64,000 nt of DNA from contig JAVQMD010000001.1 in NCBI GenBank assembly GCA_032595675.1, positions 1,830,640 to 1,894,639 of the forward strand. Direction: 5' to 3'. Each line of letters begins with the position of its first letter. The stretch's first letter is position 1. The notes beneath the pieces are model-generated. The model was not told the DNA's origin and did not search any database. It worked only from the letters and a program-made list of their open reading frames with translations. This stretch comes from Candidatus Electrothrix rattekaaiensis. GTDB taxonomy: Bacteria > Desulfobacterota > Desulfobulbia > Desulfobulbales > Desulfobulbaceae. Shown piece by piece: positions 1 to 64,000 of the stretch. The translations under genes were made by a program, and so were the position numbers.

Positions 1-3000
1 GTGGCAATCCGCCGTACCATCACCTTGTCTGCCGACGAATCAGCAACCGTGCAGATCATCTCCGGTATCGCGGATACGCAGGAGGCGGCATTGGCCTTGC
101 TTGACAAGTACTGTGACCGGCATTTTGTTGACCGCGCCTTTGAAATGGCATGGTTCCAGAGCCAGGAGGTCTTACGCAACCTGGGCGCAAGCGAAGTCGA
201 TGCACAGTTTTTTGGCCGCCTGGCTGCTTCGGTCATTTACAGCAATGCCCTGCGCCGCGCCGCACCCGGCATCATTGCCCGCAACCGGCTTGGTCAATCT
301 GGACTTTGGCGTTTTGCCATTTCAGGCGATCTACCCATTGTCCTGATATACATCAGCGACATAAAACGCATTGATCTGGTCAAACAGATGCTGCAGGCCC
401 ATGCCTATTGGCGGATGAAGGGCCTGACTGCGGATTTGGTGATAGTGAACGAGGATTTCTCCGGCTACCGGGCGGTTCTGCACGACCGGATCATGGGGCT
501 GATCAACGCTGGCCCGGAAGCGCAAATGTTCGAGAAACCGGGAGGGGTCTTTGTCCGGCGTGCTGATGAACTTTCCGAGGAAGACCGGGTGTTGTTTCAG
601 ACGGTCGCCCGCATAGTCTTTACCGATACCGCCGAGACCTTGGCCGAACAGATGGATCGCCGTGTATCGCCCAAGCGTGTGCCGGATAATCTGGTGCCCT
701 TACAGCAACCCGCAGCTGAGATTGTTTATCCGCTGTCAGCACGCGAACGCATTTTCTCCAACGGTCTTGGGGGCTTCACACCCGACGGCCACGAATACAT
801 TATCACCCTTGAACCTGGTCAGAATACGCCGGCACCGTGGGTCAATGTCATTGCCAGCCCGCATATCGGCACCGTGGTCAGCGAGAGCGGCAGTGCCTAT
901 ACCTGGGTGGAAAACGCCCACGAATTTCGCTTGACCACCTGGCACAACGACCCTCTCTGCGACAGCAGCGGCGAGGCATTCTACATCCGGGACGAAGAAA
1001 CAGGGGCATTCTGGTCACCGACACCCTTGCCCGCCTGCGGTCGGTCCGGGTATGTCTGCCGACACGGCTTCGGGTACAGTATATTCGAGCATGAGGAAGC
1101 CGGTATTTCCTCGGAGCTGTCCACCTACGTTGCAATGGACGCTCCGGTGAAGTTTGCGGTCATAAAGCTTCGCAATACTTCAAATCGTCCACGTCAATTA
1201 TCACTGACCGGTTATTGGGAACTGGTGCTTGGTGAATGGCGACACGCTAATATGATGCACATTGTTACTGAGACAGATCCGCACAGCGGGGCGTTGTTTG
1301 CCCGTAATGCATACGGTCGCGAATGCGGTAATCGGGTCGTCTTTGTGCAGATCAGTGAGCTTGAGCGTGCAGTGACTGGAAACCGTACAGGGTTCATTGG
1401 CCGTAACGGCACACTGGCCAACCCGGCGGCTATGCGCCGCAAGCGTTTGTCCGGCAGGACAGGGGCTGGTTTTGATCCCTGTGCCGCGATGCAGACCCGG
1501 ATCGAACTGGCCCAAGGCCAGGAGCGCGAGATCGTCTTCATCTTCGGGGCAGCCCAACACACCGACGAAGCACAGCATTTCATCCAGCGATTCAGCGGCT
1601 CAGCCGGTGCTCGGCTGGCATTGGAATCAGTGTGGGAATACTGGAACCACACCTTGGGCGCGGTGAACGTAGACACACCTGATCCCGCCTTGAACGTACT
1701 GGCCAATGGCTGGCTGATCTATCAAACACTGTCCAGCAGGCTCTGGGGCCGGAGCGGATATTATCAGTCCGGCGGGGCCTACGGTTTTCGCGATCAATTG
1801 CAGGACACTATGGCCTTGGTCCATACGACACCCTGGCTCGCCCGGGAGCAGTTGATCCGTTGCGCTGAACGCCAGTTCCTTCAGGGGGATGTGCAGCACT
1901 GGTGGCATCCACCCAACGGACAAGGGGTACGCACCCATTTTTCCGATGACTACCTGTGGCTGCCCTATGCAACCTGTCGTTATGTGCTGGCGACCGGCGA
2001 CACAGGGGTACTTGACGAGTCAGTCCATTTCCTGGAAGGTCGCGAGTTGAATCCGAAAGAAGAGGCTCATTTCGACTGTCCGCAACGCTCGGCTGAAAAG
2101 GCAAGTCTCTATGAGCATTGTGTCCGTGCAATCAAACATGGCTTACGCTTTGGTGAACATCAATTACCGCTGATGGGCTGCGGCGACTGGAACGATGGCA
2201 TGAATCTCGTTGGTCGTGACGGCAAAGGAGAGAGTGTTTGGCTGGGCTGGTTTCTGTACCACAACCTGCGGCTGTTCGCCGATCTGGCGCGTGGCCGAAA
2301 TGACAAAGACTTTGCCGATATGTGCAAAGGGCAGGCATCACAACTGCTCACCAACATCGAGGCCAATGCCTGGGATGGCGACTGGTATCGGCGTGCCTAT
2401 TTCGATGACGGCACCCCCTTGGGCTCGTCTGCCAACGACGAATGCCAGATTGATTCCATCAGCCAAAGCTGGGCTGTCATTTCCGGTGGCGGCGACCCAA
2501 TCCGAACCCGTCAGTCCATGAAGGCGGTGGATAAACATCTGGTGCGGCGCGATGCCCGGTTAATCCAGCTGCTGGCCCCGCCCCTGGACACGTCGGACCT
2601 TGAGCCCGGTTATATCAAAGGGTACGTGCCCGGCGTCCGCGAGAACGGCGGCCAATATACCCATGCCGCAATCTGGACCACAATGGCCTTTGCCATGATG
2701 GGGGACAGGAAACGGGCCTGGGAATTATTCGCCATGATCAATCCGGTCAACCACGGCAGCGGGCTTGCAGAAATCGAACGCTATAAGGTCGAGCCCTACG
2801 TTATGTGTGCAGATATTTACGGTGCGTCACCACACACCGGACGAGGCGGCTGGACCTGGTATACCGGGGCGGCAGGCTGGATGTACCGGCTGACCGTGGA
2901 AACACTCCTGGGGCTGCAACTTGAAGGGGATCGCCTGCTCATTGCACCGTGTATCCCGGACCATTGGGAGTCGTATAAAATCCACTACCGTTATCGTGAG

Positions 3001-3204
3001 ACGGTTTATCACATCACCATAAAGAGCGTGAAGAGCGTGGATGAAAAGTCGGAGGAGCAGGTAGTTCAGATGATTCAGGTAACAGCAGACGGAGTCGTTG
3101 TGGAGAACGCGGGACAACGGCAAGGTATAATTCCTCTTGTGGACGACCACCAGGAGCATCACGTCGAGGTGACTGTGGGGAGCGGACATCTCAACAGCGA
3201 ATGA
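1..3204 (+). CDS. ndvB: Cyclic beta-glucan synthase (NdvB/ChvB-like), C-terminal part; 5' partial
   Basis: This is the C-terminal third of a cyclic beta-1,2-glucan synthase, an inner-membrane enzyme that makes periplasmic glucans. The reading frame is open from the first base and its N-terminus matches the middle of NdvB proteins (the VDRAFE..W..SQ..L, RNRLGQSGLW and SGDLPI blocks), so the glycosyltransferase and membrane part should lie upstream of the window. Full-length family members are about 2,800 residues; 1,067 are visible. Residues 230-1060 form the GH94-like phosphorylase domain that controls chain length. It carries YGFRDQLQD near residue 590, the catalytic-acid block GDWNDGMN near 727-734, and GRGGWTWYTGAAGWMYR near 945. 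The GTG at base 1 is probably just an internal Val codon. The family call is firm; the exact glucan linkage is inferred. Confidence 0.9.
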   Translation: MAIRRTITLSADESATVQIISGIADTQEAALALLDKYCDRHFVDRAFEMAWFQSQEVLRNLGASEVDAQFFGRLAASVIYSNALRRAAPGIIARNRLGQSGLWRFAISGDLPIVLIYISDIKRIDLVKQMLQAHAYWRMKGLTADLVIVNEDFSGYRAVLHDRIMGLINAGPEAQMFEKPGGVFVRRADELSEEDRVLFQTVARIVFTDTAETLAEQMDRRVSPKRVPDNLVPLQQPAAEIVYPLSARERIFSNGLGGFTPDGHEYIITLEPGQNTPAPWVNVIASPHIGTVVSESGSAYTWVENAHEFRLTTWHNDPLCDSSGEAFYIRDEETGAFWSPTPLPACGRSGYVCRHGFGYSIFEHEEAGISSELSTYVAMDAPVKFAVIKLRNTSNRPRQLSLTGYWELVLGEWRHANMMHIVTETDPHSGALFARNAYGRECGNRVVFVQISELERAVTGNRTGFIGRNGTLANPAAMRRKRLSGRTGAGFDPCAAMQTRIELAQGQEREIVFIFGAAQHTDEAQHFIQRFSGSAGARLALESVWEYWNHTLGAVNVDTPDPALNVLANGWLIYQTLSSRLWGRSGYYQSGGAYGFRDQLQDTMALVHTTPWLAREQLIRCAERQFLQGDVQHWWHPPNGQGVRTHFSDDYLWLPYATCRYVLATGDTGVLDESVHFLEGRELNPKEEAHFDCPQRSAEKASLYEHCVRAIKHGLRFGEHQLPLMGCGDWNDGMNLVGRDGKGESVWLGWFLYHNLRLFADLARGRNDKDFADMCKGQASQLLTNIEANAWDGDWYRRAYFDDGTPLGSSANDECQIDSISQSWAVISGGGDPIRTRQSMKAVDKHLVRRDARLIQLLAPPLDTSDLEPGYIKGYVPGVRENGGQYTHAAIWTTMAFAMMGDRKRAWELFAMINPVNHGSGLAEIERYKVEPYVMCADIYGASPHTGRGGWTWYTGAAGWMYRLTVETLLGLQLEGDRLLIAPCIPDHWESYKIHYRYRETVYHITIKSVKSVDEKSEEQVVQMIQVTADGVVVENAGQRQGIIPLVDDHQEHHVEVTVGSGHLNSE

Positions 3205-3437
3205 TCAGGTTGATCCCCTTTTTCCCCTCGGATGGGTACCTACCAACGTTTCTGATGGGTACCCTCCAGTTTTCCCCCTCCTTCCCCTTCAGTTTCAAAC
3301 CGCACGCCCGGAGAATCTACAGGTCGCCCTGAGCGGGTCATTGAGCAATTATCCTATTGAAAAAACTCGCCGGACTGGTATGCTGATTTTTTAGGTGCCG
3401 GTGCGGACGGATTGCACGGCACTTTTGAGGTTGCCGT

Positions 3438-5651
3438 ATGCAGGGGCAAAAGATTTTTTGCTCCTATGCCACAAATAATGCAGGTGCGCAGGCCATGATG
3501 AATGAAGAACTGCTGATAAGGATACGAGGTGCTAAGGCAAGCGGGGCGACGGAGCTTGATCTGCGTAATCAGAGACTCACCGCACTAATGCCGGAAATCG
3601 GCCAGCTCACAAACCTGACTGAGCTTTACCTCACTGGCAACCGGTTGAGCACCCTGCCGCCGGAGATTGGTCAGCTCAGGAATCTACAAAAGCTTCACCT
3701 CTGGGGTAATAAACTCACCACCCTGCCGCCTGAGCTATTCCGGCTAGTCAATCTGATTTATCTTGACCTCCGCAACAACCAGCTCACTGCCCTGCCGCTG
3801 GAGCTGTTCCAACTCACCAACCTAACTTGGCTTGACCTCAGCCACAACCAGCTCACCACACTGCTGTCGGAAATCGGCCAGCTTACAAACCTGACTTGGC
3901 TTGACCTTGGTGATAACCAGCTCAACACCCTGCCGCTGGAAATCTGTCAGCTTACCAAGCTGGAAAGACTTTGGCTTGACGACAACCCCCTCACTACCCC
4001 GCCGCCTGAGATTGTCAAGCAGGGCATTGATACCATCCACCAGTATTTCGCCGAGCTGGAAAAGAGCAATCGCCCCCTCAACGAGGTAAAGATTCTCCTC
4101 GTCGGTGATGGCGCAGCAGGCAAGACTTCGCTGGTCAAGCAGCTCCTCGGCGAGGTATTTGACAAAGATGAAGACACCACGCATGGTATCAACATCCGGG
4201 GCTGGGATGTGGAGGCAGGCGGCACACCGATCAAGGTCAACATCTGGGACTTTGGCGGGCAGGAGATCATGCACGCCACGCACCAGTTCTTCCTGTCCAA
4301 GCGTAGCCTGTACGTTCTCGTGCTTGATGGCCGCAAGGACGAGCGGGCTGAATACTGGCTCCAGCACATTGAGAGCTTTGGCGATGATTCGCCGGTCTTG
4401 GTCGTACTCAACAAGCAGGACAGCAACCCCTCGTTCGACCTCAACCGTCCTTTCCTGCAAGAAAAATACAAAGGCATCCGCAGCTTCTTCCACACCTCTT
4501 GCGCTGACGGCAGGGGTATTGACCAGTTCAAAGAAGCACTCATAGACGAGCTGGGCAAGGTGCCGATGATCGGCATCCGCTGGCCGCAGAGCTGGTTTCA
4601 GATCAAGCAGCGCATCGAAGGGATGCAGTGTCCCTACATCAGCCGCGAAGAGTACGGCGACCTGTGCGCAGAGGCGGGCTTGGCCGGGGATGACAGCCGC
4701 GAGACGCTGGTGGATTTCCTCCATGATCTCGGCGTGGCCGTGCATTTCAAGGGGCTTGCCCTGAAGGCCATGCACATACTTGATCCGGTCTGGGTCACCA
4801 ATGCAGTCTATAAGATCATCAATGCCGAGGAGATGGCGGACAGCAAGGGCATCCTGCACGAAGAATGCCTGGACAGCATCCTGAAGCAGTGCCACGGGGA
4901 CAAGCACTGCTACCCGGCCCACACGCATGTTTATCTGCTGGAGCTGATGAAGAAGTTTGAGCTGTGCTACCCTGCTGGCACGGAGGCCGTGCTTATCCCC
5001 CAACTCCTGCCGGTGCCGGAGCCGGAATTCACCTTTGACTACAGCAATGCACTGGGCTTTGTCCTCCATTATCAAAGCTTTCTGCCGCCGTCGGCCTTTC
5101 CCCGCTTTATGGTCAAAGTGCATCAGAGCATCAAGCCAGGTCTCTGCTGGCGCACCGGTGCGGTGCTGTACGACAAGGAGAGCGGCAGCGAGGCGGTGGT
5201 CAAGGCGGATACCGAGGCCCGGCGCATTTATCTCCGGGTGAATGGCCCACGCCGCAAAGAGTTTCTCAGCTTCCTCTGGTTCTCGTTGCGGGAGATCAAC
5301 AGCAGCTTTGAAAAGCTGGCCGTGAGCGAGCGCATCCCCATGCCGGATGCTCCGCATATCACCGCTGATTACCAGACCCTGCTCAACTGCCTGAAGGAGG
5401 GTATAGAGAAATATATGCCTGACGGTGCAGCGAAGTCCTATAATGTGAAGGAGCTGCTTGGCTTGGTGGAGCTGGCAGGAGAAGATGAGATGCGTCAACT
5501 GATGCGCAAGATAGAGACCCGCCTTGACGGGAAGGAGTCCGCAGCAGAGACGGTCAATCACCTTATCGAGATGAAGCCGAATTTCTTCGGTATGGGCTTC
5601 AACCTGAACGAGCTGTTCACCCGCATACTTGGCAAAAAGAAGCAGAGGTAG
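3438..5651 (+). CDS. Roco-family protein: leucine-rich repeats, Roc GTPase and COR domain
   Basis: This is a bacterial Roco protein. Residues about 35-195 hold six or seven 23-residue leucine-rich repeats of the LTxLPxEIxQLTNLTxLxL type. The Roc GTPase (about 213-370) has a P-loop GDGAAGKTS near 225, a switch threonine (TTHGI), DFGGQE near 271 and NKQD near 325, so all nucleotide-binding motifs look intact. Residues about 375-640 resemble COR, the dimerisation device. No kinase or other effector follows, only a short helical tail. The ATG at 3438 is preceded by GAGG seven bases upstream; the alternative MM pair at 3495/3498 has no comparable site. The TAG stop lies inside a 28-nt palindrome. 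Roco proteins act as GTP-driven signalling switches; the partner here is unknown. The long antisense frame opposite it is a compositional shadow. Confidence 0.9.
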   Translation: MQGQKIFCSYATNNAGAQAMMNEELLIRIRGAKASGATELDLRNQRLTALMPEIGQLTNLTELYLTGNRLSTLPPEIGQLRNLQKLHLWGNKLTTLPPELFRLVNLIYLDLRNNQLTALPLELFQLTNLTWLDLSHNQLTTLLSEIGQLTNLTWLDLGDNQLNTLPLEICQLTKLERLWLDDNPLTTPPPEIVKQGIDTIHQYFAELEKSNRPLNEVKILLVGDGAAGKTSLVKQLLGEVFDKDEDTTHGINIRGWDVEAGGTPIKVNIWDFGGQEIMHATHQFFLSKRSLYVLVLDGRKDERAEYWLQHIESFGDDSPVLVVLNKQDSNPSFDLNRPFLQEKYKGIRSFFHTSCADGRGIDQFKEALIDELGKVPMIGIRWPQSWFQIKQRIEGMQCPYISREEYGDLCAEAGLAGDDSRETLVDFLHDLGVAVHFKGLALKAMHILDPVWVTNAVYKIINAEEMADSKGILHEECLDSILKQCHGDKHCYPAHTHVYLLELMKKFELCYPAGTEAVLIPQLLPVPEPEFTFDYSNALGFVLHYQSFLPPSAFPRFMVKVHQSIKPGLCWRTGAVLYDKESGSEAVVKADTEARRIYLRVNGPRRKEFLSFLWFSLREINSSFEKLAVSERIPMPDAPHITADYQTLLNCLKEGIEKYMPDGAAKSYNVKELLGLVELAGEDEMRQLMRKIETRLDGKESAAETVNHLIEMKPNFFGMGFNLNELFTRILGKKKQR

Positions 5652-5675
5652 GGGCACTGCATGTCGTGCCCCTGC
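5648..5675. repeat. 28-nt dispersed palindrome, degenerate copy
   Basis: This is an imperfect palindrome of the GTAGGGGCAC...GTGCCCCT(A/G)C type. Its first TAG is the stop codon of the Roco gene. It belongs to the same family as the elements at 10966, 11003, 22733 and 27281. As RNA it would fold into a stable hairpin at the end of the Roco mRNA, so it may stabilise or terminate the transcript. Confidence 0.7.
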
Positions 5676-5786
5676 GCAGCAAAACAGCCGGGTCTGGTGG
5701 CAAAGGGTCTGTGCGAACTATCTTCGGGGATGCACCATTAACTCTGTTTAATTATACAGATAACCCTTTTTATTTTCCTAGGCAAT

Positions 5787-7271
5787 ATGGAACAGAGCGA
5801 GCAACGCATGATATCTTCCGAAATCCGTTATCGGCGGCTTTTTGAAGCGGCCAGAGACGGCATCCTGATCCTTGATGCCGAGACCGGCAAGATTGCGGAT
5901 GTGAATCCCTTTTTGAACGAAATGCTGGGGTATTCCCGTGAAGATTTCTTAGGAAAAAATCTTTGGGAGATAGGTGCGTTCAAAGATATTGACGCATCAA
6001 AGGCCGCGTTTTCCGAACTCAAGCAGAAAAGGTATGTCCGCTATAATGATCTGCCGCTGGAGACCAAAGACGGACGGCTGATTGCGGTGGAGTTTGTCAG
6101 CAATATTTATCAGGCTGGTCAGGATGAAGTGATTCAATGCAACATCCGCGACATTACCGAACGGAAACGGATCGAAACAGCGTTGCAAAAAGCCGGTACC
6201 GAACTGGAGCAGCGGGTAGAAGAGCGGACGACTGAACTTCAGACGGCTCTGGCGGAAATCAGCGTCTTGAAAGAACAGGTTGAGGCAGAGAATCTTTTCT
6301 TCCGCCGGGAATTGCGGATGAAGTATCAATGCAACCGCATTATCGGACAAAGCAGCGGTCTCAGCGATATCCTCCGTATGGCCGAGCAGGTGGCACCCGG
6401 CAACACCACGGTGCTGATCCTTGGTGAGACCGGCACCGGTAAAGGACTGATCGCCGCCGCTATTCACGATATGAGTCCGCGCCGAGAACGTCCGCTGATC
6501 ACGGTCAACTGCGCAGCCCTGCCAAGCAATTTGATCGAAAGTGAACTGTTCGGGCGTGAGAAAGGAGCATACACCGGGGCTGATACCAAGCAGTTGGGCC
6601 GCTTTGAAATTGCCGACAGCTCCACCCTTTGCCTGGATGAGATCGGCGAACTGCCGCTTGAACTGCAAGCAAAACTGCTCCGAGTCATCCAGCATAACGA
6701 GTTTGAACGGCTGGGATCGTCCCGTACTGTCAAAGTGGATGTGCGAATCATAGCTACCACCAACCGCAATCTTGAGGAAGAGACCAGCCTGGGAAGGTTC
6801 CGCCAGGACCTGTACTATCGGCTCAACGTGTTCCCCCTCACAGTGCCACCCCTGCGCCAGCGCAAAGAAGACATTCCTATGCTGGCCCATGCCTTTGTCG
6901 AGCGGTATGCTAAAAAGCTGGGAAAAAACATCACCTCCATCCGCAAAGAAACGATCAGGGCCTTGCAGGAGTACCCTTGGCCGGGCAACATCCGGGAGCT
7001 GGAAGGTGTCATTGAACGGGCAGTGATTCTCTGCTCTGGCCCGGTGCTGTATCTGACCGATGAGCTGAAAATTCTCTCTCCCGTTCCCCCTGTTACATCG
7101 TTTTATGAACGGACGCTGGAAGAGACGGAACGGCATCAAATTATGAAAATCCTTTCTGAAACCAGATGGCGCATTGAAGGCAAGGACGGTGCCGCTGTGA
7201 TCCTTGGCATCAACGCCAGCACCTTGCGGGCACGGATGCACAAGCTCGGTATCTGCCGCCCTCAAACCTGA
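5787..7271 (+). CDS. Sigma-54-dependent transcriptional activator with PAS sensor domain
   Basis: This is a bacterial enhancer-binding protein that remodels sigma-54 RNA polymerase. Residues about 10-130 form a PAS/PAC sensor (ILDAETGKIADVNP, then the NIRDITERKR end). A coiled coil follows (about 130-175). The AAA+ domain (about 185-425) has Walker A GETGTGKG near 212, the sigma-54 contact loop as GAYTGA near 261, Walker B LDEIGEL near 283 and the WPGNIRELE block. The C-terminus is a Fis-type helix-turn-helix (about 450-490). There is no receiver domain, so control should come through the PAS ligand rather than phosphorylation. The ATG at 5787 is used; another in-frame ATG lies at 5808. A candidate sigma-54 promoter about 220 bases downstream of the stop makes the neighbouring small membrane proteins plausible targets (inference). 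Confidence 0.9.
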   Translation: MEQSEQRMISSEIRYRRLFEAARDGILILDAETGKIADVNPFLNEMLGYSREDFLGKNLWEIGAFKDIDASKAAFSELKQKRYVRYNDLPLETKDGRLIAVEFVSNIYQAGQDEVIQCNIRDITERKRIETALQKAGTELEQRVEERTTELQTALAEISVLKEQVEAENLFFRRELRMKYQCNRIIGQSSGLSDILRMAEQVAPGNTTVLILGETGTGKGLIAAAIHDMSPRRERPLITVNCAALPSNLIESELFGREKGAYTGADTKQLGRFEIADSSTLCLDEIGELPLELQAKLLRVIQHNEFERLGSSRTVKVDVRIIATTNRNLEEETSLGRFRQDLYYRLNVFPLTVPPLRQRKEDIPMLAHAFVERYAKKLGKNITSIRKETIRALQEYPWPGNIRELEGVIERAVILCSGPVLYLTDELKILSPVPPVTSFYERTLEETERHQIMKILSETRWRIEGKDGAAVILGINASTLRARMHKLGICRPQT

Positions 7272-7318
7272 CCATCCGCTTCTCAGCACCGCCTGATTCG
7301 CTCTCCTCCATCCCCTCT

Positions 7319-7360
7319 TCTCCATCACCCCTTCTCTATCACCTCTTCTCTATCACCTCT
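7319..7360. repeat. Tandem 14-bp pyrimidine-rich repeats
   Basis: Two perfect tandem copies of a 14-bp unit (TCTCTATCACCTCT) occupy 7333-7360, and a degenerate third copy precedes them. They lie in the 328-base gene-free stretch after the sigma-54 activator gene. This could be an upstream activator-binding tract for the promoter at 7492, but spacing alone does not prove it. Confidence 0.5.
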
Positions 7361-7491
7361 TGGCCTTGGCCCTCAACATGCCGAGGTTTTCAGCCAAATA
7401 TTGAGGCTGGCACCATCGCAGTATTATCTTTTCCTCATCCAATCGCTTCGCAACTTGTTGCTGTTAAGTGTTTGTTATTTGTTTGGCAAGC

Positions 7492-7507
7492 TGGCCAGCA
7501 GATTGCA
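7492..7507 (+). promoter_or_regulatory. Candidate sigma-54 (-24/-12) promoter
   Basis: TGGC is followed by seven bases and then TTGCA, which gives the diagnostic GG-N10-GC spacing of sigma-54 promoters. Transcription would start near 7519, about 80 bases before the small membrane-protein gene at 7600. A sigma-54 activator gene lies directly upstream. The non-consensus bases are inside the seven-base spacer (CA instead of AC). Confidence 0.55.
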
Positions 7508-7599
7508 GTAATAGTTAGCAACAGGGTAGCCTTTTTCTTTCGCGGTATTTTCCAACATACGTGCGGTTACCCGGTACCTTTAATAGTTGAGGAGATGAT

Positions 7600-7728
7600 A
7601 TGAACGCAAAAAACAATCTATGGGAATTCAAAGACAAAGATCATATGGTTTTAGAAATATTACTATTTGCAGCGCAGATAATTATAGTAATATTTCTTTT
7701 GAACGCATCTATAGAGATACTCAGGTAA
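7600..7728 (+). CDS. Small single-span membrane protein, 42 aa
   Basis: This short open frame begins with ATG at 7600 and has a strong ribosome-binding site (GAGGAG, about five bases upstream). It encodes a charged N-terminus (about 16 residues with WEFKDKDH), then one hydrophobic helix of about 22 residues (LEILLFAAQIIIVIFLL) and a short tail. I do not recognise the family. It is the first gene after the candidate sigma-54 promoter and is followed 70 bases later by another small membrane protein. A stress-type envelope role like that of small Psp proteins is possible but only by analogy. Confidence 0.55.
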   Translation: MNAKNNLWEFKDKDHMVLEILLFAAQIIIVIFLLNASIEILR

Positions 7729-7798
7729 TACCGTGATAAAAATACGTTGGACAGCATGATCGTCCACGTCAACAAGTAGGAACTACAGGGAACGAATA

Positions 7799-7999
7799 AT
7801 GAAGTGGACAAGTGTTTACCTTATTGGCTATATCATTTTAATCGGAGGCATTGTCGCTGCACTTCGGAAATTGGGCGTCATATCGAGTATCGGCATAGGA
7901 TGGACCGTAATCGGAATGGTTATCCTTATAGGTATCGGCGTGATGCTTGCTGTTTCTCAGAGCGGCAGCAAAAGAAATATCACTATCGACAAAGAATAA
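7799..7999 (+). CDS. Small two-span membrane protein, 66 aa
   Basis: The predicted protein has two hydrophobic helices (about residues 5-22 and 31-52) separated by a short basic turn, and a polar C-terminus. The ATG is preceded by AGGGAA eight bases upstream. I do not recognise the family. It probably shares a transcript with the 42-residue membrane protein at 7600 and hence the candidate sigma-54 promoter. Confidence 0.65.
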   Translation: MKWTSVYLIGYIILIGGIVAALRKLGVISSIGIGWTVIGMVILIGIGVMLAVSQSGSKRNITIDKE

Positions 8000-8133
8000 T
8001 TTCGTTTAATGTAAACATAGTCTCAGGAGATATACGCCTGTAAAATGGTTGACGTGTACCGGTCATCTTTGTTATAGCAGAAGCAGGATAGCTCTTATCA
8101 TTTAAGGCAGTTTCACCTCTTCAGAAAGAACAC

Positions 8134-9456
8134 ATGACCCAACGAGCAACAACCATTGCCGATGCCTACCAAGCCTGCAACCCGGACAAGCCCTTGCAGC
8201 CCGATGACGACCGTTATGTTGATCTCTCGGCAAGCCGGGGAATGCGGCATATTGCCGAACTCATCACCTGGAAGATACAGAACAGCGGTACTGATGCGCA
8301 AAACAAGCGGCTCTTCACCGGTCACCGGGGTTCCGGCAAGACTACCGAACTGTTGCGCCTGCAAAGGGAGCTGGAGAGGAACGCCTTTTTCACGATCTAC
8401 TTAGATACGGAAAAGCTTCTTGATCTGGGCAATCTTAGTTATCTCGACGTCTTGGTGGCAATTGCCGAGCAGACGGAGCGGGATCTGCGCAACAAGCATA
8501 TCCCTCTGTCGAATACCCTGCTGGAGGATCTTTCCGGCTGGTTCAGCGATCATATTGTCGAGAAGACCCAGGTCAGCGAACTGCAAGCTACTGTTGAGAC
8601 CAGTGCCGAGGCAGGCGCGGCCATCCCCTTCTTTGCCAAACTCCTCGCTCGGATCACGGCCAACTTCAAGACCGGAAGCACGCACCGGGAGACCATCAGA
8701 ACCCAACTCAACCGAAACCTGAGTGTGTTCATAGACAAGCTCAATCTCCTGATCAGCACGGCCCGCAACGCGGTGCAGCAGAAAGGCTTCACGGATCTCG
8801 TCCTGATCGTGGACGGCATGGAGAAGATGCGCTACGAGCTGTACAAAGACGGCGAATCCACCCACAGCGAGATGTTTGTCCGCCACGCCGAGCAGCTTTG
8901 CGCACCGGAATGCCATATCATCTATACCGTGCCGGTCTCGCTTCCGTATCAGCGCAACCTGATGACGGACTTTGAGATCACCGTCCTGCCCATGGTCAGG
9001 TTGGACAAGGAGGGCATTGCCAGTCTGGTGCAAATCATCGAGCGGCGGGTGGACACTGCCATGCTGTTCAGCGGGCCGGAGCTGGTGAAGCACCTTGTCC
9101 TGGCCAGCGGCGGTGCGGTGCGCGATCTTATGCACCTGATGCGCATGGCGATGGAGGCGAGAACTGCCCCGCTGGATGCAGCCGATGCGGAGCGTGCCGT
9201 CTCCGATCTGCGGAAGATATACACCCGCCTCATCCGCGAAAGTGATCTTGCCCTGTTCCAGCAAATCGCCCGTACCCGTCTCATTCAGGGTGGCGATGAA
9301 CAGGCAGGCCGTCTCTTAGACCTGCGATTGGTGCTGGAATATCAGAACGGCGATCCGTGGGCCGATCTTCACCCGGTTGTCCGCCAAATACCCTGGGTCA
9401 AGGCTGCCTTGGCTGCTGATACCGATGGTGCAGATGAGAGCGATGATGGAGCCTGA
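8134..9456 (+). CDS. P-loop ATPase (AAA/STAND-like), first of an ATPase-TPR pair
   Basis: This is a 440-residue P-loop NTPase. Walker A is GHRGSGKTT at residues 63-71. The Walker B region is LVLIVDGMEKM near 223-232. A basic/hydrophobic segment (TVPVSLPYQRN) and a helical region follow, as in AAA/STAND ATPases. No effector domain is visible. The stop overlaps the start of the downstream TPR gene, so the two are translationally coupled and probably work together. A role as a nucleotide-switch signalling or conflict-system ATPase is inferred from architecture; no specific family name can be assigned. Confidence 0.7.
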   Translation: MTQRATTIADAYQACNPDKPLQPDDDRYVDLSASRGMRHIAELITWKIQNSGTDAQNKRLFTGHRGSGKTTELLRLQRELERNAFFTIYLDTEKLLDLGNLSYLDVLVAIAEQTERDLRNKHIPLSNTLLEDLSGWFSDHIVEKTQVSELQATVETSAEAGAAIPFFAKLLARITANFKTGSTHRETIRTQLNRNLSVFIDKLNLLISTARNAVQQKGFTDLVLIVDGMEKMRYELYKDGESTHSEMFVRHAEQLCAPECHIIYTVPVSLPYQRNLMTDFEITVLPMVRLDKEGIASLVQIIERRVDTAMLFSGPELVKHLVLASGGAVRDLMHLMRMAMEARTAPLDAADAERAVSDLRKIYTRLIRESDLALFQQIARTRLIQGGDEQAGRLLDLRLVLEYQNGDPWADLHPVVRQIPWVKAALAADTDGADESDDGA

Positions 9457-10969
9457 GCCTGAAAGCGCGGAATCCGTTATCCGGCGTATGTGCCGTGCCC
9501 TGAGCTGGGCAGACGGCTTTGCCCTCTACTTTGTCCTGGTCAACCTTCCCTCAGCACGCAGGGCCATAGCCCTTCAGGTGATTGAGCAACTAGAACGGCC
9601 TGTTATCCAGATTGATGTGCCGCCCGAGGGCTTTGGTGACACCACTCTGGATGGCTGGCTGCTGCCTAAACTCAAGGAACTGGAAGAGCAGGAAGGCGTG
9701 ACCGCAGAGACTGCCATCTTCCTGCACGGGCTGGATAAGGTTATGCCCACAGGAAAGGTTGCCATGCTCCACTTTTTCCAGCTGCTCAACTGGCGGCGTT
9801 CCGCGCTGGCGTCTGTGGGACGGCCCCTCGTCATCTGGCTGCCACGCCACGCCCTGGACAACATGGCCGAGCACGCCCCGGACTTGTATGACTGGTACAG
9901 CAATGTCTATGAGTTTGCCTCGCCAAAGGAGGAGGCAGAGGAGCTGCGCAGTGGCTTTTATAGCGAGTTCGGCACCGAAGTGCATCCGGCTGACCGACAG
10001 AGCAAGGCGGAAAAAGAACAATGGCTGCATACCCTGACCACGCTGCTGGACGAACACCCGAAACGTAATGCCTACCGGGCCCGGTTGTTGAATGATGCAG
10101 GACGAGTGCATAAATCCTCCGGCAACCTGGAGGATGCGCTTGCCCTGTATAGGCAGTCGCTCACCATCTATCAAGAGATTGGCGATAGGAAGGGGGAAGG
10201 CAAGACGTTGAACAACATCGGCCAAATTTACAATGCACGGAGTGACTACCCCACCGCCCTGAACTATCTGGGTCAGAGCCTGAGCATCTGCCGAAAGATT
10301 GGCGACAAAAAGGGCGAAGGCGCGACGCTGAACAACATCGGCCAGATTTACCAAACGCGGGGTGACTACACTATAGCCTTGAACTATCTGGAGCAGAGCC
10401 TGAGCATCTGCCGAAAAATTGGCGACAAGGGCGGGGAAGGTGCGATCTTGAGTAACATCGCCGGGATTAGCTGGGAGCAGGGCAACTCCGGTAAGGCATT
10501 GCCCCTGTATGAGCAGACCCTGAGCATCTATCGGGAGATCGGCGACAAGGCCGGGGAAGGCGTGACGCTAAATAACCTTGCTACAACTGCTTATGCCAAG
10601 GGCGACCACTCTGTCGCCCTAAAGTATATAGAGCAAAGTCTGAGCATCTACCGGGAAATTGGCGACAAGGCAGGAGAAGGTATGACGCTAAACAACATCA
10701 GCCAGATTTATCAAATACGGGGAGATTACGCCACTGCCCTGACGTACTTGGAGCAGAGCCTGAGCATTCGCCAAGAGATTGGCGATAGGGCCGGAGAAGC
10801 AGAGACGAGCTGGAATATTGGACGCTCCCACCAGGATCAGGGCAACCTGCGCAAGGCGGAGCAGTACATAAGCCGAGCTGTGAAGCTTGCCGAGGAGATC
10901 GGTCACCCTGATTTGGAGAGATGGCGCAAGGCATTGGAAGAGCTGCGAGCGGAGATCAAGGGGCAGTAG
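9443..10969 (+). CDS. TPR protein with N-terminal NTPase-like domain lacking a P-loop
   Basis: The N-terminal 190 residues look like a degenerate P-loop NTPase: alternating strands and a Walker-B-like AIFLHGLDKV segment, but no GxxxxGK[ST]. The rest is about seven 40-residue tetratricopeptide repeats of the kinesin-light-chain style (LNNIGQIY...GDY..AL.YLEQSLSI...IGD..GE). Translation probably starts at 9443 or 9446, inside the end of the preceding ATPase gene; GAGAG at 9436-9440 fits 9446 best. A further upstream in-frame ATG at 9377 would overlap by 80 bases and lacks a site. The HGLDK motif echoes DGMEK in the neighbour, suggesting a paired active/inactive ATPase. The TAG stop is part of a palindromic element. 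Confidence 0.75.
   Translation: MMEPEPESAESVIRRMCRALSWADGFALYFVLVNLPSARRAIALQVIEQLERPVIQIDVPPEGFGDTTLDGWLLPKLKELEEQEGVTAETAIFLHGLDKVMPTGKVAMLHFFQLLNWRRSALASVGRPLVIWLPRHALDNMAEHAPDLYDWYSNVYEFASPKEEAEELRSGFYSEFGTEVHPADRQSKAEKEQWLHTLTTLLDEHPKRNAYRARLLNDAGRVHKSSGNLEDALALYRQSLTIYQEIGDRKGEGKTLNNIGQIYNARSDYPTALNYLGQSLSICRKIGDKKGEGATLNNIGQIYQTRGDYTIALNYLEQSLSICRKIGDKGGEGAILSNIAGISWEQGNSGKALPLYEQTLSIYREIGDKAGEGVTLNNLATTAYAKGDHSVALKYIEQSLSIYREIGDKAGEGMTLNNISQIYQIRGDYATALTYLEQSLSIRQEIGDRAGEAETSWNIGRSHQDQGNLRKAEQYISRAVKLAEEIGHPDLERWRKALEELRAEIKGQ
10140..10830 (+). repeat. 120-bp tandem repeats encoding TPR units
   Basis: About six consecutive 120-bp units are recognisable by the recurring CAGAGCCTGAGCATC and ATTGGCGACAAG blocks. 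Each encodes one 40-residue TPR. The similarity at DNA level suggests recent unit duplication or homogenisation, so copy number may vary between strains. Confidence 0.8.
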
Positions 10970-11030
10970 GGGCAATCCCCTGTGATTGCCCGTGGTGTTT
11001 ATGTAGGGACACGGCATGCCGTGTCCCTAC
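10966..11030. repeat. Two adjacent dispersed palindromes after the TPR gene
   Basis: The first element (10966-10995) begins with the TAG stop of the TPR gene and forms a hairpin with stem GGGCAATC/GATTGCCC. The second (11003-11030) is a perfect 28-nt palindrome centred on GGCATGCC with arms GTAGGGACAC/GTGTCCCTAC. Both belong to the family that also occurs at 5648, 22733 and 27281. They may act as transcript ends. Confidence 0.8.
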
Positions 11031-11049
11031 CTCATCTGGTATGCCCCTG

Positions 11050-11212
11050 CTCATACCCCTCGTATGACTAGGCTCATACGCCCCGTATGACGAGGCTCAT
11101 ACGCTCCGTATGACGAGGCTCATACGGCCCCGTATGACGAGGGGCATACGCTCCGTATGACGAGGCTCATACGGCCCCGTATGACGAGGGGCATACGCTC
11201 CGTATGACGGGG
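11050..11212. repeat. Tandem array of seven small palindromes (23-24 bp units)
   Basis: Seven head-to-tail units follow the pattern CATACG-N2/3-CCGTATG with GAC[GT]AGG linkers. Units two to seven are nearly identical; the first is degenerate. The units alternate between two linker/loop forms (CTCATACGGCCCC and GGCATACGCTCC). The array fills the 382-base gap between the TPR gene and the DUF2254 gene. It is not a CRISPR, because there are no unique spacers. It could be a protein-binding array or a slippage-generated hairpin cluster. Confidence 0.85.
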
Positions 11213-11351
11213 GGCATGTTTCTGAACAAACTTTCCCCAGAAAGAATGCTTGACAGAACAGAACCGGCTCTTTACGATGAGCTGTCATAACTCTTCCCGG
11301 TATTCTCACCCCCTTACCCTACAAGGTGCGAATGAATGAGGCAACCCCGTC

Positions 11352-12737
11352 ATGAGAGCACAGATTTACAAAACATGGGATCGCGTGCATTCCAGCTTCT
11401 GGTTTCTCCCGGCAGTCATGGCCGGTGGGGCCATAGCGTTGGCCTTTCTGACCGTTGCCCTTGATCCGCCGGTGACAAACTGGGTGCGGCAGAACTGGGG
11501 CTGGACCTTTACCGGCGGAGCCGAGGGGACAAGTGCCGTGCTGGGGTGCATAGCCGCCTCCATGATCACTCTTGCTGGCGTCGTCTTCTCCATGACCCTG
11601 GTCACCCTGTCGCTGGCCTCGACACAGCTTGGCCCCCGTCTGCTTCGCAATTTCATGCGCGATACCACGACCCAGGCGGTCCTCGGCACCTTTATCGCCA
11701 CCTTCCTCTACTGCCTGCTCGTCCTGCGTACCATCCGCCGTGCTAATGAAGTCGTCTTCGTTCCCCACCTGTCGGCCTCCCTCGGCGTACTGCTCGCAGT
11801 GGTGAGCGTGGGGGTGTTGATCTATTTCATCCATCATGTGTCCGTCTCTATCCAGGCCAACGAAATCGTGGCAGTGGTCGGAACGGAGTTGATCGAGGGG
11901 ATAGAACGGATGTTCCCGGCAAACATCGCACAGGGGACGGAACATGGGGCGGAACAGGCTGCGTCACGGATGCCGACGGAACCGCCTGATGCCGCTCTCC
12001 CGGAGGTGTTTGCTCAGGAAGCCTCTCCTTTGGGCGCGACCGGGGACGGCTATATCCAGTTCATTGATACAGCTGCCCTAACGGCTCTGGCCGCGCAGGA
12101 AGATGTCCTTCTTCGACTGGAGCAAGGCCCCGGACACTATGTCGTGGCGGGTTGCCCGCTGGTGCGGATATGGCCAGCAAACCGGCTGTCCGACCAGTTT
12201 GTGAACCGCGTCAATGCCGCCTTTGTCCTGGGTAACCAGCGAACGTCCGGTCAGGATATTGAGTTCATGGTCAACCAGCTCGTCGAAATCGCGGTACGCG
12301 CCCTCTCCCCTGGAATAAATGATCCGTTCACGGCAATGATGTGTGTGGATCACCTGGGTTCCGCGCTGTGTCGTCTGGTTCAGCGGGACATGCCGTCGCC
12401 TTTGCACCATGACGCGCAGGATCAGCTCAGGGTTGTTATGCCTGTTATCACGTTCTCGGACATCACGGACGCCGCCTTCAACCAAATCCGCCAATATGGC
12501 CGCTCCTGCGCCGCAGTGACCATCCGCCTGCTGGAAACAATCGCCGTGATCGCGGAATTCGCTCATCGTTCGGAGGATTGCGCCACCCTGTTGCGCCATG
12601 CCGAAATGATCGTCCGAGGGGCACGCGGCGGGCTGTCGGAAGACGAAGACCGCCGGGAAGCGGAAAAGCGCTACCAAACCGCAAAGCGGTTGTTGAACAG
12701 GACAACGGATTCGGATTCCGACATCTGCGGCCTCTGA
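11352..12737 (+). CDS. DUF2254 family membrane protein
   Basis: This 461-residue protein matches the DUF2254 predicted membrane-protein family. Four hydrophobic segments lie in the N-terminal half: about residues 15-38, 62-88, 108-126 and 140-160. The family blocks FSMTLVTLSLASTQLGPRLLRNF and SPGINDPFTA are present. The C-terminal half is soluble and helical. The function of the family is unknown. It has its own upstream region containing the palindrome array and a 160-base gap before the next gene, so it may be monocistronic. Confidence 0.85.
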   Translation: MRAQIYKTWDRVHSSFWFLPAVMAGGAIALAFLTVALDPPVTNWVRQNWGWTFTGGAEGTSAVLGCIAASMITLAGVVFSMTLVTLSLASTQLGPRLLRNFMRDTTTQAVLGTFIATFLYCLLVLRTIRRANEVVFVPHLSASLGVLLAVVSVGVLIYFIHHVSVSIQANEIVAVVGTELIEGIERMFPANIAQGTEHGAEQAASRMPTEPPDAALPEVFAQEASPLGATGDGYIQFIDTAALTALAAQEDVLLRLEQGPGHYVVAGCPLVRIWPANRLSDQFVNRVNAAFVLGNQRTSGQDIEFMVNQLVEIAVRALSPGINDPFTAMMCVDHLGSALCRLVQRDMPSPLHHDAQDQLRVVMPVITFSDITDAAFNQIRQYGRSCAAVTIRLLETIAVIAEFAHRSEDCATLLRHAEMIVRGARGGLSEDEDRREAEKRYQTAKRLLNRTTDSDSDICGL

Positions 12738-12898
12738 ATACATGTACACCGCCTGCACCGTCGTACGAAACTTGCCCTTGTGATAATCCTCTGGTATTGT
12801 AACAGGTGCTGACAGGGCCGGGGCGAACCGCTGTCCCGCTGAACCGCCGTCACCGGAATAACCTTCCTGAACCAATGGAGAGAAATGGAGAGTAAAGA

Positions 12899-14626
12899 AT
12901 GTTGACACGAATTGTACAGACTATCCTTCTGACAGCGGCAGCCCTTGTTGCCGTATCAGGAACTTCCTCTGCCGTGCAGTACGTCAAAGCCCCGCCTCTT
13001 ACCGAGGCGATCAGTACGCAGGTTCAGGATGTCAAAGGCGGCAAAGCCGTGCAGGTGCCCCTGATTACCTGGGGAGGTGACATCGCCACCATCCTTGCCA
13101 ACGGCAACAGCCGGAACACCGCCGCAGGTTCTCTTTTCGCCAAGCAGAATCTGCAACTCAAGCTCACCCGCATAGATGATTTTAAACAGCAGGTCGAGAC
13201 CTATATGCAGGGCGAAACCCCGTATCTGCGCGGCACCATCGGTATGGTCAATATGGCGGCGGAACTGCTGAACCGTGACCCGCGCACCAAACCGGTTATT
13301 ATCTACCAGATGACCTGGAGCAATGGCGGTGACTGTCTGGTGGTGAAATCAGGCATTAACTCGGCCAAGGATTTAAAGGGAAAAACCATTGCCTTGCAGG
13401 CTTACGGCCCGCATGTGGATTATCTTGCCAAGCTGCTGCGCGATGCCGGGCTGAAGATGTCAGATGTCACCATCAAATGGGTGAAAGACCTGACCGGCAC
13501 AGACAACACCCCTGCCGAAGCCCTGAACGCCAAGGATGTTGATGCGGCTATGGTGATTATCCCGGACGGCCTTATGCTGACCTCCAACGGTTCTGTGGGC
13601 ACCGGCTCAGAAGGCTCGATAAAGGGAGCAAAGATCATGCTCTCCACCAAGAGTGCCAACCGTATTATCGCGGACGTGTATGCGGTGCGCAGTGATTATT
13701 TCGCGGCCCATAAGCAGGAGGTCCAGGGTTTTGTCCATGGTCTTTTCCTGGCGGAACGGGAGCTGAAAGAACTCTTTAAAAGCAAAAAGGCCCGGCTTGC
13801 CGACTATAAGAAGACCGTGACTGCCGCCGCTGATATCCTGCTCGATAGTGCCGCCGCAACTGCGGATACCGAGGCCCTGTACGGGGACTGTGAATATGTG
13901 AGTTTCCTAGGCAATGTGAAATTCTTTACCGATACAAACTGGCCGCGCAATCTGCACCGCCTTACGGACGAAGTGCAAACCGCCTTTATCACCGGTGGCC
14001 TGTTGAGCCGCAAGACCCCTGTCCAAGCGGCCAACTGGGACTACAACGTCTTCCGTAAAGGTTTAACCGGTGTTGATAAGGTTGAGGCCCCCAGATTCAA
14101 CACCGAAGCGGTAGCCCAAGTGGTGGCCCGCAAGCAGAACCTCGGTACCCTAGATGAAGGAGAACTCTTTTCCTTTGAAGTCTTTTTCCAGCCCAACCAG
14201 AACAGCTTTTCAGCGGATCAGTACAGTGATGCCTTTGCCAAGGTTGTTGATCTGGCCTCCACCTACGGCGGCGCGGTTATCACCGTGGAAGGGCATTCCG
14301 ACCCGATGGGTTATCTCCGCAAGAACAAAGAAAAGGCATCAGAGATTGTGCTAACCCGGATAAAACAGGCTGCTAAAAACCTCAGTCTGACCAGGGCCAT
14401 TGCTGTGCGGGATTCCATTATGGACTACAGCGCGGCACAAGGTGTCAATCTTGATCCCAGTCAGTTTACCGTGATAGGACAGGGAATCATGCATCCCCGT
14501 ACCGGTCTGTGCGGCCAGCTGCCCTGTGCTCCCAAAACCAAAGAGGACTGGTTGAGCAATATGCGGGTGGTCTTCCGCATCATCCAGATAGAGGCTGAAG
14601 AAGAAGCCTTTATTCCCTTGGATTAA
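12899..14626 (+). CDS. Periplasmic solute-binding domain fused to OmpA-like peptidoglycan-binding domain (1)
   Basis: A signal peptide (about residues 1-25, ending SSA) is followed by an NMT1/SsuA-like type 2 periplasmic binding fold (about 50-370, with SAKDLKGKTIALQ and DVDAAMVIIPD). An OmpA C-terminal domain follows (about 430-565, FEVFFQPNQNSFS then VEGHSDPMG). The protein should therefore sense or bind a ligand while being tethered to the cell wall rather than feeding a permease. It starts a five-gene same-strand run ending with TelA at 19252. GGAGAG lies upstream of the ATG. The same unusual fusion recurs at 15495. The ligand is unknown; similar proteins are often labelled phosphate-binding/OmpA, which I would not trust. 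Confidence 0.8.
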   Translation: MLTRIVQTILLTAAALVAVSGTSSAVQYVKAPPLTEAISTQVQDVKGGKAVQVPLITWGGDIATILANGNSRNTAAGSLFAKQNLQLKLTRIDDFKQQVETYMQGETPYLRGTIGMVNMAAELLNRDPRTKPVIIYQMTWSNGGDCLVVKSGINSAKDLKGKTIALQAYGPHVDYLAKLLRDAGLKMSDVTIKWVKDLTGTDNTPAEALNAKDVDAAMVIIPDGLMLTSNGSVGTGSEGSIKGAKIMLSTKSANRIIADVYAVRSDYFAAHKQEVQGFVHGLFLAERELKELFKSKKARLADYKKTVTAAADILLDSAAATADTEALYGDCEYVSFLGNVKFFTDTNWPRNLHRLTDEVQTAFITGGLLSRKTPVQAANWDYNVFRKGLTGVDKVEAPRFNTEAVAQVVARKQNLGTLDEGELFSFEVFFQPNQNSFSADQYSDAFAKVVDLASTYGGAVITVEGHSDPMGYLRKNKEKASEIVLTRIKQAAKNLSLTRAIAVRDSIMDYSAAQGVNLDPSQFTVIGQGIMHPRTGLCGQLPCAPKTKEDWLSNMRVVFRIIQIEAEEEAFIPLD

Positions 14627-14638
14627 GGAGGAACAACC

Positions 14639-15463
14639 ATGAAGAAATTCTTTTCTATATTCTCTATATATGCCACCGCCCTTCAGACCCTGATAGCACT
14701 GATGGCACTGAGCGTGGTTCTGAGTGGATGCGGCGAAGATGCTGATCAGCGGAACGCCCCCGCTCCGCAAAAGAAAACAGTTGTTTCCCAACAACAGAAC
14801 CTGCCCTCTCCTCCTGCACAAGCGGCAGAGGCAGGCTGGCCGCCGGCAGCGGACAAGCAGGAGAATATCCTGCCTGCCGATCAATGGACCATGAAGAATT
14901 ATGTGATGATCTTTGACGGCTCAGGCAGTATGGGCGAACAACGCTGTTCCGGCAACACAACAAAAAATGCAGCTGCTCAGGAAGCTGTTGCGGACTGGGC
15001 GCAATCAGTCCCTGCTGACGCGAACCTAGGGCTTGTCGTGTTTGATCAGAAAGGCTTTTCCACCCGCTTACAACTCGGTCAGGGCGAACGGCAGGCATTT
15101 GTTCAGCAGGTGCAGGCGGTCGTGGCAGGTCAAGGTACGCCCTTGACACAGGCTGTGCAGACCGCCTATGATCTTCTGACAGCCCAGGCTAGGAAACAAC
15201 TGGGCTACGGTGAATATCATATGGTGATCGTCACTGACGGGGCTGCCAATCAGCCGGAACGGCTGACCAGAACGATTAATGCGGTGCTGGCCCATTCCCC
15301 GATCCTCATCAGCACCATCGGCTTCTGTATTGCCGATACCCATTCACTCAACCAACCAGGACGAACAATCTATAAGGCGGCTGATAACCCGGAGGCTCTT
15401 CGTCAAGGCCTACAGGATGTGCTGGCTGAATCCGAGTCCTTTGATGATATAACGGAGTTCTGA
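14639..15463 (+). CDS. von Willebrand factor A domain lipoprotein
   Basis: The N-terminal signal ends in a lipobox (VLSGC, Cys31), so the protein is predicted to be lipidated. Residues about 85-270 form a vWA domain with an intact MIDAS start (DGSGSMG near 98) and a VTDG segment downstream. Such domains bind partner proteins through a metal ion. The start has a strong AGGAGG and the gene is only 12 bases after the preceding solute-binding/OmpA fusion, so co-transcription is very likely. Confidence 0.85.
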   Translation: MKKFFSIFSIYATALQTLIALMALSVVLSGCGEDADQRNAPAPQKKTVVSQQQNLPSPPAQAAEAGWPPAADKQENILPADQWTMKNYVMIFDGSGSMGEQRCSGNTTKNAAAQEAVADWAQSVPADANLGLVVFDQKGFSTRLQLGQGERQAFVQQVQAVVAGQGTPLTQAVQTAYDLLTAQARKQLGYGEYHMVIVTDGAANQPERLTRTINAVLAHSPILISTIGFCIADTHSLNQPGRTIYKAADNPEALRQGLQDVLAESESFDDITEF

Positions 15464-15494
15464 TAGCGTATCGGAAACTGACCGAAGGAAGAAT

Positions 15495-17069
15495 ATGAGT
15501 AAAAAAGTAACAGGCGCGTTAATCCTGCTGGTGCTCGGGGCGGGTATCTTGGTCGGCATCAAACTGCTTTTGCCCGGCTTTATTGATGAGCAACAAGTCA
15601 ATACCAGCGATGCCGTCAAAATCAAAGGAAAGGTCAGGCTTGCTCTGGACAACTGGATAGGGTATTTCCCCCTGCGCTCCAATGAGATGAAGACCCTGAT
15701 GCGCCGTGAGGGCTGGAATCTTGTCTGGACAGATGACAAGGCGGATTACCGGGCACGGATGGAGCGGCTCCATAAGGGCGAGATAGACGTTGCTGTGGCC
15801 ACGGTGGATTCCTACCTTCTCAACGGTGCCGAGTTTCATTTCCCGGCTTCCATCGTCGCGGTACTTGACGAGTCCAAAGGAGGTGATGCGATTGTTGCCC
15901 GGAAAAAGCAGGCCGACAGTCTTGACAGCCTGAAAGGCAAAGACGGCCTGAAAATCGCCTTTACCCCGAACAGTCCCAGCCATTACCTGCTCAAGGCGGC
16001 GGCTGATCATTTTAATGTGCCAGAACTGCTGCCGAGCCGAAAGGGCAACAGGATCGAAACTGAGGGTTCCGAAGGCGCGTTAAAGAAGCTGCTGGCAGGC
16101 AAGGCTGATATTGCCGTGCTCTGGGAGCCTGATGTTTCCAGGGCACTTGCGGAGAAAGATATTGTCAAGCTGCTGGGAACAGAGGATACAGCGCAGCTCA
16201 TTGTTGATATCCTGCTGGTGAATCGAAATTTCATACAGGATCAACCCCAAGCGGTGGAAGCCCTGCTCCGTTCTTATTTCAGGGTGCTGAAAAGATACCG
16301 GGACAACCCAGATCTCCTGGAAAAGGATGTGGAGGAGGAAACCGGTCTTCCGACCAAAACGGCGCAAACCATGCTGCACGGCGTGCAATGGGCCTCTCTG
16401 CTGGATAATTGCGAACAATGGTTCGGCATTACCCAAGGCACTGCCTATTCTGGCGGACAGGCCCGGGAAATGATCAGCGACACCATTGAATCGGCGGCAG
16501 CAACCCTGGTGAATGTCGGCGATTTCACCTCCTCCCCGGTCCCGGATCAGAACCCCTATCGGCTGGTGAAAAGTTCCTTTCTCCAAGAATTGTATACCAA
16601 AGGGATAAGCGGGTTCACCAAATCGGGAACCGCTGCCCAAGGGACAGATTCACTGACCGCCTCGTTCCCGCCGCTGGATACTGCGGCCTGGGAAAGGATG
16701 CGGGAAGTGGGCACCCTGAAGATTGAGCCGATTATCTTTCAGCACGGTTCCGCAGAGCTTGATCTGTTTGCTGAAGAGGTGTTGAAAAAAGTTATTGCCC
16801 GCCTAAAACATTATCCGCATTTCAGAGTGGTGGTGAAAGGGCACACCGGTTTGCGCGGAGATCCTGCCCAAAACAAAGCCTTATCGCAGCAGCGGGCTAA
16901 CAGCGTTGCAATTTTATTGCAAAAGAAATTTCATCTTGATCCGAACCGCATCCGGGCAGTGGGATACGGTGCTGACCGTCCTTTGCAGCGGTTACCCGGA
17001 GAATCAAACCGGGCCTATGAACACCGGCTGCTGCGGGTGGAGATTGTCCTTGTTCGTGAGGAGTTCTGA
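15495..17069 (+). CDS. Periplasmic solute-binding domain fused to OmpA-like domain (2)
   Basis: An uncleaved-looking N-terminal helix (residues 6-26) anchors the protein in the inner membrane. A type 2 solute-binding fold follows (about 45-310, RLALDNWIGYFPL, IDVAVATVDSYL, KADIAVLWEPD). A C-terminal OmpA domain (about 410-520) has VVVKGHTG and NRIRAVGYGADRPL. It repeats the architecture of the protein at 12899, but the two are divergent and this one keeps a membrane anchor. Together they could bridge inner membrane and cell wall. It lies 31 bases after the vWA gene and six before the XpaC-like gene. Confidence 0.8.
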   Translation: MSKKVTGALILLVLGAGILVGIKLLLPGFIDEQQVNTSDAVKIKGKVRLALDNWIGYFPLRSNEMKTLMRREGWNLVWTDDKADYRARMERLHKGEIDVAVATVDSYLLNGAEFHFPASIVAVLDESKGGDAIVARKKQADSLDSLKGKDGLKIAFTPNSPSHYLLKAAADHFNVPELLPSRKGNRIETEGSEGALKKLLAGKADIAVLWEPDVSRALAEKDIVKLLGTEDTAQLIVDILLVNRNFIQDQPQAVEALLRSYFRVLKRYRDNPDLLEKDVEEETGLPTKTAQTMLHGVQWASLLDNCEQWFGITQGTAYSGGQAREMISDTIESAAATLVNVGDFTSSPVPDQNPYRLVKSSFLQELYTKGISGFTKSGTAAQGTDSLTASFPPLDTAAWERMREVGTLKIEPIIFQHGSAELDLFAEEVLKKVIARLKHYPHFRVVVKGHTGLRGDPAQNKALSQQRANSVAILLQKKFHLDPNRIRAVGYGADRPLQRLPGESNRAYEHRLLRVEIVLVREEF

Positions 17070-17074
17070 ACGCC

Positions 17075-17950
17075 ATGCCTCTTTCAGGAGATAACACGAC
17101 CGGTAACACGATCACTGCCGGCGAACGGCTGCCAACGCTGGAGGATTTCTCCGGTCGGGCGGTAAAAAAAGCCGTGCGCTCGGAGAGCCTTTTTCATCCG
17201 GTTTCGCTCTACTCATCTTCGCTCGGCCTGCTTTCCGGGCTGGGCTGGTATCTTTTTGACATGTCCGTGCTGGCAGCCGGGATGGTCGGGCTGCTCTGTC
17301 TCGGTGCAGGTATGGCCGTTGTCAATATGTTTTTCCGCCGCGATATCATTGCCCGACACTATCTTGACCGACTCTCGGCCCGCTTTGCCAAGGAACGAGC
17401 CGGACTCCTCCTGACGCTCAGCACTGACCTGGAACAATGCACCCATATCAAAGGAGCAGAACACTATGGCAGACAGGCTCAGCAGCAGTCCGTCTTTATT
17501 AAAGAAAAATACGATAAATTCCGGACAATGCTGGATCAGAAGCTCAAACGCGGTGAGCTGACCTATGCCCGTTTTCTCGGAGCTGCCGAACAGGTCTACC
17601 TGGGCGGACTGGATACCCTACGACAGGTTGTTGTCCTGCTCCAGAGCGTGAGCACGATTGATGCTGATTACATAGCGAAACGTCTTGCTGAACTTGAGCG
17701 AGTTGCGGCCCCGGATCAGGCGGATGAACGGGAATATGCAACCCTGAAAAAACGACTGGAACTGATGGAGGAACAGCTGAGGCAGGTGAACAGCCTACTG
17801 ACCGATAATGAGGAGTCCATGACCATCATGAGTCAGACCATTGCCACGGTCGCGCAGATGCGTACTGGTGGCGATCTGGCCTCTATGGATATGGAAACGG
17901 CTATGGAGAACCTCCAAGAACTTGCTGGCCGTAGCTATCATACCAAGTAA
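17075..17950 (+). CDS. XpaC-like membrane protein, partner of TelA
   Basis: Two hydrophobic segments lie near residues 46-65 and 68-88 (LGLLSGLGWYLFDMSVLAAGMVGLL). Basic residues and a long helical, coiled-coil C-terminal half (about 95-275) follow. The layout and the location directly before telA fit the XpaC (5-bromo-4-chloroindolyl phosphate hydrolysis) family, which usually accompanies TelA. The match is by architecture and context, not by strong motifs. A GAGGAG site lies about a dozen bases upstream of the ATG within the end of the previous gene. Confidence 0.6.
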   Translation: MPLSGDNTTGNTITAGERLPTLEDFSGRAVKKAVRSESLFHPVSLYSSSLGLLSGLGWYLFDMSVLAAGMVGLLCLGAGMAVVNMFFRRDIIARHYLDRLSARFAKERAGLLLTLSTDLEQCTHIKGAEHYGRQAQQQSVFIKEKYDKFRTMLDQKLKRGELTYARFLGAAEQVYLGGLDTLRQVVVLLQSVSTIDADYIAKRLAELERVAAPDQADEREYATLKKRLELMEEQLRQVNSLLTDNEESMTIMSQTIATVAQMRTGGDLASMDMETAMENLQELAGRSYHTK

Positions 17951-18025
17951 AGAAATAAGGAAACGCCCCGCTTGCCGACCGCCGGGGTATACCTAACCGA
18001 TGTTTTTACATAAAGGAGACCTGAG

Positions 18026-19252
18026 ATGGACACCCGGACCGCTACCCATACCACTACAGCACTGACCCTGCCCGCTGCTTCAGACCTAAAAAATGAGCTT
18101 GCGCTTGCTGATCCGCAGGCACTCGCCGTAGCCGAGGGAGAAAACAAAGAAATCGAAGAAGCTGCGGAAAAATTTGTTGTCGCGGTGCTGGCCTTTGATC
18201 CCAATGATCCTGCCCAGCAAAACGCCCGTGATGCCAATATTGCAGCGGTAGAAACCCTGGGCGGAAAGACACAAAAGGAAGCAGCGCACCGCAGTGCCAT
18301 GCTCAAGCAGCCAATCCGTTCCCTAGCTTCCAAAAGCGAGGACGGTGGCGAGGTTGCCCGATCGCTTGTTGAGCTGAACATACAGGTTGAGGAGCTGGAT
18401 CCGGGAAAATTCGATTTTGAGGCAGGTTGGTTTGCTCGTCTCTTAGGCTGGATTCCCGGTATCGGCACGCCGCTGAAAAGGTACTTTCTCAAGTTTGAGC
18501 AGTCAGACACGGTGATTGACGCCATTGTTCGTTCTTTAAAGGAAGGCCAAGCCCAGCTCACCCGTGATAATATAACCCTGGTGCAGGATCAGAAGGCCAT
18601 GCGGGGTTTCACCTTTCGTCTGGAAAAAACAATAAAGCTGGGTATGCGGATTGATGATCGGCTGAACTATGCTTTGGAGCGCGAAGTCGAGCCGGGTGAT
18701 GCCAAGGCGTCGTTTATCCAGGAGGAACTTCTTTTTCCGCTGCGCCAGAGAATTCAGGATCTGCAACAGCAGCTGGCCGTCAACCAGCAGGGTGTCTTGG
18801 CCATTGAGCTGCTCGTTCGTAATAACAAGGAGCTGATTAAAGGCGTTGATCGGGCGATCAACGTGACCGTCAATATGCTCAGTGTGGCTGTCACGGTTGC
18901 TCTGGCCCTGGCAAACCAGAAGATTGTTCTGGAGAAGATTGATGCCATTAATAAGACAACCAATAAGCTGATTGAGGAAAACGCTGCCCGCCTGAAAACC
19001 CAGGGCGCGGCGATCCAGAAGCAGGCTGCCAGCACCCAGCTCAGTATGGAATCCCTGACCAGGGCCTTTGCGGATATTAATGCGGCCTTGGATGATATAT
19101 CCACCTTTCGTAAGGAATCCCTGCCCGTCATGGCTGAAAATATTTTGGAAATGGATCAGATGACCTCTGAGGCGGAAGCTCGGATTCAACAGCAGGAGCA
19201 GGGGAATCAGGCTGCGCCTACCATTGAGCTTGATTTTACCGGGGCTGTTTGA
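18026..19252 (+). CDS. telA: TelA family toxic-anion resistance protein
   Basis: The 408-residue protein is a TelA/KlaA homologue: soluble and almost entirely helical. The family block FxxLLGWIPGIGTPLKRYFxKFEQ sits near residues 137-157, and the central NKELIKGVDRAINVT and ALANQKIVLEKIDAINKTTN segments are present. Family members give tellurite or antimicrobial resistance, though the native role is unclear. An AAGGAG site precedes the ATG. As the last gene of the solute-binding/OmpA, vWA and XpaC-like run, it probably acts with those envelope proteins. A hairpin terminator follows. Confidence 0.88.
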   Translation: MDTRTATHTTTALTLPAASDLKNELALADPQALAVAEGENKEIEEAAEKFVVAVLAFDPNDPAQQNARDANIAAVETLGGKTQKEAAHRSAMLKQPIRSLASKSEDGGEVARSLVELNIQVEELDPGKFDFEAGWFARLLGWIPGIGTPLKRYFLKFEQSDTVIDAIVRSLKEGQAQLTRDNITLVQDQKAMRGFTFRLEKTIKLGMRIDDRLNYALEREVEPGDAKASFIQEELLFPLRQRIQDLQQQLAVNQQGVLAIELLVRNNKELIKGVDRAINVTVNMLSVAVTVALALANQKIVLEKIDAINKTTNKLIEENAARLKTQGAAIQKQAASTQLSMESLTRAFADINAALDDISTFRKESLPVMAENILEMDQMTSEAEARIQQQEQGNQAAPTIELDFTGAV

Positions 19253-19302
19253 TTGCGAAGCTCCGGGGCTGTATCTATCCCCGCTCCTTGTGGGCGGGGG
19301 CC

Positions 19303-19327
19303 GGCAGGAAATATTATATTTCCTGCC
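19303..19327 (+). terminator. Hairpin terminator after telA
   Basis: A ten-base-pair stem (GGCAGGAAAT/ATTTCCTGCC) with a five-base loop lies 51 bases after the telA stop and before the next gene. The run of T after it is short, so it may be a weak terminator or a processing hairpin. Confidence 0.6.
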
Positions 19328-19363
19328 TTTCAGAGGTAGTTTTTTCTGCAAGGAGAAGCCGTT

Positions 19364-20293
19364 ATGAGCGAAACACGAACACTGGTCAGTTTCGACTGGG
19401 CGATCAAAAACATTCTGCGCGACAAAGCCAACTACGACGTATTGGAAGGCTTTCTGAGCACGCTGTTGGACAAAAACATCAAAATTTTGTCCCTGCTGGA
19501 AAGCGAAAGCAATCAGGAGGATGCATCCGACAAGTTTAATAGGGTAGATCTCTCGGTGGAGGATGAGACCGGTGAAATTTACATCATCGAAGTGCAGGCG
19601 GGCTGGGAACGGTATTATCTACAGCGTCTCCTGTACGGCAGCTCCAAACTGATCGTGGACCGTATGCAGCTGGGCGATTCGTTTGCAAAGGTAAAAAAAG
19701 TCATCTCGGTCAGCATTCTCTACTTTCTGCTCGGAGAGGGTGAAAACGATTATCTCTATAAGGGAACGACTGACTTCTACGGCATGAACACCAGGGAGAG
19801 GTTACGTCTGAAGCCGAGAAAGCGCAGTGCGGTGGTGGGACGCGAGATTGATCTTGGCAGAAATGTGTTTCCAGAATACTACCTGATTGAGGTGGAACGT
19901 TTTCATAACATCATCAACAGCGGCATCGACGAGTGGGTATATTTCTTCAAGAATTCCGAGGTCAGATCGGATTTCCGGTCAAAGAACATTCAGGCGGCGG
20001 CAGAGAAACTTGACCTGCTGAAAATGTCCCAAGCGGAACGTCGGGCGTACGAGAAATATCTGGTCAACAGGGCCAGCGAAAAAGATATGATCGAATCTGC
20101 GTATGACGAAGGGGTTGAGAAAGGACTTGAAAAAGGAATTGAGAGAGGCAGGTCTGACGTGGCTGTTAATATGGTGCGTATGGGGCTGCTGACGGTTGAT
20201 CAGATCGCGCAGGCAACGGGGCTGTCAGAGGATGAAGTCAGGAAACTTTCTGAAGATGAAGGGTTGAGCACAGGACAAAAAGGGTCGGAGTAA
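19364..20293 (+). CDS. Rpn-family PD-(D/E)XK nuclease/transposase-like protein
   Basis: This 309-residue protein matches the Rpn recombination-promoting nuclease group. The N-terminus (LVSFDWAIKNILRDKANYDVLEGFLSTLL) is typical. The nuclease motif is visible as D near residue 66 (RVDLSVED) followed by IIEVQ near 76. The C-terminus has the usual glutamate/lysine-rich repeats (EKGLEKGIERGR) and a small helix-turn-helix-like end (TVDQIAQATGLSEDEVRKL). An AAGGAG site precedes the ATG. Such genes are often solitary and mobile. No terminal inverted repeats are visible. Confidence 0.88.
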   Translation: MSETRTLVSFDWAIKNILRDKANYDVLEGFLSTLLDKNIKILSLLESESNQEDASDKFNRVDLSVEDETGEIYIIEVQAGWERYYLQRLLYGSSKLIVDRMQLGDSFAKVKKVISVSILYFLLGEGENDYLYKGTTDFYGMNTRERLRLKPRKRSAVVGREIDLGRNVFPEYYLIEVERFHNIINSGIDEWVYFFKNSEVRSDFRSKNIQAAAEKLDLLKMSQAERRAYEKYLVNRASEKDMIESAYDEGVEKGLEKGIERGRSDVAVNMVRMGLLTVDQIAQATGLSEDEVRKLSEDEGLSTGQKGSE

Positions 20294-20341
20294 AATTATG
20301 TTTAATTTCGTTCCCTCTTTTTTTCCTTATTACCAGAGTCT

Positions 20342-20917
20342 TCACTCGCCGTACCCTTCATAATAATAGGATTGCTCTATCCCTTTAAAAATAATTTCCC
20401 GGTTGTTAATTTTATCCGTTAGGTTTGCTGACAGGAGGATCCTGATTTCCAAATCATTGACCGGACTTCTTTCCATTGCTTGCAAATAAAGTATTTTATC
20501 TGCAAACTGCCAGTTGACTACTTTTTTCAGTCTTTTTTTCAAAATCATATCCAACCATATACGCATAGCTCTTCCACTTCCTTCCATGAAAGGATGGGCG
20601 ATATTCATCTCCACATATTTGGCTATGATTTCTTCGAAGGTTTCTTCTGGCATTTGCTCAATCTTTACTAAAATTTCTTTCAAGTACAAAGAGTTGGCAA
20701 ATCTGAAATTTCCTTTTGCTCTATTGTTTGTGCGTATTTTCCCAGCAAAATCATACAGGTCATTAAAGAGATAATGATGTATTTGTTGCAGGCCTTTTGA
20801 GAGATAATGATGTATTTGTTGCAGGCCTTTTGTTGTACCAATTACAATGTGATCAATATCCCCAGTTTCAAATAAACGATAAGCGTTATTTAAACTTTTT
20901 TTATCAATACGTTTCAT
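20342..20917 (-). CDS. Fic domain protein with altered active-site motif and internal duplication
   Basis: This is a 191-residue Fic protein, a family that usually transfers AMP to target proteins. The core motif reads [12 protein letters not shown] (His108), where the family has HPFxEGNGR; the conserved Asn is Ser114. An 11-residue duplication ([10 protein letters not shown] twice, residues about 30-50) interrupts the otherwise canonical block [23 protein letters not shown]. It arises from a perfect 33-bp tandem repeat in the DNA. Both changes could weaken activity. No antitoxin of the FicA or Phd/YhfG type is adjacent; the gene is convergent with the Rpn gene and lies just upstream of the ABC operon's 3' end. 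Confidence 0.88.
20768..20833. repeat. 33-bp tandem duplication inside fic
   Basis: Two copies of a 33-bp unit (20768-20800 and 20801-20833) differ only at the last base. The length is a multiple of three, so the frame is preserved and 11 residues are added to the Fic protein. This looks like a recent slippage event. Confidence 0.92.
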
Positions 20918-20936
20918 GGTAATTCAAAAATAAACC

Positions 20937-21833
20937 TCATCCTGCTTGAGAACTCTCCTCTCTGGTCAAAGTCTGTAACGAATCAGGATGCTTCAGATTG
21001 AACGTATGAGCATGCTGAAGAAAATCAGGATCAAAACCTTCTCTGCGTATGCAATCAATCAGCTCGGTGAATTCCTTAGTCTGTTTCACCGCAGTGCTAC
21101 TCACGGTGGCGGGCGGCTGATAATCCGCCGTGATTTTCGCCCCTCGATTGACATGCCTACCGTTTCCCCGATCATCAACATAATACTGAGACAGAACAAG
21201 AAGTCGGGTTCCGAGAAATGCGGCTTCTTCCAGATCATGGGTGACAAAAAAGACGGTCATCAGTTCCTGCTCCCAGAGTTCCACCAGAAACAGTTGCATA
21301 TCCTCTCTGGTGTCAGGATCAAGAGCACCAAAGGGTTCGTCCATGACCAGAATTTTCGGTTTCATGATGAGGGACTGCCCGATAGCCACCCGTTGCTGCA
21401 TCCCGCCTGACAGCTCGTGGGGATATTTATTGCCATGATCGGCTAGCCGGATCTTCTCCAGCATCGCCCCTGCTTCCGCATAAATCTCTTTGCGTGACAT
21501 CTCCTTTGAACCCGGTCGTCCGCCGAGCCGCAGGCCCAGACTGACGTTATCCAGCACGGTCAGGTGGGGAAAAAGGGAATATTTCTGAAAAACAATCCCC
21601 CGATGGATGTCGGGCGGGCCCACGCTTTGCTGTTCGAGCAGGATTCGGCCCGCTGTGGGCACCTCGGCCCCGATGATCAGCCGCAGCAGGGTTGATTTTC
21701 CGCAACCGCTGGGACCGACCACTGTGCAGAATTCTCCCCTGCTGACCTGGAGATCAATATTATCCAGGATAACCTTGCCGTTATACGCCTTGTACACATC
21801 GATAATCTGGAGAAAACCGGAATCAGAACTCAT
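20937..21833 (-). CDS. ABC transporter ATP-binding protein (nitrate/taurine/urea type)
   Basis: This is the energising subunit of an importer. Walker A is GPSGCGKST near residue 40, the signature is LSGGMQQRVAIGQ near 141, Walker B is ILVMDEPFGALD near 162, and the switch is THDLEEA. The family is SsuB/TauB/NrtD-like. About 70 residues follow the ATPase core and may be regulatory. The ATG overlaps the permease stop by four bases (ATGA), which shows tight coupling. The binding protein and permease lie upstream in the same operon. Confidence 0.92.
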   Translation of the reverse strand: MSSDSGFLQIIDVYKAYNGKVILDNIDLQVSRGEFCTVVGPSGCGKSTLLRLIIGAEVPTAGRILLEQQSVGPPDIHRGIVFQKYSLFPHLTVLDNVSLGLRLGGRPGSKEMSRKEIYAEAGAMLEKIRLADHGNKYPHELSGGMQQRVAIGQSLIMKPKILVMDEPFGALDPDTREDMQLFLVELWEQELMTVFFVTHDLEEAAFLGTRLLVLSQYYVDDRGNGRHVNRGAKITADYQPPATVSSTAVKQTKEFTELIDCIRREGFDPDFLQHAHTFNLKHPDSLQTLTREESSQAG

Positions 21834-22693
21834 TTATTGCCTCCGACGGCAGTATACCAGGGATAAAAAAAGCGCATTATATGACGAAGCAGCCAGTCCA
21901 TCACAAAACCCAGAAAGGTTATCCACAACACATAGGGTAAGATAACATCCATTGCCAGATAGCGGCGCACCAAAAAGATCCGATATCCCAAGCCGCTGCT
22001 GGCCGCAATAGCCTCGGCCGCAATAAGAAAGAGCCAAGCCGAACCCAGGGAAAGCCGAACCGCCTCAAGCAGTCTGGGCATAATCTGGGGCAGAATAATC
22101 CGATAGGCAAGCTGAAACTGCGAGGCACCCAGGGTGACAGCCTTGGTCAGCTGTTCATGGGGGAGTTTATGGACAGCCAGCCGGATATCTCTGGTGATCA
22201 AGGGAAAAATCCCGATAAAAATCAGTACGATCTTTGCCGCTTCATCCACACCAAAGCTGATAAACAGGATAGGCAGCACAGACAGCGGCGGAATCATAGC
22301 GATAAAGGTGATAAACGGGTTCAGGGCAGCATTGATACCCGGAAACAGGCCGATATTGAGACCAAACAGGAGGGCTGTCAGAGCGGCAAGCCCGGTCCCG
22401 ATCAGCAAACGTTTCATACTGGCAATGGTATCGTTCAGCATCAGGTACTTGCCTGTCCGTCGATTCTTCTCAAAGGCCATATGCTTGACCGCAGCGGTCA
22501 TATGAGAAATCCTCGGCAGGAGTTTATCCGCTTCATTCTCTCTATGCCGGATTTCCGAAGCAGTCAGGTAGACAATCAGCAGCACAGCAAAGGGCAGGAC
22601 TGCCAGCACGATGCTGAACGCCTTGCCCGGCCGGGCGTGAATCCCGAAAAAACGGGGCTGTTTTCGTGTCGGTTGTTCCGGTGACTTGTCCAC
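21830..22693 (-). CDS. ABC transporter permease (nitrate/taurine/urea type)
   Basis: This inner-membrane permease has six hydrophobic segments and the cytoplasmic EAA loop (TLGASQFQLAYRIILPQIMPRL near residues 188-207) that docks on the ATPase. It belongs to the SsuC/TauC-like BPD family. The first 30 residues are polar and basic. It overlaps the ATPase gene by four bases and follows the binding-protein gene after a 72-base gap that holds a palindrome. Confidence 0.92.
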   Translation of the reverse strand: MDKSPEQPTRKQPRFFGIHARPGKAFSIVLAVLPFAVLLIVYLTASEIRHRENEADKLLPRISHMTAAVKHMAFEKNRRTGKYLMLNDTIASMKRLLIGTGLAALTALLFGLNIGLFPGINAALNPFITFIAMIPPLSVLPILFISFGVDEAAKIVLIFIGIFPLITRDIRLAVHKLPHEQLTKAVTLGASQFQLAYRIILPQIMPRLLEAVRLSLGSAWLFLIAAEAIAASSGLGYRIFLVRRYLAMDVILPYVLWITFLGFVMDWLLRHIMRFFYPWYTAVGGNK

Positions 22694-22732
22694 GATAGTT
22701 CTACTCCCTGTTGTTGCGATTGTTGAGCTACT

Positions 22733-22760
22733 GTAAGGGTAATTCGTGAATTACCCTTAC
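22733..22760. repeat. Perfect 28-nt palindrome between binding-protein and permease genes
   Basis: The arms GTAAGGGTAATTC and GAATTACCCTTAC pair perfectly around a central GT. The element has the same length and terminal pattern as the elements at 5648, 10966, 11003 and 27281. Inside this operon it would form a strong hairpin downstream of the binding-protein message, a typical way to keep that protein more abundant than the permease. Confidence 0.8.
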
Positions 22761-22765
22761 ATATA

Positions 22766-23815
22766 CTACTGCATATACTTTGCCGTAAAACGGAGTTTGA
22801 TGTTCTTTTTATCGCCCAGCACAGAGCCGTCATCAAAGGCGATACCTACGATATCCACCGAAGGCGCAGACTCGCCGTACAAACCTTTTGCATAAGAAAA
22901 CTGGCGAACCTTCTCCATAGTCTGTTTCGGTTTTGCTGATGCGGTAAAGGCGGCAGCATCCGTAGCCTTGTAAAACATTGCTGTTGTGGCGAGCTGCTGC
23001 TTGAATTCGTCAACCGTGCCACCGGATGCCTCGGCCATAGAGGCAATAGCCTCTTCTTTCTTGGGGCCGTCTGTCTCCAAAATCGCCATAGTTTCGTACC
23101 ATGCACCGGCCAGAGCCTTCTTCAGGGTTTCCGGGGCATCGGTTCGTACAACCATCAGGTCAATAATTTCACCGGGAATATTTGAGGAATCAAAGACCAG
23201 TGCCGATCCGGGTGCCCGCAGGGCCTGCATCAGGGGCGGGTTCCAAGTGACGGCAGCACCTTTGGGATCAGCAGTGAAAAGAGCTGCGATATCCGCATCG
23301 CTGGTATTGATCAGTTTGACATCCTGTTCGCTCATCCCGTTCATATCCAGTGCCCTTGCCAGTAGGTAATGGGACACGGATAGTTCCACCAGCGTGATTG
23401 CCCTGCCTTTCAGGTCTGTTACCTTTGCACCCTTTTTCATGATAATGCCATCGTTGCCGTTGGAAAAATCACCAACAATCAGGGCGGTCGAGTCGATGCC
23501 TCCCACAGCGGGAATGGTCAGAGCATCCATATTGGCCATAGTGCAGGCATCAAATTTCCCTGTGGTATAGAGATTGATAGACTCAATATAATCATTGACC
23601 AAGGTCAACTCAATCTCAACATTATACTTATCCGCCCATTTCTTGAGAATACTGCTCTGCTGGGCATATCCCCAAGGCTCCCAACCAGCGTAATGCGACC
23701 AAGCAACATCAAATTTTTCTTTCTTCTCCGCGGCCTGAAGCGAGGAAATGCAGAAAAGCACTGCAAAAAGGGCAACAGCGGCTATAAGCCGTACGACTGG
23801 TGACTGATGTTTCAT
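22766..23815 (-). CDS. ABC transporter periplasmic binding protein, urea-carboxylase-region type
   Basis: The 349-residue protein has a signal peptide (MKHQ... to LQAAEK, about residues 1-26) and a type 2 solute-binding fold. The blocks GWEPWGYAQQS, NDYIESINLYTTGKFDACTMANMDALTIPA and IVGDFSNGNDGI strongly resemble binding proteins found beside urea carboxylase genes, so urea or a related small compound is a plausible ligand; no carboxylase gene is in the window. The ATG at 23815 is preferred over one 12 bases earlier, because GGAG lies six bases before it and the signal peptide then starts normally. Confidence 0.88.
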   Translation of the reverse strand: MKHQSPVVRLIAAVALFAVLFCISSLQAAEKKEKFDVAWSHYAGWEPWGYAQQSSILKKWADKYNVEIELTLVNDYIESINLYTTGKFDACTMANMDALTIPAVGGIDSTALIVGDFSNGNDGIIMKKGAKVTDLKGRAITLVELSVSHYLLARALDMNGMSEQDVKLINTSDADIAALFTADPKGAAVTWNPPLMQALRAPGSALVFDSSNIPGEIIDLMVVRTDAPETLKKALAGAWYETMAILETDGPKKEEAIASMAEASGGTVDEFKQQLATTAMFYKATDAAAFTASAKPKQTMEKVRQFSYAKGLYGESAPSVDIVGIAFDDGSVLGDKKNIKLRFTAKYMQ

Positions 23816-24116
23816 CGGATTCTCCATAGATTATTTCGCTTGAAAAGCGGCTTTTCCGCCTGTATCATCTCGGCGTTGTTTCACGCTCGCTGTACAAAAG
23901 TACATAAAATATCACCATAACTCCGCCTTGTCAATGGATCGGTCGGAATGGCGAGGCTGTCTTTCGCCTTCTTTACCGTCTAAATTATATATCCTCCCTG
24001 CTCCTGGATGGTTACAGGAGTTATCTGTTGACAATCAAATAATTTCCATGTTATCCATTGGTAAAAAAAATATTATGAAGTAAACGGAAAACAGATTGCG
24101 TTACCCTCAAGAAAAT

Positions 24117-24632
24117 ATGAAAAAACTCATACTGAGCATTTGGTCGTTACTTCTGACAGGATGTCTGGGATATCCCACATCCGTTAAACCAGTCACGGAC
24201 TTTGAACTCAATAAATATTTAGGCAAGTGGTACGAGATTGCGAGACTTGATCATTCTTTCGAACGGGGTCTTGAGAAAGTATCAGCGGAATACTCGCTAA
24301 GTGAAGACGGCGGAGTAAAAGTGAAAAACATCGGATTTTCGACTAAGAAAAACAAATGGAATGAAGCGATCGGCAAAGCCTTTTTTGTTCGTGAATCAGA
24401 TGAAGGTTATTTAAAAGTTTCTTTTTTCGGTCCTTTTTACGGCTCTTACGTAATATTTGAATTAGATAAAGAGAATTATCAATATGCCTTCATTGCAAGC
24501 TCCAACACCTCATACCTTTGGTTTCTATCAAGGACTCCAACCGTGAGTGCTGAATTGAAAGCACAATTCAAAAAGAGAGCGGAAGAATTGAATTTTAACA
24601 CACAGGAATTAATCTGGGTGAACCAAGAGTAA
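24117..24632 (+). CDS. blc: Outer-membrane lipocalin lipoprotein (Blc-like)
   Basis: A short lipoprotein signal ends in LLTGC, so the mature protein begins at a lipidated Cys near residue 15. The lipocalin fingerprint is clear: YLGKWYEIARLDHSFERGL, followed by the strand pattern of an eight-stranded barrel and the late SRTP segment. Blc-type proteins bind lysophospholipids or fatty acids at the outer membrane. The ATG at 24117 gives the normal signal; an upstream in-frame TTG at 24096 would add seven residues before the lysines and is less likely. It stands alone between an AT-rich gap and the toxin-antitoxin region. Confidence 0.88.
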   Translation: MKKLILSIWSLLLTGCLGYPTSVKPVTDFELNKYLGKWYEIARLDHSFERGLEKVSAEYSLSEDGGVKVKNIGFSTKKNKWNEAIGKAFFVRESDEGYLKVSFFGPFYGSYVIFELDKENYQYAFIASSNTSYLWFLSRTPTVSAELKAQFKKRAEELNFNTQELIWVNQE

Positions 24633-24741
24633 ATAAAGCATAAGCATTCGCTCAAACACGACATACGAGCATGCCGGTTCTAACGGCTTTGGCCAAATTA
24701 TTACAATCCGAACGACCCGTTGCCGCAGCCCACTGCCGCCC

Positions 24742-24835
24742 CTTCCCGCCTCGCAGGCAAAGGCCACCCTTTTTCCCCAACAAAGCAGGAAAACTTTCCA
24801 AAACCTCCTTGCATCAGCTCACCGGATAATGGTAA
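24742..24835 (+). repeat. 94-bp direct repeat, left copy
   Basis: This 94-bp segment recurs at 25669-25762 in the same orientation with only a few mismatches. It contains CTCGCAGGCAAAGGCCACCC, GGAAAACTTTCC and TCACCGGATAATGG. The left copy ends 57 bases before the antitoxin gene and the right copy starts just after the toxin stop, so the two bracket a toxin-antitoxin module. Confidence 0.93.
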
Positions 24836-24892
24836 GATTTCAACGAATCATCGTTTCGACCACCCGTCCCTTTGTTTCTTGAGGAGAAAATT

Positions 24893-25243
24893 ATGCAAAC
24901 AACAGGTTCTGTTGAACAGCAGAGCAAAATAAACACGCTGGAGAAAATCAGAAGGCTTGAGGCATATATTGCCGCCGACAACACAACTGCCGATGCAGTG
25001 CTGGACAGCAGCCTGACGAAACTGTTGGCACGAGAGCAGGTGAGAGTACACCGACTGGCGGAGCGGTTGAGGCAGGGGCTTCAGCAGTTTGAATCGAGCT
25101 ATAAGCTGCTCTCCGAAGAATTTTATATTCGCTACTGTCGGGGCGACATGGGGGACGAGATGGATTTTATTGAGTGGGCATCCACAGTCGAGATGCTTGC
25201 CGATGCGGAAAAACGCCTGAATCTGCTGAACTCGGAACAATGA
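24893..25243 (+). CDS. Probable antitoxin of a TumE-type toxin-antitoxin pair
   Basis: The 116-residue protein is helical and coiled-coil-like, with a C-terminal block (LLSEEFYIRYCRGDMGDEMDFIEWAS) that resembles small proteins commonly found before DUF6516/TumE genes. It shows no clear DNA-binding motif. GAGGAG lies five bases before the ATG. Its stop overlaps the toxin start by four bases (ATGA), the classic antitoxin-first layout. Antitoxin function is inferred from this arrangement. Confidence 0.65.
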   Translation: MQTTGSVEQQSKINTLEKIRRLEAYIAADNTTADAVLDSSLTKLLAREQVRVHRLAERLRQGLQQFESSYKLLSEEFYIRYCRGDMGDEMDFIEWASTVEMLADAEKRLNLLNSEQ

Positions 25244-25659
25244 ATCCGCTGATTGAAAAATATTTTGACGAAGCGGAAGTCTGCCTGATCGCAAACCGAA
25301 ATGTTTCCTCGTACATGCTCATCCGCCGAGAAATTGCAGCAGCAGACGGCAAGTTGCGGGCAAAGGTCAGCTTATATGATAACTCCATGCTGGAGTTTTT
25401 TCTCTACGTCAAAGAGACCGAAAAAAAAATCCAGCTGGAAAAATACAGTTTTCATTGGCAGGACGCCCAAGGGAAACTCAGAAGACGCTGGGACAACGCA
25501 CCGCATCACCCTGCCCTTGATAATGCTCCGCATCATCTGCATCTTGCGGACGGATCTCCGAAGCCAGCCGACGATATGCCGGACCTCCCCTATATTCTTG
25601 ATCAAGTCGAAGATCTTTCGCAAAAAACGTTTTCATCAGGAGAACATTTCAAGGAATAA
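25240..25659 (+). CDS. TumE-family (DUF6516) toxin
   Basis: The 139-residue protein carries the family centre YSFHWQDAQGKLRRRWDNAPHHP followed by the paired DNAPHHLHLADG block, typical of DUF6516/TumE-like toxins. The ATG at 25240 overlaps the upstream stop, which favours it over an in-frame upstream ATG at 25174 inside the antitoxin gene. The usual TumA partner is a helix-turn-helix protein, but this antitoxin is different. The module is bracketed by 94-bp repeats and may have moved as a unit. Confidence 0.75.
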   Translation: MNPLIEKYFDEAEVCLIANRNVSSYMLIRREIAAADGKLRAKVSLYDNSMLEFFLYVKETEKKIQLEKYSFHWQDAQGKLRRRWDNAPHHPALDNAPHHLHLADGSPKPADDMPDLPYILDQVEDLSQKTFSSGEHFKE

Positions 25660-25668
25660 ATCGCCCAG

Positions 25669-25762
25669 CTTCCCCCCTCGCAGGCAAAGGCCACCCTTTT
25701 CCCCCACCAAAGCAGGAAAACTTTCCAAAACCTCCTTGCATCAGCTCACCGGATAATGGTAA
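25669..25762 (+). repeat. 94-bp direct repeat, right copy
   Basis: This is the right copy of the repeat at 24742-24835, 927 bases away and in the same orientation. It begins ten bases after the toxin stop and ends about 100 bases before the DUF1015 gene. Confidence 0.93.
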
Positions 25763-25859
25763 ACAAGACATGCAAAAACCGTATTCTTATATCCTGAGCT
25801 ACCGAATCTTACGCTATAGATAAAAAATCTTTTATTTCAAAGAACTGGAGAAAAATACC

Positions 25860-27248
25860 ATGGCTGTTGTTGCCCCGTTTCGTGGCGTGCGTTACAACCC
25901 GGAAAAAATTGAACGGCTGGAAGACGTTGTTACCCCGCCGTATGATGTTATTTCCACTGACGACGAGAAAAAACTGCTGCAAAAAAACCCCTATTCCATG
26001 ATCAATCTGGATCTGCGCAATATTTCGCAGGGAACAACCGAGGATGACGGGCGTTACGAGCAGGCTCGGGAGCGGTTTCAGTCCTGGCAGGACGAAAACG
26101 TGCTTATCCGGGATGAACAGCCAGCCATCTATCTCTACTATATCGACTATAACCATCCCAGTGGCAAGCGTCTGACCCGCAAGGGCATTGTCAGTCTGGT
26201 CGGGCTGGCAAAATTTACCGAAGGCATTGTCAAGCCCCATGAAAAGACCTTTGCCGGGGTGATCAGCGACCGCGTGCAACTCATGGAGACCTGCAAGGCC
26301 CAGTTCAGTCAAATTTTTTCTATCTATGCCGATCAGAAGCAGGAAATCATAAGTCGGCTGGAAAAGGTTCGGGAAGCAGAACCCATGCTGCGGCTTGATG
26401 ATCAGAATGCCAATACCCATACCCTCTGGCGGGTGACGGATAAAGAGGCCCTGGCCTATGTTCACCATTTTTTTACAGACAAGCCGGTGTATATCGCGGA
26501 CGGGCACCACCGCTATACCACCGCCTTGGAATGCCGCAGACGGGCCTTGGCTAACGATCCCGATCTGCCTGCGGATCATCCCTGTCATTATATTATGATG
26601 TATCTTTGCGCCTGTGAAGATCCCGGCTTATCCGTTCTTCCCACCCACCGGCTGGTCCGCTGGCCCGGCCGCATGACAGGGGATCAACTCCAGGAACGGA
26701 TGCAGCAGGGCATGACCGTGACTGAAGTCACGCAGGGTGGTCGTGAAACCCTGATCGCCGAAGTGCTGAACAGAATGAACGAGGCCGACAACAGCGGCGG
26801 CCTGCCTGCCTTTGGCGTCTACCATCCCGGTGAAGACCGAGCCTTTCTCCTACGTATGCAGGATGAGACGATCTCCCGCTCGCCTTCACTGGTTGACAAA
26901 CCCGAGGTTTTGCAGAAGCTTGATGTGGTTGTTCTCTCGGACCTGCTCATCCGGGATTATCTTGGTCTGAGCCATGATCAATGCGTGGGTGAAGGACTGG
27001 TCAGCTACCTGAGCGACTCGGACGTGGCCCTAGACGAAGCGGTTAAAGAAAGCGTGCTTCAGGATACCCATACCCCTCTACTCTTCCTGCTCAATCCAAC
27101 TAAGGTAGAACAGGTGCTCAAGGTGGCGGACAGCGATAATATCATGCCCCATAAATCGACCTATTTCTATCCTAAAATCATGACCGGCCTGCTCCTGAAT
27201 AAGCTGAACGACGAAGAGCATATCCAGCTTCTCGGGACAGCGGCCTGA
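25860..27248 (+). CDS. DUF1015 family protein
   Basis: This 462-residue soluble protein matches the DUF1015 family through VAPFRGVRYNPEKI..LEDVVTPPYDVIS at the N-terminus, VKPHEKTFAG near residue 125, and YIADGHHRYTTALE near 215. The biochemical role of the family is not established; in many bacteria it sits near serine or one-carbon metabolism genes, which is not the case here. A GGAG site lies nine bases before the ATG. Confidence 0.88.
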   Translation: MAVVAPFRGVRYNPEKIERLEDVVTPPYDVISTDDEKKLLQKNPYSMINLDLRNISQGTTEDDGRYEQARERFQSWQDENVLIRDEQPAIYLYYIDYNHPSGKRLTRKGIVSLVGLAKFTEGIVKPHEKTFAGVISDRVQLMETCKAQFSQIFSIYADQKQEIISRLEKVREAEPMLRLDDQNANTHTLWRVTDKEALAYVHHFFTDKPVYIADGHHRYTTALECRRRALANDPDLPADHPCHYIMMYLCACEDPGLSVLPTHRLVRWPGRMTGDQLQERMQQGMTVTEVTQGGRETLIAEVLNRMNEADNSGGLPAFGVYHPGEDRAFLLRMQDETISRSPSLVDKPEVLQKLDVVVLSDLLIRDYLGLSHDQCVGEGLVSYLSDSDVALDEAVKESVLQDTHTPLLFLLNPTKVEQVLKVADSDNIMPHKSTYFYPKIMTGLLLNKLNDEEHIQLLGTAA

Positions 27249-27280
27249 TAACATGTTCCTTGTTGTTCGCAGGGGTGTTT

Positions 27281-27308
27281 GTAGGGGCACGGCGTGCCGT
27301 GCCCGGCA
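27281..27308. repeat. Dispersed palindrome before trmN6
   Basis: The sequence GTAGGGGCACGGC followed by GTGCCGTGCCC is a copy of the 28-nt palindrome family, with a degenerate right arm. It lies in the 69-base gap between DUF1015 and trmN6, immediately before the ribosome-binding site. Confidence 0.75.
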
Positions 27309-27317
27309 AGGCGTTGT

Positions 27318-28043
27318 ATGCCTCTGACCGACGACACCCTGTTCAACGGACGCCTTGTCTGTCGTCAGCACCGGGACGGCTACCGTTTTTCCCTGGATGC
27401 GGTACTGTTGGCCCATTTCTGCCGACCTGCTTCCAGGGATAATGTGCTGGATCTGGGCACAGGTTGCGGGGTAATCAGCCTTGTCCTCTGCTATCGTCAT
27501 CCAGATATCCAGATTACCGGTCTGGAATTACAACCAGCTCTGGCCGAGCTTGCCCACAGCAATGTCCAGGCCAATAGACTTGAAGATCGTTTCACTGTGC
27601 AACAGGGTGACCTACGCAGGATCAAGAAGGAGCTTCGAGCAGAGACCTACGAGCTGGTACTCAGCAATCCCCCGTATCATAAGGTCGGGTGTGGGCGTAT
27701 CAGCCAGGAAGATGAATGCGCCCTTGCTCGTCACGAGCTGGCCGCTGATCCAGACTCGGTGATCGCGGCAGCAGCCTATGCCGTTAAAAACCGAGGCACA
27801 GTGGTCTGCATCTACCCGGCGGAACGGCTTGCCACAGTAATTGCCGCCATGATGAAAAAACACCTAGTTCCCAAGCGAATCCAGCCGGTGTATAGCTATC
27901 CGGAAGATGACCGGGCACGGCTAGTCATGATTGAAGCGATGAAAAATGGCGGAGAAGGTCTGTGCCTGTTGCCGCCGCTGTATATCTATCAATGCCCTGA
28001 TGGCCCCTATTCAGAGAAAGTTGCAGCGATGTATGCGGGGTGA
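27318..28043 (+). CDS. trmN6: tRNA1(Val) adenine-37 N6-methyltransferase
   Basis: The 241-residue protein is a class I SAM-dependent methyltransferase with LDLGTGCGVISL near residues 43-54 and the N6-adenine motif NPPY at 117-120. The N-terminal F.GRLVCRQHRDGYRFSLDAVLLAHF block is diagnostic for TrmN6/YfiC, which methylates A37 of tRNA1(Val). The ATG at 27318 has AAGG six bases upstream; the upstream in-frame start at 27294 overlaps the palindrome. Confidence 0.85.
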   Translation: MPLTDDTLFNGRLVCRQHRDGYRFSLDAVLLAHFCRPASRDNVLDLGTGCGVISLVLCYRHPDIQITGLELQPALAELAHSNVQANRLEDRFTVQQGDLRRIKKELRAETYELVLSNPPYHKVGCGRISQEDECALARHELAADPDSVIAAAAYAVKNRGTVVCIYPAERLATVIAAMMKKHLVPKRIQPVYSYPEDDRARLVMIEAMKNGGEGLCLLPPLYIYQCPDGPYSEKVAAMYAG

Positions 28044-28347
28044 GCTAACCTCTCCCAAGAGATAGCTTCGACATGCGATCTACCTACCTTCTCAAAGTTC
28101 TTCCTCATCGAAGCACGGTATCAAAAATTGTTCTCTCTCTGACCGTCAACGCAACAATTTACCAAGTGCCCTTTCATGTTACATGCTGGAATTGAGGAGC
28201 AATACCTCCCACATTTTCGATGGTATAAAAAATAGTACCAGCAAATTTCTCCTTTGCTTTTTTATCCACTATCGGATAACATACCTTCATATTAGATGAT
28301 CATTTATAATGATTTCTCTATAAGAATCCAAAAAAAGGAAGAGCGTT
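28044..28347. other. Gene-free stretch with small dyads
   Basis: No coding frame is convincing here. Two short inverted repeats lie close to the next gene: TTATCC/GGATAA around 28260-28280 and an AATCATT-type dyad around 28300-28315. They could be operator half-sites for the outer-membrane protein gene. Confidence 0.4.
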
Positions 28348-29151
28348 ATGAAAAAAATATTGAGCGCAGCGGCAATGTCAGCCCTGATATTCACAGCAAA
28401 TCAAGGACTTGCTGGTAACATGAAAATTATGCCGCCTTCCTTGGGCGTGGACTGCCCGGCTGACTGCCAGGATCAGATTGACCAGCTCAACTCCAGTCAG
28501 GCGCGTCAGGACGAACAGCTTGGAGCATTGGAGGAGAGTCAGATCCGCCAGGATCAGGCCATAGAGGCCAATGCCGCAGATATCCAAACTAATCTTCAAG
28601 AGATTGCAAAGCTGAAAACCCAGGAAAAACATAATCCTTGGTATATTAAAGCCACAGCCCAGCTGACTTGGATGGGTTCAATGGATCTAGACAAGGAGTC
28701 TTACGGCTACAAAGCAGATACAGATACCGGATATGGTTTTGGCTTCTCAGCAGGACGACAATTTGGCAATCTTCGCATTGAAGGAGAGCTTGCTGGGCGA
28801 ACCTCTGACATCAAAGACGATGGACTTTCCGATGTGACCATCAGCACAGCCATGCTGAACGGTTTTTACGGTGTCCCTGTCTACGGCCCCTTTTCTGTTT
28901 ACGGGACCGCAGGTGCAGGTACAGCCAAGGTGGAAATGGCTTTTGCCGATGGCGTCGACGACAGCGAGGTAACCTTTGCGTACAAGGCCGGAGCCGGTAT
29001 GGCTATGGACGTTGCACAGAATATGGCTGTGGATCTGGGCTATGAATATCTACGCACCGGTGATGTGGAATTCGGACGGAACCACGATCTCCTACGAGCT
29101 GATGACCTGAAAAGTAGTGCCATTAACGCTTCTGTTCGCTACTCGTTCTAA
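28348..29151 (+). CDS. Outer-membrane beta-barrel protein with N-terminal coiled coil
   Basis: A signal peptide (about residues 1-23) is followed by a short periplasmic coiled coil (about 45-95, repeating QARQDEQLGALEESQIRQDQ). An eight-stranded-type barrel of alternating aromatic strands ends in VRYSF with the C-terminal Phe typical of BAM substrates. It resembles porin or OmpX/OmpW-like barrels, but the specific family is not clear. The coiled coil may bind peptidoglycan or trimerise. AAGGAAGAG precedes the ATG, and a hairpin terminator follows. Confidence 0.8.
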   Translation: MKKILSAAAMSALIFTANQGLAGNMKIMPPSLGVDCPADCQDQIDQLNSSQARQDEQLGALEESQIRQDQAIEANAADIQTNLQEIAKLKTQEKHNPWYIKATAQLTWMGSMDLDKESYGYKADTDTGYGFGFSAGRQFGNLRIEGELAGRTSDIKDDGLSDVTISTAMLNGFYGVPVYGPFSVYGTAGAGTAKVEMAFADGVDDSEVTFAYKAGAGMAMDVAQNMAVDLGYEYLRTGDVEFGRNHDLLRADDLKSSAINASVRYSF

Positions 29152-29200
29152 GCAGGCCCAGCTGGTGCGCCCCCCAAGTAGCACCAAGCAATTTTGTCAA

Positions 29201-29228
29201 CCTCTGCTCCGCACTTGCGGGGCAGAGG
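29201..29228 (+). terminator. Hairpin after the barrel gene, in a 424-base gene-free stretch
   Basis: CCTCTGCTCCGC pairs with GCGGGGCAGAGG around a four-base loop, with one wobble pair. It lies 50 bases after the barrel gene stop. No strong T run follows. The rest of the gap (29229-29575) is AT-rich and holds no recognisable feature. Confidence 0.65.
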
Positions 29229-29575
29229 TTCATCCGCCTTTCATCCCGCCTTTTCCTAAACCACATGCATTTTCCTTACTCAACCCTTTCAACCCTTTTC
29301 ACCTCGTGGGATAACACAAGTTGGTTACCACGATAAAAATACCAACTTCCCTCTTTGCCCTTTTCCGATTTTACGGTATCATTCAAAAATAATAAATCTC
29401 TGGGTACATCATACATCAAGAGAGACAAAGCAGTAAATAGACTTCTTCAATGTACGAAGAAAGCTGTGGAACATTGAATCCAAAGCTGAGTAATAAACTT
29501 TTCATCCACAGAATTTTTCATCTTCACTGAATCAACACACGTTCACCAAAATACTTTTTCACTACTTTTTCACTT

Positions 29576-32095
29576 ATGGATGCTCAACCAAAAAAAATAA
29601 CAGTCTCCGCCTCACAGCTCCTCCCTATACCTTTGCTGTTTTTCCTTTGCTCTCTTTTTGCCCCTCTTCATATTCAGGCTGCCCGAGCAGAGCCCAGCGA
29701 TATCGTGGTGAATAAAACAATGACGAGTTTTTCCAAGATACCAGGTCTGACAAAACGAGAGCTGGAATACGGAAGACAGATCATTCAACAGATGAACTAT
29801 AACTCCCAGCGGATCACTCGCCAAATCAGCCTCCTGCCCGGCGCAAACTTTGACCAGTGTAAAGCGATCTGGGACAAGCTGGAGAGTAAAAATGCCTCCT
29901 TTGATCAGATTCTCGCCTTTGAAGAATGGGTCAAACTGCCTGGCGCAACTATGCCTCTTGCAGTTCAAATACTTGCAACAATCAGAGACCTGACTCGTGA
30001 AGAGGTCAAATGCCTCCGTGCCTTTCTCGGTATCTCCAAACAAAGGGCCGATGCGATTCTCTCGCTCATCCCGCCAATTGTAGCAATGGAGCCTTCGGGG
30101 AACTTTGCTGCTCGCAAGATGTTCGCGGTGCGTGGAATAACGACAGAACAGGCTCTGGACAACCTCAGTATCATCAGTACGTTTACAGATAAACAGGCAT
30201 GGCTCTATGCCGCCTTTGCTGAAACGAAAAGGATGGACGCGAGAACTGTTACTGATGCTTTGCCTCTTTTACAGCAATTGCGTGATGATGCGGCCTGGAA
30301 TATGCGCACCCTGATTAAAAAAGACAAATTAAACCGAAATGCAGCATGGAGATGGTTGATTAGTTATTTTGCACATCCCGTCAATGTGCAGGAAAAGCAG
30401 TATTATAGATATGATGGCCGTGAACGAACCCAACTCCTGGACGCTTTTTACGCTGCTGGTGAGGAACTGGTCTGGAGAATTAACAGCCTACATGCTGTTT
30501 CCGACGAATACGGCATGGAAATTTCCAGCTCCAGCCTGCAAGCAATGCCCAAAGAAGAATTACAAGGGCTTTTTGCGAAGCTGTCCCAAAAAACCAAGGT
30601 AAACTATGGTGGTCATTTTCGTGATGCGTACAAGGCAGGCAATAAAAACACTATGATCAGGATATTGCGCAAAGCAACCACCGCAGACCGCACCCAGGTA
30701 TCGGAAGATCTGACCTCGGCAAATATCTATGCCCTGCTAGCCCAAGGAAGCGAACTCTATGACTCCTCATTTCGAGATATTCTGGTCCCTATCCTGAAAA
30801 AACGAATCAAAAATAACTATACAAATAATCTGCTCACCTTTCTCAAAGCAACAGATCCAGCAAACCTCTTGGTTTCCAGCTTTATTGTCAGCTTGGCCCA
30901 AAAAGGCAAGTTAACCACTTTTTTCCCAAAAGAAGCTGTTGAGCAGGAAAAAATTCTTGATCTGGTTGCAGCTTCCGCTTTTAAGGATGAGGATACTATC
31001 CTCCTTTTTTCAGCCACCTTTCGCCACCTGCTGAAGGTATTAGATCCAGATGTTCGATACTATCTGATCAAAAAAATGGTGCTGGCCGATAACGGGCGAG
31101 GCAGTTTTAGCAAGCTGATTACGGTTATCCTCCAGTACTATTTACAGGAGTATCCAGACCTCCTCACCCCCTCGTCACGGCAGCTTATCCAGGAGACTGT
31201 TGAGCGCAATGGTGCTGTGGATCTGGAGAAGTACCTGCTGACCCCCTTTGGTGAGTGGAAGGAAGACAAGCGGCTGGGCTCTATCTCAGTCTTTCATCCT
31301 GACGATGACGGACGAAAATCTTTTGTCTCCAACGGGAATAACCTGCTCAATCATGGCTATACAATGGCCCTGTCCAAGCAATACACCCCATACCAAAACG
31401 CAAGCATGCAGGAGCTGAGCAAACGCGCAATCCAACGGGCCAACTCAGGCAAGGGGCTGGCAGCACTCTTTGATACCATGCGCCGCAATCCCTTTGCTGT
31501 GGCTTTTGTTAAAAAGGTCAAAGGCATTATCATAAGCCATTCTGTTTACGTGTATGCCAATGAAGCAGATCAACAGTTACTGATGAAACGCTTTCTCCAA
31601 GGTGATGATGAAATGTTCGCCCAACGGGGCCATTCTTACTGGCGTTCAGAACAGATCACTGATCCTCTGGAAAAACTCAAGGCGAATAAGCAGATCGCAG
31701 CCTCTGATCTTACCAAAAGGCAGCGTTTTCTTAGCCTAGGCTCCTGCGGCGGCGTAAAGGCCTACACCAAACTGACCAGAATGTTTCTCGGTCATATTGA
31801 TATCCTCGCCACCATCGGGACAGGAATGGCGATTATCAACGATCCCTATAACCGGAATTTCCTTGAAACCGTGGCCAAGAATCCTTCGACCATTACCTGG
31901 GAAGACATGGCAGCTAAGTCCTCCTTTATTTTTGCCAATGGTCGAGGACAGGACTACCTGCAGCCCGGCTGCCTAACAGCCATTCTCCATAAAATACTGG
32001 ACGAAGATAGGGGGAACCGAGGCGATTTTTTCGACGCAGAGCAAAACTTATCTCCTGAATCAGAAATGGAGCAAGAGTTCAACTCGTTGCAGTGA
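29576..32095 (+). CDS. Large secreted protein with possible caspase-like C-terminal domain
   Basis: The 839-residue protein has a signal peptide (about residues 15-38). The central part (about 40-560) is helical and unrecognised. In the C-terminal third, RGHSYW (His686) lies 38 residues before LGSCGG (Cys724), followed by IGTGMAIINDP. This His...Cys layout after hydrophobic strands resembles clan CD (caspase-like) cysteine peptidases, and similar blocks occur in uncharacterised Bacteroidetes proteins that I recall. Catalysis is inferred. There is no ribosome-binding site near the ATG. The 3' end overlaps nagZ convergently by 36 bases. Confidence 0.7.
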   Translation: MDAQPKKITVSASQLLPIPLLFFLCSLFAPLHIQAARAEPSDIVVNKTMTSFSKIPGLTKRELEYGRQIIQQMNYNSQRITRQISLLPGANFDQCKAIWDKLESKNASFDQILAFEEWVKLPGATMPLAVQILATIRDLTREEVKCLRAFLGISKQRADAILSLIPPIVAMEPSGNFAARKMFAVRGITTEQALDNLSIISTFTDKQAWLYAAFAETKRMDARTVTDALPLLQQLRDDAAWNMRTLIKKDKLNRNAAWRWLISYFAHPVNVQEKQYYRYDGRERTQLLDAFYAAGEELVWRINSLHAVSDEYGMEISSSSLQAMPKEELQGLFAKLSQKTKVNYGGHFRDAYKAGNKNTMIRILRKATTADRTQVSEDLTSANIYALLAQGSELYDSSFRDILVPILKKRIKNNYTNNLLTFLKATDPANLLVSSFIVSLAQKGKLTTFFPKEAVEQEKILDLVAASAFKDEDTILLFSATFRHLLKVLDPDVRYYLIKKMVLADNGRGSFSKLITVILQYYLQEYPDLLTPSSRQLIQETVERNGAVDLEKYLLTPFGEWKEDKRLGSISVFHPDDDGRKSFVSNGNNLLNHGYTMALSKQYTPYQNASMQELSKRAIQRANSGKGLAALFDTMRRNPFAVAFVKKVKGIIISHSVYVYANEADQQLLMKRFLQGDDEMFAQRGHSYWRSEQITDPLEKLKANKQIAASDLTKRQRFLSLGSCGGVKAYTKLTRMFLGHIDILATIGTGMAIINDPYNRNFLETVAKNPSTITWEDMAAKSSFIFANGRGQDYLQPGCLTAILHKILDEDRGNRGDFFDAEQNLSPESEMEQEFNSLQ

Positions 32096-33073
32096 GGCTT
32101 GGATGCGCTTCTCGCTGATACGCCCTTGATCCAAGAGCTCCTGAACAGCCTGAACACCCTGCTCAAGGGCATCCGGGTTACGCTCCAAATTATTACCCAC
32201 GATCAAAAGATCAGCCCCTGCCAGAACTGCACGCTGGACAGCCTCTTTAAAACCGTATCGTGATGCAATCGCCTGCATTTGCAAGTCATCGGTCATGATC
32301 ACACCATCAAATCCCAGGTTCTGCCGGAGCATGCTCTTGAGCAGAACCGGGGACAAAGTGGCGGGTAGCCCAGAGGGATCAAGCCCGTAATGCACCACAT
32401 GTGCCGTCATAACCGCATCAATTTTACCATTTTCAATCATTATCTTATAGGGATCCAGCTCTTTTTCCTGCCAATCTTCGCTGATATCCACAAAACCAAG
32501 ATGTGAATCCCCTGAGGCACTACCGTGCCCTGGGAAATGCTTCAGGCAGCACGCTACCCCATGTTTATGATGTCCCTCAATAAAGGCTTGGCAATGAGCT
32601 GCTACCGTATCGGAGCCAGCCCCAAAACTGCGCTCATATCGGGTGATAATCGGATTATCAGGGTTAAGATTTAAATCCGCCACCGGGGCGAGATTCAGAT
32701 TAATGCCGTATTCCGCCAACTCGGCAGCCATTGCCTCAGCTGCTGGTAAAGTAGCGTCCTCCGGGCTCTGCTGACCCAGTTCAGCAGCAGTTTTCGTCCG
32801 TAAAAAACCGGCTTGCTCCTTTAGCCTGCACACCCTTCCCCCTTCCTGATCCACTGCAATCAGCAAAGGGTTAGCTGCTACATCAGCTAGCTCAGCCGTC
32901 AGCTCCTTCAGCTGTTGCGGGGAGGTGAAATTCTGCACAGTCCCATCGACATTCCTATCAAAAAGAATGACACCCGCTGGCGGAGAGGTTTCCAACGCCT
33001 TTCTCAGCCAATGCCCCTGCTTGACTGTACATCCGTCAAATCCGACAAGAAACATCCGACTTAATTCCATCAA
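32060..33073 (-). CDS. nagZ: Beta-N-acetylhexosaminidase (GH3), peptidoglycan recycling
   Basis: This is a 337-residue GH3 enzyme that removes N-acetylglucosamine from anhydro-muropeptides in the cytoplasm. The family motif KHFPGHGSASGDSHLGF, which carries the His/Asp catalytic pair, is near residues 166-182, and the nucleophile segment IMTDDLQMQA is near 257. Length is normal for NagZ. The N-terminal MFLVGFDG block is typical. The gene is convergent with the secreted-protein gene. Confidence 0.93.
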   Translation of the reverse strand: MMELSRMFLVGFDGCTVKQGHWLRKALETSPPAGVILFDRNVDGTVQNFTSPQQLKELTAELADVAANPLLIAVDQEGGRVCRLKEQAGFLRTKTAAELGQQSPEDATLPAAEAMAAELAEYGINLNLAPVADLNLNPDNPIITRYERSFGAGSDTVAAHCQAFIEGHHKHGVACCLKHFPGHGSASGDSHLGFVDISEDWQEKELDPYKIMIENGKIDAVMTAHVVHYGLDPSGLPATLSPVLLKSMLRQNLGFDGVIMTDDLQMQAIASRYGFKEAVQRAVLAGADLLIVGNNLERNPDALEQGVQAVQELLDQGRISEKRIQASLQRVELLLHF

Positions 33074-33292
33074 CGCACCTTGAGTATAATGAGCTTTAAT
33101 AAAAAAAATAAAACCTGATCGACCATATATACAAAAAAATATACTCCATATCCTGGAACGGGTGATCCTTTATCTGTCAAATAAAATATTTAAAATAATT
33201 TTTTATATTTAAAAACAAAGAGTAAAGAACTAATAGCGAATAACGCCTCAATTGGCACATTTCTGGTATACACTAGAGGCACAACAAGTAAC

Positions 33293-33487
33293 ATGTTAAA
33301 TTTATTGAACATAATAAAACGAACGATTAACCGCTACACTGTAGCACACAATCGTGTTCATGATAAACTTTTTTTTGCCAACAAAAAGGAAGATAGCGTC
33401 ATCGCAAAATTCGCAAAAGCTGAAAAAAAGATAATTGCACTCCGTCAGGATATCCGGGCACAACAATCTGCTGCTCATTGTTCTTAA
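33293..33487 (+). CDS. Hypothetical small basic protein, 64 aa
   Basis: This short frame encodes a lysine-rich, helical protein without signal or membrane segment. The ribosome-binding site is weak (GAGG is too far upstream). It is not recognised and could be a chance frame. It lies between nagZ and the riboswitch-like leader. Confidence 0.35.
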   Translation: MLNLLNIIKRTINRYTVAHNRVHDKLFFANKKEDSVIAKFAKAEKKIIALRQDIRAQQSAAHCS

Positions 33488-33634
33488 TAAGGGAACAACT
33501 ATTCAATATTGACAATCAACAGTTTATAATATTTATATATTTTTTTAGTGCCCTTTCTCGGGCTACACAACAGGACGGGCATTAATCGTTCCGTATGCAT
33601 CAAAATGCAACCCTTATTAGTTAAATTAAACTAA

Positions 33635-33743
33635 GCGGGTGCCTGCTTTCCGATAGAAACGGAAAGTTGATAAAGCCACAGCCGTCGCGAGGCGGTGCCG
33701 GAAAGCCACGGGTCTCCATGGAGGAGATAGCCGGGTTACCTGC
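33635..33743 (+). promoter_or_regulatory. Candidate c-di-GMP-I (GEMM-I) riboswitch
   Basis: The outer helix pairs GCGGGT (33635) with ACCTGC (33738). A first hairpin is CTTTCCG/CGGAAAG. A second hairpin (GCCGTC, GCGA tetraloop, GGCGGT) is followed by GGAAAGCCACGGGTCTCC and GGAGATAGCCGGGTTACC. The last two blocks match the GEMM-I core as seen in Geobacter-type riboswitches (AAAGCCACGGGTCT...AGCCGGGTT), and the GNRA loop is the usual tetraloop that docks into the neighbouring stem. The GCAAACC segment of the classic consensus is not obvious, so it may be a variant class. A strong ribosome-binding site follows at 33764. Confidence 0.6.
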
Positions 33744-33775
33744 TTTTACTTGTAATCTATATCGGGAGGTATGTC

Positions 33776-33916
33776 ATGAAAGCTCTATTCCATTCAAGTA
33801 TTTTTTCCAATCGTATCGGCAAGTCAGCACCGCCGCGCCCCCCCCTTAGTCTTTTAGTCTTTCGCTGCAAACCAATCTTCTCGCTGATATTTCAATATTT
33901 TCTCAGCACCCCCTAA
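33776..33916 (+). CDS. Possible 46-aa leader ORF below the riboswitch
   Basis: The ATG at 33776 has an excellent site (GGGAGGT, about five bases upstream), and the frame runs to a stop at 33914. The product is hydrophobic at its C-terminus and is not recognised. A run of eight C bases near 33837 could hide a frameshift. It may be a leader peptide or the remnant of a gene, and it lies between the riboswitch-like leader and the first PilJ-N-like gene. Confidence 0.35.
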   Translation: MKALFHSSIFSNRIGKSAPPRPPLSLLVFRCKPIFSLIFQYFLSTP

Positions 33917-34035
33917 AACCATAGCTGTCAGCAGAAATCTATACCGGATTTCTTGTTTATATCACTTTTTTTATACGGAATAACAATCTATTTCGTGCAA
34001 TCAATAATACTATGAAGAGGTAGCCAAACAACATC

Positions 34036-34953
34036 ATGAGACAAACACAAATATCTAAAAAACTTATATATCTACCAGCTAGATATATGTTGTCCCTAAC
34101 ACTCATTACAGCCCTTTTTTTCTGTACAGAGGTATCAGCTAATGCATCAGCGAAAGACGTCCATGAAATGGCTGATATTTGCATGCAGGCCAATCGTCTC
34201 TTAAAAGATTATGCATTAGTCGGTATGGAAGTCGAATATAATGATCCTGCTCAAAATCTCAAAGAGAACCTAGAGCTTATGGAGAAGGAGCTCAAGGATC
34301 TTGAAGGGCATAAGCAAAATGAAAAAATAGCTGCCGAGATTATTGAAATTGAAAAATCCTGGCATGCCATCAAGCCGGAATTCGAAAAGGCACCGGAAAA
34401 AACAAAAATGCATGATCTCAGAATGATGGTCGAAAAATTCACGGTTCGTTGTGAAGAAATCGCTGAAGACATCTCTAAAGACACTGGCATCAAGGGAGAG
34501 CATGATGTCGTCCTTATAGCCGAGCTGGGCATGGAGTCACAACGACTGGCTGCCCTCTACCTGATGAAGGCATGGGGTGTAACTGACTCTGATTACGAAA
34601 CAGAGGTCAAAGAGGTCGTTGACCAAACCGAGAAGATATACAAAGAGCTTCTTGGAGCTGATGAAAAATTTGTCTCCAAGGAAATAAAAGAAGAACTGGA
34701 AAGGGTTGAAAAGGATTTCATTGCCTTCAGCGTAATGGCAACCAGCACAACAGGTCGTTTTATGCCTGCAGCTGCTGAAAAAATGGCGACAAAAATTTTC
34801 AACGCACTTCGTGACATCCTTAAAAAGGAACAGAAACTGGTTGAGGGAACTGTGTCTGGATATTTTACGCCTATTGCTGATGAAAAAACAGCAGGAGAAA
34901 TCTTTCGAGTAATCACTGGAATTGTACATGTAGAAGGAGAGATCAAATCATGA
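34036..34953 (+). CDS. Secreted helical protein, PilJ N-domain-like (copy A, first gene)
   Basis: A signal peptide (about residues 15-36, ending VSA-NA) leads into an all-helical 270-residue domain with the pattern EMADICMQANRLLKDYALVGMEV..NDPA.NLKENLELME of PilJ-N-like periplasmic four-helix sensors. No transmembrane helix or signalling domain follows. It overlaps the next gene by four bases. A near-identical copy lies at 36011. Its location under a c-di-GMP-I-like leader and near a Pil-Chp cluster suggests a role in surface or ligand sensing, but no function is known. Confidence 0.7.
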   Translation: MRQTQISKKLIYLPARYMLSLTLITALFFCTEVSANASAKDVHEMADICMQANRLLKDYALVGMEVEYNDPAQNLKENLELMEKELKDLEGHKQNEKIAAEIIEIEKSWHAIKPEFEKAPEKTKMHDLRMMVEKFTVRCEEIAEDISKDTGIKGEHDVVLIAELGMESQRLAALYLMKAWGVTDSDYETEVKEVVDQTEKIYKELLGADEKFVSKEIKEELERVEKDFIAFSVMATSTTGRFMPAAAEKMATKIFNALRDILKKEQKLVEGTVSGYFTPIADEKTAGEIFRVITGIVHVEGEIKS

Positions 34954-35752
34954 AATTTACAGCTATTAAGACAATGAAGTATGTAACCGCTGGTATGCTC
35001 TGCGCATTATATTTTACCTCGGCATTTGCTGCTGATGTGGACCATGCACTACTGACAGCAGAGGCAGCTGAAAATATTAAATTTTCCAGCCAAACAATAA
35101 CCAAAGCATATTTTTATAAACAACAGGGTGTCCGCTCGGACCATGCTGCTGAGGATTTGAAAAAGTCTTGCCCTTCTACAGAAGGACTTGATCCTAATCC
35201 AAGATAGCCTGAACAAGGGTACTAAGGAAGAAAAAATATTGTCGTCTTCCTTGAATATACATTAGAGGAACTGCAAGACATTGTTGACAAACCTTTTAAT
35301 AAAGAAAATGGAGCATTGATGATCGACTACAGTGAATCATTACTGGAGGGTGCTGAATTCATTGCTGAGCAGCATATACGTAAGGATGATGCCGAGCAAG
35401 ACATGCTTATTGCTGTTGAAGAGCAACTTTTTCTTCTAGAAAGAATTAACAAATTCTATATTGCCTACCAAGCGGGCTTTAAAAATTACAACAATGTTGT
35501 GCAGCTGAAGCAGGCAGTGCAGGATTTCGAGACCACCATGGCGAAAATCAATGCATACACCAAATACTCTGGAAGCACCCTGACATGCCGAAATAAGATC
35601 AATGAGTTTTGGCCAGTTGCCAAGGAATTCTTTATTGATATCCAAAAGGTGCTTTGCCGGTCATTGTCCTGGCCTCGGTTGAAAAGCTGGAAAACGAGTT
35701 GACGGTATTGGAAGATTTCCACCATAACAATGCGCGTTCAGACAAGAGCTAA
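34950..35752 (+). pseudogene. Second PilJ-N-like secreted protein, copy A, frameshifted
   Basis: A signal peptide (MKFTAI.. to FAADVD) and the start of a helical domain (AENIKFSSQTITKAYFYKQQG) are in frame until about 35150. A deletion of about two bases near the AAAAAGTCTTG tract then shifts the frame, with a stop at 35205. A second one-base loss lies in the GAAAAAATATTG tract near 35235, and a third in the A run near 35645. The remaining reading is open from 35316 to 35702 and is nearly identical to copy B. This is either real decay or several homopolymer errors. Confidence 0.75.
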
Positions 35753-36010
35753 CCCTTATCTCGGTGGACTTGGACAACAAAAGGTAAAAATGGCGGATAG
35801 ACCGCCGACCCACTTTCATCTCACCCCTCTGGGGTGGGACAACAAAATATGAGAGTTCGCTGGTTGACCTCGAATAAGTTACCCACCGCTTTCATATAAA
35901 AGGAAACAAAGAAATTATGCAAAGAAAACAAATCTGTAAAAATCAATTCGTTAGGAGCCAGATATCTACTGACCTTAACAGCCTTCACAACGCTGTTTTT
36001 CTGTACAGAG

Positions 36011-36832
36011 GTGTCGGCAAATGCATCAGCGAAAGACGTCCACGAAATGGCTGATATCTGTATGCAGGCTAACCGTATCTTAAAGGACTATGCTCTGGTC
36101 GGCATGGAGGTGAAATATCATGATCCGGCCAAAGACTTAAAAGAGAATCTTGAGCTTATTGAAAAAGAAATCAAGGATCTTGAAGGGCATAAGCAAAATG
36201 AAAAAATAGCTGCCGAGATTATTGAAATTGAAAAATCCTGGCATGCCATCAAGCCAGAATTTGAGAAGACACCGGATAAAACAAAAATGCATGATCTTCG
36301 AGTGATGATAGAAAAATTCACGGTTCGCTGCGAAGAGGTCGCTGAAGATATTGCCAAAGATACCGGCATTGAGGGAGAGCATAATGTGGTCCTTGTTGCT
36401 GAGCTGGGCATGGAATCGCAGCGTCTGGCCGCACTCTACCTGATGAAAGCTTGGGGCGTGGCTGATCCCAACTATGAGGAAGAAGTCAAAGAGACCGTTG
36501 ACCAAACCGAGAAGATATACAAAGAGCTTCTTGGAGCTGATGAAAAATTTGTCTCCAAGGAAATCAAAGAACAACTTGAAAATGTTGAGAAAGAGTTTAT
36601 CGCCTTCAGCGTTATAGCAACCAGCACAACAGGTCGTTTTATGCCTGCAGCTGCTGAAAAAATGGCGACAAAAATTTTCAACGCACTTCGTGACATCCTT
36701 AAAAAGGAACAGAAACTGGTTGAGGGAACTGTGTCTGGATATTTTACGCCTATTGCTGATGAAAAAACAGCAGGAGAAATCTTTAGAGTACTCACGGGAA
36801 TTGTACATGTAGAAGGAGAGATCAAGTCATGA
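36011..36832 (+). pseudogene. PilJ-N-like secreted protein, copy B, first gene, N-terminus frameshifted
   Basis: From GTG at 36011 the frame is about 90 percent identical in protein to copy A. Its signal peptide is encoded just upstream (LGARYLLTLTAFTTLFFCTEVSA), but the natural ATG at 35917 is one base out of frame with it. A one-base change near the A-rich AAAGAAAACAAAT tract would restore a full-length protein. As written, the gene lacks an in-frame signal peptide. Confidence 0.65.
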
Positions 36833-37633
36833 AATTTACAGCTATTAAGACATTGAAGTATGTAACCGCATGTATACTCTGCGCATTTTATTTTTCCTCG
36901 GCATTTGCTGCTGATGTGGACCATGCATTACTGACAGCAGAGGCTGCTGAAAATATTAAATTTTCTAGCCAAACGATAACCAAAGCGTATTTTTATAAAC
37001 AACAGGGTGTCCGCTCGACCGTGCTGCTGAGGATTTGAAAAAAGTCTCGCCCTTCTGCAGAAGGACTTGATCATAATCCAGGATAGCCTGACCAAGGGTA
37101 CTAAGGAAGCAAAAAACATTGTCGTTTTCCTTGAATATACATTAGAGGAACTGCAAGACATTGTTGGGAAACCTTTCAATAAAGAAAATGGAGCATTGAT
37201 GATCGACTACAGTGAATCATTACTGGAAGGTGCTGAATTCATTGCTGAGCAGCATATACGTAAGGATGATGCCGAGCAAGACATGCTTATTGCTGTTGAA
37301 GAGCAACTTTTTCTTCTAGAAAGAATTAACAAATTCTATATTGCCTACCAAGCGGGCTTTAAAAACTACAACAATGTTGTGCAGCTGAAACAGGCAGTGC
37401 AGGATTTCGAGACCACCATGGCGAAAATCAATGCATACACCAAATACTCTGGAAGCACCCTGACATGCCGAAATAAAATCAATGAGTTTTGGCCAGTTGC
37501 CAAGGAATTCTTTATTGATATCCAAAAAGGTGCTTTGCCGGTCATTGTCCTGGCCTCGGTTGAAAAGCTGGAAAACGAGTTGACGGTATTGGAAGATTTC
37601 CACCATAACAATGCGCGTTCAGACAAGAACTAA
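36829..37633 (+). pseudogene. Second PilJ-N-like secreted protein, copy B, frameshifted once
   Basis: The signal peptide and first 60 residues are in frame to 37038. A lost G near 37015 (CGCTCGACC against CGCTCGGACC in copy A) and a second indel in the A run near 37040 break the frame. The rest is open from 37067 to 37633, which gives the intact helical C-terminal domain (SLTKGTKEAKNIVVFLEYTLEELQ). A single product of about 265 residues can be rebuilt from the two copies. Confidence 0.75.
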
Positions 37634-37644
37634 TACCGTGAACA

Positions 37645-37667
37645 GCCACCAGTTAAAAGCTGGTGGC
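37645..37667 (+). terminator. Hairpin after copy B
   Basis: GCCACCAG pairs with CTGGTGGC around a seven-base loop, 12 bases after the last stop. No T run follows, so it may be weak. Confidence 0.6.
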
Positions 37668-37720
37668 ATCAACATCGGCGGTTGTACGTGCTCTTGACAT
37701 TGACAAAATAGAATATACGC

Positions 37721-37764
37721 AAAAAAAAAGCCCTACCAGCACTGTTTTTCAGCACCGGTAGGGC
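37721..37764 (-). terminator. Rho-independent terminator of the two-CW gene
   Basis: Read on the minus strand, GCCCTACC pairs with GGTAGGGC, the inner bases pair further with wobbles around an AAAAA loop, and nine T bases follow. It ends transcripts of the two-CW gene at 37851-38165. Confidence 0.85.
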
Positions 37765-37850
37765 GGCGTATACACTATTATGCTATTCCTATAAAGAATC
37801 CAAGAAAAGAAGGACTTGTCGATAAACGAAGAAGCAAGGGTTACCACACA

Positions 37851-38165
37851 CTACCTCTTTTGTCGTATTTCCTTTAAAATGGTTAATCCAATCTTAAAAT
37901 TCGGCTCCTCCTCCCGCTTTACTGTGGCATAAAAATCACATTTCTGGCAGTCACCACTGAACTTCTCTATATAAGAACCTTGAGCCTTTGCTCCCTTACA
38001 TAAGGTTCCAGAAACCACCCAGCAGCAGCGCCCACCGTTTTCGCCACCATGAATTCCGTCTGCCTTCCCCTCTTCAGCAGCAGGACAGATGCCGAACTCA
38101 TCAGCCTTTATTCCATTAGGCTCCCGCCCGCATTTTTTCACTTCCCAGCAATTTTGCTTTTTCAT
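37851..38165 (-). CDS. Two-CW domain protein
   Basis: The 104-residue protein has the spacing of cysteines and tryptophans of the two-CW domain (NCWEVKKCGREPNG, EFGICPAA, GGRCCWVVSGTLCKG, CQKCDFY). This is probably a small metal- or redox-linked protein common in sulfur-cycle deltaproteobacteria. It is often found beside chemoreceptors and histidine kinases. It is flanked by terminators on both sides and is therefore monocistronic. Confidence 0.85.
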   Translation of the reverse strand: MKKQNCWEVKKCGREPNGIKADEFGICPAAEEGKADGIHGGENGGRCCWVVSGTLCKGAKAQGSYIEKFSGDCQKCDFYATVKREEEPNFKIGLTILKEIRQKR

Positions 38166-38209
38166 TTCCTTGTATTCCTCTTTTTACAATCTTATTCCTT
38201 TTAAAAAAT

Positions 38210-38238
38210 AAAAACCGAGTCCAGAGGAGTCGGTTTTT
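38210..38238. terminator. Bidirectional terminator between the two-CW and binding-protein genes
   Basis: AAAAACCGA pairs with TCGGTTTTT, and the inner TCC/GGA pairs extend the stem. The flanking A and T runs let it act in both directions. Reading leftward it ends the binding-protein message (stop at 38340). Confidence 0.7.
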
Positions 38239-38339
38239 GAGTATCGTAGGTATCGTTTCGGCGTTACCATCAGTGGGGACTATTAAAGAAGCCCAACAAA
38301 TGCTTGCACTTACGAGGTAACACTTTAACTTTTAAGGTA

Positions 38340-39545
38340 TCATTTCCCTGGCGACACAGGAGATAAGGTGTCAACATAAGTGAACTTAAATGTGTCACCT
38401 GACTTATCTACCTTGGTCAGATAAACCGAATCCATGCCGCGATGATCATCTTTCCCAAAAGAGACATCCACTCCGCCTGCATCATATTTCGACATTGCCT
38501 CAATCGCATCCTTCAGTGCCGCTGTTGTTACCTCACCTTTAACCCCTGCAAGTGCCTGATGGAATATCTTGGCACTGAGGTATCCTTCCAGACTGGCAAA
38601 GCCGTATTCATCAGACCCCATATCTTGCTGATACTGTTTCACTAGTGGAAGACTGTTATCCCAAGGGTCCGGTACAACCTGACTGATATAGACATTATCT
38701 GTATCTTTCAAACGACGGGTCAAAGCTGTGGAACCGACAAAAGAGATATTGAGCATGGGAACGTTGAAGCCAATTTCATGCCATTGGTTAATAGCCAACG
38801 CACAGGGTCGACTTGATCCCACTAGGATGACTGCGTCCACAGCATGTCCCCTGACTTGGCGGACAGCACCTCCCACCGAAACCGTATTTCTCCGATAATT
38901 CGGTACACTCTTCCAGAACTCATTCCACTCATCCATTGAGCTTTCAGCACTAGGTACTTTCGGTATTGGCGGAACGATATTGACCCCTCCAATCTTCTCC
39001 TGCGCCTGCACAACAGCGCGTACCCCGGCCATACCAAAGGAATCCCGCTGCACAAAAAGACCAATCCGTGTAATTTTCAGATTCTCTTTCAGATGCCGAA
39101 TCATATTTTCAATTTCAGCATCATAGCTGGCACGTACAGCAAAGGAATAAGGATTTTCCTGAGCATCACTTAAAAAACTCGCCCCGGTAAAAGGGGCAAA
39201 GAATAAAACTTCATTTTCCATTGCCAAAGGAAGAGCATCCTTTGATGTCGGGGTACCCACGTAGCCGAACAGTGCATCAACTCCTTCCTTAAGAAAAGTT
39301 TCTGTATTTTCAAGAGAGCGGATCGGTTCATAGCCGTCATCTTTTACCAGTAGCTCCATCTCATCACCAGCATGTGCGTTCAGATAGGACATTGCCCCTT
39401 TATGTACCTGCTGCCCAAGAAATGATGCAGGACCAGTAAGCGCACAGGACTGGCCGAGCTTGACTGTAGCATCACTCTGTCCAGGTAAAACAGTTGCAAG
39501 GCACAGGCAGCAGCCCCACAGAATACTCCTTCTGTTCTTATTCAT
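38340..39545 (-). CDS. Periplasmic binding protein, LivJ/branched-chain amino-acid type
   Basis: This is a type 1 periplasmic binding protein (Peripla_BP_6). A signal peptide (about residues 5-27, GCCLCLATVLPGQSDA) is followed by VKLGQSCALTGPASFLGQQVHKG, VDALFGYVGTPTSKDALPL and FAVRASYDAEIENMI. There is no permease or ATPase gene next to it. Instead a chemoreceptor gene lies 69 bases upstream in the same orientation, so it may present a ligand to that receptor. ATG at 39545 is preferred over a TTG nine bases earlier. Confidence 0.85.
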   Translation of the reverse strand: MNKNRRSILWGCCLCLATVLPGQSDATVKLGQSCALTGPASFLGQQVHKGAMSYLNAHAGDEMELLVKDDGYEPIRSLENTETFLKEGVDALFGYVGTPTSKDALPLAMENEVLFFAPFTGASFLSDAQENPYSFAVRASYDAEIENMIRHLKENLKITRIGLFVQRDSFGMAGVRAVVQAQEKIGGVNIVPPIPKVPSAESSMDEWNEFWKSVPNYRRNTVSVGGAVRQVRGHAVDAVILVGSSRPCALAINQWHEIGFNVPMLNISFVGSTALTRRLKDTDNVYISQVVPDPWDNSLPLVKQYQQDMGSDEYGFASLEGYLSAKIFHQALAGVKGEVTTAALKDAIEAMSKYDAGGVDVSFGKDDHRGMDSVYLTKVDKSGDTFKFTYVDTLSPVSPGK

Positions 39546-39613
39546 TCCTTTCAACCCTTTTCAGTTATTCAATTATCTTTTTAAAACGTAACATTCATAC
39601 AACCTGACGGAGC

Positions 39614-42600
39614 TTAGGCATCAAGCACACCCGCATCCACATTCAAAACCTCAGCAGCATCATCGGCCTGCTCTTCTGCCTCAAGTTTAAAGATGGCAAC
39701 AGCCTGCAACATGTCATCGCCCATAACCGCCATTTCCTGCATGGAAACCGAGGCACCCATAGCTTCTTCAGCTGTTTCCAAACTGATACTGCCGATCTCG
39801 CCCATTGATGTCGCCAAGATCGCAGTTGTATCTGCCTGCTGCTGAGCAGCAGAGGCAACCCCCTGAATAAGCTCAAAAACTTCATTTGAACGTTCTGTAA
39901 TTTCGTCCAACCGTGCAAGAGCGTTTTGGGAAAGCGTAGTCCCTTGAACTACTTCCTGAATACTGGCATCCATACTGACACCTGCCTCGGTGATCTCGCC
40001 GAGAATATTTTTAATCAATGTTTCGATCTGTCTGGTTGAGACAGCGGCCCGCTCAGCCAGACGTTGAATTTCTTCAGCAACAACCGCAAAACCACGTCCC
40101 TCTTCGCCAGCTGCTGCTGCCTGAATAGAGGCATTCAAAGCCAGAATAGAGGTACGATCAGAAATTTCGTTAATTGTCCGGGCAAAGTCGCTGATCTCCT
40201 GTGAACTCTCACCAAGACGTTTAATAGATCGTGCAGTATTCTGCACATTGCCTCGGATGGCTTCCATAGCTTGACTGGTTTCACGTACCGCTTTAGCTCC
40301 CTCAGTAGCAACCTGACTGGACTCTCTGGAAAAGCTTGCTGACTGATTTGCCTGATCAGCAGCAGCCCTGATGGCCTGAGTCAGCAAATTAATTTCCTGT
40401 ACTGCCTCATTAAGCATGCTTGACTGATTATTGTTCTGGCCAGCCAGCTCTCCTGTGGAAGCACTCAAAATATTTGCCGTTGAACCTACCTGCTCAGCAG
40501 ACTGTTTAATCCTACCAAAGGCTGTTCCCAACTCCTCAAGCATCAAATTGAGTGAGTCAGCCAGAGTTCCGATAACGTCTTCAGTAACAGTAGCTCGAAT
40601 ACTCAAATCACCGTCAGCCAGCTCGGTAATCTCTTCAAGAAGTCGAATAATGGAATCCTGCAGCTCATCATGCTCTTTCTGTCTGGACTCAATAAGATCC
40701 TGAATAGTTGTTGTCATCTGATTAAAGGAGCCAGCCATCCGACCCAACTCATCCTCACTAGTCACCTTAACCTGCTCACCGTACTCACCTTTTTCAACCT
40801 TTGCAATACCCTGCATAATCTCATCAACCTGCTCGGTCACACCGCCAGCAACACGCAAACTGACCAAAATAACCGCCACAGCAGCAATAAGGGCAAGCAG
40901 GCCAACAATTCGCAGCAACTGCATAGCGGGACGGTCAACTTCCTCTTGAGCAACCTCACTAATAATAGCCCAGTTAAGTCCTTTGTAGCGAACCGGTGCC
41001 CAGGAGGTCAACACCTTCTCTCCCAGACTATTCACCATAATTTTCGTATCACTTTTACCGGCAAGGGCCTGCTGAACCGCTTCCGTATCCACCTTTACCT
41101 TGGGATTCAAAAGCGTAGATTTTACCTTATACTTGTCGGCATTCCGTGCTTCTGAACGCCATAATTTATCCGATCCAATAAGATAGGTGTCCACATTGAT
41201 CATCTCGGCATGCCCTTTCAGTTCTGCCTGCCCGGATTCCTTCTCGAATTCCTCCCTAATCTTCATAATATCATTAATCGGATCATTAGATATCTGCAAA
41301 ACAAGTATCATTGAAAGTGCATCCCGGTTCATGACCGGAACTGCCATGAAGGCAGCTGCTTTACCCCCTGCTGGTTCATAGAATGCGTAGTCACTGACCG
41401 CCATTTCATTTGTGTTCAAGACCTCTTGAACTGATTTGCCGAACATTGAATCAGCATAAGGACCGGAAAGAATATTAGTGAGGTAATCCTTGTTGCGTTC
41501 AGCAGAAGCAAAAATATACCCGTCAGTAGAAACAAGATAAAGATCAGAAAATTCATATGTCTTGGCAAACTGTGTGAGAATATCCATTTCACCTTCCTCC
41601 ACAGTAGGCACCACCGCTTCCCCCTGGTCAATTTCAACCATGAGAACCCAGGTCGTACCGTAAAGGCTGACCGCTGTATAGGCAGAAAGAACATTATCAC
41701 CACGATAGTTTACAACGCTCATCTCTCCGTCCTCACCTGCCAGCGCATAAACAATGCTTTCAGTATCCACAAGAAAGGAAGGGTTGGCGATCGTAGGTTC
41801 ATCGAAATGGCGAGAATTGGAGCGAAACATACCATCCATACCGACCATGTAGGTTTCACCGGTTTCACCCAATCCGGTCGTATCCTTCATAATATTGTCC
41901 AAGGCATTATCTTTCAGACGAAAAAGCAAAAGACCGGGTGATTGATCAGCACTGAACAGAGGAGTGGAAAAATAAGCAACATGCTTCAAGGCCGAAAAAG
42001 AAGAGAGACGATAATCTATAAAGCGGGTTTCCAACATACCTTTCTGAACTGCTTCCCACTCTGACGTTCCTTCCTGAACCGGTGCCCCTCGCTCCACCCC
42101 CCTGTCCGTAGAAAAGACGACCTTTCCATCCTGATTGAGCAGAGTAAGTGAATCAAAGTCTCGGTTAACAAGCCAATCTTCCAGGAATTCGATAAAATCT
42201 GCGCTCGGCTCCGTACTCGTATTTTTCAGAAGATCATTAAAGACCTGCTGCTGTTGAGGACTTTCACCGAACATCTTTACGTCCTCAAAACGCATCTTAA
42301 AATAGGATTTTACCTGCTTTTTCTGCAGTGCCCGAACAGCAGAGAGCTTTGTATAAGCCCCTTCCTGAAAGGCTCGCATATTAGCAGAAATATTTTCCAG
42401 CTTTTTGCCCTGCTCGTCAAAATACCGACGGAGTGCCTGATACTGAAATGCCAGAGTTGTCTCCAACTGTTCAAAGGACTGTCGCTGCAATGAGGAAGAC
42501 GAGTATTTATAACTCACAAAGCCGATGGCAGCCATTGGAACCAGCGAGATAATCAGGAGCCAAAAGAGCAATTTCCCCCTAATAGTCTGTCCGCCGCGAA

Positions 42601-42649
42601 ACAGCTTCTTTACATTCAACATCTTTTTTTCCATAGCCTTCTGTGCCAT
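39614..42649 (-). CDS. Methyl-accepting chemotaxis protein with large periplasmic sensor
   Basis: The 1,011-residue chemoreceptor has one transmembrane helix near residues 24-46, a very large sensor region of about 530 residues with two Cache-like units, a second helix near 577-598, a HAMP region, and the cytoplasmic methylation and signalling helices (tip SILALNASIQAAAAGEEGRGFAVVAEEIQRLAERA near 850). The PilJ-like kinase-contact region fits the neighbouring Pil-Chp genes. Start chosen at 42649, where GGAG lies six to seven bases upstream; an earlier in-frame start at 42679 lacks a site. Confidence 0.92.
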   Translation of the reverse strand: MAQKAMEKKMLNVKKLFRGGQTIRGKLLFWLLIISLVPMAAIGFVSYKYSSSSLQRQSFEQLETTLAFQYQALRRYFDEQGKKLENISANMRAFQEGAYTKLSAVRALQKKQVKSYFKMRFEDVKMFGESPQQQQVFNDLLKNTSTEPSADFIEFLEDWLVNRDFDSLTLLNQDGKVVFSTDRGVERGAPVQEGTSEWEAVQKGMLETRFIDYRLSSFSALKHVAYFSTPLFSADQSPGLLLFRLKDNALDNIMKDTTGLGETGETYMVGMDGMFRSNSRHFDEPTIANPSFLVDTESIVYALAGEDGEMSVVNYRGDNVLSAYTAVSLYGTTWVLMVEIDQGEAVVPTVEEGEMDILTQFAKTYEFSDLYLVSTDGYIFASAERNKDYLTNILSGPYADSMFGKSVQEVLNTNEMAVSDYAFYEPAGGKAAAFMAVPVMNRDALSMILVLQISNDPINDIMKIREEFEKESGQAELKGHAEMINVDTYLIGSDKLWRSEARNADKYKVKSTLLNPKVKVDTEAVQQALAGKSDTKIMVNSLGEKVLTSWAPVRYKGLNWAIISEVAQEEVDRPAMQLLRIVGLLALIAAVAVILVSLRVAGGVTEQVDEIMQGIAKVEKGEYGEQVKVTSEDELGRMAGSFNQMTTTIQDLIESRQKEHDELQDSIIRLLEEITELADGDLSIRATVTEDVIGTLADSLNLMLEELGTAFGRIKQSAEQVGSTANILSASTGELAGQNNNQSSMLNEAVQEINLLTQAIRAAADQANQSASFSRESSQVATEGAKAVRETSQAMEAIRGNVQNTARSIKRLGESSQEISDFARTINEISDRTSILALNASIQAAAAGEEGRGFAVVAEEIQRLAERAAVSTRQIETLIKNILGEITEAGVSMDASIQEVVQGTTLSQNALARLDEITERSNEVFELIQGVASAAQQQADTTAILATSMGEIGSISLETAEEAMGASVSMQEMAVMGDDMLQAVAIFKLEAEEQADDAAEVLNVDAGVLDA

Positions 42650-42842
42650 TTTTTCTCCTTTGAAAAAATTACCCGACACGAGTCTTCGAACAGGTAAATA
42701 CTTGTTTTAACTTTTTAAAAGCGTCGGCATCAGAAACCGCTATTAACGATCCCTGTTTATGGCGTACCAGAACATAAGAACATATTCCCTGACAGGCCGT
42801 CGACTAAAATACGTAACGCTGCAAGCTATAAAGTCTTTCGTT

Positions 42843-43379
42843 TTATTCCACACCATCCACGGAATTCGAATGTATTATTGCTGCAATATCAGGCAAAATA
42901 AATACTTCTTTCTCACATCTAAAGAGACCTCGAACAAAAACAGGCGTCAATCCGGCCTGTTTCGGATAAAGAGATTCACAGTCTGTGGGGATGTCTCCAC
43001 TAATAATTTGATCCGAAACTTTGAGAACACAACGCAGGATCACTTTTTCAGAATGAAGCTTTTTATCATTATCCGGTAAATTTGTATCAACCGTACGCAC
43101 GACCACGTATCGCCCGACTTCTTCTTTTTCCGACAAGCTCAATCCGAAAAATCGAACAAGATCGATTATTGGCAACGCTTGTTCTCGCCATGCGCAAAGG
43201 CCAAGAAGATAGTCTGATGCAAACGGAAGTGCTTGGATAGCGACCTCCGCCAACACCTCGTCAATCTGGCTGGCAGTAAAAAGCAAAACAGGTTTTCTCC
43301 CCTGAATCTCGTCAGCATCCAAATACAGGGAAACTGTTTTCGCCTTTGCACCGGTAGATTTTTTTTTCTTAATCGCCAT
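42843..43379 (-). CDS. CheW-like adaptor
   Basis: The 178-residue protein has a lysine-rich N-terminus and a CheW fold (LLFTASQIDEVLAEVAIQALPFASDYLLGLCAWREQALPIIDLVRFFG). It probably docks the receptor at 39614 to the CheA kinase. ATG at 43379 has GGGAG seven bases upstream and overlaps the stop of the preceding gene by eleven bases. Confidence 0.8.
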   Translation of the reverse strand: MAIKKKKSTGAKAKTVSLYLDADEIQGRKPVLLFTASQIDEVLAEVAIQALPFASDYLLGLCAWREQALPIIDLVRFFGLSLSEKEEVGRYVVVRTVDTNLPDNDKKLHSEKVILRCVLKVSDQIISGDIPTDCESLYPKQAGLTPVFVRGLFRCEKEVFILPDIAAIIHSNSVDGVE

Positions 43380-44157
43380 GATGTTCTCCCGGTCGCCCCG
43401 GCATGACACTTTCCTGACACCGGAGAGCGATCTGGTCAATCAGATACTGGAGAACCGTATCACTCACTCCTTCCTGCTGCACCAGTCCTGGGGGGAGTTG
43501 GTCCGCAGCAAGCTGTTCAGCACCGACCTTACCTTGCTTAAACTGGGCGATTGTCCAAGACATAATTCGTTTAAAGGTTTCCTCATTTACCGATTTAGGT
43601 CTTTTTTTATTCTTTTGAATTTTCTTTTTCGAGGCTGCCGGTCCGGTATTTTTTGTTCCCTTTGTAGGCTGCTCAACTGTACAATCAACAGGCACGGGAG
43701 GTTGTTCAGATATTTTTCCTCCTCTTGTCTGTGACCAATGCTTTGCGGCAAGAAGTCCTATGCCTTGCCCCAACCGCTCAGCAAGAGGAATAACCTGCGC
43801 AGGATCCAACAGCAGCACAACAAAATTCATACAGACTGCAACCTGCGGACATAATTGTTCAGCAAGTGCAGGCGAGGGGGGGGGTAAGCGTGTTGTTTGT
43901 TCAGGCAATTCTATATCGTCAATCACCTTATCAACCAATAAAAAAAAGGCCTTTTCTCCCTTATGCAGCTGAAGAAAAACCGAGCCGGGTTCTGGATGCT
44001 CACAATGTTTTTGGGAAAGGAGAGAGCCAAGGTGAAATATCTTGCTTTCCCTGCTCGCTACTTCTTGAGGTAACATCCCATTTTGGCGAGAGAGAATGTA
44101 ACACTCCTCAATTCCCAAAACAAAATTCCCCCCTTTTACCAAACAAACTTTTTTCAT
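43369..44157 (-). CDS. CheW-related protein with helical C-terminal extension
   Basis: The N-terminal 130 residues look like a CheW-type fold (VKGGNFVLGIEECYILS, FLQLHKGEKAFFLLVDKVIDDIELP). A lysine-rich linker (SKKKIQKNKKRPKS, about 177-190) follows, then a helical tail of 70 residues. The family of the tail is unknown. It overlaps the next CheW-like gene and lies 36 bases after the CheA gene, so it is part of the same operon. The CheW assignment is moderate. Confidence 0.55.
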   Translation of the reverse strand: MKKVCLVKGGNFVLGIEECYILSRQNGMLPQEVASRESKIFHLGSLLSQKHCEHPEPGSVFLQLHKGEKAFFLLVDKVIDDIELPEQTTRLPPPSPALAEQLCPQVAVCMNFVVLLLDPAQVIPLAERLGQGIGLLAAKHWSQTRGGKISEQPPVPVDCTVEQPTKGTKNTGPAASKKKIQKNKKRPKSVNEETFKRIMSWTIAQFKQGKVGAEQLAADQLPPGLVQQEGVSDTVLQYLIDQIALRCQESVMPGRPGEHHGD

Positions 44158-44193
44158 TTTTTAGAATCAGTAAGATTACCGGTAGGGCTATAT

Positions 44194-47100
44194 CTATTCA
44201 TCTGCTGTCACCTTAAGGATAAAACCAATGACCTCTTCAGCCTTGAAGGGCTTTGTCATAAAGCCCCGAGCTCCCAATTCCCTTGCCTTTTTTTGATATT
44301 TATCAGCACTTCTCGACGTGAGCATAGCAACCGGGAGACCACGTAACTCTGGCTGGGCCTGCAAGGTCTGTAACACCTCAAAACCGTTCATTCGTGGCAT
44401 CTCAACATCAAGGAGAACAACATCCGGTTTTTCTTCACGTATTTTCTCCACAGCCTCAATACCGTTCCGTGCCGCAACAGGGATCCAACCCTGCTGAACA
44501 ATGAAATTGGAGACCACTTTTCGCACACTGATAGAGTCGTCAACAACAAGAATGCGTAGAGGCCCACGTTCTTTAACAGGCCGTACTGATGGTCCTTCAC
44601 CCTGCCTCTTGATCACAGAGGACCACTTTTGGAGGACTTCTTCCACCTGAAGAATAGGTATCAGGTCACCATTACCCATAATAGTAACACCTGAAATACA
44701 AGGGACATTCTGCAAATGCGTCCCAAGATCTTTAAAAACGACGTCCCTCTTTCCGATGAGTTGTTCACAGAGAACAGCAGCCCGTTTTCTTCCGGCATGC
44801 ACAATAAGGATGGCTTGGTCGTCTTCAGTGAGATTTTTCCTAACATACCCAACACTTGCATCAAACCCTGGCACTTTAGCAGGATGCAGGAGCGGAACGC
44901 TTTCTCCGTCAAAGGTATATTCACGGCCCTTTTTTTCTTCAGGAGTAGCCCGAGCAATACTGGCTACATCGTGCATCGGGATAGCGTAAATCTGGACTCC
45001 AAAACGGGCAAGAATAACAGGCAGCTGGGCAACGGAAACCGGAAGATGCATGATAAATTCAGTCCCTTGCCCTCGTTCAGAAACGAGTTCAATTGAACCG
45101 TTCAACTGGTCAATCGCATCACGAACAACATCCATACCAACACCGCGACCGGCAATATTGGTTATTGAGCCGGTACTGGAAAAACCGTGCCTGAAGATCA
45201 GTTCGGCCAGTTCACTGTCGCTCATCAAGTTAACCCGATCATTCGGGTATAACTTCATACCCTTAAGCCGTATTGCCTCGTAATCCAGTCCTTTTCCGTT
45301 ATCACTGACCCTGAGAGTACATTGCCCCCCTTTTCTTATCGCGCGAATAGTGACGGAGAGTGAATTCCAGTTGGCCTTTTCAGACAAACTTCCGCCATGG
45401 GCCACAGCATTACGAAGAATATGCATGAGCGGATCCGCCATAACATCCCAGACTCGGGTATCCATCATAATGGATTCGCCTTCAATGGTTAATCGCGCCG
45501 GATGCCCGGTTGTTCGCTCAGCTTCCCGGACAGTCCTGTGCATCCTGCTTGAAAGGGTTGAGAGAGGCGTCATACGGACGCCCATCATTCTATTCTGCAA
45601 TTCCTTGAGAACCATACCCTGTCGCTCAACAGTCTTCTGCCAAATAACATTGTCCAAGGCATTCTGAGCCATGATAGAATCAAGGTCACTGACCGCCTCA
45701 CTCAAGGAACGAATCAGGATATTTAACTCCGAGTATCTATCCATCTCCAGAGGATCAAAGTCTTCAGCAATACCAGAATGTTGCAATTCATCACGACTGC
45801 CAAGATGGGGAATTGAAGCCAGTTCGTAACCCGCCTCTAAGCTAGAGTTGATATTTTTCAGACGCTGGAGGATCATGTCGAGCTCTTTCATCGTCCCGGC
45901 CGTGGCATCCATAGAATCTTCAAAACTGCTCAGATTAATGACCATGTCGCCGCTCAGGCCGACCATTTGGTCAATCCTATTCACATCTACGCGCAAGGTT
46001 GCGGCCTTCTTGGCTTGACCTTGCTGGCGAGGAGGGGTTTTTCCCTTTTTCTCAACTACATGTTCAGACGAGAGAGACAAGCTTGCATCCGGTAAAATCT
46101 CCTCTTTTATATCATGAACAGAAGATTCCCCGACGTTATCTGCTGTAATCTTGCTAAATTTCTCCAGATTTTTTTGCTGATCAGCATAAACAGAACAATT
46201 CGGATCCTCGACAAGCCGAACAAGAATATCTGCTCCTTCCTGCATTGCCTTGATAACTTCAGGCTCTATGGTTTGTGCCTCATCATGCAACCAATCAAGA
46301 AAATCCTCGAAATCATGGCCCCAAGCCGCAATCTGTTCAATACCGATGACTGCGGACGCTCCTTTAAGGGTGTGTACTGAACGTCGGATAGAGTGTAGCG
46401 ATTCTCGCTTAAGATCTGTGACTTCCGTCGCACCGGAAACCGTCATGCCGAGATGATTCAGCTGTCGATCGATATTGTCGAGATGCTCTTCTGCTTCCTC
46501 ATGGAAACATTGGAGAAGCTCTGCATCAACATCCTCTCCCAATTCCTGCCCAATTGATTTTGCTGCTTCAGGTAACGAGTCAACAGCATTATCTGCACTG
46601 CTTTCAGAAAAATCGCCTATCTCATCATCGGATGCATCAACCGGCAATTCATCAAAGAAATTATCAGCTGTATCTCCGGTCTTCAGCCTTGTATCTTCGC
46701 CGACAATGAATTCTCCAGGCTCTCCTTCTTCCTTATGAAGGATATCTTGACCTGATACTTCCTCCAGATCGTCTTGACCAGAAGCATCTTCCTCCTTCTG
46801 ATCTCTTGCAATTATTTCCTTGAAAACTAGGTTTACGTCTTTTTTTCTCTGCTCAACAGGACAGGCCGGATTTTCGGCAAGTTCTGCCAGCAAATCAGCA
46901 CCTTCACGGAGTGAAATAATGATGTGTGTATCCAGCTTTTTCGCATCATCATGCAGCCAATCAAGAAAATCCTCGAAATCATGGCCCCAAGCTGCAATCT
47001 GTTCAATACCAATGACTGCGGCTGCGCCTTTGAGGGTATGCACGGAACGACGGAGGGAATGAAGCGTCTCCCGAGTAGTTGAATTCAGCTCCACTGGTGC

Positions 47101-49287
47101 GGTAATCTGAACACCGAGTCGATTCAGGCAGGCATCGATGTTCTCCAGATGTTCCTCTGTTTCCTCACGAAAGCATTCCAAGAGTTCCGGGTCAATCGCT
47201 TCAGCAGTGAATTCATGTTGTTCTCTTTCTTCTCTTCCTAATGTATCAACAGAAACAAAGGAATCTTCCTCTTCGTCCGCATTCTGAAAAAGAAGCTCGC
47301 CTCCCCTTGCCTCTTCAACTGGTGAAACAGGTATTTCATCAAACAAGATCCCAACACCTGTCTCATCCGATCCTTCACTCTCGTCCTCAGCAAACAAATC
47401 AGTTGTACTGTCTTGGCTCAGTTCTAAAAAATGCTCCGCCTCATCAGTCTCACTGACCTCCGAATCAGAGAAAAAAGCCTCTGTAATCGCAGTAAATTTT
47501 CTTGTAATTCGTCGATGTTCCTTCTCGGTAGGCCGTGTTGGCTCCTCAGCAAGGGACGCCAAGAGGTCTGCTCCGTCCCGGAGCGCGGCAAGAGTGGTAG
47601 GATCCAACCTTCCCGCCTCATCATGCAACCAATCAAGAAAATCTTCAAAATCATGGCCCCAAGCTGCTACCTGTTCAATACCTATAACAGCTGCGGCTCC
47701 CTTGAGAGTATGCACAGAACGACGAAGGGAGTGAAGTGTCTCTTGAGTAGAAGGGGTGAGTTCAGCTGAGTCGGAGATCTGGTCATCAAGACTATTCAAG
47801 CAGCTGTCGATATTTTCCAGATGTTCTTCTGTTTCCTCACGAAAGCATTCCAGCAGTTCCGGGTCAATTGCTTCAGCCTCAATATTCCCCTGCACTGCGT
47901 GCTCTATTTTGACAGAGGCGATACTCTCTTCAGACGACTCAGGATGTTCAGTAACAGCAAAACCGAACAAATCTTCCTCCTCTTCTTCCTCAACATCCTG
48001 AAAGAAAAGATCGTCTTCCACATTTTCCTTAGCCTGTGAAACAGATGAGGCAATCTCGTCCAAAAAGCTGTCAGCTTCTCCCAATTCTTCACTGTCGCCC
48101 TCAGCAAAAAAATCAGCAGTACTGTCTTCACTCAAGTCTAACGCATTCTCTGCCTCGTCAAAAACCAACGACGAACCTGTGTCCTCGACCTTATCACCCC
48201 CACTGGCCGCAGTCCCTAATGAATAGGCCTCAGTAATACCAGTAAATTTTGCTATGATTCGTTGTTTTTCTTTCTCAGCCGGGCGTGTTGGTTCCTCAGC
48301 AAGGGACGCCAGCAGATCTGCTCCGTCCCTAAGAGCGGCAACAGCAGCAGGATCAAGCCTTCGTGCCTCATCATGCAGCCAATCAAGAAAATCCTCAAAA
48401 TCATGGCCCCAGGCTGCTACCTGTTCAATACCGATCACAGCAGCAGCACCTTTCAGAGTATGCACGGAACGACGAAGAGAGTGGAGTGTTTCTTGAGTGA
48501 ATGGGGTGAGTGCGACTGAATCGGTGATCTGGTCATCAAGGCTATTCAAGCAGCTGTCGATATTTTCCAGGTGCTCATCTGTTTCTTCACTGAAACATTG
48601 CAGCAGTTCCGGGTCTATTTCCTCCGCTTCGACATCCTCTTGACCCGTTTGTTCCGTTTGTTCTATACCGCCAAAGCCAAGTATCTCTTCAGGTGTTTCA
48701 GAAAATTCAGTGACAGCAGAACCAAACAAATCATCATCATCCCCCTCTTCTTCTTCCTCCTCAATATCCTGAAAAAGAAGTTCGTCCTCCATATCCGCTT
48801 CGGACGAGTTCTCTTCTTCTCCATCTTCCTGGAAAAGAATAGTTTCAGGATTGAAATCCTCCGAGCTCCTCTCAAGCTCATCTGATCCGACAGTGCTCTT
48901 ACAAATTTTTTCCTCAATTTCTGCGACGGTTTTCTGGAAGAGCTGGCCGTCATCCGGCCTTCCAGCTCGTTGCATCATGCAGTAGCTGTCAATGCGCTGG
49001 GTTGCATCTCCCAAAAGGGTGATGGTTTCATCGTCCAAAACCAAAGAAGCCCCGAGAACGTTCTCCATCACTTTTTCCAAAATTTCACCGATACCACTCA
49101 AATCGTCCAAGCCAACCATTGCGGCTGCGCCCTTAATGGTATGGGTTATCCGATGCAGTTCTGCTAATGACGGTCTATGTGTTCGATCCTCCTGCAGGGT
49201 CTGAAGGCAACGGCTCATATCAGGTAGATACCCTTCTACCTCCCCGATAAATCCAGTTACGATTTCACTGCCCACGCTGCTATTCAT
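44194..49287 (-). CDS. Hybrid CheA/PilL histidine kinase with five Hpt domains and a receiver
   Basis: The 1,697-residue kinase begins with an Hpt domain (His49 in HTIKGAAAMVG). Four nearly identical Hpt modules follow (phospho-His in HTLKGA[AS]AVIG near residues 275, 524, 747 and 969), separated by acidic, low-complexity linkers. Then come a dimerisation region (about 1110-1240), an HATPase (HILRNAVAHG near 1289, VSDNGKGLD, GRGVGMDVV), a CheW-like domain and a C-terminal receiver (about 1575-1695, ILVVDDS, phospho-Asp in LLDVEMP, KPF). The layout is that of PilL/ChpA kinases. GGAG lies seven bases before the ATG. It is the central enzyme of the surrounding chemosensory operon. Confidence 0.92.
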   Translation of the reverse strand: MNSSVGSEIVTGFIGEVEGYLPDMSRCLQTLQEDRTHRPSLAELHRITHTIKGAAAMVGLDDLSGIGEILEKVMENVLGASLVLDDETITLLGDATQRIDSYCMMQRAGRPDDGQLFQKTVAEIEEKICKSTVGSDELERSSEDFNPETILFQEDGEEENSSEADMEDELLFQDIEEEEEEGDDDDLFGSAVTEFSETPEEILGFGGIEQTEQTGQEDVEAEEIDPELLQCFSEETDEHLENIDSCLNSLDDQITDSVALTPFTQETLHSLRRSVHTLKGAAAVIGIEQVAAWGHDFEDFLDWLHDEARRLDPAAVAALRDGADLLASLAEEPTRPAEKEKQRIIAKFTGITEAYSLGTAASGGDKVEDTGSSLVFDEAENALDLSEDSTADFFAEGDSEELGEADSFLDEIASSVSQAKENVEDDLFFQDVEEEEEEDLFGFAVTEHPESSEESIASVKIEHAVQGNIEAEAIDPELLECFREETEEHLENIDSCLNSLDDQISDSAELTPSTQETLHSLRRSVHTLKGAAAVIGIEQVAAWGHDFEDFLDWLHDEAGRLDPTTLAALRDGADLLASLAEEPTRPTEKEHRRITRKFTAITEAFFSDSEVSETDEAEHFLELSQDSTTDLFAEDESEGSDETGVGILFDEIPVSPVEEARGGELLFQNADEEEDSFVSVDTLGREEREQHEFTAEAIDPELLECFREETEEHLENIDACLNRLGVQITAPVELNSTTRETLHSLRRSVHTLKGAAAVIGIEQIAAWGHDFEDFLDWLHDDAKKLDTHIIISLREGADLLAELAENPACPVEQRKKDVNLVFKEIIARDQKEEDASGQDDLEEVSGQDILHKEEGEPGEFIVGEDTRLKTGDTADNFFDELPVDASDDEIGDFSESSADNAVDSLPEAAKSIGQELGEDVDAELLQCFHEEAEEHLDNIDRQLNHLGMTVSGATEVTDLKRESLHSIRRSVHTLKGASAVIGIEQIAAWGHDFEDFLDWLHDEAQTIEPEVIKAMQEGADILVRLVEDPNCSVYADQQKNLEKFSKITADNVGESSVHDIKEEILPDASLSLSSEHVVEKKGKTPPRQQGQAKKAATLRVDVNRIDQMVGLSGDMVINLSSFEDSMDATAGTMKELDMILQRLKNINSSLEAGYELASIPHLGSRDELQHSGIAEDFDPLEMDRYSELNILIRSLSEAVSDLDSIMAQNALDNVIWQKTVERQGMVLKELQNRMMGVRMTPLSTLSSRMHRTVREAERTTGHPARLTIEGESIMMDTRVWDVMADPLMHILRNAVAHGGSLSEKANWNSLSVTIRAIRKGGQCTLRVSDNGKGLDYEAIRLKGMKLYPNDRVNLMSDSELAELIFRHGFSSTGSITNIAGRGVGMDVVRDAIDQLNGSIELVSERGQGTEFIMHLPVSVAQLPVILARFGVQIYAIPMHDVASIARATPEEKKGREYTFDGESVPLLHPAKVPGFDASVGYVRKNLTEDDQAILIVHAGRKRAAVLCEQLIGKRDVVFKDLGTHLQNVPCISGVTIMGNGDLIPILQVEEVLQKWSSVIKRQGEGPSVRPVKERGPLRILVVDDSISVRKVVSNFIVQQGWIPVAARNGIEAVEKIREEKPDVVLLDVEMPRMNGFEVLQTLQAQPELRGLPVAMLTSRSADKYQKKARELGARGFMTKPFKAEEVIGFILKVTADE
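46160..48620 (-). repeat. Four tandem Hpt modules (about 665-750 bp period)
   Basis: The block TCATGCA[AG]CCAATCAAGAAAAT recurs at about 46284, 46949, 47621 and 48371, with long surrounding stretches nearly identical. The spacing differs only by the length of the acidic linkers. This indicates recent duplication or ongoing conversion. Confidence 0.92.
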
Positions 49288-49311
49288 CTACTCTCTCCGA
49301 TCCACTTCTCA

Positions 49312-49902
49312 TTATATCCGTATAGATGAGAGTAATTGTTCACCGTCAAAAAGTTGGACCACTTCCTCTTTCTCACCAGAATGATACACCGCTGAACCGG
49401 TCAAAAAACCGGACAGAACAATCTGCTCAGTTTTTCTCTCTTCCTCGGTCTCCTCCTTTCTGTACAACATACGGGTTGCCGTGATACGATCAACAACAAC
49501 TGCAGTCTTCACCTCTCCGTTATAAATAACTATAACCGCACGATTTTTTTTCCTGTTTGACCTTTTGGAAATATTAAAATAAAGTGCAACATCGGTAACA
49601 GAGACTATTTCGCCACGTATATTGGTCACCCCTTGAACCCACTCAGGCAAAAAAGGCAAAGGACGGACACTCTCCAATTCTCCTACTTCAACAACCAATG
49701 ATAAAGGCAACGCCAATCGCCTGTCACCAAGGTCGAAACATATATGTCTTCCGATTTCCTGCTGCTTATCGTCAGAAGTACTTTTCAGACCGTCGCCGTA
49801 TTCCAGCACGGCCTCTGTTATTTCCTGATCAATATTGCGCAGCAATTCCAAAAGATCAGAAGAAGAGTCCACTCGGCCGCTCATATCGTTACTCATTGTC
49901 AT
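49312..49902 (-). CDS. CheW-like adaptor (PilI-like)
   Basis: The 196-residue protein has a canonical CheW fold after a 45-residue helical extension: HICFDLGDRRLALPLSLVVEVGELESVRPLPFLPEWVQGVTNIRGEIVSVTDVALYF. It is the best CheW in the cluster and probably couples CheA to receptors. It lies 24 bases upstream of the CheA gene. Confidence 0.88.
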   Translation of the reverse strand: MTMSNDMSGRVDSSSDLLELLRNIDQEITEAVLEYGDGLKSTSDDKQQEIGRHICFDLGDRRLALPLSLVVEVGELESVRPLPFLPEWVQGVTNIRGEIVSVTDVALYFNISKRSNRKKNRAVIVIYNGEVKTAVVVDRITATRMLYRKEETEEERKTEQIVLSGFLTGSAVYHSGEKEEVVQLFDGEQLLSSIRI

Positions 49903-49922
49903 TCTCGAATAATTCGAAAGAA

Positions 49923-50291
49923 TCAGGAGAGAAGCTGAGTTACCGCCTCCAACACTTGGTCGGTATTAAAAGGCTTTGTCAGGTATACGTTAGCTCCCTG
50001 TTTTTTGCCCCAGAATTCATCCGACTTCTGATTTTTGCTGGTCAACAGAATAACCGGTATATTCTCAAGTTCGGGTATAGATTTAATTTTCCTACACGCC
50101 TGAAATCCATTCATTTTCGGCATAACAACGTCAAGAATAATGAGCTCAGGCTTTTCCGCTATAGCCATTTCTACACCTGCCTCACCATCGCTGGCAGTGA
50201 CAACATTATATTCAGGTGTATTAAACACATCAGTTATCAATTTAAGCTCTGTTGGACTGTCATCAACAATCAGTAATTTCCTCGCAGACAT
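49923..50291 (-). CDS. Single-domain response regulator (CheY/PilH-like)
   Basis: This 122-residue receiver carries LIVDDSP (acidic pair), the phospho-acceptor in ILDVVMPKMNGF near residue 54, a switch Ser/Thr (LLTSKNQ) and the conserved Lys in KPF. PilH-type regulators oppose PilG in twitching systems. AGGGAAAAT precedes the ATG. It lies 20 bases before the CheW-like gene. Confidence 0.88.
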   Translation of the reverse strand: MSARKLLIVDDSPTELKLITDVFNTPEYNVVTASDGEAGVEMAIAEKPELIILDVVMPKMNGFQACRKIKSIPELENIPVILLTSKNQKSDEFWGKKQGANVYLTKPFNTDQVLEAVTQLLS

Positions 50292-50347
50292 ATTTTCCCT
50301 TTTTTATTTTGTTTAAAAAATCAATAAAATATTACTTTCCGTAACTG

Positions 50348-52183
50348 TCAATCAGCTGGTGGTTCGGCTGGTGGTTCGGCATTCGCGCCGTCTTTGACAA
50401 TGATCGAGTTCACCATATCAATAAGCTCGGTAGGCTTAAACGGTTTCGTCAGATAAGCACTGGCGGCAGACAGTCTCCCCTTCACCTTATCAATTATCCT
50501 GTTTTTGCTTGTCAACATAACAACAGGTATATCCCTCGTATCACTATTCTTTTTAAGGATAGACAAGACTCGATATCCGTCAATCTTAGGCAGCATGATA
50601 TCAAGCAGAACGAGATCCGGACGCTCCTCATTCAACCTGCTTAATGCCTCTACACCGTCAGCAGCTTCAACAACTCGAAAAGCACCGCTCGTCAGGGTCA
50701 TCTTAATAACCTTCCTCGTTGTCGGGCTGTCTTCGACAACCAAAATCGTTTTACAGGAGGAACGATTAGTGATTAAACGTTTTTCTTTTCTTTCCTTCTG
50801 CTCATGCCAACTGTTTTTTGCTTCGCTTTCTCCTGATTCCTGTTTTAGATTCGAGGCGATATACTCAACAATTTCACTGACTTGACCGGAAACCTTCTTG
50901 TATTTACTCTCAACCTGAACAATGGGCAACAAAAGATCGAAATACGTCAATGCCTTTTCAAAATCATTCAAATTGAGATAAGCGGTTCCCGCATAGTAGA
51001 GCAATCTCGGATTTACTTCATCAGCCAAGACTCGTTCAAAACGTTTCGCAGCCTGCTGAACCATCTTCCGTTCTACCTTATAGGGATCAATTTGGGAAAG
51101 CGTTGAAGAGTCGGAAAGGGCATTTGACCTACAATACGGGCAAAAAACAGCGTGTTGCTCCATAGGAGCGTAGCAAAAAGGGCACCGAATAATTTTCCCG
51201 CTCCCCACAAAGAGACGCGCTTTTTCAACGTCTTCAAGGATATGCGGCTCTTTAGGGGAACATTTATATGCCTCCCCCAATGCCTTTTTAATTTTCGGTA
51301 ATTCTGTCAACGAACGTGAAAGCCACAACCAGCCTTGGGCACTCTGTCGGTTATCGCGAACAAAGTCCATAAGCTTCTTCTGGGCCTTTTTCAGTTCCAG
51401 CCGTTCACAGAGTTTGATCCCTTCATCCAGCAGCTCTTGCCGGGGTACTGTATCAGGTTCTACATCATCGCCCTGATTATCTTTCTGAATCATAGCGTTG
51501 ATCAGTAGGTTCTGATTGCTTTTATGCACCCTTCTGACCACATCGGCTTTGAGGGTACAGCTACTGACCTGAACCCCTTCCATGCTGAGCAGTTTGAGCA
51601 CAGCTTCTTCACCGATCAGTTTGCCACAAACAGCATCATAGATTTTTCCCTGGACAAGAAAAAGACTCCCTTTGTACTCAGGACATTTATTCTCAATGCA
51701 ATGGTCAATATCCTGGTGCTCACCGCAATTATGGACATCCAGACGACAAGTCGTCTCTTCTGTTTCCATCAGCTGTACAATACCGACAACGGAAAACTTG
51801 CCTAAATCGCCTTTTTTCTGCTGCGTTTTTAAACCTCTAATAATCGCATCGGCAAGTTCTTCGGAGGCCAGCGGTTTTTTAAACACCTGAAATGCCTTCC
51901 CCATTAATCTGGTCTTTAGCTCTGGCAGATCATAGGAGGTAATAACTATCCTCGGTATATCAGAATGTTTTTTTTGAATATACGATAAAAGCTGAAAGCC
52001 ATCCCCACCAGGCATAACCAGATCAGTAATAACAAGTGAGATATCGCCCCGATCAACCTGTCTGACTGCCTCCTTAATATCATAAGCATGTGATATTTGA
52101 AATATTTTCCTATAATCACCCAATGTAGAATCTACGATCTCATGGATCATTTCATCGTCATCTACTAACAATACCTTTTTCAT
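50348..52183 (-). CDS. Multidomain response regulator: receiver, PatA-like, zinc ribbon, TPR, receiver
   Basis: The first receiver (1-120, LLVDDDEM, ITDLVMPGGDG) is followed by a PatA/DUF4388-like region (about 130-235), a zinc ribbon (CPFC...CPYC, about 332-349), TPR-like helices (about 385-450) and a second receiver (about 475-600, LVVEDSPTTRKVI, LLDIMLPKIDGY, TKPF). The C-terminal receiver resembles PilG. It is the first gene of the operon and ends with a proline-rich tail. The combination suggests a scaffold between chemosensory signalling and pilus or polar machinery. Confidence 0.85.
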   Translation of the reverse strand: MKKVLLVDDDEMIHEIVDSTLGDYRKIFQISHAYDIKEAVRQVDRGDISLVITDLVMPGGDGFQLLSYIQKKHSDIPRIVITSYDLPELKTRLMGKAFQVFKKPLASEELADAIIRGLKTQQKKGDLGKFSVVGIVQLMETEETTCRLDVHNCGEHQDIDHCIENKCPEYKGSLFLVQGKIYDAVCGKLIGEEAVLKLLSMEGVQVSSCTLKADVVRRVHKSNQNLLINAMIQKDNQGDDVEPDTVPRQELLDEGIKLCERLELKKAQKKLMDFVRDNRQSAQGWLWLSRSLTELPKIKKALGEAYKCSPKEPHILEDVEKARLFVGSGKIIRCPFCYAPMEQHAVFCPYCRSNALSDSSTLSQIDPYKVERKMVQQAAKRFERVLADEVNPRLLYYAGTAYLNLNDFEKALTYFDLLLPIVQVESKYKKVSGQVSEIVEYIASNLKQESGESEAKNSWHEQKERKEKRLITNRSSCKTILVVEDSPTTRKVIKMTLTSGAFRVVEAADGVEALSRLNEERPDLVLLDIMLPKIDGYRVLSILKKNSDTRDIPVVMLTSKNRIIDKVKGRLSAASAYLTKPFKPTELIDMVNSIIVKDGANAEPPAEPPAD

Positions 52184-52972
52184 TGAACAGCTCTTATACG
52201 TTTGCCTTTAAACAAGAAAACACCCGTTTCGTTTCTTCATTTGGCTGAATCTGGAACATTCCACGAGAGCAATCAGTATTTACCAAGAGACTTTCTTAGC
52301 TTTCTGAAAATTTGAAAAACAATAGAGCAATCAGCATTAAAAAAATATCCATTTTATCAACAATACCTTCGCCAAAATATATTTTGTCCTGTTTTTTCCA
52401 GAAAAGTCATTTCGGTAACAACCCAAAACGTACCATGCACTTTTAGCCGTTTTTTCATTTTTTCTTTCATCTACCATGCCATGCTTTCGTAGCATACGGC
52501 AACATTAGTTGCCGAGCATTTTAATAAAAATTAATTTATTTATAAAACAACAAAAATTAAATTTGTCAAATAAATTCACTGTATTTCAATATTTAATCCC
52601 GCCACAACTCCTTCCTCAGAACAAACATCAGGCACAATCAAAAAAATCAATGCGTTAGTCCCTGATAATCCAATGTTAAAAAAATAAAATTGAGTATAAA
52701 ATACTATACTACACCGAGACTACAGATAAAAAGGCTACCAACGTAAGCCGGGACGAATCCCGGCGGCAATATCATTAGATTCAACCATACACGTTAGGCC
52801 TATGGCCGTTAAAAAATATTGATCGACAAAACGCAATATGAGTGATCATCCAATAACATCTAACCAGAAATAAAACCTTTTTTTTTTCTTGTATATAAAT
52901 CTTGAGCGCGGTAAAATATATCAATAAATTTATAAATTGTCCGCCTGCATTTCAACAATAAAGGAGTCTCCG
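52184..52972. other. 789-base gene-free stretch between divergent operons
   Basis: This AT-rich region separates the minus-strand chemosensory operon from the plus-strand exopolysaccharide operon and should hold both promoters. I see no convincing coding frame. The only clear structure is a GC-rich perfect hairpin at 52747-52764. Confidence 0.6.
52747..52764 (+). ncRNA. Possible structured leader of the exopolysaccharide operon
   Basis: A perfect seven-base-pair hairpin (GCCGGGA, CGAA loop, TCCCGGC) sits between AACGT (52739) and ACGTT (52791), which could close an outer helix, and is followed by GGCCTATGGCC. The cluster is GC-rich within an AT-rich 5' region. It matches no riboswitch class I can name. 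Confidence 0.3.
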
Positions 52973-53920
52973 ATGAAAAAGAAAACGCTCAGTGCCTGTA
53001 TCATGGCGGCACTATTAACTGCTGGCATTGCAAGCACACAGGCAGCGGCAGGTATACTTGCTGAAGGCAACATCTCTGTTTACAAGGATGGCAATTTGTC
53101 TGGCACCATAACCGGACAAAACCCTGTTGACGAGGAAGCATTGTTGGTTTGCAATGATAAATGCATGATCAAAACAACTGGAATTTCAATAGTCGGCGCA
53201 ACAGGAACAGAGCTTGCTGTCAAAAATGATCAAAAACAATTCAACCTACTTCTTAAACAAGGACAGCTTGATTTCATCCTCAGCGGTGCTATAGGAAAAA
53301 TAGGGTTTTATACTGCTGACAGGCAGTACACCAGTGCAGATGTTATTTTCAATGCAAATGCAACCTCCCCGGTTCGCGGCTACATGCAGGTAACCCCTGA
53401 AGGAAAGACTAAGATCGGCGTTTACGAAGGGCGGTTAGTTTTTGATACCGTAGAAGGTGCTAAGACTGTTGACAGCAATAACTATATTCTTCTTGCTCAG
53501 GCTGATATTGGCGGGTCGGAAAATTTAAACGAAACAGGCACTGCGACAGATAATGGTGATTGGGAATGTAACAGTGACAATATAGGACGACTGTGCGATA
53601 AGGACAACTCAGATTGGTACTGTAACGATAGCAATCTAGGCAAGGAATGTGATGATGGCATTGCTGCAGGAGCTTCGTGGAGTAATGAAGCCATTATCAG
53701 CGGCACTGTTGTAGCAGGTGCTGCTGCTTGGGGCGTTTATGAGTATTTAGATGACGATGATGACGATAATCCTGCGTCGACCACGGCTGGTAGCAACGGC
53801 AATGGCCCGGCAGAGACTACACCTCCCTCTCAGACACCTTCGGGAACTGCACCGAACAACAGGGCCAGCGATAATGCTGCTCCTCCTGCGGCACCGCGTT
53901 ATCCCAGCCCGAATCGTTAA
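52973..53920 (+). CDS. Secreted FecR-like protein with Cys-containing repeats
   Basis: A signal peptide (about residues 1-25) is followed by a FecR-like beta-rich domain (about 28-175). Two tandem short Cys repeats (WECNSDNIGRLCDKD and WYCNDSNLGKECDD, about 196-230) follow, then a hydrophobic stretch (IISGTVVAGAAAWGV), an acidic DDDDDD run and a proline/threonine-rich C-terminus. It could be a cell-surface or matrix protein. ATG at 52973 has GGAG six bases upstream; an earlier in-frame start at 52937 is less likely. It is the first gene of the exopolysaccharide region and is followed by a terminator. Confidence 0.7.
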   Translation: MKKKTLSACIMAALLTAGIASTQAAAGILAEGNISVYKDGNLSGTITGQNPVDEEALLVCNDKCMIKTTGISIVGATGTELAVKNDQKQFNLLLKQGQLDFILSGAIGKIGFYTADRQYTSADVIFNANATSPVRGYMQVTPEGKTKIGVYEGRLVFDTVEGAKTVDSNNYILLAQADIGGSENLNETGTATDNGDWECNSDNIGRLCDKDNSDWYCNDSNLGKECDDGIAAGASWSNEAIISGTVVAGAAAWGVYEYLDDDDDDNPASTTAGSNGNGPAETTPPSQTPSGTAPNNRASDNAAPPAAPRYPSPNR

Positions 53921-53940
53921 CCCTCTTTAGAGCTTACCAT

Positions 53941-53968
53941 AGGAGGTTGTCATACTTGGCAACCTCCT
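53941..53968 (+). terminator. Hairpin after the FecR-like gene
   Basis: AGGAGGTTG pairs with CAACCTCCT around a ten-base loop, 20 bases after the stop. It may cause partial termination before the export genes. Confidence 0.7.
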
Positions 53969-54033
53969 CGATTTTCCATTTATACCTAATCCATTACATT
54001 TTCAGTCTCAGCCTTTACCTAAATTTATTTAAA

Positions 54034-55059
54034 ATGGTCTTCCAAAAAAAAATCCTGTGCCTATTAGTTGCTCTTATAGTAATGCTCTGCGGGTGTGCCA
54101 ATGAGCAGTTTGAGAGTAATGTTGAACTCGAAGACTTTACTCAACAAGATGACCAACTGGCCAAACGGACTGTTGAACAAAATATGTTCGATTCGGTACT
54201 CACAGCTCCTCCGGAAGAAGCTGAATCCAAACTGGGGCCGGGTGACCTTCTTACTGTTAACGTCCTTGAGTCGGAAGAACTCAACACAGAAACTCGCGTC
54301 AGCTCAAGAGGTCACATAAGCCTTCCCATCCTTGATCAGGTGGATGTACTTGGCCTCACAGCAGCAGAAGCGGAAGAAAAAATTGAACAGCTTCTCAAAG
54401 AAAAATATTTAAATGATCCTCATGTTTCTGTTTTTGTAAAAGAAAAGATAAGCGACCAAATAACTCTAAGTGGAGCTTTCACTACACCTGGCAACTACGA
54501 TTATATTTCAGGTCGCCGTCTGCTTGATATTATTGCTGTTGCCCAAGGAGTCACTGCGGATGCAGCAGCCATAGCCTATCTGTCTCGAAAAGATAACAAA
54601 AACGGAGGAGTAAAAAATTATATAATTGATCTTGATGCACTTATAAAGCGTGGTGATATGAACTATAATGTAGCCATCGCAGGCGGTGATGTCATATTTG
54701 TCCCGGAAGCCGGGAAATGCTTTATAGATGGTGCAGTAAGAAAGCCGGGCACCTACTCTCTGAAAGGAGAAATGACCATCACTGAGGCAATTGTCTTGGC
54801 AGGAGGACTGACAGCCTATGCTGATAACGACAAAATTAAACTCATTCGCTATACCGGAGAAGGGAAACGTAATATTATGAGCCTGAGCTTCAGCGAGTTA
54901 CAAGAAGGGATTGGCAATAGCATCAAGCTCCAAGATCAAGATGTTGTTTATGCAGAATCAAGTACTTCCGGGCTGTTGTCAACAGGACTGGGATTTGATC
55001 TCGGTTTTATGGGAACCGGTATTAATTACCGCAATCCATCTGTTGACAGGCGACAGTGA
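54034..55059 (+). CDS. Polysaccharide export outer-membrane lipoprotein (Wza-like)
   Basis: The signal peptide ends in a lipobox (MLCGC), and a Poly_export domain (about residues 60-140, LGPGDLLTVNVLESEELN) precedes two SLBB-type domains (FTTPGNYDYISG and VRKPGTYSLKGEMT). It forms the outer-membrane channel of an exopolysaccharide secretion system. ATG at 54034 gives the lipoprotein signal; an upstream TTG at 53947 would place 29 residues encoded by the terminator hairpin before it. It overlaps the next gene by four bases (GTGA). Confidence 0.88.
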   Translation: MVFQKKILCLLVALIVMLCGCANEQFESNVELEDFTQQDDQLAKRTVEQNMFDSVLTAPPEEAESKLGPGDLLTVNVLESEELNTETRVSSRGHISLPILDQVDVLGLTAAEAEEKIEQLLKEKYLNDPHVSVFVKEKISDQITLSGAFTTPGNYDYISGRRLLDIIAVAQGVTADAAAIAYLSRKDNKNGGVKNYIIDLDALIKRGDMNYNVAIAGGDVIFVPEAGKCFIDGAVRKPGTYSLKGEMTITEAIVLAGGLTAYADNDKIKLIRYTGEGKRNIMSLSFSELQEGIGNSIKLQDQDVVYAESSTSGLLSTGLGFDLGFMGTGINYRNPSVDRRQ

Positions 55060-56516
55060 ACAACGAACTCAAATTTCAAAAAACTGCTCAGTACACTGTA
55101 CTTTTTCTGCTCGGGACAATTCCTTTTCTTTTCGGAGCAGTGCATCCTATTGTCACAGGAGTATACACCTCGTTCATCATCCTTATTTTAGGAGGGTGGT
55201 TACTCCTCAACACTAGGTACTTCTCAAAAAGCCAGCTATTTTCTGCTGGCCATATTCTGTTTTTTTTCTTTATTTTCTGGATAATAATCTCTATTATTCC
55301 CATACCAATGAGCTGGCTCGGATTACTCTCTCCAGCACGCGCCTCCTTTTTGCAAACCGCAAATCAACTGGCAGAAACTGACATTCATTATGCGCCATTG
55401 GGATATAATAGTAATTCAGTAATACTTACAGCATCCCTTCTTATTGCGTTGTATCTCTATGCACTCAGTCTCGCAATTTTACTTAAAGCGGATCGGTCCT
55501 TTCTTCAAAAACTCCTTTTTATTTGTATCGGCGTTGGTCTACTGGAAGCTGTATACGGTCTGCTGCAAGCGACAAATTCACACCTCGGTGTGCTTTGGTT
55601 AAACGATATCAGGCAATTCAAAGGAATGGCACGGGGAACCATAATTTACAAAAATCAATATGCCGCTCTTCTAAACATGATTTGGCCTCTTGCTGTTGGA
55701 GCAGCACTTCTCCGCTTCAAAGCCGTGCCTCAAAAACAATCCACCTCTCTAAAAAAAAACAACCCTAAAAGAAAGCGTACAAAAAAACGATCTCCCACAG
55801 ACCATATAGTCAACCGACGCCTCCGAGGATTCCTGCTTCTTTTTTTCGCCTCTATCATTATGCTGGCAGTCCTGTTTTCTCAGTCCAGGGGAGGTATTAT
55901 TTCCATGATCCTTATACTGTCAATGCTCCTTGCTACCCTTCCTGTCAGCCCCAAAAACAAACTTCTTCTCTCGGGCTTTTTTGTACTCTTCACAATCTCA
56001 TACGGTTCTATCATCGGTTTCACTTCTGTACTCGAACGTTTTATGCTTATCCAACAAGGCGGACAGACTAGGGTCAACATCTGGTTATCCAGCCTCCCTA
56101 TGCTTCGTGATCATCTGCTGGTCGGTACAGGAATCGGCTCTTATATTTTACTTTCTGCTGTCTACCTTAAACAATTCCCTGAAAACATTACCTTTGACAG
56201 AGCACATAATGACTATCTGGAATTTGCCATTGAACTGGGCCTGCCTCTTGCGCTCTTTTTTTTCTGTACTCTTAGCGTATTTCTCTTTCTGCAAATAAAA
56301 AAAATCTGGTTCTATACAAAAAAAAAGCTCTACAAGCTTCCTTCACCTACTGTTATTTCACTTGTCTCAATCGCCGCAATTATCGGCTTCATCATACATG
56401 GTACAGTTGATTTCGGCTGGCGTCTGCCTGCCAATTTGCTGTATTTTACCACCTTGTTTGTTCTGCTTCAGTATGGCAGCCAATTTCCCTCACATGTTGC
56501 CAAGAATAAATCATAG
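55056..56516 (+). CDS. O-antigen ligase/polymerase family membrane protein
   Basis: The 486-residue protein has about a dozen hydrophobic segments and the Wzy_C/WaaL motifs QSRGGIISM and DRAHNDYLEFAIELG with the conserved His near residue 380. It should polymerise or ligate the exopolysaccharide in the inner membrane. A lysine-rich cytoplasmic loop (about 227-250) is notable. The start is GTG, overlapping the previous stop. Confidence 0.88.
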   Translation: MNNELKFQKTAQYTVLFLLGTIPFLFGAVHPIVTGVYTSFIILILGGWLLLNTRYFSKSQLFSAGHILFFFFIFWIIISIIPIPMSWLGLLSPARASFLQTANQLAETDIHYAPLGYNSNSVILTASLLIALYLYALSLAILLKADRSFLQKLLFICIGVGLLEAVYGLLQATNSHLGVLWLNDIRQFKGMARGTIIYKNQYAALLNMIWPLAVGAALLRFKAVPQKQSTSLKKNNPKRKRTKKRSPTDHIVNRRLRGFLLLFFASIIMLAVLFSQSRGGIISMILILSMLLATLPVSPKNKLLLSGFFVLFTISYGSIIGFTSVLERFMLIQQGGQTRVNIWLSSLPMLRDHLLVGTGIGSYILLSAVYLKQFPENITFDRAHNDYLEFAIELGLPLALFFFCTLSVFLFLQIKKIWFYTKKKLYKLPSPTVISLVSIAAIIGFIIHGTVDFGWRLPANLLYFTTLFVLLQYGSQFPSHVAKNKS

Positions 56517-56684
56517 CGAAGAGCGAAGACAATTGAATAAAATTCTTGGTGTAAAAACTGCAAAAGCGGTATCCTGTACAAACCTGCAGCCAATTATTAC
56601 AGCGCACGCATAACTCAATCTTCACTTAATCAAAAAATTCAGGTAATATTTTCATTCTTTATCAGAAACGATCAAATAACTGTT

Positions 56685-58994
56685 ATGAACCAACCACAGT
56701 CAAATGACTCCGAACGACAAATAATTATCGGTCCCGCCAGAGGCCACCAAAATCTTCCCTCAGTCGACTATCAGGAATCAGTCGCTCCGATGGAAGATGA
56801 AGAAATTCATTTACGAGATTACCTTGATGTTCTTATTCGTCGCAAATGGGTTGTATTTCTCTGCCTTCTCTTTATTTTTTCCGCTACAACGCTGTTTACC
56901 CTGACAAGCACCCCGCTGTTTCAAGGAAAAGGAACACTGAAGGCCTCAGCCTCGCAAGGTCAGGTAACCAGCTTTGAAGACACCCAGACAAACGTGCTTA
57001 AGTCCATGGAGTTCCAGCAGACCCAAGTCAATCTCCTAGAAAGTGAGCAGTTGTCTCTACGTCTCATCGACAAACTTGACCTCTTAAACAATCCTTTTTT
57101 TAACAAAGACATCAAGAGCGGGCAAAGTGATGACGCATCGTTTGCATCTCTTGTTCAACTCACCCTCTCTTCCATCCGTAACTTCATCCGCTTCAGCTCG
57201 GAAGCGAACAACAGTTTGGATGAGGAAGGAAAAAATCGTCTGCTCACCGATGACGCTGTCAAAAAACTGCAAGATGACCTGAAAATATCTCCTGTACGCA
57301 ACAGTGAACTCATAGAACTCAGTTTTGAATCACCGGACCCACAACTCTCCGCCGCTGTGGTGAATACCGCTATGGAGGAATTTGTCCAGATGCTCATGGA
57401 CACGAATATCGAATCATCCCAAACCGCTGCCCAGTTCCTTGAAAAGGGAATACTGGCAGCCCAGATAAAACTGGAAAAATCTGAAAAAGAACTTAATAAT
57501 TTTTCGCGGCAAGCAGGTCTGGTTTCTATGGATCCAAAGCTTAATCTGATTATGCGGCAATTGGAAGAACTCAACGATGCCTTGGCAAAAGCCCGCGCGG
57601 AACGTATCGGCAAAGAATCGCTCTATCAGCAAGCCATCAGTAAGGAGAACCAAAACCTCCCTCAGATCCTGCAGGATGATCTCATTAAAAATCTTAAGGC
57701 GGAATATTCCCTCTTGGCAGGAGAATATGAAGATCTTTCTACGACCTTCAAACCTGCGTATCCCAAGATGCGGCAGCTCCAAGCTAAAATTAATGATATT
57801 AAGGGACGGCTACGGGAAGAGAAACTTTTTATTATTGAATCAATAAAAAACGATTACGAAGCTGCCCGAAAAAAGCAAGAGTACTTGGAGGTTCAAGCGC
57901 AGGAACAGAAAAAAAGGGCTATTGAACTCAATGACAAGGCCACCCAGTACAAAATACTTCTTCGGGAAACTGAAAGCAATAAAAACATCTATGAAACCCT
58001 CTTGCAACGAGCGAAAGAAATTGAGGCAACGGTAGGCTCTGCTGTCACAAATATTAATATTGTAGATCGTTCCAGAGTACCTCTGTATCCTTCCAGCCCC
58101 AAAGTAGCCCGTAATTTACTTTTAGGTTTGTTGCTGGGGTTGTTCGCCGGTATAGGCCTAGCCTTCCTTTTGGAATATTTTGACGATACCATTAAAAGTC
58201 CTGAAGAACTCATCGAAAGATTTCATATCCCCGTACTCGGCCTCATCCCTTTTGACAAGGAATGCGTCAATAAACGTAAGGATATGGCGTTGAAATCATA
58301 TACAGATCCGCGTTCACCTGTTGCTGAATCAATTCGCACAGCGATCACCTCAATTGATCTCTCCGCAGCTGGGCACCCACCCAAAACTATCCTTGTAACC
58401 AGCATTCTGCCTGGTGCCGGTAAAAGCTCCCTGTCCACCAACACAGCACTCTCCTACCTATCTAGCGGAGATAACTGTCTCATCATTGACGTAGATTTGA
58501 GAAAGCCCAGCCTTCATCGTGTGTTTGATGCGGAACGTAAAGGAGAGGGACTTTCCAGTGTTCTCAGCGGAATCAGCACACTGAAAGAGGTTATTCAAAA
58601 AACTGATTACAAGGGCTTAGACTATATTTCCAGTGGGCCACTTCCCCCGAACCCTGCTGAACTGGTCGCTTCGAACAGGATGCGTGAATTATTAAAAACT
58701 GTCAACGAACATTACAGTCACGTTATCCTTGATGCTCCTCCTTTTCAAGGATTTGCCGAAATCCTAGTACTTGCTAATATGGTGGACGGTCTTATCCTTA
58801 TTACTGTTGAAGGAGATACTCCCCGTGACGGGGTGAAACATTTCCGACGCTCTGTTTTAAATGTCAACGGCAAAATCCTTGGTACTATTGTTAACAAGAC
58901 AGGACTGCAAAAGGGCTACGGAGCATACAGTAAGTACAGTTATTACGCATACCATTACGATTATAACTATGGCGATTCCGGTAATAACGGGTAA
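56685..58994 (+). CDS. Polysaccharide co-polymerase and tyrosine autokinase (Wzc-like)
   Basis: A Wzz domain lies between two transmembrane helices (about residues 54-74 and 470-492), with a long periplasmic coiled coil (about 255-450). The cytoplasmic BY-kinase has Walker A LPGAGKSSLS near 573-582, Walker A' LIIDVDLRKPSLH and Walker B VILDAPP. A C-terminal tyrosine cluster (GYGAYSKYSYYAYHYDYNYG) is the autophosphorylation site. It regulates chain length and export with the Wza-like protein. It is 168 bases after the polymerase gene, a gap without clear features. Confidence 0.92.
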   Translation: MNQPQSNDSERQIIIGPARGHQNLPSVDYQESVAPMEDEEIHLRDYLDVLIRRKWVVFLCLLFIFSATTLFTLTSTPLFQGKGTLKASASQGQVTSFEDTQTNVLKSMEFQQTQVNLLESEQLSLRLIDKLDLLNNPFFNKDIKSGQSDDASFASLVQLTLSSIRNFIRFSSEANNSLDEEGKNRLLTDDAVKKLQDDLKISPVRNSELIELSFESPDPQLSAAVVNTAMEEFVQMLMDTNIESSQTAAQFLEKGILAAQIKLEKSEKELNNFSRQAGLVSMDPKLNLIMRQLEELNDALAKARAERIGKESLYQQAISKENQNLPQILQDDLIKNLKAEYSLLAGEYEDLSTTFKPAYPKMRQLQAKINDIKGRLREEKLFIIESIKNDYEAARKKQEYLEVQAQEQKKRAIELNDKATQYKILLRETESNKNIYETLLQRAKEIEATVGSAVTNINIVDRSRVPLYPSSPKVARNLLLGLLLGLFAGIGLAFLLEYFDDTIKSPEELIERFHIPVLGLIPFDKECVNKRKDMALKSYTDPRSPVAESIRTAITSIDLSAAGHPPKTILVTSILPGAGKSSLSTNTALSYLSSGDNCLIIDVDLRKPSLHRVFDAERKGEGLSSVLSGISTLKEVIQKTDYKGLDYISSGPLPPNPAELVASNRMRELLKTVNEHYSHVILDAPPFQGFAEILVLANMVDGLILITVEGDTPRDGVKHFRRSVLNVNGKILGTIVNKTGLQKGYGAYSKYSYYAYHYDYNYGDSGNNG

Positions 58995-59112
58995 CTCTTT
59001 TTTTTGTGGGAAGAGATCTCCCGGTGCCCCGCTTTCCAAATACTTGCAGTATAGGTTATAGAAATCAATCATGCTTAGTTAACCTTCCCTCTCGCAGAAA
59101 GGGGAGGACTCC

Positions 59113-60327
59113 TTGTTTATGCGGACTTACACCCTATTGCGCTTTCTTCTCTTTTTCGGCTTAATTGCCCTGACGCTCTATCAGTTGCGGGTTGCTATCG
59201 TTGCGCAAACCGCATACAGCAATATTGCCGTAAACAAAGCTATCAAAGAATACCAGAGCGAACCACGTCTCTTGGTTGAGTATAGCAAAGAAAATATCCT
59301 TCAAGGAGACCACGGAAACGCCAAAAAATGGCTTCAGAAAGCCTTGCGTGCCAATCCTGTCTATATACCGGCTTGGCTGACCTTAGCTGAGCTGGAAAAC
59401 GACACCGGAAACACCACTCGCTCTCTTGAAATACTCGAATATCTTAACGGCTTAATGCAGGGCGTTCTTCGCTGGCACTGGGAAAAAGCAATGCTGGCCT
59501 ATCTTCTGGGGAAAGAGGATATTCTCAAAGCTGATCTTTCCTGGCTTCTGCAGCAAGAAAATCTCAGCGGGCAAACAAGAAAAAAAGTGCTTAACTTTGT
59601 TTTTTCTCTCTGGCCGGAACCGGCAGAGCTGCTGCAAGAAATGGGAAACGAAAACTCTGTACCGCTCTTTCTTCATGCCGTACGAGCAAAAGAGCTTGAT
59701 GTTGCGATTTTTCTCTGGGAAAAAATTGATCAGACCCAGCTTGAAGCAAAGGAAATCCTTCGATATATCAATCTGCTCATAAAAAATAAAAAAACTGAAA
59801 TAGCTGCATTAATCTGGAAAAAACATTACCCGGCGGATAATCTCCTCTATAACGGTAATTTTTCTAGTCCTCTGGTCAAAGGAGGCTTTGGTTGGCGTAT
59901 TTGGCGGCCCGAAGAGTTTGAAGTTGAGGTGCAAAATCAGGGTGTGAAAAAAACAGCCCTGCATCTTCGGTTCAATGGAGAAACAAATATTCATTTTCGT
60001 CATGCAAGACAACTTGTTCCACTCTCAGCAGGACAACATTTTACACTCACTGGCGAGCTGCGGAGCAAGGAGATGACAACTGATCAGCGTCCCTTTATTG
60101 AGGTAGCAGGACGAGATTGCTCCCTGAGATCTGCAACAGAGATGGTCGAACCGGATCAGGACTGGACTCCATTCTCTCTGAGCTTTACGCTTCCTGATGA
60201 CTGTCATCAAGGAGTTGAAGTACGCATCCGTCGCCTTCCCAGTAAAAAAATCGATAGCCTTATCAGCGGCGACCTTTGGGTTACCAACCTCTCTCTACAG
60301 AACGCACCTCCTCCTACGCTCCAATAA
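59113..60327 (+). CDS. Membrane-anchored TPR protein with C-terminal jelly-roll domain
   Basis: An N-terminal transmembrane helix (about residues 9-30) is followed by TPR-like repeats (about 55-240) and a C-terminal beta-sandwich (about 245-400, NLLYNGNFSSPLVKGGFGWRIW) similar to carbohydrate-binding jelly rolls. It may link polysaccharide to the assembly complex. The start is TTG at 59113 (GGGGAGG five bases upstream) or ATG at 59119 (11 bases). The stop overlaps the next start (TAATG). I do not recognise a named family. Confidence 0.7.
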   Translation: MFMRTYTLLRFLLFFGLIALTLYQLRVAIVAQTAYSNIAVNKAIKEYQSEPRLLVEYSKENILQGDHGNAKKWLQKALRANPVYIPAWLTLAELENDTGNTTRSLEILEYLNGLMQGVLRWHWEKAMLAYLLGKEDILKADLSWLLQQENLSGQTRKKVLNFVFSLWPEPAELLQEMGNENSVPLFLHAVRAKELDVAIFLWEKIDQTQLEAKEILRYINLLIKNKKTEIAALIWKKHYPADNLLYNGNFSSPLVKGGFGWRIWRPEEFEVEVQNQGVKKTALHLRFNGETNIHFRHARQLVPLSAGQHFTLTGELRSKEMTTDQRPFIEVAGRDCSLRSATEMVEPDQDWTPFSLSFTLPDDCHQGVEVRIRRLPSKKIDSLISGDLWVTNLSLQNAPPPTLQ

Positions 60328-61916
60328 TGCAGGCCGAAAATCTTCTTATCCAAAAAATCGCATCTCGTCCTTCCACAGAAGAACTTCTTTTCTTTATTGC
60401 TGAAGACGAAGCCATCACTTCAGCCTGTTCAACGTTACAAAAAAAAATAGCTGGCAACAACAAAAAGGAGCTCGAAAAAATTAATGCCCTTTGCCACAAA
60501 TATCATATATCTCTTGTTTATCTTACTCGTGAACTCAATCATATCCAAAATATTTTTGCGCCACAGGAAAGCATTAGTGATGATCACAAACTCCTCGGTC
60601 TTCAAGCAGGAGCCAGTATTGCTGAGGTAAAGCAGGCCTACCGCAGACTCAGTATCAAATATCATCCTGATACCTCCAATAAAAAAAACACCGCCAAGTT
60701 TATCGAAATTACCAAGGCCTACCAACGCATTATAACCCGTACTGATCATAAGAAGGGCACTGCCGCTCCTTCCCCATCAGCTTGGAGGTACCGAAAAAAT
60801 ACTCCTCCCCCACCTCAGCAGAGGAAAAAAAAATATATCTATCTCCTTTCATTAGTTACAGGAGCTATCGTCCTTGTTATCGTGGGCATTTCAATTAACT
60901 ATCAAAAGCGTGCCATGCTGAAAAATATCAGCAAGATTGCCACCAAGCCCTCTCCCGCAAAGCCACTGGCAAAAAAAACTCCTGTAATCGTCAAGGAGCA
61001 ATCAACCGAAACTCATGTACCTGCATCAAGCAAGACCGATGTTACACCTCAAGCCATAGAGCTGGAACAACTCCCTCGTCCCACGAACAAAATATCAGAA
61101 CTAACATCGCAGCAAATTCTTCAGGATGAAGTAGCGGTTGTCCCGCTCACGCCTGCAAGCATAAATCATGCTGAACCTCCCGCCCCTGATATGAAAATCG
61201 AGGATGAAGTCGAAAAGTTGAGTAGATCAATCTCCTTTTCTGAGAGCCAGTTCGGTGAAGAAAAATCGTCCACCACACAAGAATCTGACCAGATGGCCCC
61301 CCGGTCCATCGTACCTCTGGAAAAACATAATGATCTTTTTTCAGATATTCTCGAACAAGAAAAAACCGCCGAAGAAAAAATAAAGGCTACACCTCCAGGA
61401 GCAGCACAGCAAACCTCAAAACAGAAAGAAACTAGCTCTCTTTTTTCCCAGGCACGTTATCAGAAGGCTGTAATTATCAAACCAAAGAAGAAAAAAAAAA
61501 AATCAGCCTTAACAGCGAATAACGATCAAAAGCACCAGGGCTTGTCGACACAAGATTCTCTCCGCCAATTTGTTAAGAACTATACAACTGCCTACATGAG
61601 CAGGGATATCGGAAAATTCGCTCGGTTTTTCACAAAAGGGGCTCTAGAAAACGGCAAGCCTTTCAGTGAGATGCGCGAAAAATACAAACAACTTTTTAAT
61701 ACAACCCAATCCATAGATTATCGCATTGATATCCTGAACACCGATGTACAGAAGGAAGGAGATACTGTTACTCTGACTGGACGATTACATGTGCAGCTGA
61801 TCTATAATCCAGATAAAATCAAGTCGAACACTGGAACACTCACCTTTTTCCTTGTCAAGGATAATAAAAGTTATAAAGTCAAAGCGATCACTTATACCAT
61901 CGACCCTCAATGGTAG
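60327..61916 (+). CDS. Membrane J-domain protein with C-terminal NTF2-like domain
   Basis: Residues about 85-135 are a J domain (LLGLQAGASIAEVKQAYRRLSIKYHPDTS) with an intact HPD. A transmembrane helix lies near 173-192, followed by a 230-residue low-complexity linker rich in Lys, Pro and Ser and a C-terminal NTF2/SnoaL-like domain (about 415-529). The J domain should be cytoplasmic and the C-terminus periplasmic. The ATG overlaps the upstream stop by one base (TAATG). J domains recruit Hsp70, so it may recruit DnaK to the polysaccharide machinery (inference). Confidence 0.75.
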   Translation: MQAENLLIQKIASRPSTEELLFFIAEDEAITSACSTLQKKIAGNNKKELEKINALCHKYHISLVYLTRELNHIQNIFAPQESISDDHKLLGLQAGASIAEVKQAYRRLSIKYHPDTSNKKNTAKFIEITKAYQRIITRTDHKKGTAAPSPSAWRYRKNTPPPPQQRKKKYIYLLSLVTGAIVLVIVGISINYQKRAMLKNISKIATKPSPAKPLAKKTPVIVKEQSTETHVPASSKTDVTPQAIELEQLPRPTNKISELTSQQILQDEVAVVPLTPASINHAEPPAPDMKIEDEVEKLSRSISFSESQFGEEKSSTTQESDQMAPRSIVPLEKHNDLFSDILEQEKTAEEKIKATPPGAAQQTSKQKETSSLFSQARYQKAVIIKPKKKKKKSALTANNDQKHQGLSTQDSLRQFVKNYTTAYMSRDIGKFARFFTKGALENGKPFSEMREKYKQLFNTTQSIDYRIDILNTDVQKEGDTVTLTGRLHVQLIYNPDKIKSNTGTLTFFLVKDNKSYKVKAITYTIDPQW

Positions 61917-61954
61917 TTTATAGCAAGGATTCCATGTCATAATCTATAGCACAT

Positions 61955-63064
61955 CTATAGCACATGTCGAACGAGTTGTGCAGAATCATCTGAAGTGCTC
62001 GTGTACACCTTTCTCATTTTCAAATGCTCAGCTATTCTCTTGACAAAGTCATCCTCGTCATCGCAATAAACGATTTGTCCTTGCAGGACCAATCGGTATT
62101 CATCGCTGATATGATCAAGGCAGGTAATCACAAGGCATTTATCATGATCAGCAGCAATCAAGCGATCTCGCTGCATTGCGTATTCCAGTAAAGAAAGATC
62201 AAGCAGACTCCGTCTGAATTTTCCCTGAAAACGATTGCGCACATTCGTTTCCTGGGGATTTACTTGAATATTATGGGGAAGGTTCTCATGAGACATAGGG
62301 CCTAGTCCATGTCTGGTCTGATAGGCCCTTGTGATCAGATATATTTCCGGCACATGATCTGCGCACAGGGAGAGGATATTATTTGTTCCGGTATTGGAAC
62401 GAGTAACATGGGGGAAGAAACCGTAATGCTGATCAAGCAGAAGTCCTTGAGAGCCTTCATAGATATATTCGCTAAACGGCTCTGGGGGCATTCCTCTGCT
62501 CATTCGAACCCAAGGGGGTCTGATGAGCACCGAGCAGCAATGTAAAAAATCCTCTAGATCAACATTGCTGGAATATTCGCTATAAAATTCCTTGATAAGT
62601 TTAAGACGGGTTTCTAAAACCCAGGGGAAAAAAAGGTCGGCAAAGGTAAGAGAGTAGAAATGTTCCTCCCTGTTGATCGTAGCACCGACGCCAACGCCGC
62701 AGCTGCCGTGGGGATGGTGCTGCTGATTATAACGGATATCATAAGGGGTTGTAACAGGGCATTCCGCATCAATATAGAGCAGAGGATCCACGCCTTTGTT
62801 TAAGAGGACATCAAGTTCATTCACGATCCCTACGGGATCAATAGTGCAGAATTTTGCAAAATAACTGGGAACCCCCTGCAAGGTTCCTGAGCCAAAATTG
62901 GAGAACACATGTCGAACACCGTTATGAACTACCGTGTGACCGGCCTGCTGGCCTCCTGAAAAACGGATAACCAAAGGCCGTTCGGCATTTCGGCAAAGGT
63001 AGTCAGTAAACAGCCCTTTTCCCTCATCGCCGAACCCGGCCCCGATAACAGCTTTATGCCGCAT
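61955..63064 (-). CDS. Short, divergent adenylosuccinate-synthetase family protein
   Basis: The 369-residue protein has the PurA P-loop GFGDEGKG with the catalytic Asp, GHTVVHNGVRH, and the EGSQGLLLDQHYG..PHVTRSNTG block. It is about 60 residues shorter than bacterial PurA, and two ligand motifs differ. The aspartate-binding TTGRPRR loop reads RFQGKFRRS, and the GTP-base KxD segment is CLD. It is therefore probably not the housekeeping PurA and may act on another nucleotide. It lies 78 bases downstream of the vWA gene and is convergent with the J-domain gene. Confidence 0.75.
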   Translation of the reverse strand: MRHKAVIGAGFGDEGKGLFTDYLCRNAERPLVIRFSGGQQAGHTVVHNGVRHVFSNFGSGTLQGVPSYFAKFCTIDPVGIVNELDVLLNKGVDPLLYIDAECPVTTPYDIRYNQQHHPHGSCGVGVGATINREEHFYSLTFADLFFPWVLETRLKLIKEFYSEYSSNVDLEDFLHCCSVLIRPPWVRMSRGMPPEPFSEYIYEGSQGLLLDQHYGFFPHVTRSNTGTNNILSLCADHVPEIYLITRAYQTRHGLGPMSHENLPHNIQVNPQETNVRNRFQGKFRRSLLDLSLLEYAMQRDRLIAADHDKCLVITCLDHISDEYRLVLQGQIVYCDDEDDFVKRIAEHLKMRKVYTSTSDDSAQLVRHVL

Positions 63065-63142
63065 GAAAATTTAATACTCGTCGCAAGGAAGGAGAGAGAT
63101 GAAAATTGGAGTTTGTGAAGCCTTCCAATATAAAGAATCTAC

Positions 63143-63997
63143 TCAGAGGATAATCTCAGTCTTTGAAACCGAAGTAGTATCAGTTACTTCTGAGTCTCTA
63201 AGCGAAACATCAGTAATAATTTTTGGAAGAACCGTGGAAACATCTTCATGTTTTTCAAGAATAATAAGATGATCACCTAAGAGCTGCTGCCAGCCATCCA
63301 TCGTTTCCTGCATACTGCCAGCATAGGTCTGTTTTATATGCAGATGATAAACATGGTAGGACTCTCTGGCCTTGTCAAGCAAGGTGGCAGCGTGATATGA
63401 CGCATACTGCCCATCTCCCATAATAAGCCTGAGGTCATTGGCTGGAATATCAGGCAGGGTCGGCTCATCGCCGATGGTGAAAAGAAAACCCTTTTTCTTT
63501 CTTTTTTCAAAGCAGTCAATCGAAGTATGAAACGCAGCAAAATACCAAGCCAGCAGATAGCTTTCCCCTGTATTGCCCCCTCCCCCGCCTTCAAGATAAA
63601 CATTGGTTAGCCATTTATCCAGCAGGTCATCGCTGGATTCAAACTGCCCGACCTGCAAGGGACTTCGATCATATTCATGGTCACCGAGAGCAAGAAACAT
63701 GAGCTGCGGATCCTTTGTGCCGCTCTGGATAATCCTGCCCATAATTTTCGGCAACCCCTCTCTGACCAAATGATGGGGAATGGAGCCCATTGAACCGGTC
63801 ACATCCAGACCCAAGATAATGGCCACGGATTCGGGATGTTCCTCGGAATCTCTGGCTTCCCGTAGCTTGACGCCGTGCGGGTTCATAGCGCGGTTGATTT
63901 CCCGTTGCGAAAAAATCTCCCGAATAGATCGCGAGGAATATCCTTCCACCTCAGATCGTGCGGCTCGGTTATCGAGCGAGTAGCTCCCCATGCCCAT
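63143..63997 (-). CDS. von Willebrand factor A domain protein; possibly 5' partial
   Basis: The 284-residue protein has no signal peptide and is likely cytoplasmic. The vWA domain runs from about residue 57, with the MIDAS start DVTGSMGS near 65 and further segments GDHEYDRSPLQVGQFE and TIGDEPTLPD. It starts at ATG 63997 or 63991, only a few bases from the window end, so an upstream extension is possible. With the PurA-like gene it probably forms an operon that continues out of the window. Confidence 0.75.
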   Translation of the reverse strand: MGMGSYSLDNRAARSEVEGYSSRSIREIFSQREINRAMNPHGVKLREARDSEEHPESVAIILGLDVTGSMGSIPHHLVREGLPKIMGRIIQSGTKDPQLMFLALGDHEYDRSPLQVGQFESSDDLLDKWLTNVYLEGGGGGNTGESYLLAWYFAAFHTSIDCFEKRKKKGFLFTIGDEPTLPDIPANDLRLIMGDGQYASYHAATLLDKARESYHVYHLHIKQTYAGSMQETMDGWQQLLGDHLIILEKHEDVSTVLPKIITDVSLRDSEVTDTTSVSKTEIIL

Positions 63998-64000
63998 GCT

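Follow-up and report, generated by a model that had tools for sequence, protein, structure and literature searches.

A possible wall-tethered, multi-receptor ABC uptake complex with a TelA module, encoded in Candidatus Electrothrix rattekaaiensis and its relatives

Operons that bring together a PspA/Snf7 protein, an AAA+ ATPase, an ABC transporter and a PBPB-OmpA protein were described in 2024 (Ravi et al., PMC11237479), in a paper that proposes a link between membrane remodelling and solute transport for them and gives a band-7/SPFH protein as a PspA partner; its main text makes no mention of TelA, tellurite or vWA. TelA is found with the vWA protein TerF and with TerD in the Ter stress-response systems, according to the accessible sections of PMC7824862, and its mechanism was still called unknown in the available part of a 2026 Listeria paper (PMC12791056). 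Our literature search for an operon combining TelA, vWA and SBP-OmpA (SBP, solute-binding protein) returned no report, apart from the PspA form in PMC11237479.

The window, a stretch of 64,000 nucleotides from Candidatus Electrothrix rattekaaiensis (contig JAVQMD010000001.1), carries five real genes at 12899-19252 that we read as one tight operon: all are on the + strand, gaps between them are 12, 31, 5 and 75 bases, a purine-rich stretch precedes each, and their order is kept in relatives. They encode a fusion of solute-binding and OmpA domains, SBP1-OmpA (12899..14626); a vWA-domain protein (14639..15463); a second fusion, SBP2-OmpA (15495..17069); CC, a membrane coiled-coil-type protein (17075..17950); and TelA (18026..19252). 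The initial annotation had proposed this operon and is confirmed here, as are its calls of OmpA fusions, vWA and TelA, for which Pfam gives NMT1 plus OmpA, VWA, OmpA plus Phosphonate-bd/NMT1_2, and TelA (PF05816). Conservation counts add to the assignments of SBP1, vWA and SBP2, and hydropathy to that of SBP2; CC is described from hydropathy, Pfam giving nothing above cut-off. After telA, on the same strand, a terminator-like stem with a T run (19323..19339) was identified by consensus match only (16 found vs a mean of 12.5 in shuffles).

Relatives were collected through SBP1, which is therefore present by construction, giving 85 loci (80 of 92 relatives plus five added); gene labels came from profiles built on these same loci, and counts cover the 53 loci in which 8 kb or more follows SBP1. 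The order SBP1, vWA, SBP2, CC and TelA or a PspA-like protein was found on a single strand in 49 of the 53, with the last slot held by TelA in 42 and by the PspA-like protein in seven, never by both. Every gap was below 400 bases in 40 of these 49, with a median of 15 bases in those 40. The titles of records with this order name many phyla; metagenome bins are the source of many of the loci, and labels such as Parcubacteria, Sungbacteria and Niyogibacteria may reflect mis-binning. L004, L005 and L007 are related plasmids, and L003, which lies outside the 53, is probably the same contig as L016. The conserved linkage for which the initial annotation had suggested a neighbourhood survey is thus borne out, and, judged from gene order, it is far beyond chance. 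SBP1 and vWA occur by themselves in L006 (about 60 bases short of the 8-kb line) and L061 (flank of about 5.6 kb), with SBP2, CC, TelA and ABC genes not seen in the flanks examined, and likewise in L047, L056, L057 and L059, whose flanks are shorter. Neighbour groups at varying distances, with no fixed position relative to the operon, include response regulators (10 loci), a hybrid histidine kinase (4) and a Ser/Thr kinase (4), one member having been checked per group.

SBP1 begins with a hydrophobic, signal-like N-terminus, followed by a NitT/TauT-type solute-binding domain (NMT1 match at ~13343-13738) and a C-terminal OmpA-like domain (~14183-14497), which scores 22.3 bits in Pfam, below the cut-off of 27.2, and keeps the peptidoglycan-binding residues (D468 in 84/84 and R499 in 83/84 sequences). 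In A. baumannii OmpA, the contacts to peptidoglycan diaminopimelate are Asp271 and Arg286 (PMC12108004). SBP2 has an N-terminal predicted transmembrane anchor (hydrophobic in 67/68, lipobox in 0/68), a solute-binding domain (~15630-16298; Phosphonate-bd/NMT1_2) and an OmpA domain (~16737-16997) with a Pfam score above cut-off, in which R467 is kept in 68/68 and position 452 is G, S, A or N, and Asp in 0/68. Both fusions had been taken to be tethered to peptidoglycan; this is supported for SBP1, with its Asp and Arg, but not supported for SBP2, which lacks the Asp throughout and has a membrane anchor. These and the other statements on topology rest on hydropathy and motif patterns. An S-x-G-x-D motif is near-invariant in SBP1 (residues 141-146: S141 83/84, G143 83/84, D145 82/84), in SBP2 and in SBP3, the third solute-binding protein described below; profiles of the three align, and SBP1 and SBP2 belong with SBP3 to one broad class of receptors. 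With their motifs so highly conserved, the binding pockets do not look degenerate, the outcome that the initial annotation had named as telling against it. A PADLOC search for anti-phage defence gave weak matches only, the best being of the SBP2 OmpA part to ZorB (E 2.2e-5).

The vWA match spans ~14903-15355, with an intact MIDAS motif (DxSxS...T...D) in which D93 is kept in 74/75 relatives, S95 in 75/75, S97 in 72/75, T167 in 74/75 and D200 in 72/75, besides two conserved cysteines, C103 and C230 (each 71/75). The protein is probably periplasmic, as suggested by its sequence. It starts with a lipobox-like signal in the window, in keeping with its earlier description as a lipoprotein, but the pattern occurs in 31 of 75 relatives, so this nature is not general. 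CC has one or more N-terminal membrane segments (of 62 relatives, 42 have two, 13 have one and 7 have three) and then a helical, coiled-coil-type C-terminal part. Its earlier designation as XpaC-like had no support from family and profile tests: PF10112 (XpaC / Halogen_Hydrol) had no match in the window's genome or in seven carrier genomes, was not among the 25 families listed, of 88, for 58 CC proteins, and CC aligned with seven PF10112 proteins at an hhalign probability of 3.3%. Homology of CC to the PspA-like protein was also rejected, there being no profile similarity.

TelA matches PF05816 over residues 70-388 (236.3 bits vs a cut-off of 30) and is predicted to be all-helical with a long helical hairpin; its structure model, of medium confidence (mean pLDDT 66.6), found generic coiled coils and no significant match, and operon TelA sequences formed no clean clade in a rough FastTree. 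The PspA-like protein that holds the TelA slot in seven loci, with an AAA+ ATPase downstream in five, shares no profile similarity with TelA, and homology of the two was rejected. In Pfam the PspA-like protein comes closest to ALIX_LYPXL_bnd, without reaching the cut-off, and its low-confidence model (64.3) had eight ESCRT-III-superfamily proteins among its best 12 structure matches, including Vipp1/PspA, CdvB and Asgard ESCRT-III, all with E >0.006 and none significant, a hint only that it may be akin to ESCRT-III/PspA by fold.

Downstream of the five-gene set, by 1.7 kb and on the opposite strand, lie three ABC transporter genes (20937-23827) that the initial annotation did not take in. They encode an ATPase with a conserved C-terminal extension (20937..21833, - strand; 93% identical to that of Candidatus Electrothrix aarhusensis), a NitT/TauT-type permease (21830..22693, - strand; 94% identical to that of the same species) and SBP3, a periplasmic solute-binding protein (22766..23827, - strand) matching TIGR03427 at 487.7 bits (cut-off 333.9); with the three encoded together, gene content is that of a NitT/TauT-type ABC importer. 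Lying on the other strand, with two unrelated genes in between, they cannot share a transcript with the five in the window. The ATPase encoded here is the orthologue of that inside the operon of relatives. All three genes are present in 39 of the 49 loci that have CC together with either TelA or its PspA-like substitute, on the operon's strand in 36 of these 39, and all eight genes are in a single run on three Vibrio plasmids. SBP3 is missing locally in 12 of the 53 loci; whole-genome searches for nine of these 12 found a strong copy elsewhere in five, adjoining TelA in three, and an absent or weakly matched SBP3 in four. Pairwise distances of TelA and SBP3 rise together in 29 sets with all eight genes full length, three of them close plasmid relatives (Spearman 0.72), a value reached by 0 of 2000 permutations in a test that ignores shared ancestry; neighbouring genes can also be inherited together without their products touching. 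On gene content, the ABC genes and the five-gene set form one unit, most relatives having both in one operon. The initial annotation's reading of the five genes as serving sensing and not transport is therefore unsupported, a complete ABC transporter belonging to the unit in 39 of 49 loci and lying next to it in the window.

At about even chances, we propose that the eight genes encode an ABC uptake complex that has several SBPs, is tethered to the wall and is coupled to a membrane module of the TelA type. By their sequences, they make up a conserved set in which one or two of the three SBPs are held to the wall. Domains, gene order, co-inheritance, motif conservation and the TelA/PspA-like exchange are observed; we infer the topology, a single shared ligand, solute relay, contacts between parts and the role of TelA. 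The three periplasmic receptors sharing S-x-G-x-D would capture a single small solute or a small group of related solutes, with SBP1 held on peptidoglycan by its OmpA domain, SBP2 standing on the inner membrane and reaching towards the wall, and SBP3, the mobile one, docking on the permease. The vWA protein, its metal site intact, might join the receptors together or to the outer membrane, and CC, on the cytoplasmic side, might recruit TelA, which would scaffold or polymerise at the membrane and stabilise the transport site or report on it in envelope stress. If so, an importer would here be supplied by receptors that are anchored in the wall. Of the initial interpretation, this retains the linkage, the envelope-spanning layout, which the gene set supports, the SBP motifs and the stress flavour, and finds no support for the exclusion of transport and half support for the tethering of both fusions.

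The stress flavour itself underlies a possible though less probable explanation, in which receptors and ABC transporter sense, at the wall, a compound that is either toxic or a signal, and relay this via vWA, SBP2 and CC; TelA, at the receiving end, would protect the membrane, and import would be secondary or part of the sensor. It fits with the replacement of TelA by the PspA-like protein, mostly with the AAA+ ATPase, and, in the available part of PMC12791056, with the Listeria XpaC-TelA pair (lmo1966-lmo1967) being among LiaSR-regulated genes and a telA homologue mutant reportedly showing raised sensitivity to both nisin and tellurite; in L113 and L114 a band-7/SPFH protein comes after an XpaC-TelA pair, and regulators and kinases are among the operon's neighbours. 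Yet these last have no fixed place beside the operon, and most loci keep the complete transporter.

That OmpA domains and vWA are, in our judgement, unusual partners for nutrient import could instead point to ATP-driven work on the wall or outer membrane, exerted by the ABC ATPase and permease through tethered SBP-fold proteins that no longer bind solute. FtsEX is such a case of an ABC system doing envelope work. We think this improbable here, as the receptor motifs of the three SBPs hardly vary, SBP3 is a free receptor of the standard kind, and inspection of the neighbour groups by eye picked out no peptidoglycan hydrolase. A mobile block in which an ABC transporter for a nutrient rides along with a TelA resistance module, the two not working together, would suit the patchy distribution (two of the phylum's 297 genomes have SBP1, one being the window's own), the plasmid copies in Vibrio and the lack of a clean TelA clade in the rough tree; it deserves equally little weight given the tightly spaced five-gene order kept in records titled under many phyla, and given that SBP1 and SBP2 are themselves receptors of SBP3's broad class.

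Returning to the uptake complex, an extension that we regard as speculative would make TelA a bacterial counterpart of PspA/ESCRT-III-type remodellers, acting as the component on the cytoplasmic side of an uptake machine that is powered by ATP and anchored in the wall, and would make receptors plus vWA a general companion of TelA, not a peculiarity of this operon, in view of a second, independently assembled gene set. In this second set, an SBP_bac_11-vWA fusion and a membrane-anchored SBP are found with XpaC and TelA (L107, L115 and L116; partially in L109 and L090). TelA is annotated for toxic-anion resistance, and a widespread operon with receptors, a wall anchor and a complete ABC transporter, in which a PspA-like protein can stand in for it, gives it concrete partners to test, turning its role into the testable question of whether it stabilises or gates a transport site at the membrane.

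Among known systems, SBP3 resembles the urea-carboxylase-type ABC receptor of TIGR03427, but of nine carrier genomes searched for urea carboxylase one has it above cut-off, the window's own being among the other eight, and no riboswitch was found in the 31 of 85 loci scanned, which gave three tRNAs only. A c-di-GMP-I riboswitch lies in the window 10 kb beyond the ABC genes, and no riboswitch or pathway gene hinting at the ligand was seen. The Ter systems have TelA and a vWA protein together, as here, but, in the accessible sections of PMC7824862, TerF vWA and TelA form sub-membrane structures, whereas the vWA protein here starts with a lipobox-like signal and is probably periplasmic. In the Listeria pair, TelA likewise comes after a short protein, within a single putative operon; CC has no PF10112 profile similarity, and the available text of PMC12791056 mentions no SBP, vWA or ABC partner. 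The second set shares two SBP domains, vWA, a short membrane protein and TelA with the operon, but its SBPs are of another family (no similarity to SBP2), one is fused to vWA, no OmpA domain was matched, and ABC genes were seen only beside L115, where an NMT1 SBP, a permease and an ABC ATPase are on the same strand as TelA.

The PspA/Snf7 operons, as far as the available part of PMC11237479 describes them, are also close to this one. The ABC ATPase, the permease and the SBP-OmpA protein are all present here, and the seven loci with the PspA-like protein in the TelA slot include five with the AAA+ ATPase downstream. The latter is not labelled at 5001-28000 of the window; of the 53 relatives, 13 have one of its two groups and 5 the other. 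Differences are that TelA fills the slot in the window and in 42 of these 53, and that two SBP-OmpA fusions, vWA and a free third SBP are present. Judged by gene content, the TelA/vWA form is a variant of the PspA/AAA+/ABC/SBP-OmpA operon.

Five plus-strand open reading frames occupy exactly positions 12899-19252, as in the initial annotation. They encode SBP1 (12899-14626), with a hydrophobic signal-like start, a solute-binding domain of the NitT/TauT type (NMT1, 34.3 bits; cut-off 20.5) and an OmpA domain that scores weakly (22.3 bits versus a cut-off of 27.2); a vWA-domain protein with a lipobox-like start (14639-15463); SBP2 (15495-17069), in which a membrane anchor at the N-terminus precedes a solute-binding domain and an unambiguous OmpA domain (64.3 bits); CC, a membrane coiled-coil-type protein matching no family above cut-off (17075-17950); and TelA (18026-19252; family match, 236 bits). 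The intergenic gaps of 12, 31, 5 and 75 bases suggest co-transcription. A terminator-like site lies 3' of telA, in a window where such sites hardly exceed chance. Overlooked in the initial annotation were nearby minus-strand genes for an ABC ATPase (20937-21833) and a permease (21830-22693), both with family matches, and for a third solute-binding protein, SBP3 (22766-23827), above the TIGR03427 cut-off. Between the two sets are a PD-(D/E)XK transposase-family gene and a Fic-family gene (20342-20917), the latter containing a perfect 33-base tandem duplication (20767-20832). Elsewhere in the window, a tandem array of ~6.9 copies of a 23-base palindromic-looking unit (11049-11217) separates a TPR gene from a DUF2254 gene, and a c-di-GMP-I riboswitch (33665-33743) lies upstream of two similar genes with weak PilJ-type matches (34036-34953 and 36011-36832).

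Scanning an SBP1 alignment against 84,980 species genomes gave 92 relatives, from which 80 loci were kept; five more from a scan of the phylum and from Vibrio plasmids brought these to 85, and counting was restricted to the 53 in which 8 kb or more follow SBP1. vWA was found in 53, SBP2 in 52 and CC in 50 of these; 42 have TelA and 7 a PspA-like protein, the two never occurring together; SBP3, permease and ATPase are present in 41, 43 and 42 respectively. Linkage is conserved: all 49 loci with a complete set of five share gene order and a single strand, and 40 of them have no gap as long as 400 bases (median of these 160 gaps, 15). A complete ABC gene set accompanies 39 of the 49, with all three genes downstream on the same strand (24), flanking the operon on both sides (12), upstream on the opposite strand (2) or downstream on the opposite strand (1, Candidatus Electrothrix aarhusensis, whose arrangement is identical to that of the window). 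SBP3 was not nearby in 12 of the 53 loci, and whole-genome searches for nine of these found a strong copy in five, weak matches only in two and none in two; the distant copy adjoins TelA in three cases and CC, permease and ATPase in one, so those sets are split. An AAA+ ATPase of ~490 residues stands beside the operon, upstream of SBP1 and mostly on the opposite strand, in L014, L017, L019, L024, L026, L029, L066, L079 and others (13 of the 53 loci).

By record title, the relatives belong to Desulfobulbaceae, other Deltaproteobacteria, Gamma- and Betaproteobacteria, Acidobacteria, Verrucomicrobiales, Spirochaetales, Nitrospinota and others. The set is rare in its own phylum: of 297 genomes, two have SBP1, one of them being the window's. 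Five copies (L013, L022, L047, L052, L071) are in bins labelled Parcubacteria, Sungbacteria or Niyogibacteria, in which, to our knowledge, an outer membrane is not expected, and are possibly mis-binned. TelA, permease and ATPase of the window are 92-94% identical to those of the cable bacterium Ca. Electrothrix aarhusensis, so that a relative of it is the probable source of the window. In the draft locus of Ca. Electrothrix aarhusensis (L067), SBP1, CC and SBP3 are each split over two frames, which suggests frameshifts or sequencing errors. In three Vibrio plasmids, annotation places orthologues of the ABC genes and the five genes in one run (ATPase, SBP1, vWA, SBP2, hypothetical, TelA, TIGR03427 solute-binding protein, permease); a fourth carries nothing but distant SBP1 and vWA genes. 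The ABC gene products of two of these plasmids are 48-55% identical to those of the window. The Vibrio plasmid loci L004, L005 and L007 also have a PRTRC system protein C gene near the operon and a conserved ~200-residue protein upstream of the ATPase.

The peptidoglycan-binding residues of A. baumannii OmpA are given as Asp271 and Arg286 in the available text of PMC12108004. SBP1 has counterparts of Asp271 in 84 of 84 sequences and of Arg286 in 83 of 84, whereas in SBP2 the Arg is kept (68/68) but G, S, A or N takes the place of the Asp (68/68); moreover, 67 of 68 SBP2 proteins start with a hydrophobic stretch and none of the 68 has a lipobox. On these patterns SBP1 is probably wall-bound, while SBP2 probably sits in the inner membrane, and its OmpA domain may contact the wall in a different manner or not bind it at all. 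The proposal that OmpA domains tether both fusions to peptidoglycan is thus supported for SBP1 but not for SBP2. Metal-site residues of the vWA domain are kept in 72-75 of 75 proteins and two cysteines in 71; its designation as a lipoprotein agrees with the start seen in the window, but the lipobox pattern recurs in only 31 of 75 when start codons are chosen by script. Profiles of SBP1, SBP2 and SBP3 align, and the three have in common an S-x-G-x-D motif whose S, G and D are found in 82-83 of 84 SBP1, 68 of 68 SBP2 and 49 of 49 SBP3. Since this motif and further stretches, which we take to be the regions that shut around the ligand in receptors of this class, are near-invariant, the binding pockets, checked for degeneracy, do not look degenerate.

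With these domains, gene order, co-inheritance and conserved motifs, the eight genes would encode a single wall-attached uptake machine that includes, on the inside, a module supporting the membrane; we infer its topology, a ligand shared by the receptors, passage of solute between them, their contacts and the role of TelA. The initial annotation had favoured an envelope-spanning sensing or stress-response complex over transport, and stress sensing keeps real weight: the available text of a Listeria study (PMC12791056) names the XpaC-TelA pair among LiaSR-regulated genes and reports increased nisin and tellurite sensitivity for a mutant of the telA homologue. Near some of our loci there are also recurrent kinase and response-regulator genes, in no fixed place. 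Two approaches to the ligand of the uptake machine gave no candidate: the TIGR03427 family name suggests urea chemistry, but urea carboxylase was absent above cut-off from eight of nine carrier genomes searched, and a search of 31 loci found no riboswitch.

The PspA-like protein (~276 residues) takes TelA's slot in L078, L081, L082, L084, L085, L086 and L087, from records titled Acidobacteria, Holophagae, Sulfidibacter, Poribacteria and KSB1; five of these loci have an AAA+ ATPase downstream of the ABC genes. Its model is a long helical hairpin (mean pLDDT 64), for which eight of the best 12 PDB matches, none significant, were Vipp1/PspA, CdvB or Asgard ESCRT-III. TelA matched no known fold in a structure search and had no profile similarity to the PspA-like protein. 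CC has a helical C-terminal part, preceded among 62 relatives by two (42), one (13) or three (7) membrane segments; that of the window has one strong and one weaker adjoining segment. The label 'XpaC-like' did not survive family and profile tests: PF10112 matches were absent from the window's genome and seven carrier genomes, this family was not among the best 25 of 88 for 58 CC proteins, and profile-profile comparison with seven PF10112 proteins gave a probability of 3.3%. CC may nevertheless be an XpaC analogue, because it precedes TelA as XpaC does in XpaC-TelA pairs.

TelA occurs in 9 of the 297 genomes of the phylum, in seven above cut-off; two of the seven have the OmpA operon, two a second gene set, and three are known by labels alone. 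This second set comprises a lipoprotein-like SBP_bac_11-vWA fusion, a membrane-anchored protein alignable to the solute-binding part of the fusion (E 3.9e-14), XpaC and TelA, with all four genes clustered in L107, L115 and L116. In L109, the fusion and the anchored protein occur with TelA and a short protein without family. On a Sphaerotilus plasmid (L090), TelA is accompanied by an anchored protein resembling a solute-binding protein and by a vWA protein whose sequence aligns to the fusions but has no SBP_bac_11 match. NMT1-type solute-binding protein, permease and ABC ATPase genes adjoin TelA on the same strand in L115. In two alphaproteobacterial loci (L113, L114), XpaC-TelA pairs are followed, after 0-1 gene, by a band-7 (SPFH)/GYF_2 protein. 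The vWA domains of the second set and the OmpA operon align, but its solute-binding proteins are of a different family from SBP2 and no OmpA domain was matched in it. Thus, in this small sample followed by hand, which is not a census, two systems of different construction each combine TelA with two periplasmic receptors and a vWA domain. The operon plan of Ravi et al. (PMC11237479), as far as its available text describes it, unites PspA/Snf7, AAA+ ATPase, ABC and PBPB-OmpA genes and is that of our PspA-like loci; its main text mentions neither TelA nor tellurite nor vWA. As we found no description of the operon with TelA and vWA in the open-access literature, we take this operon for a new form of a plan already described with PspA.
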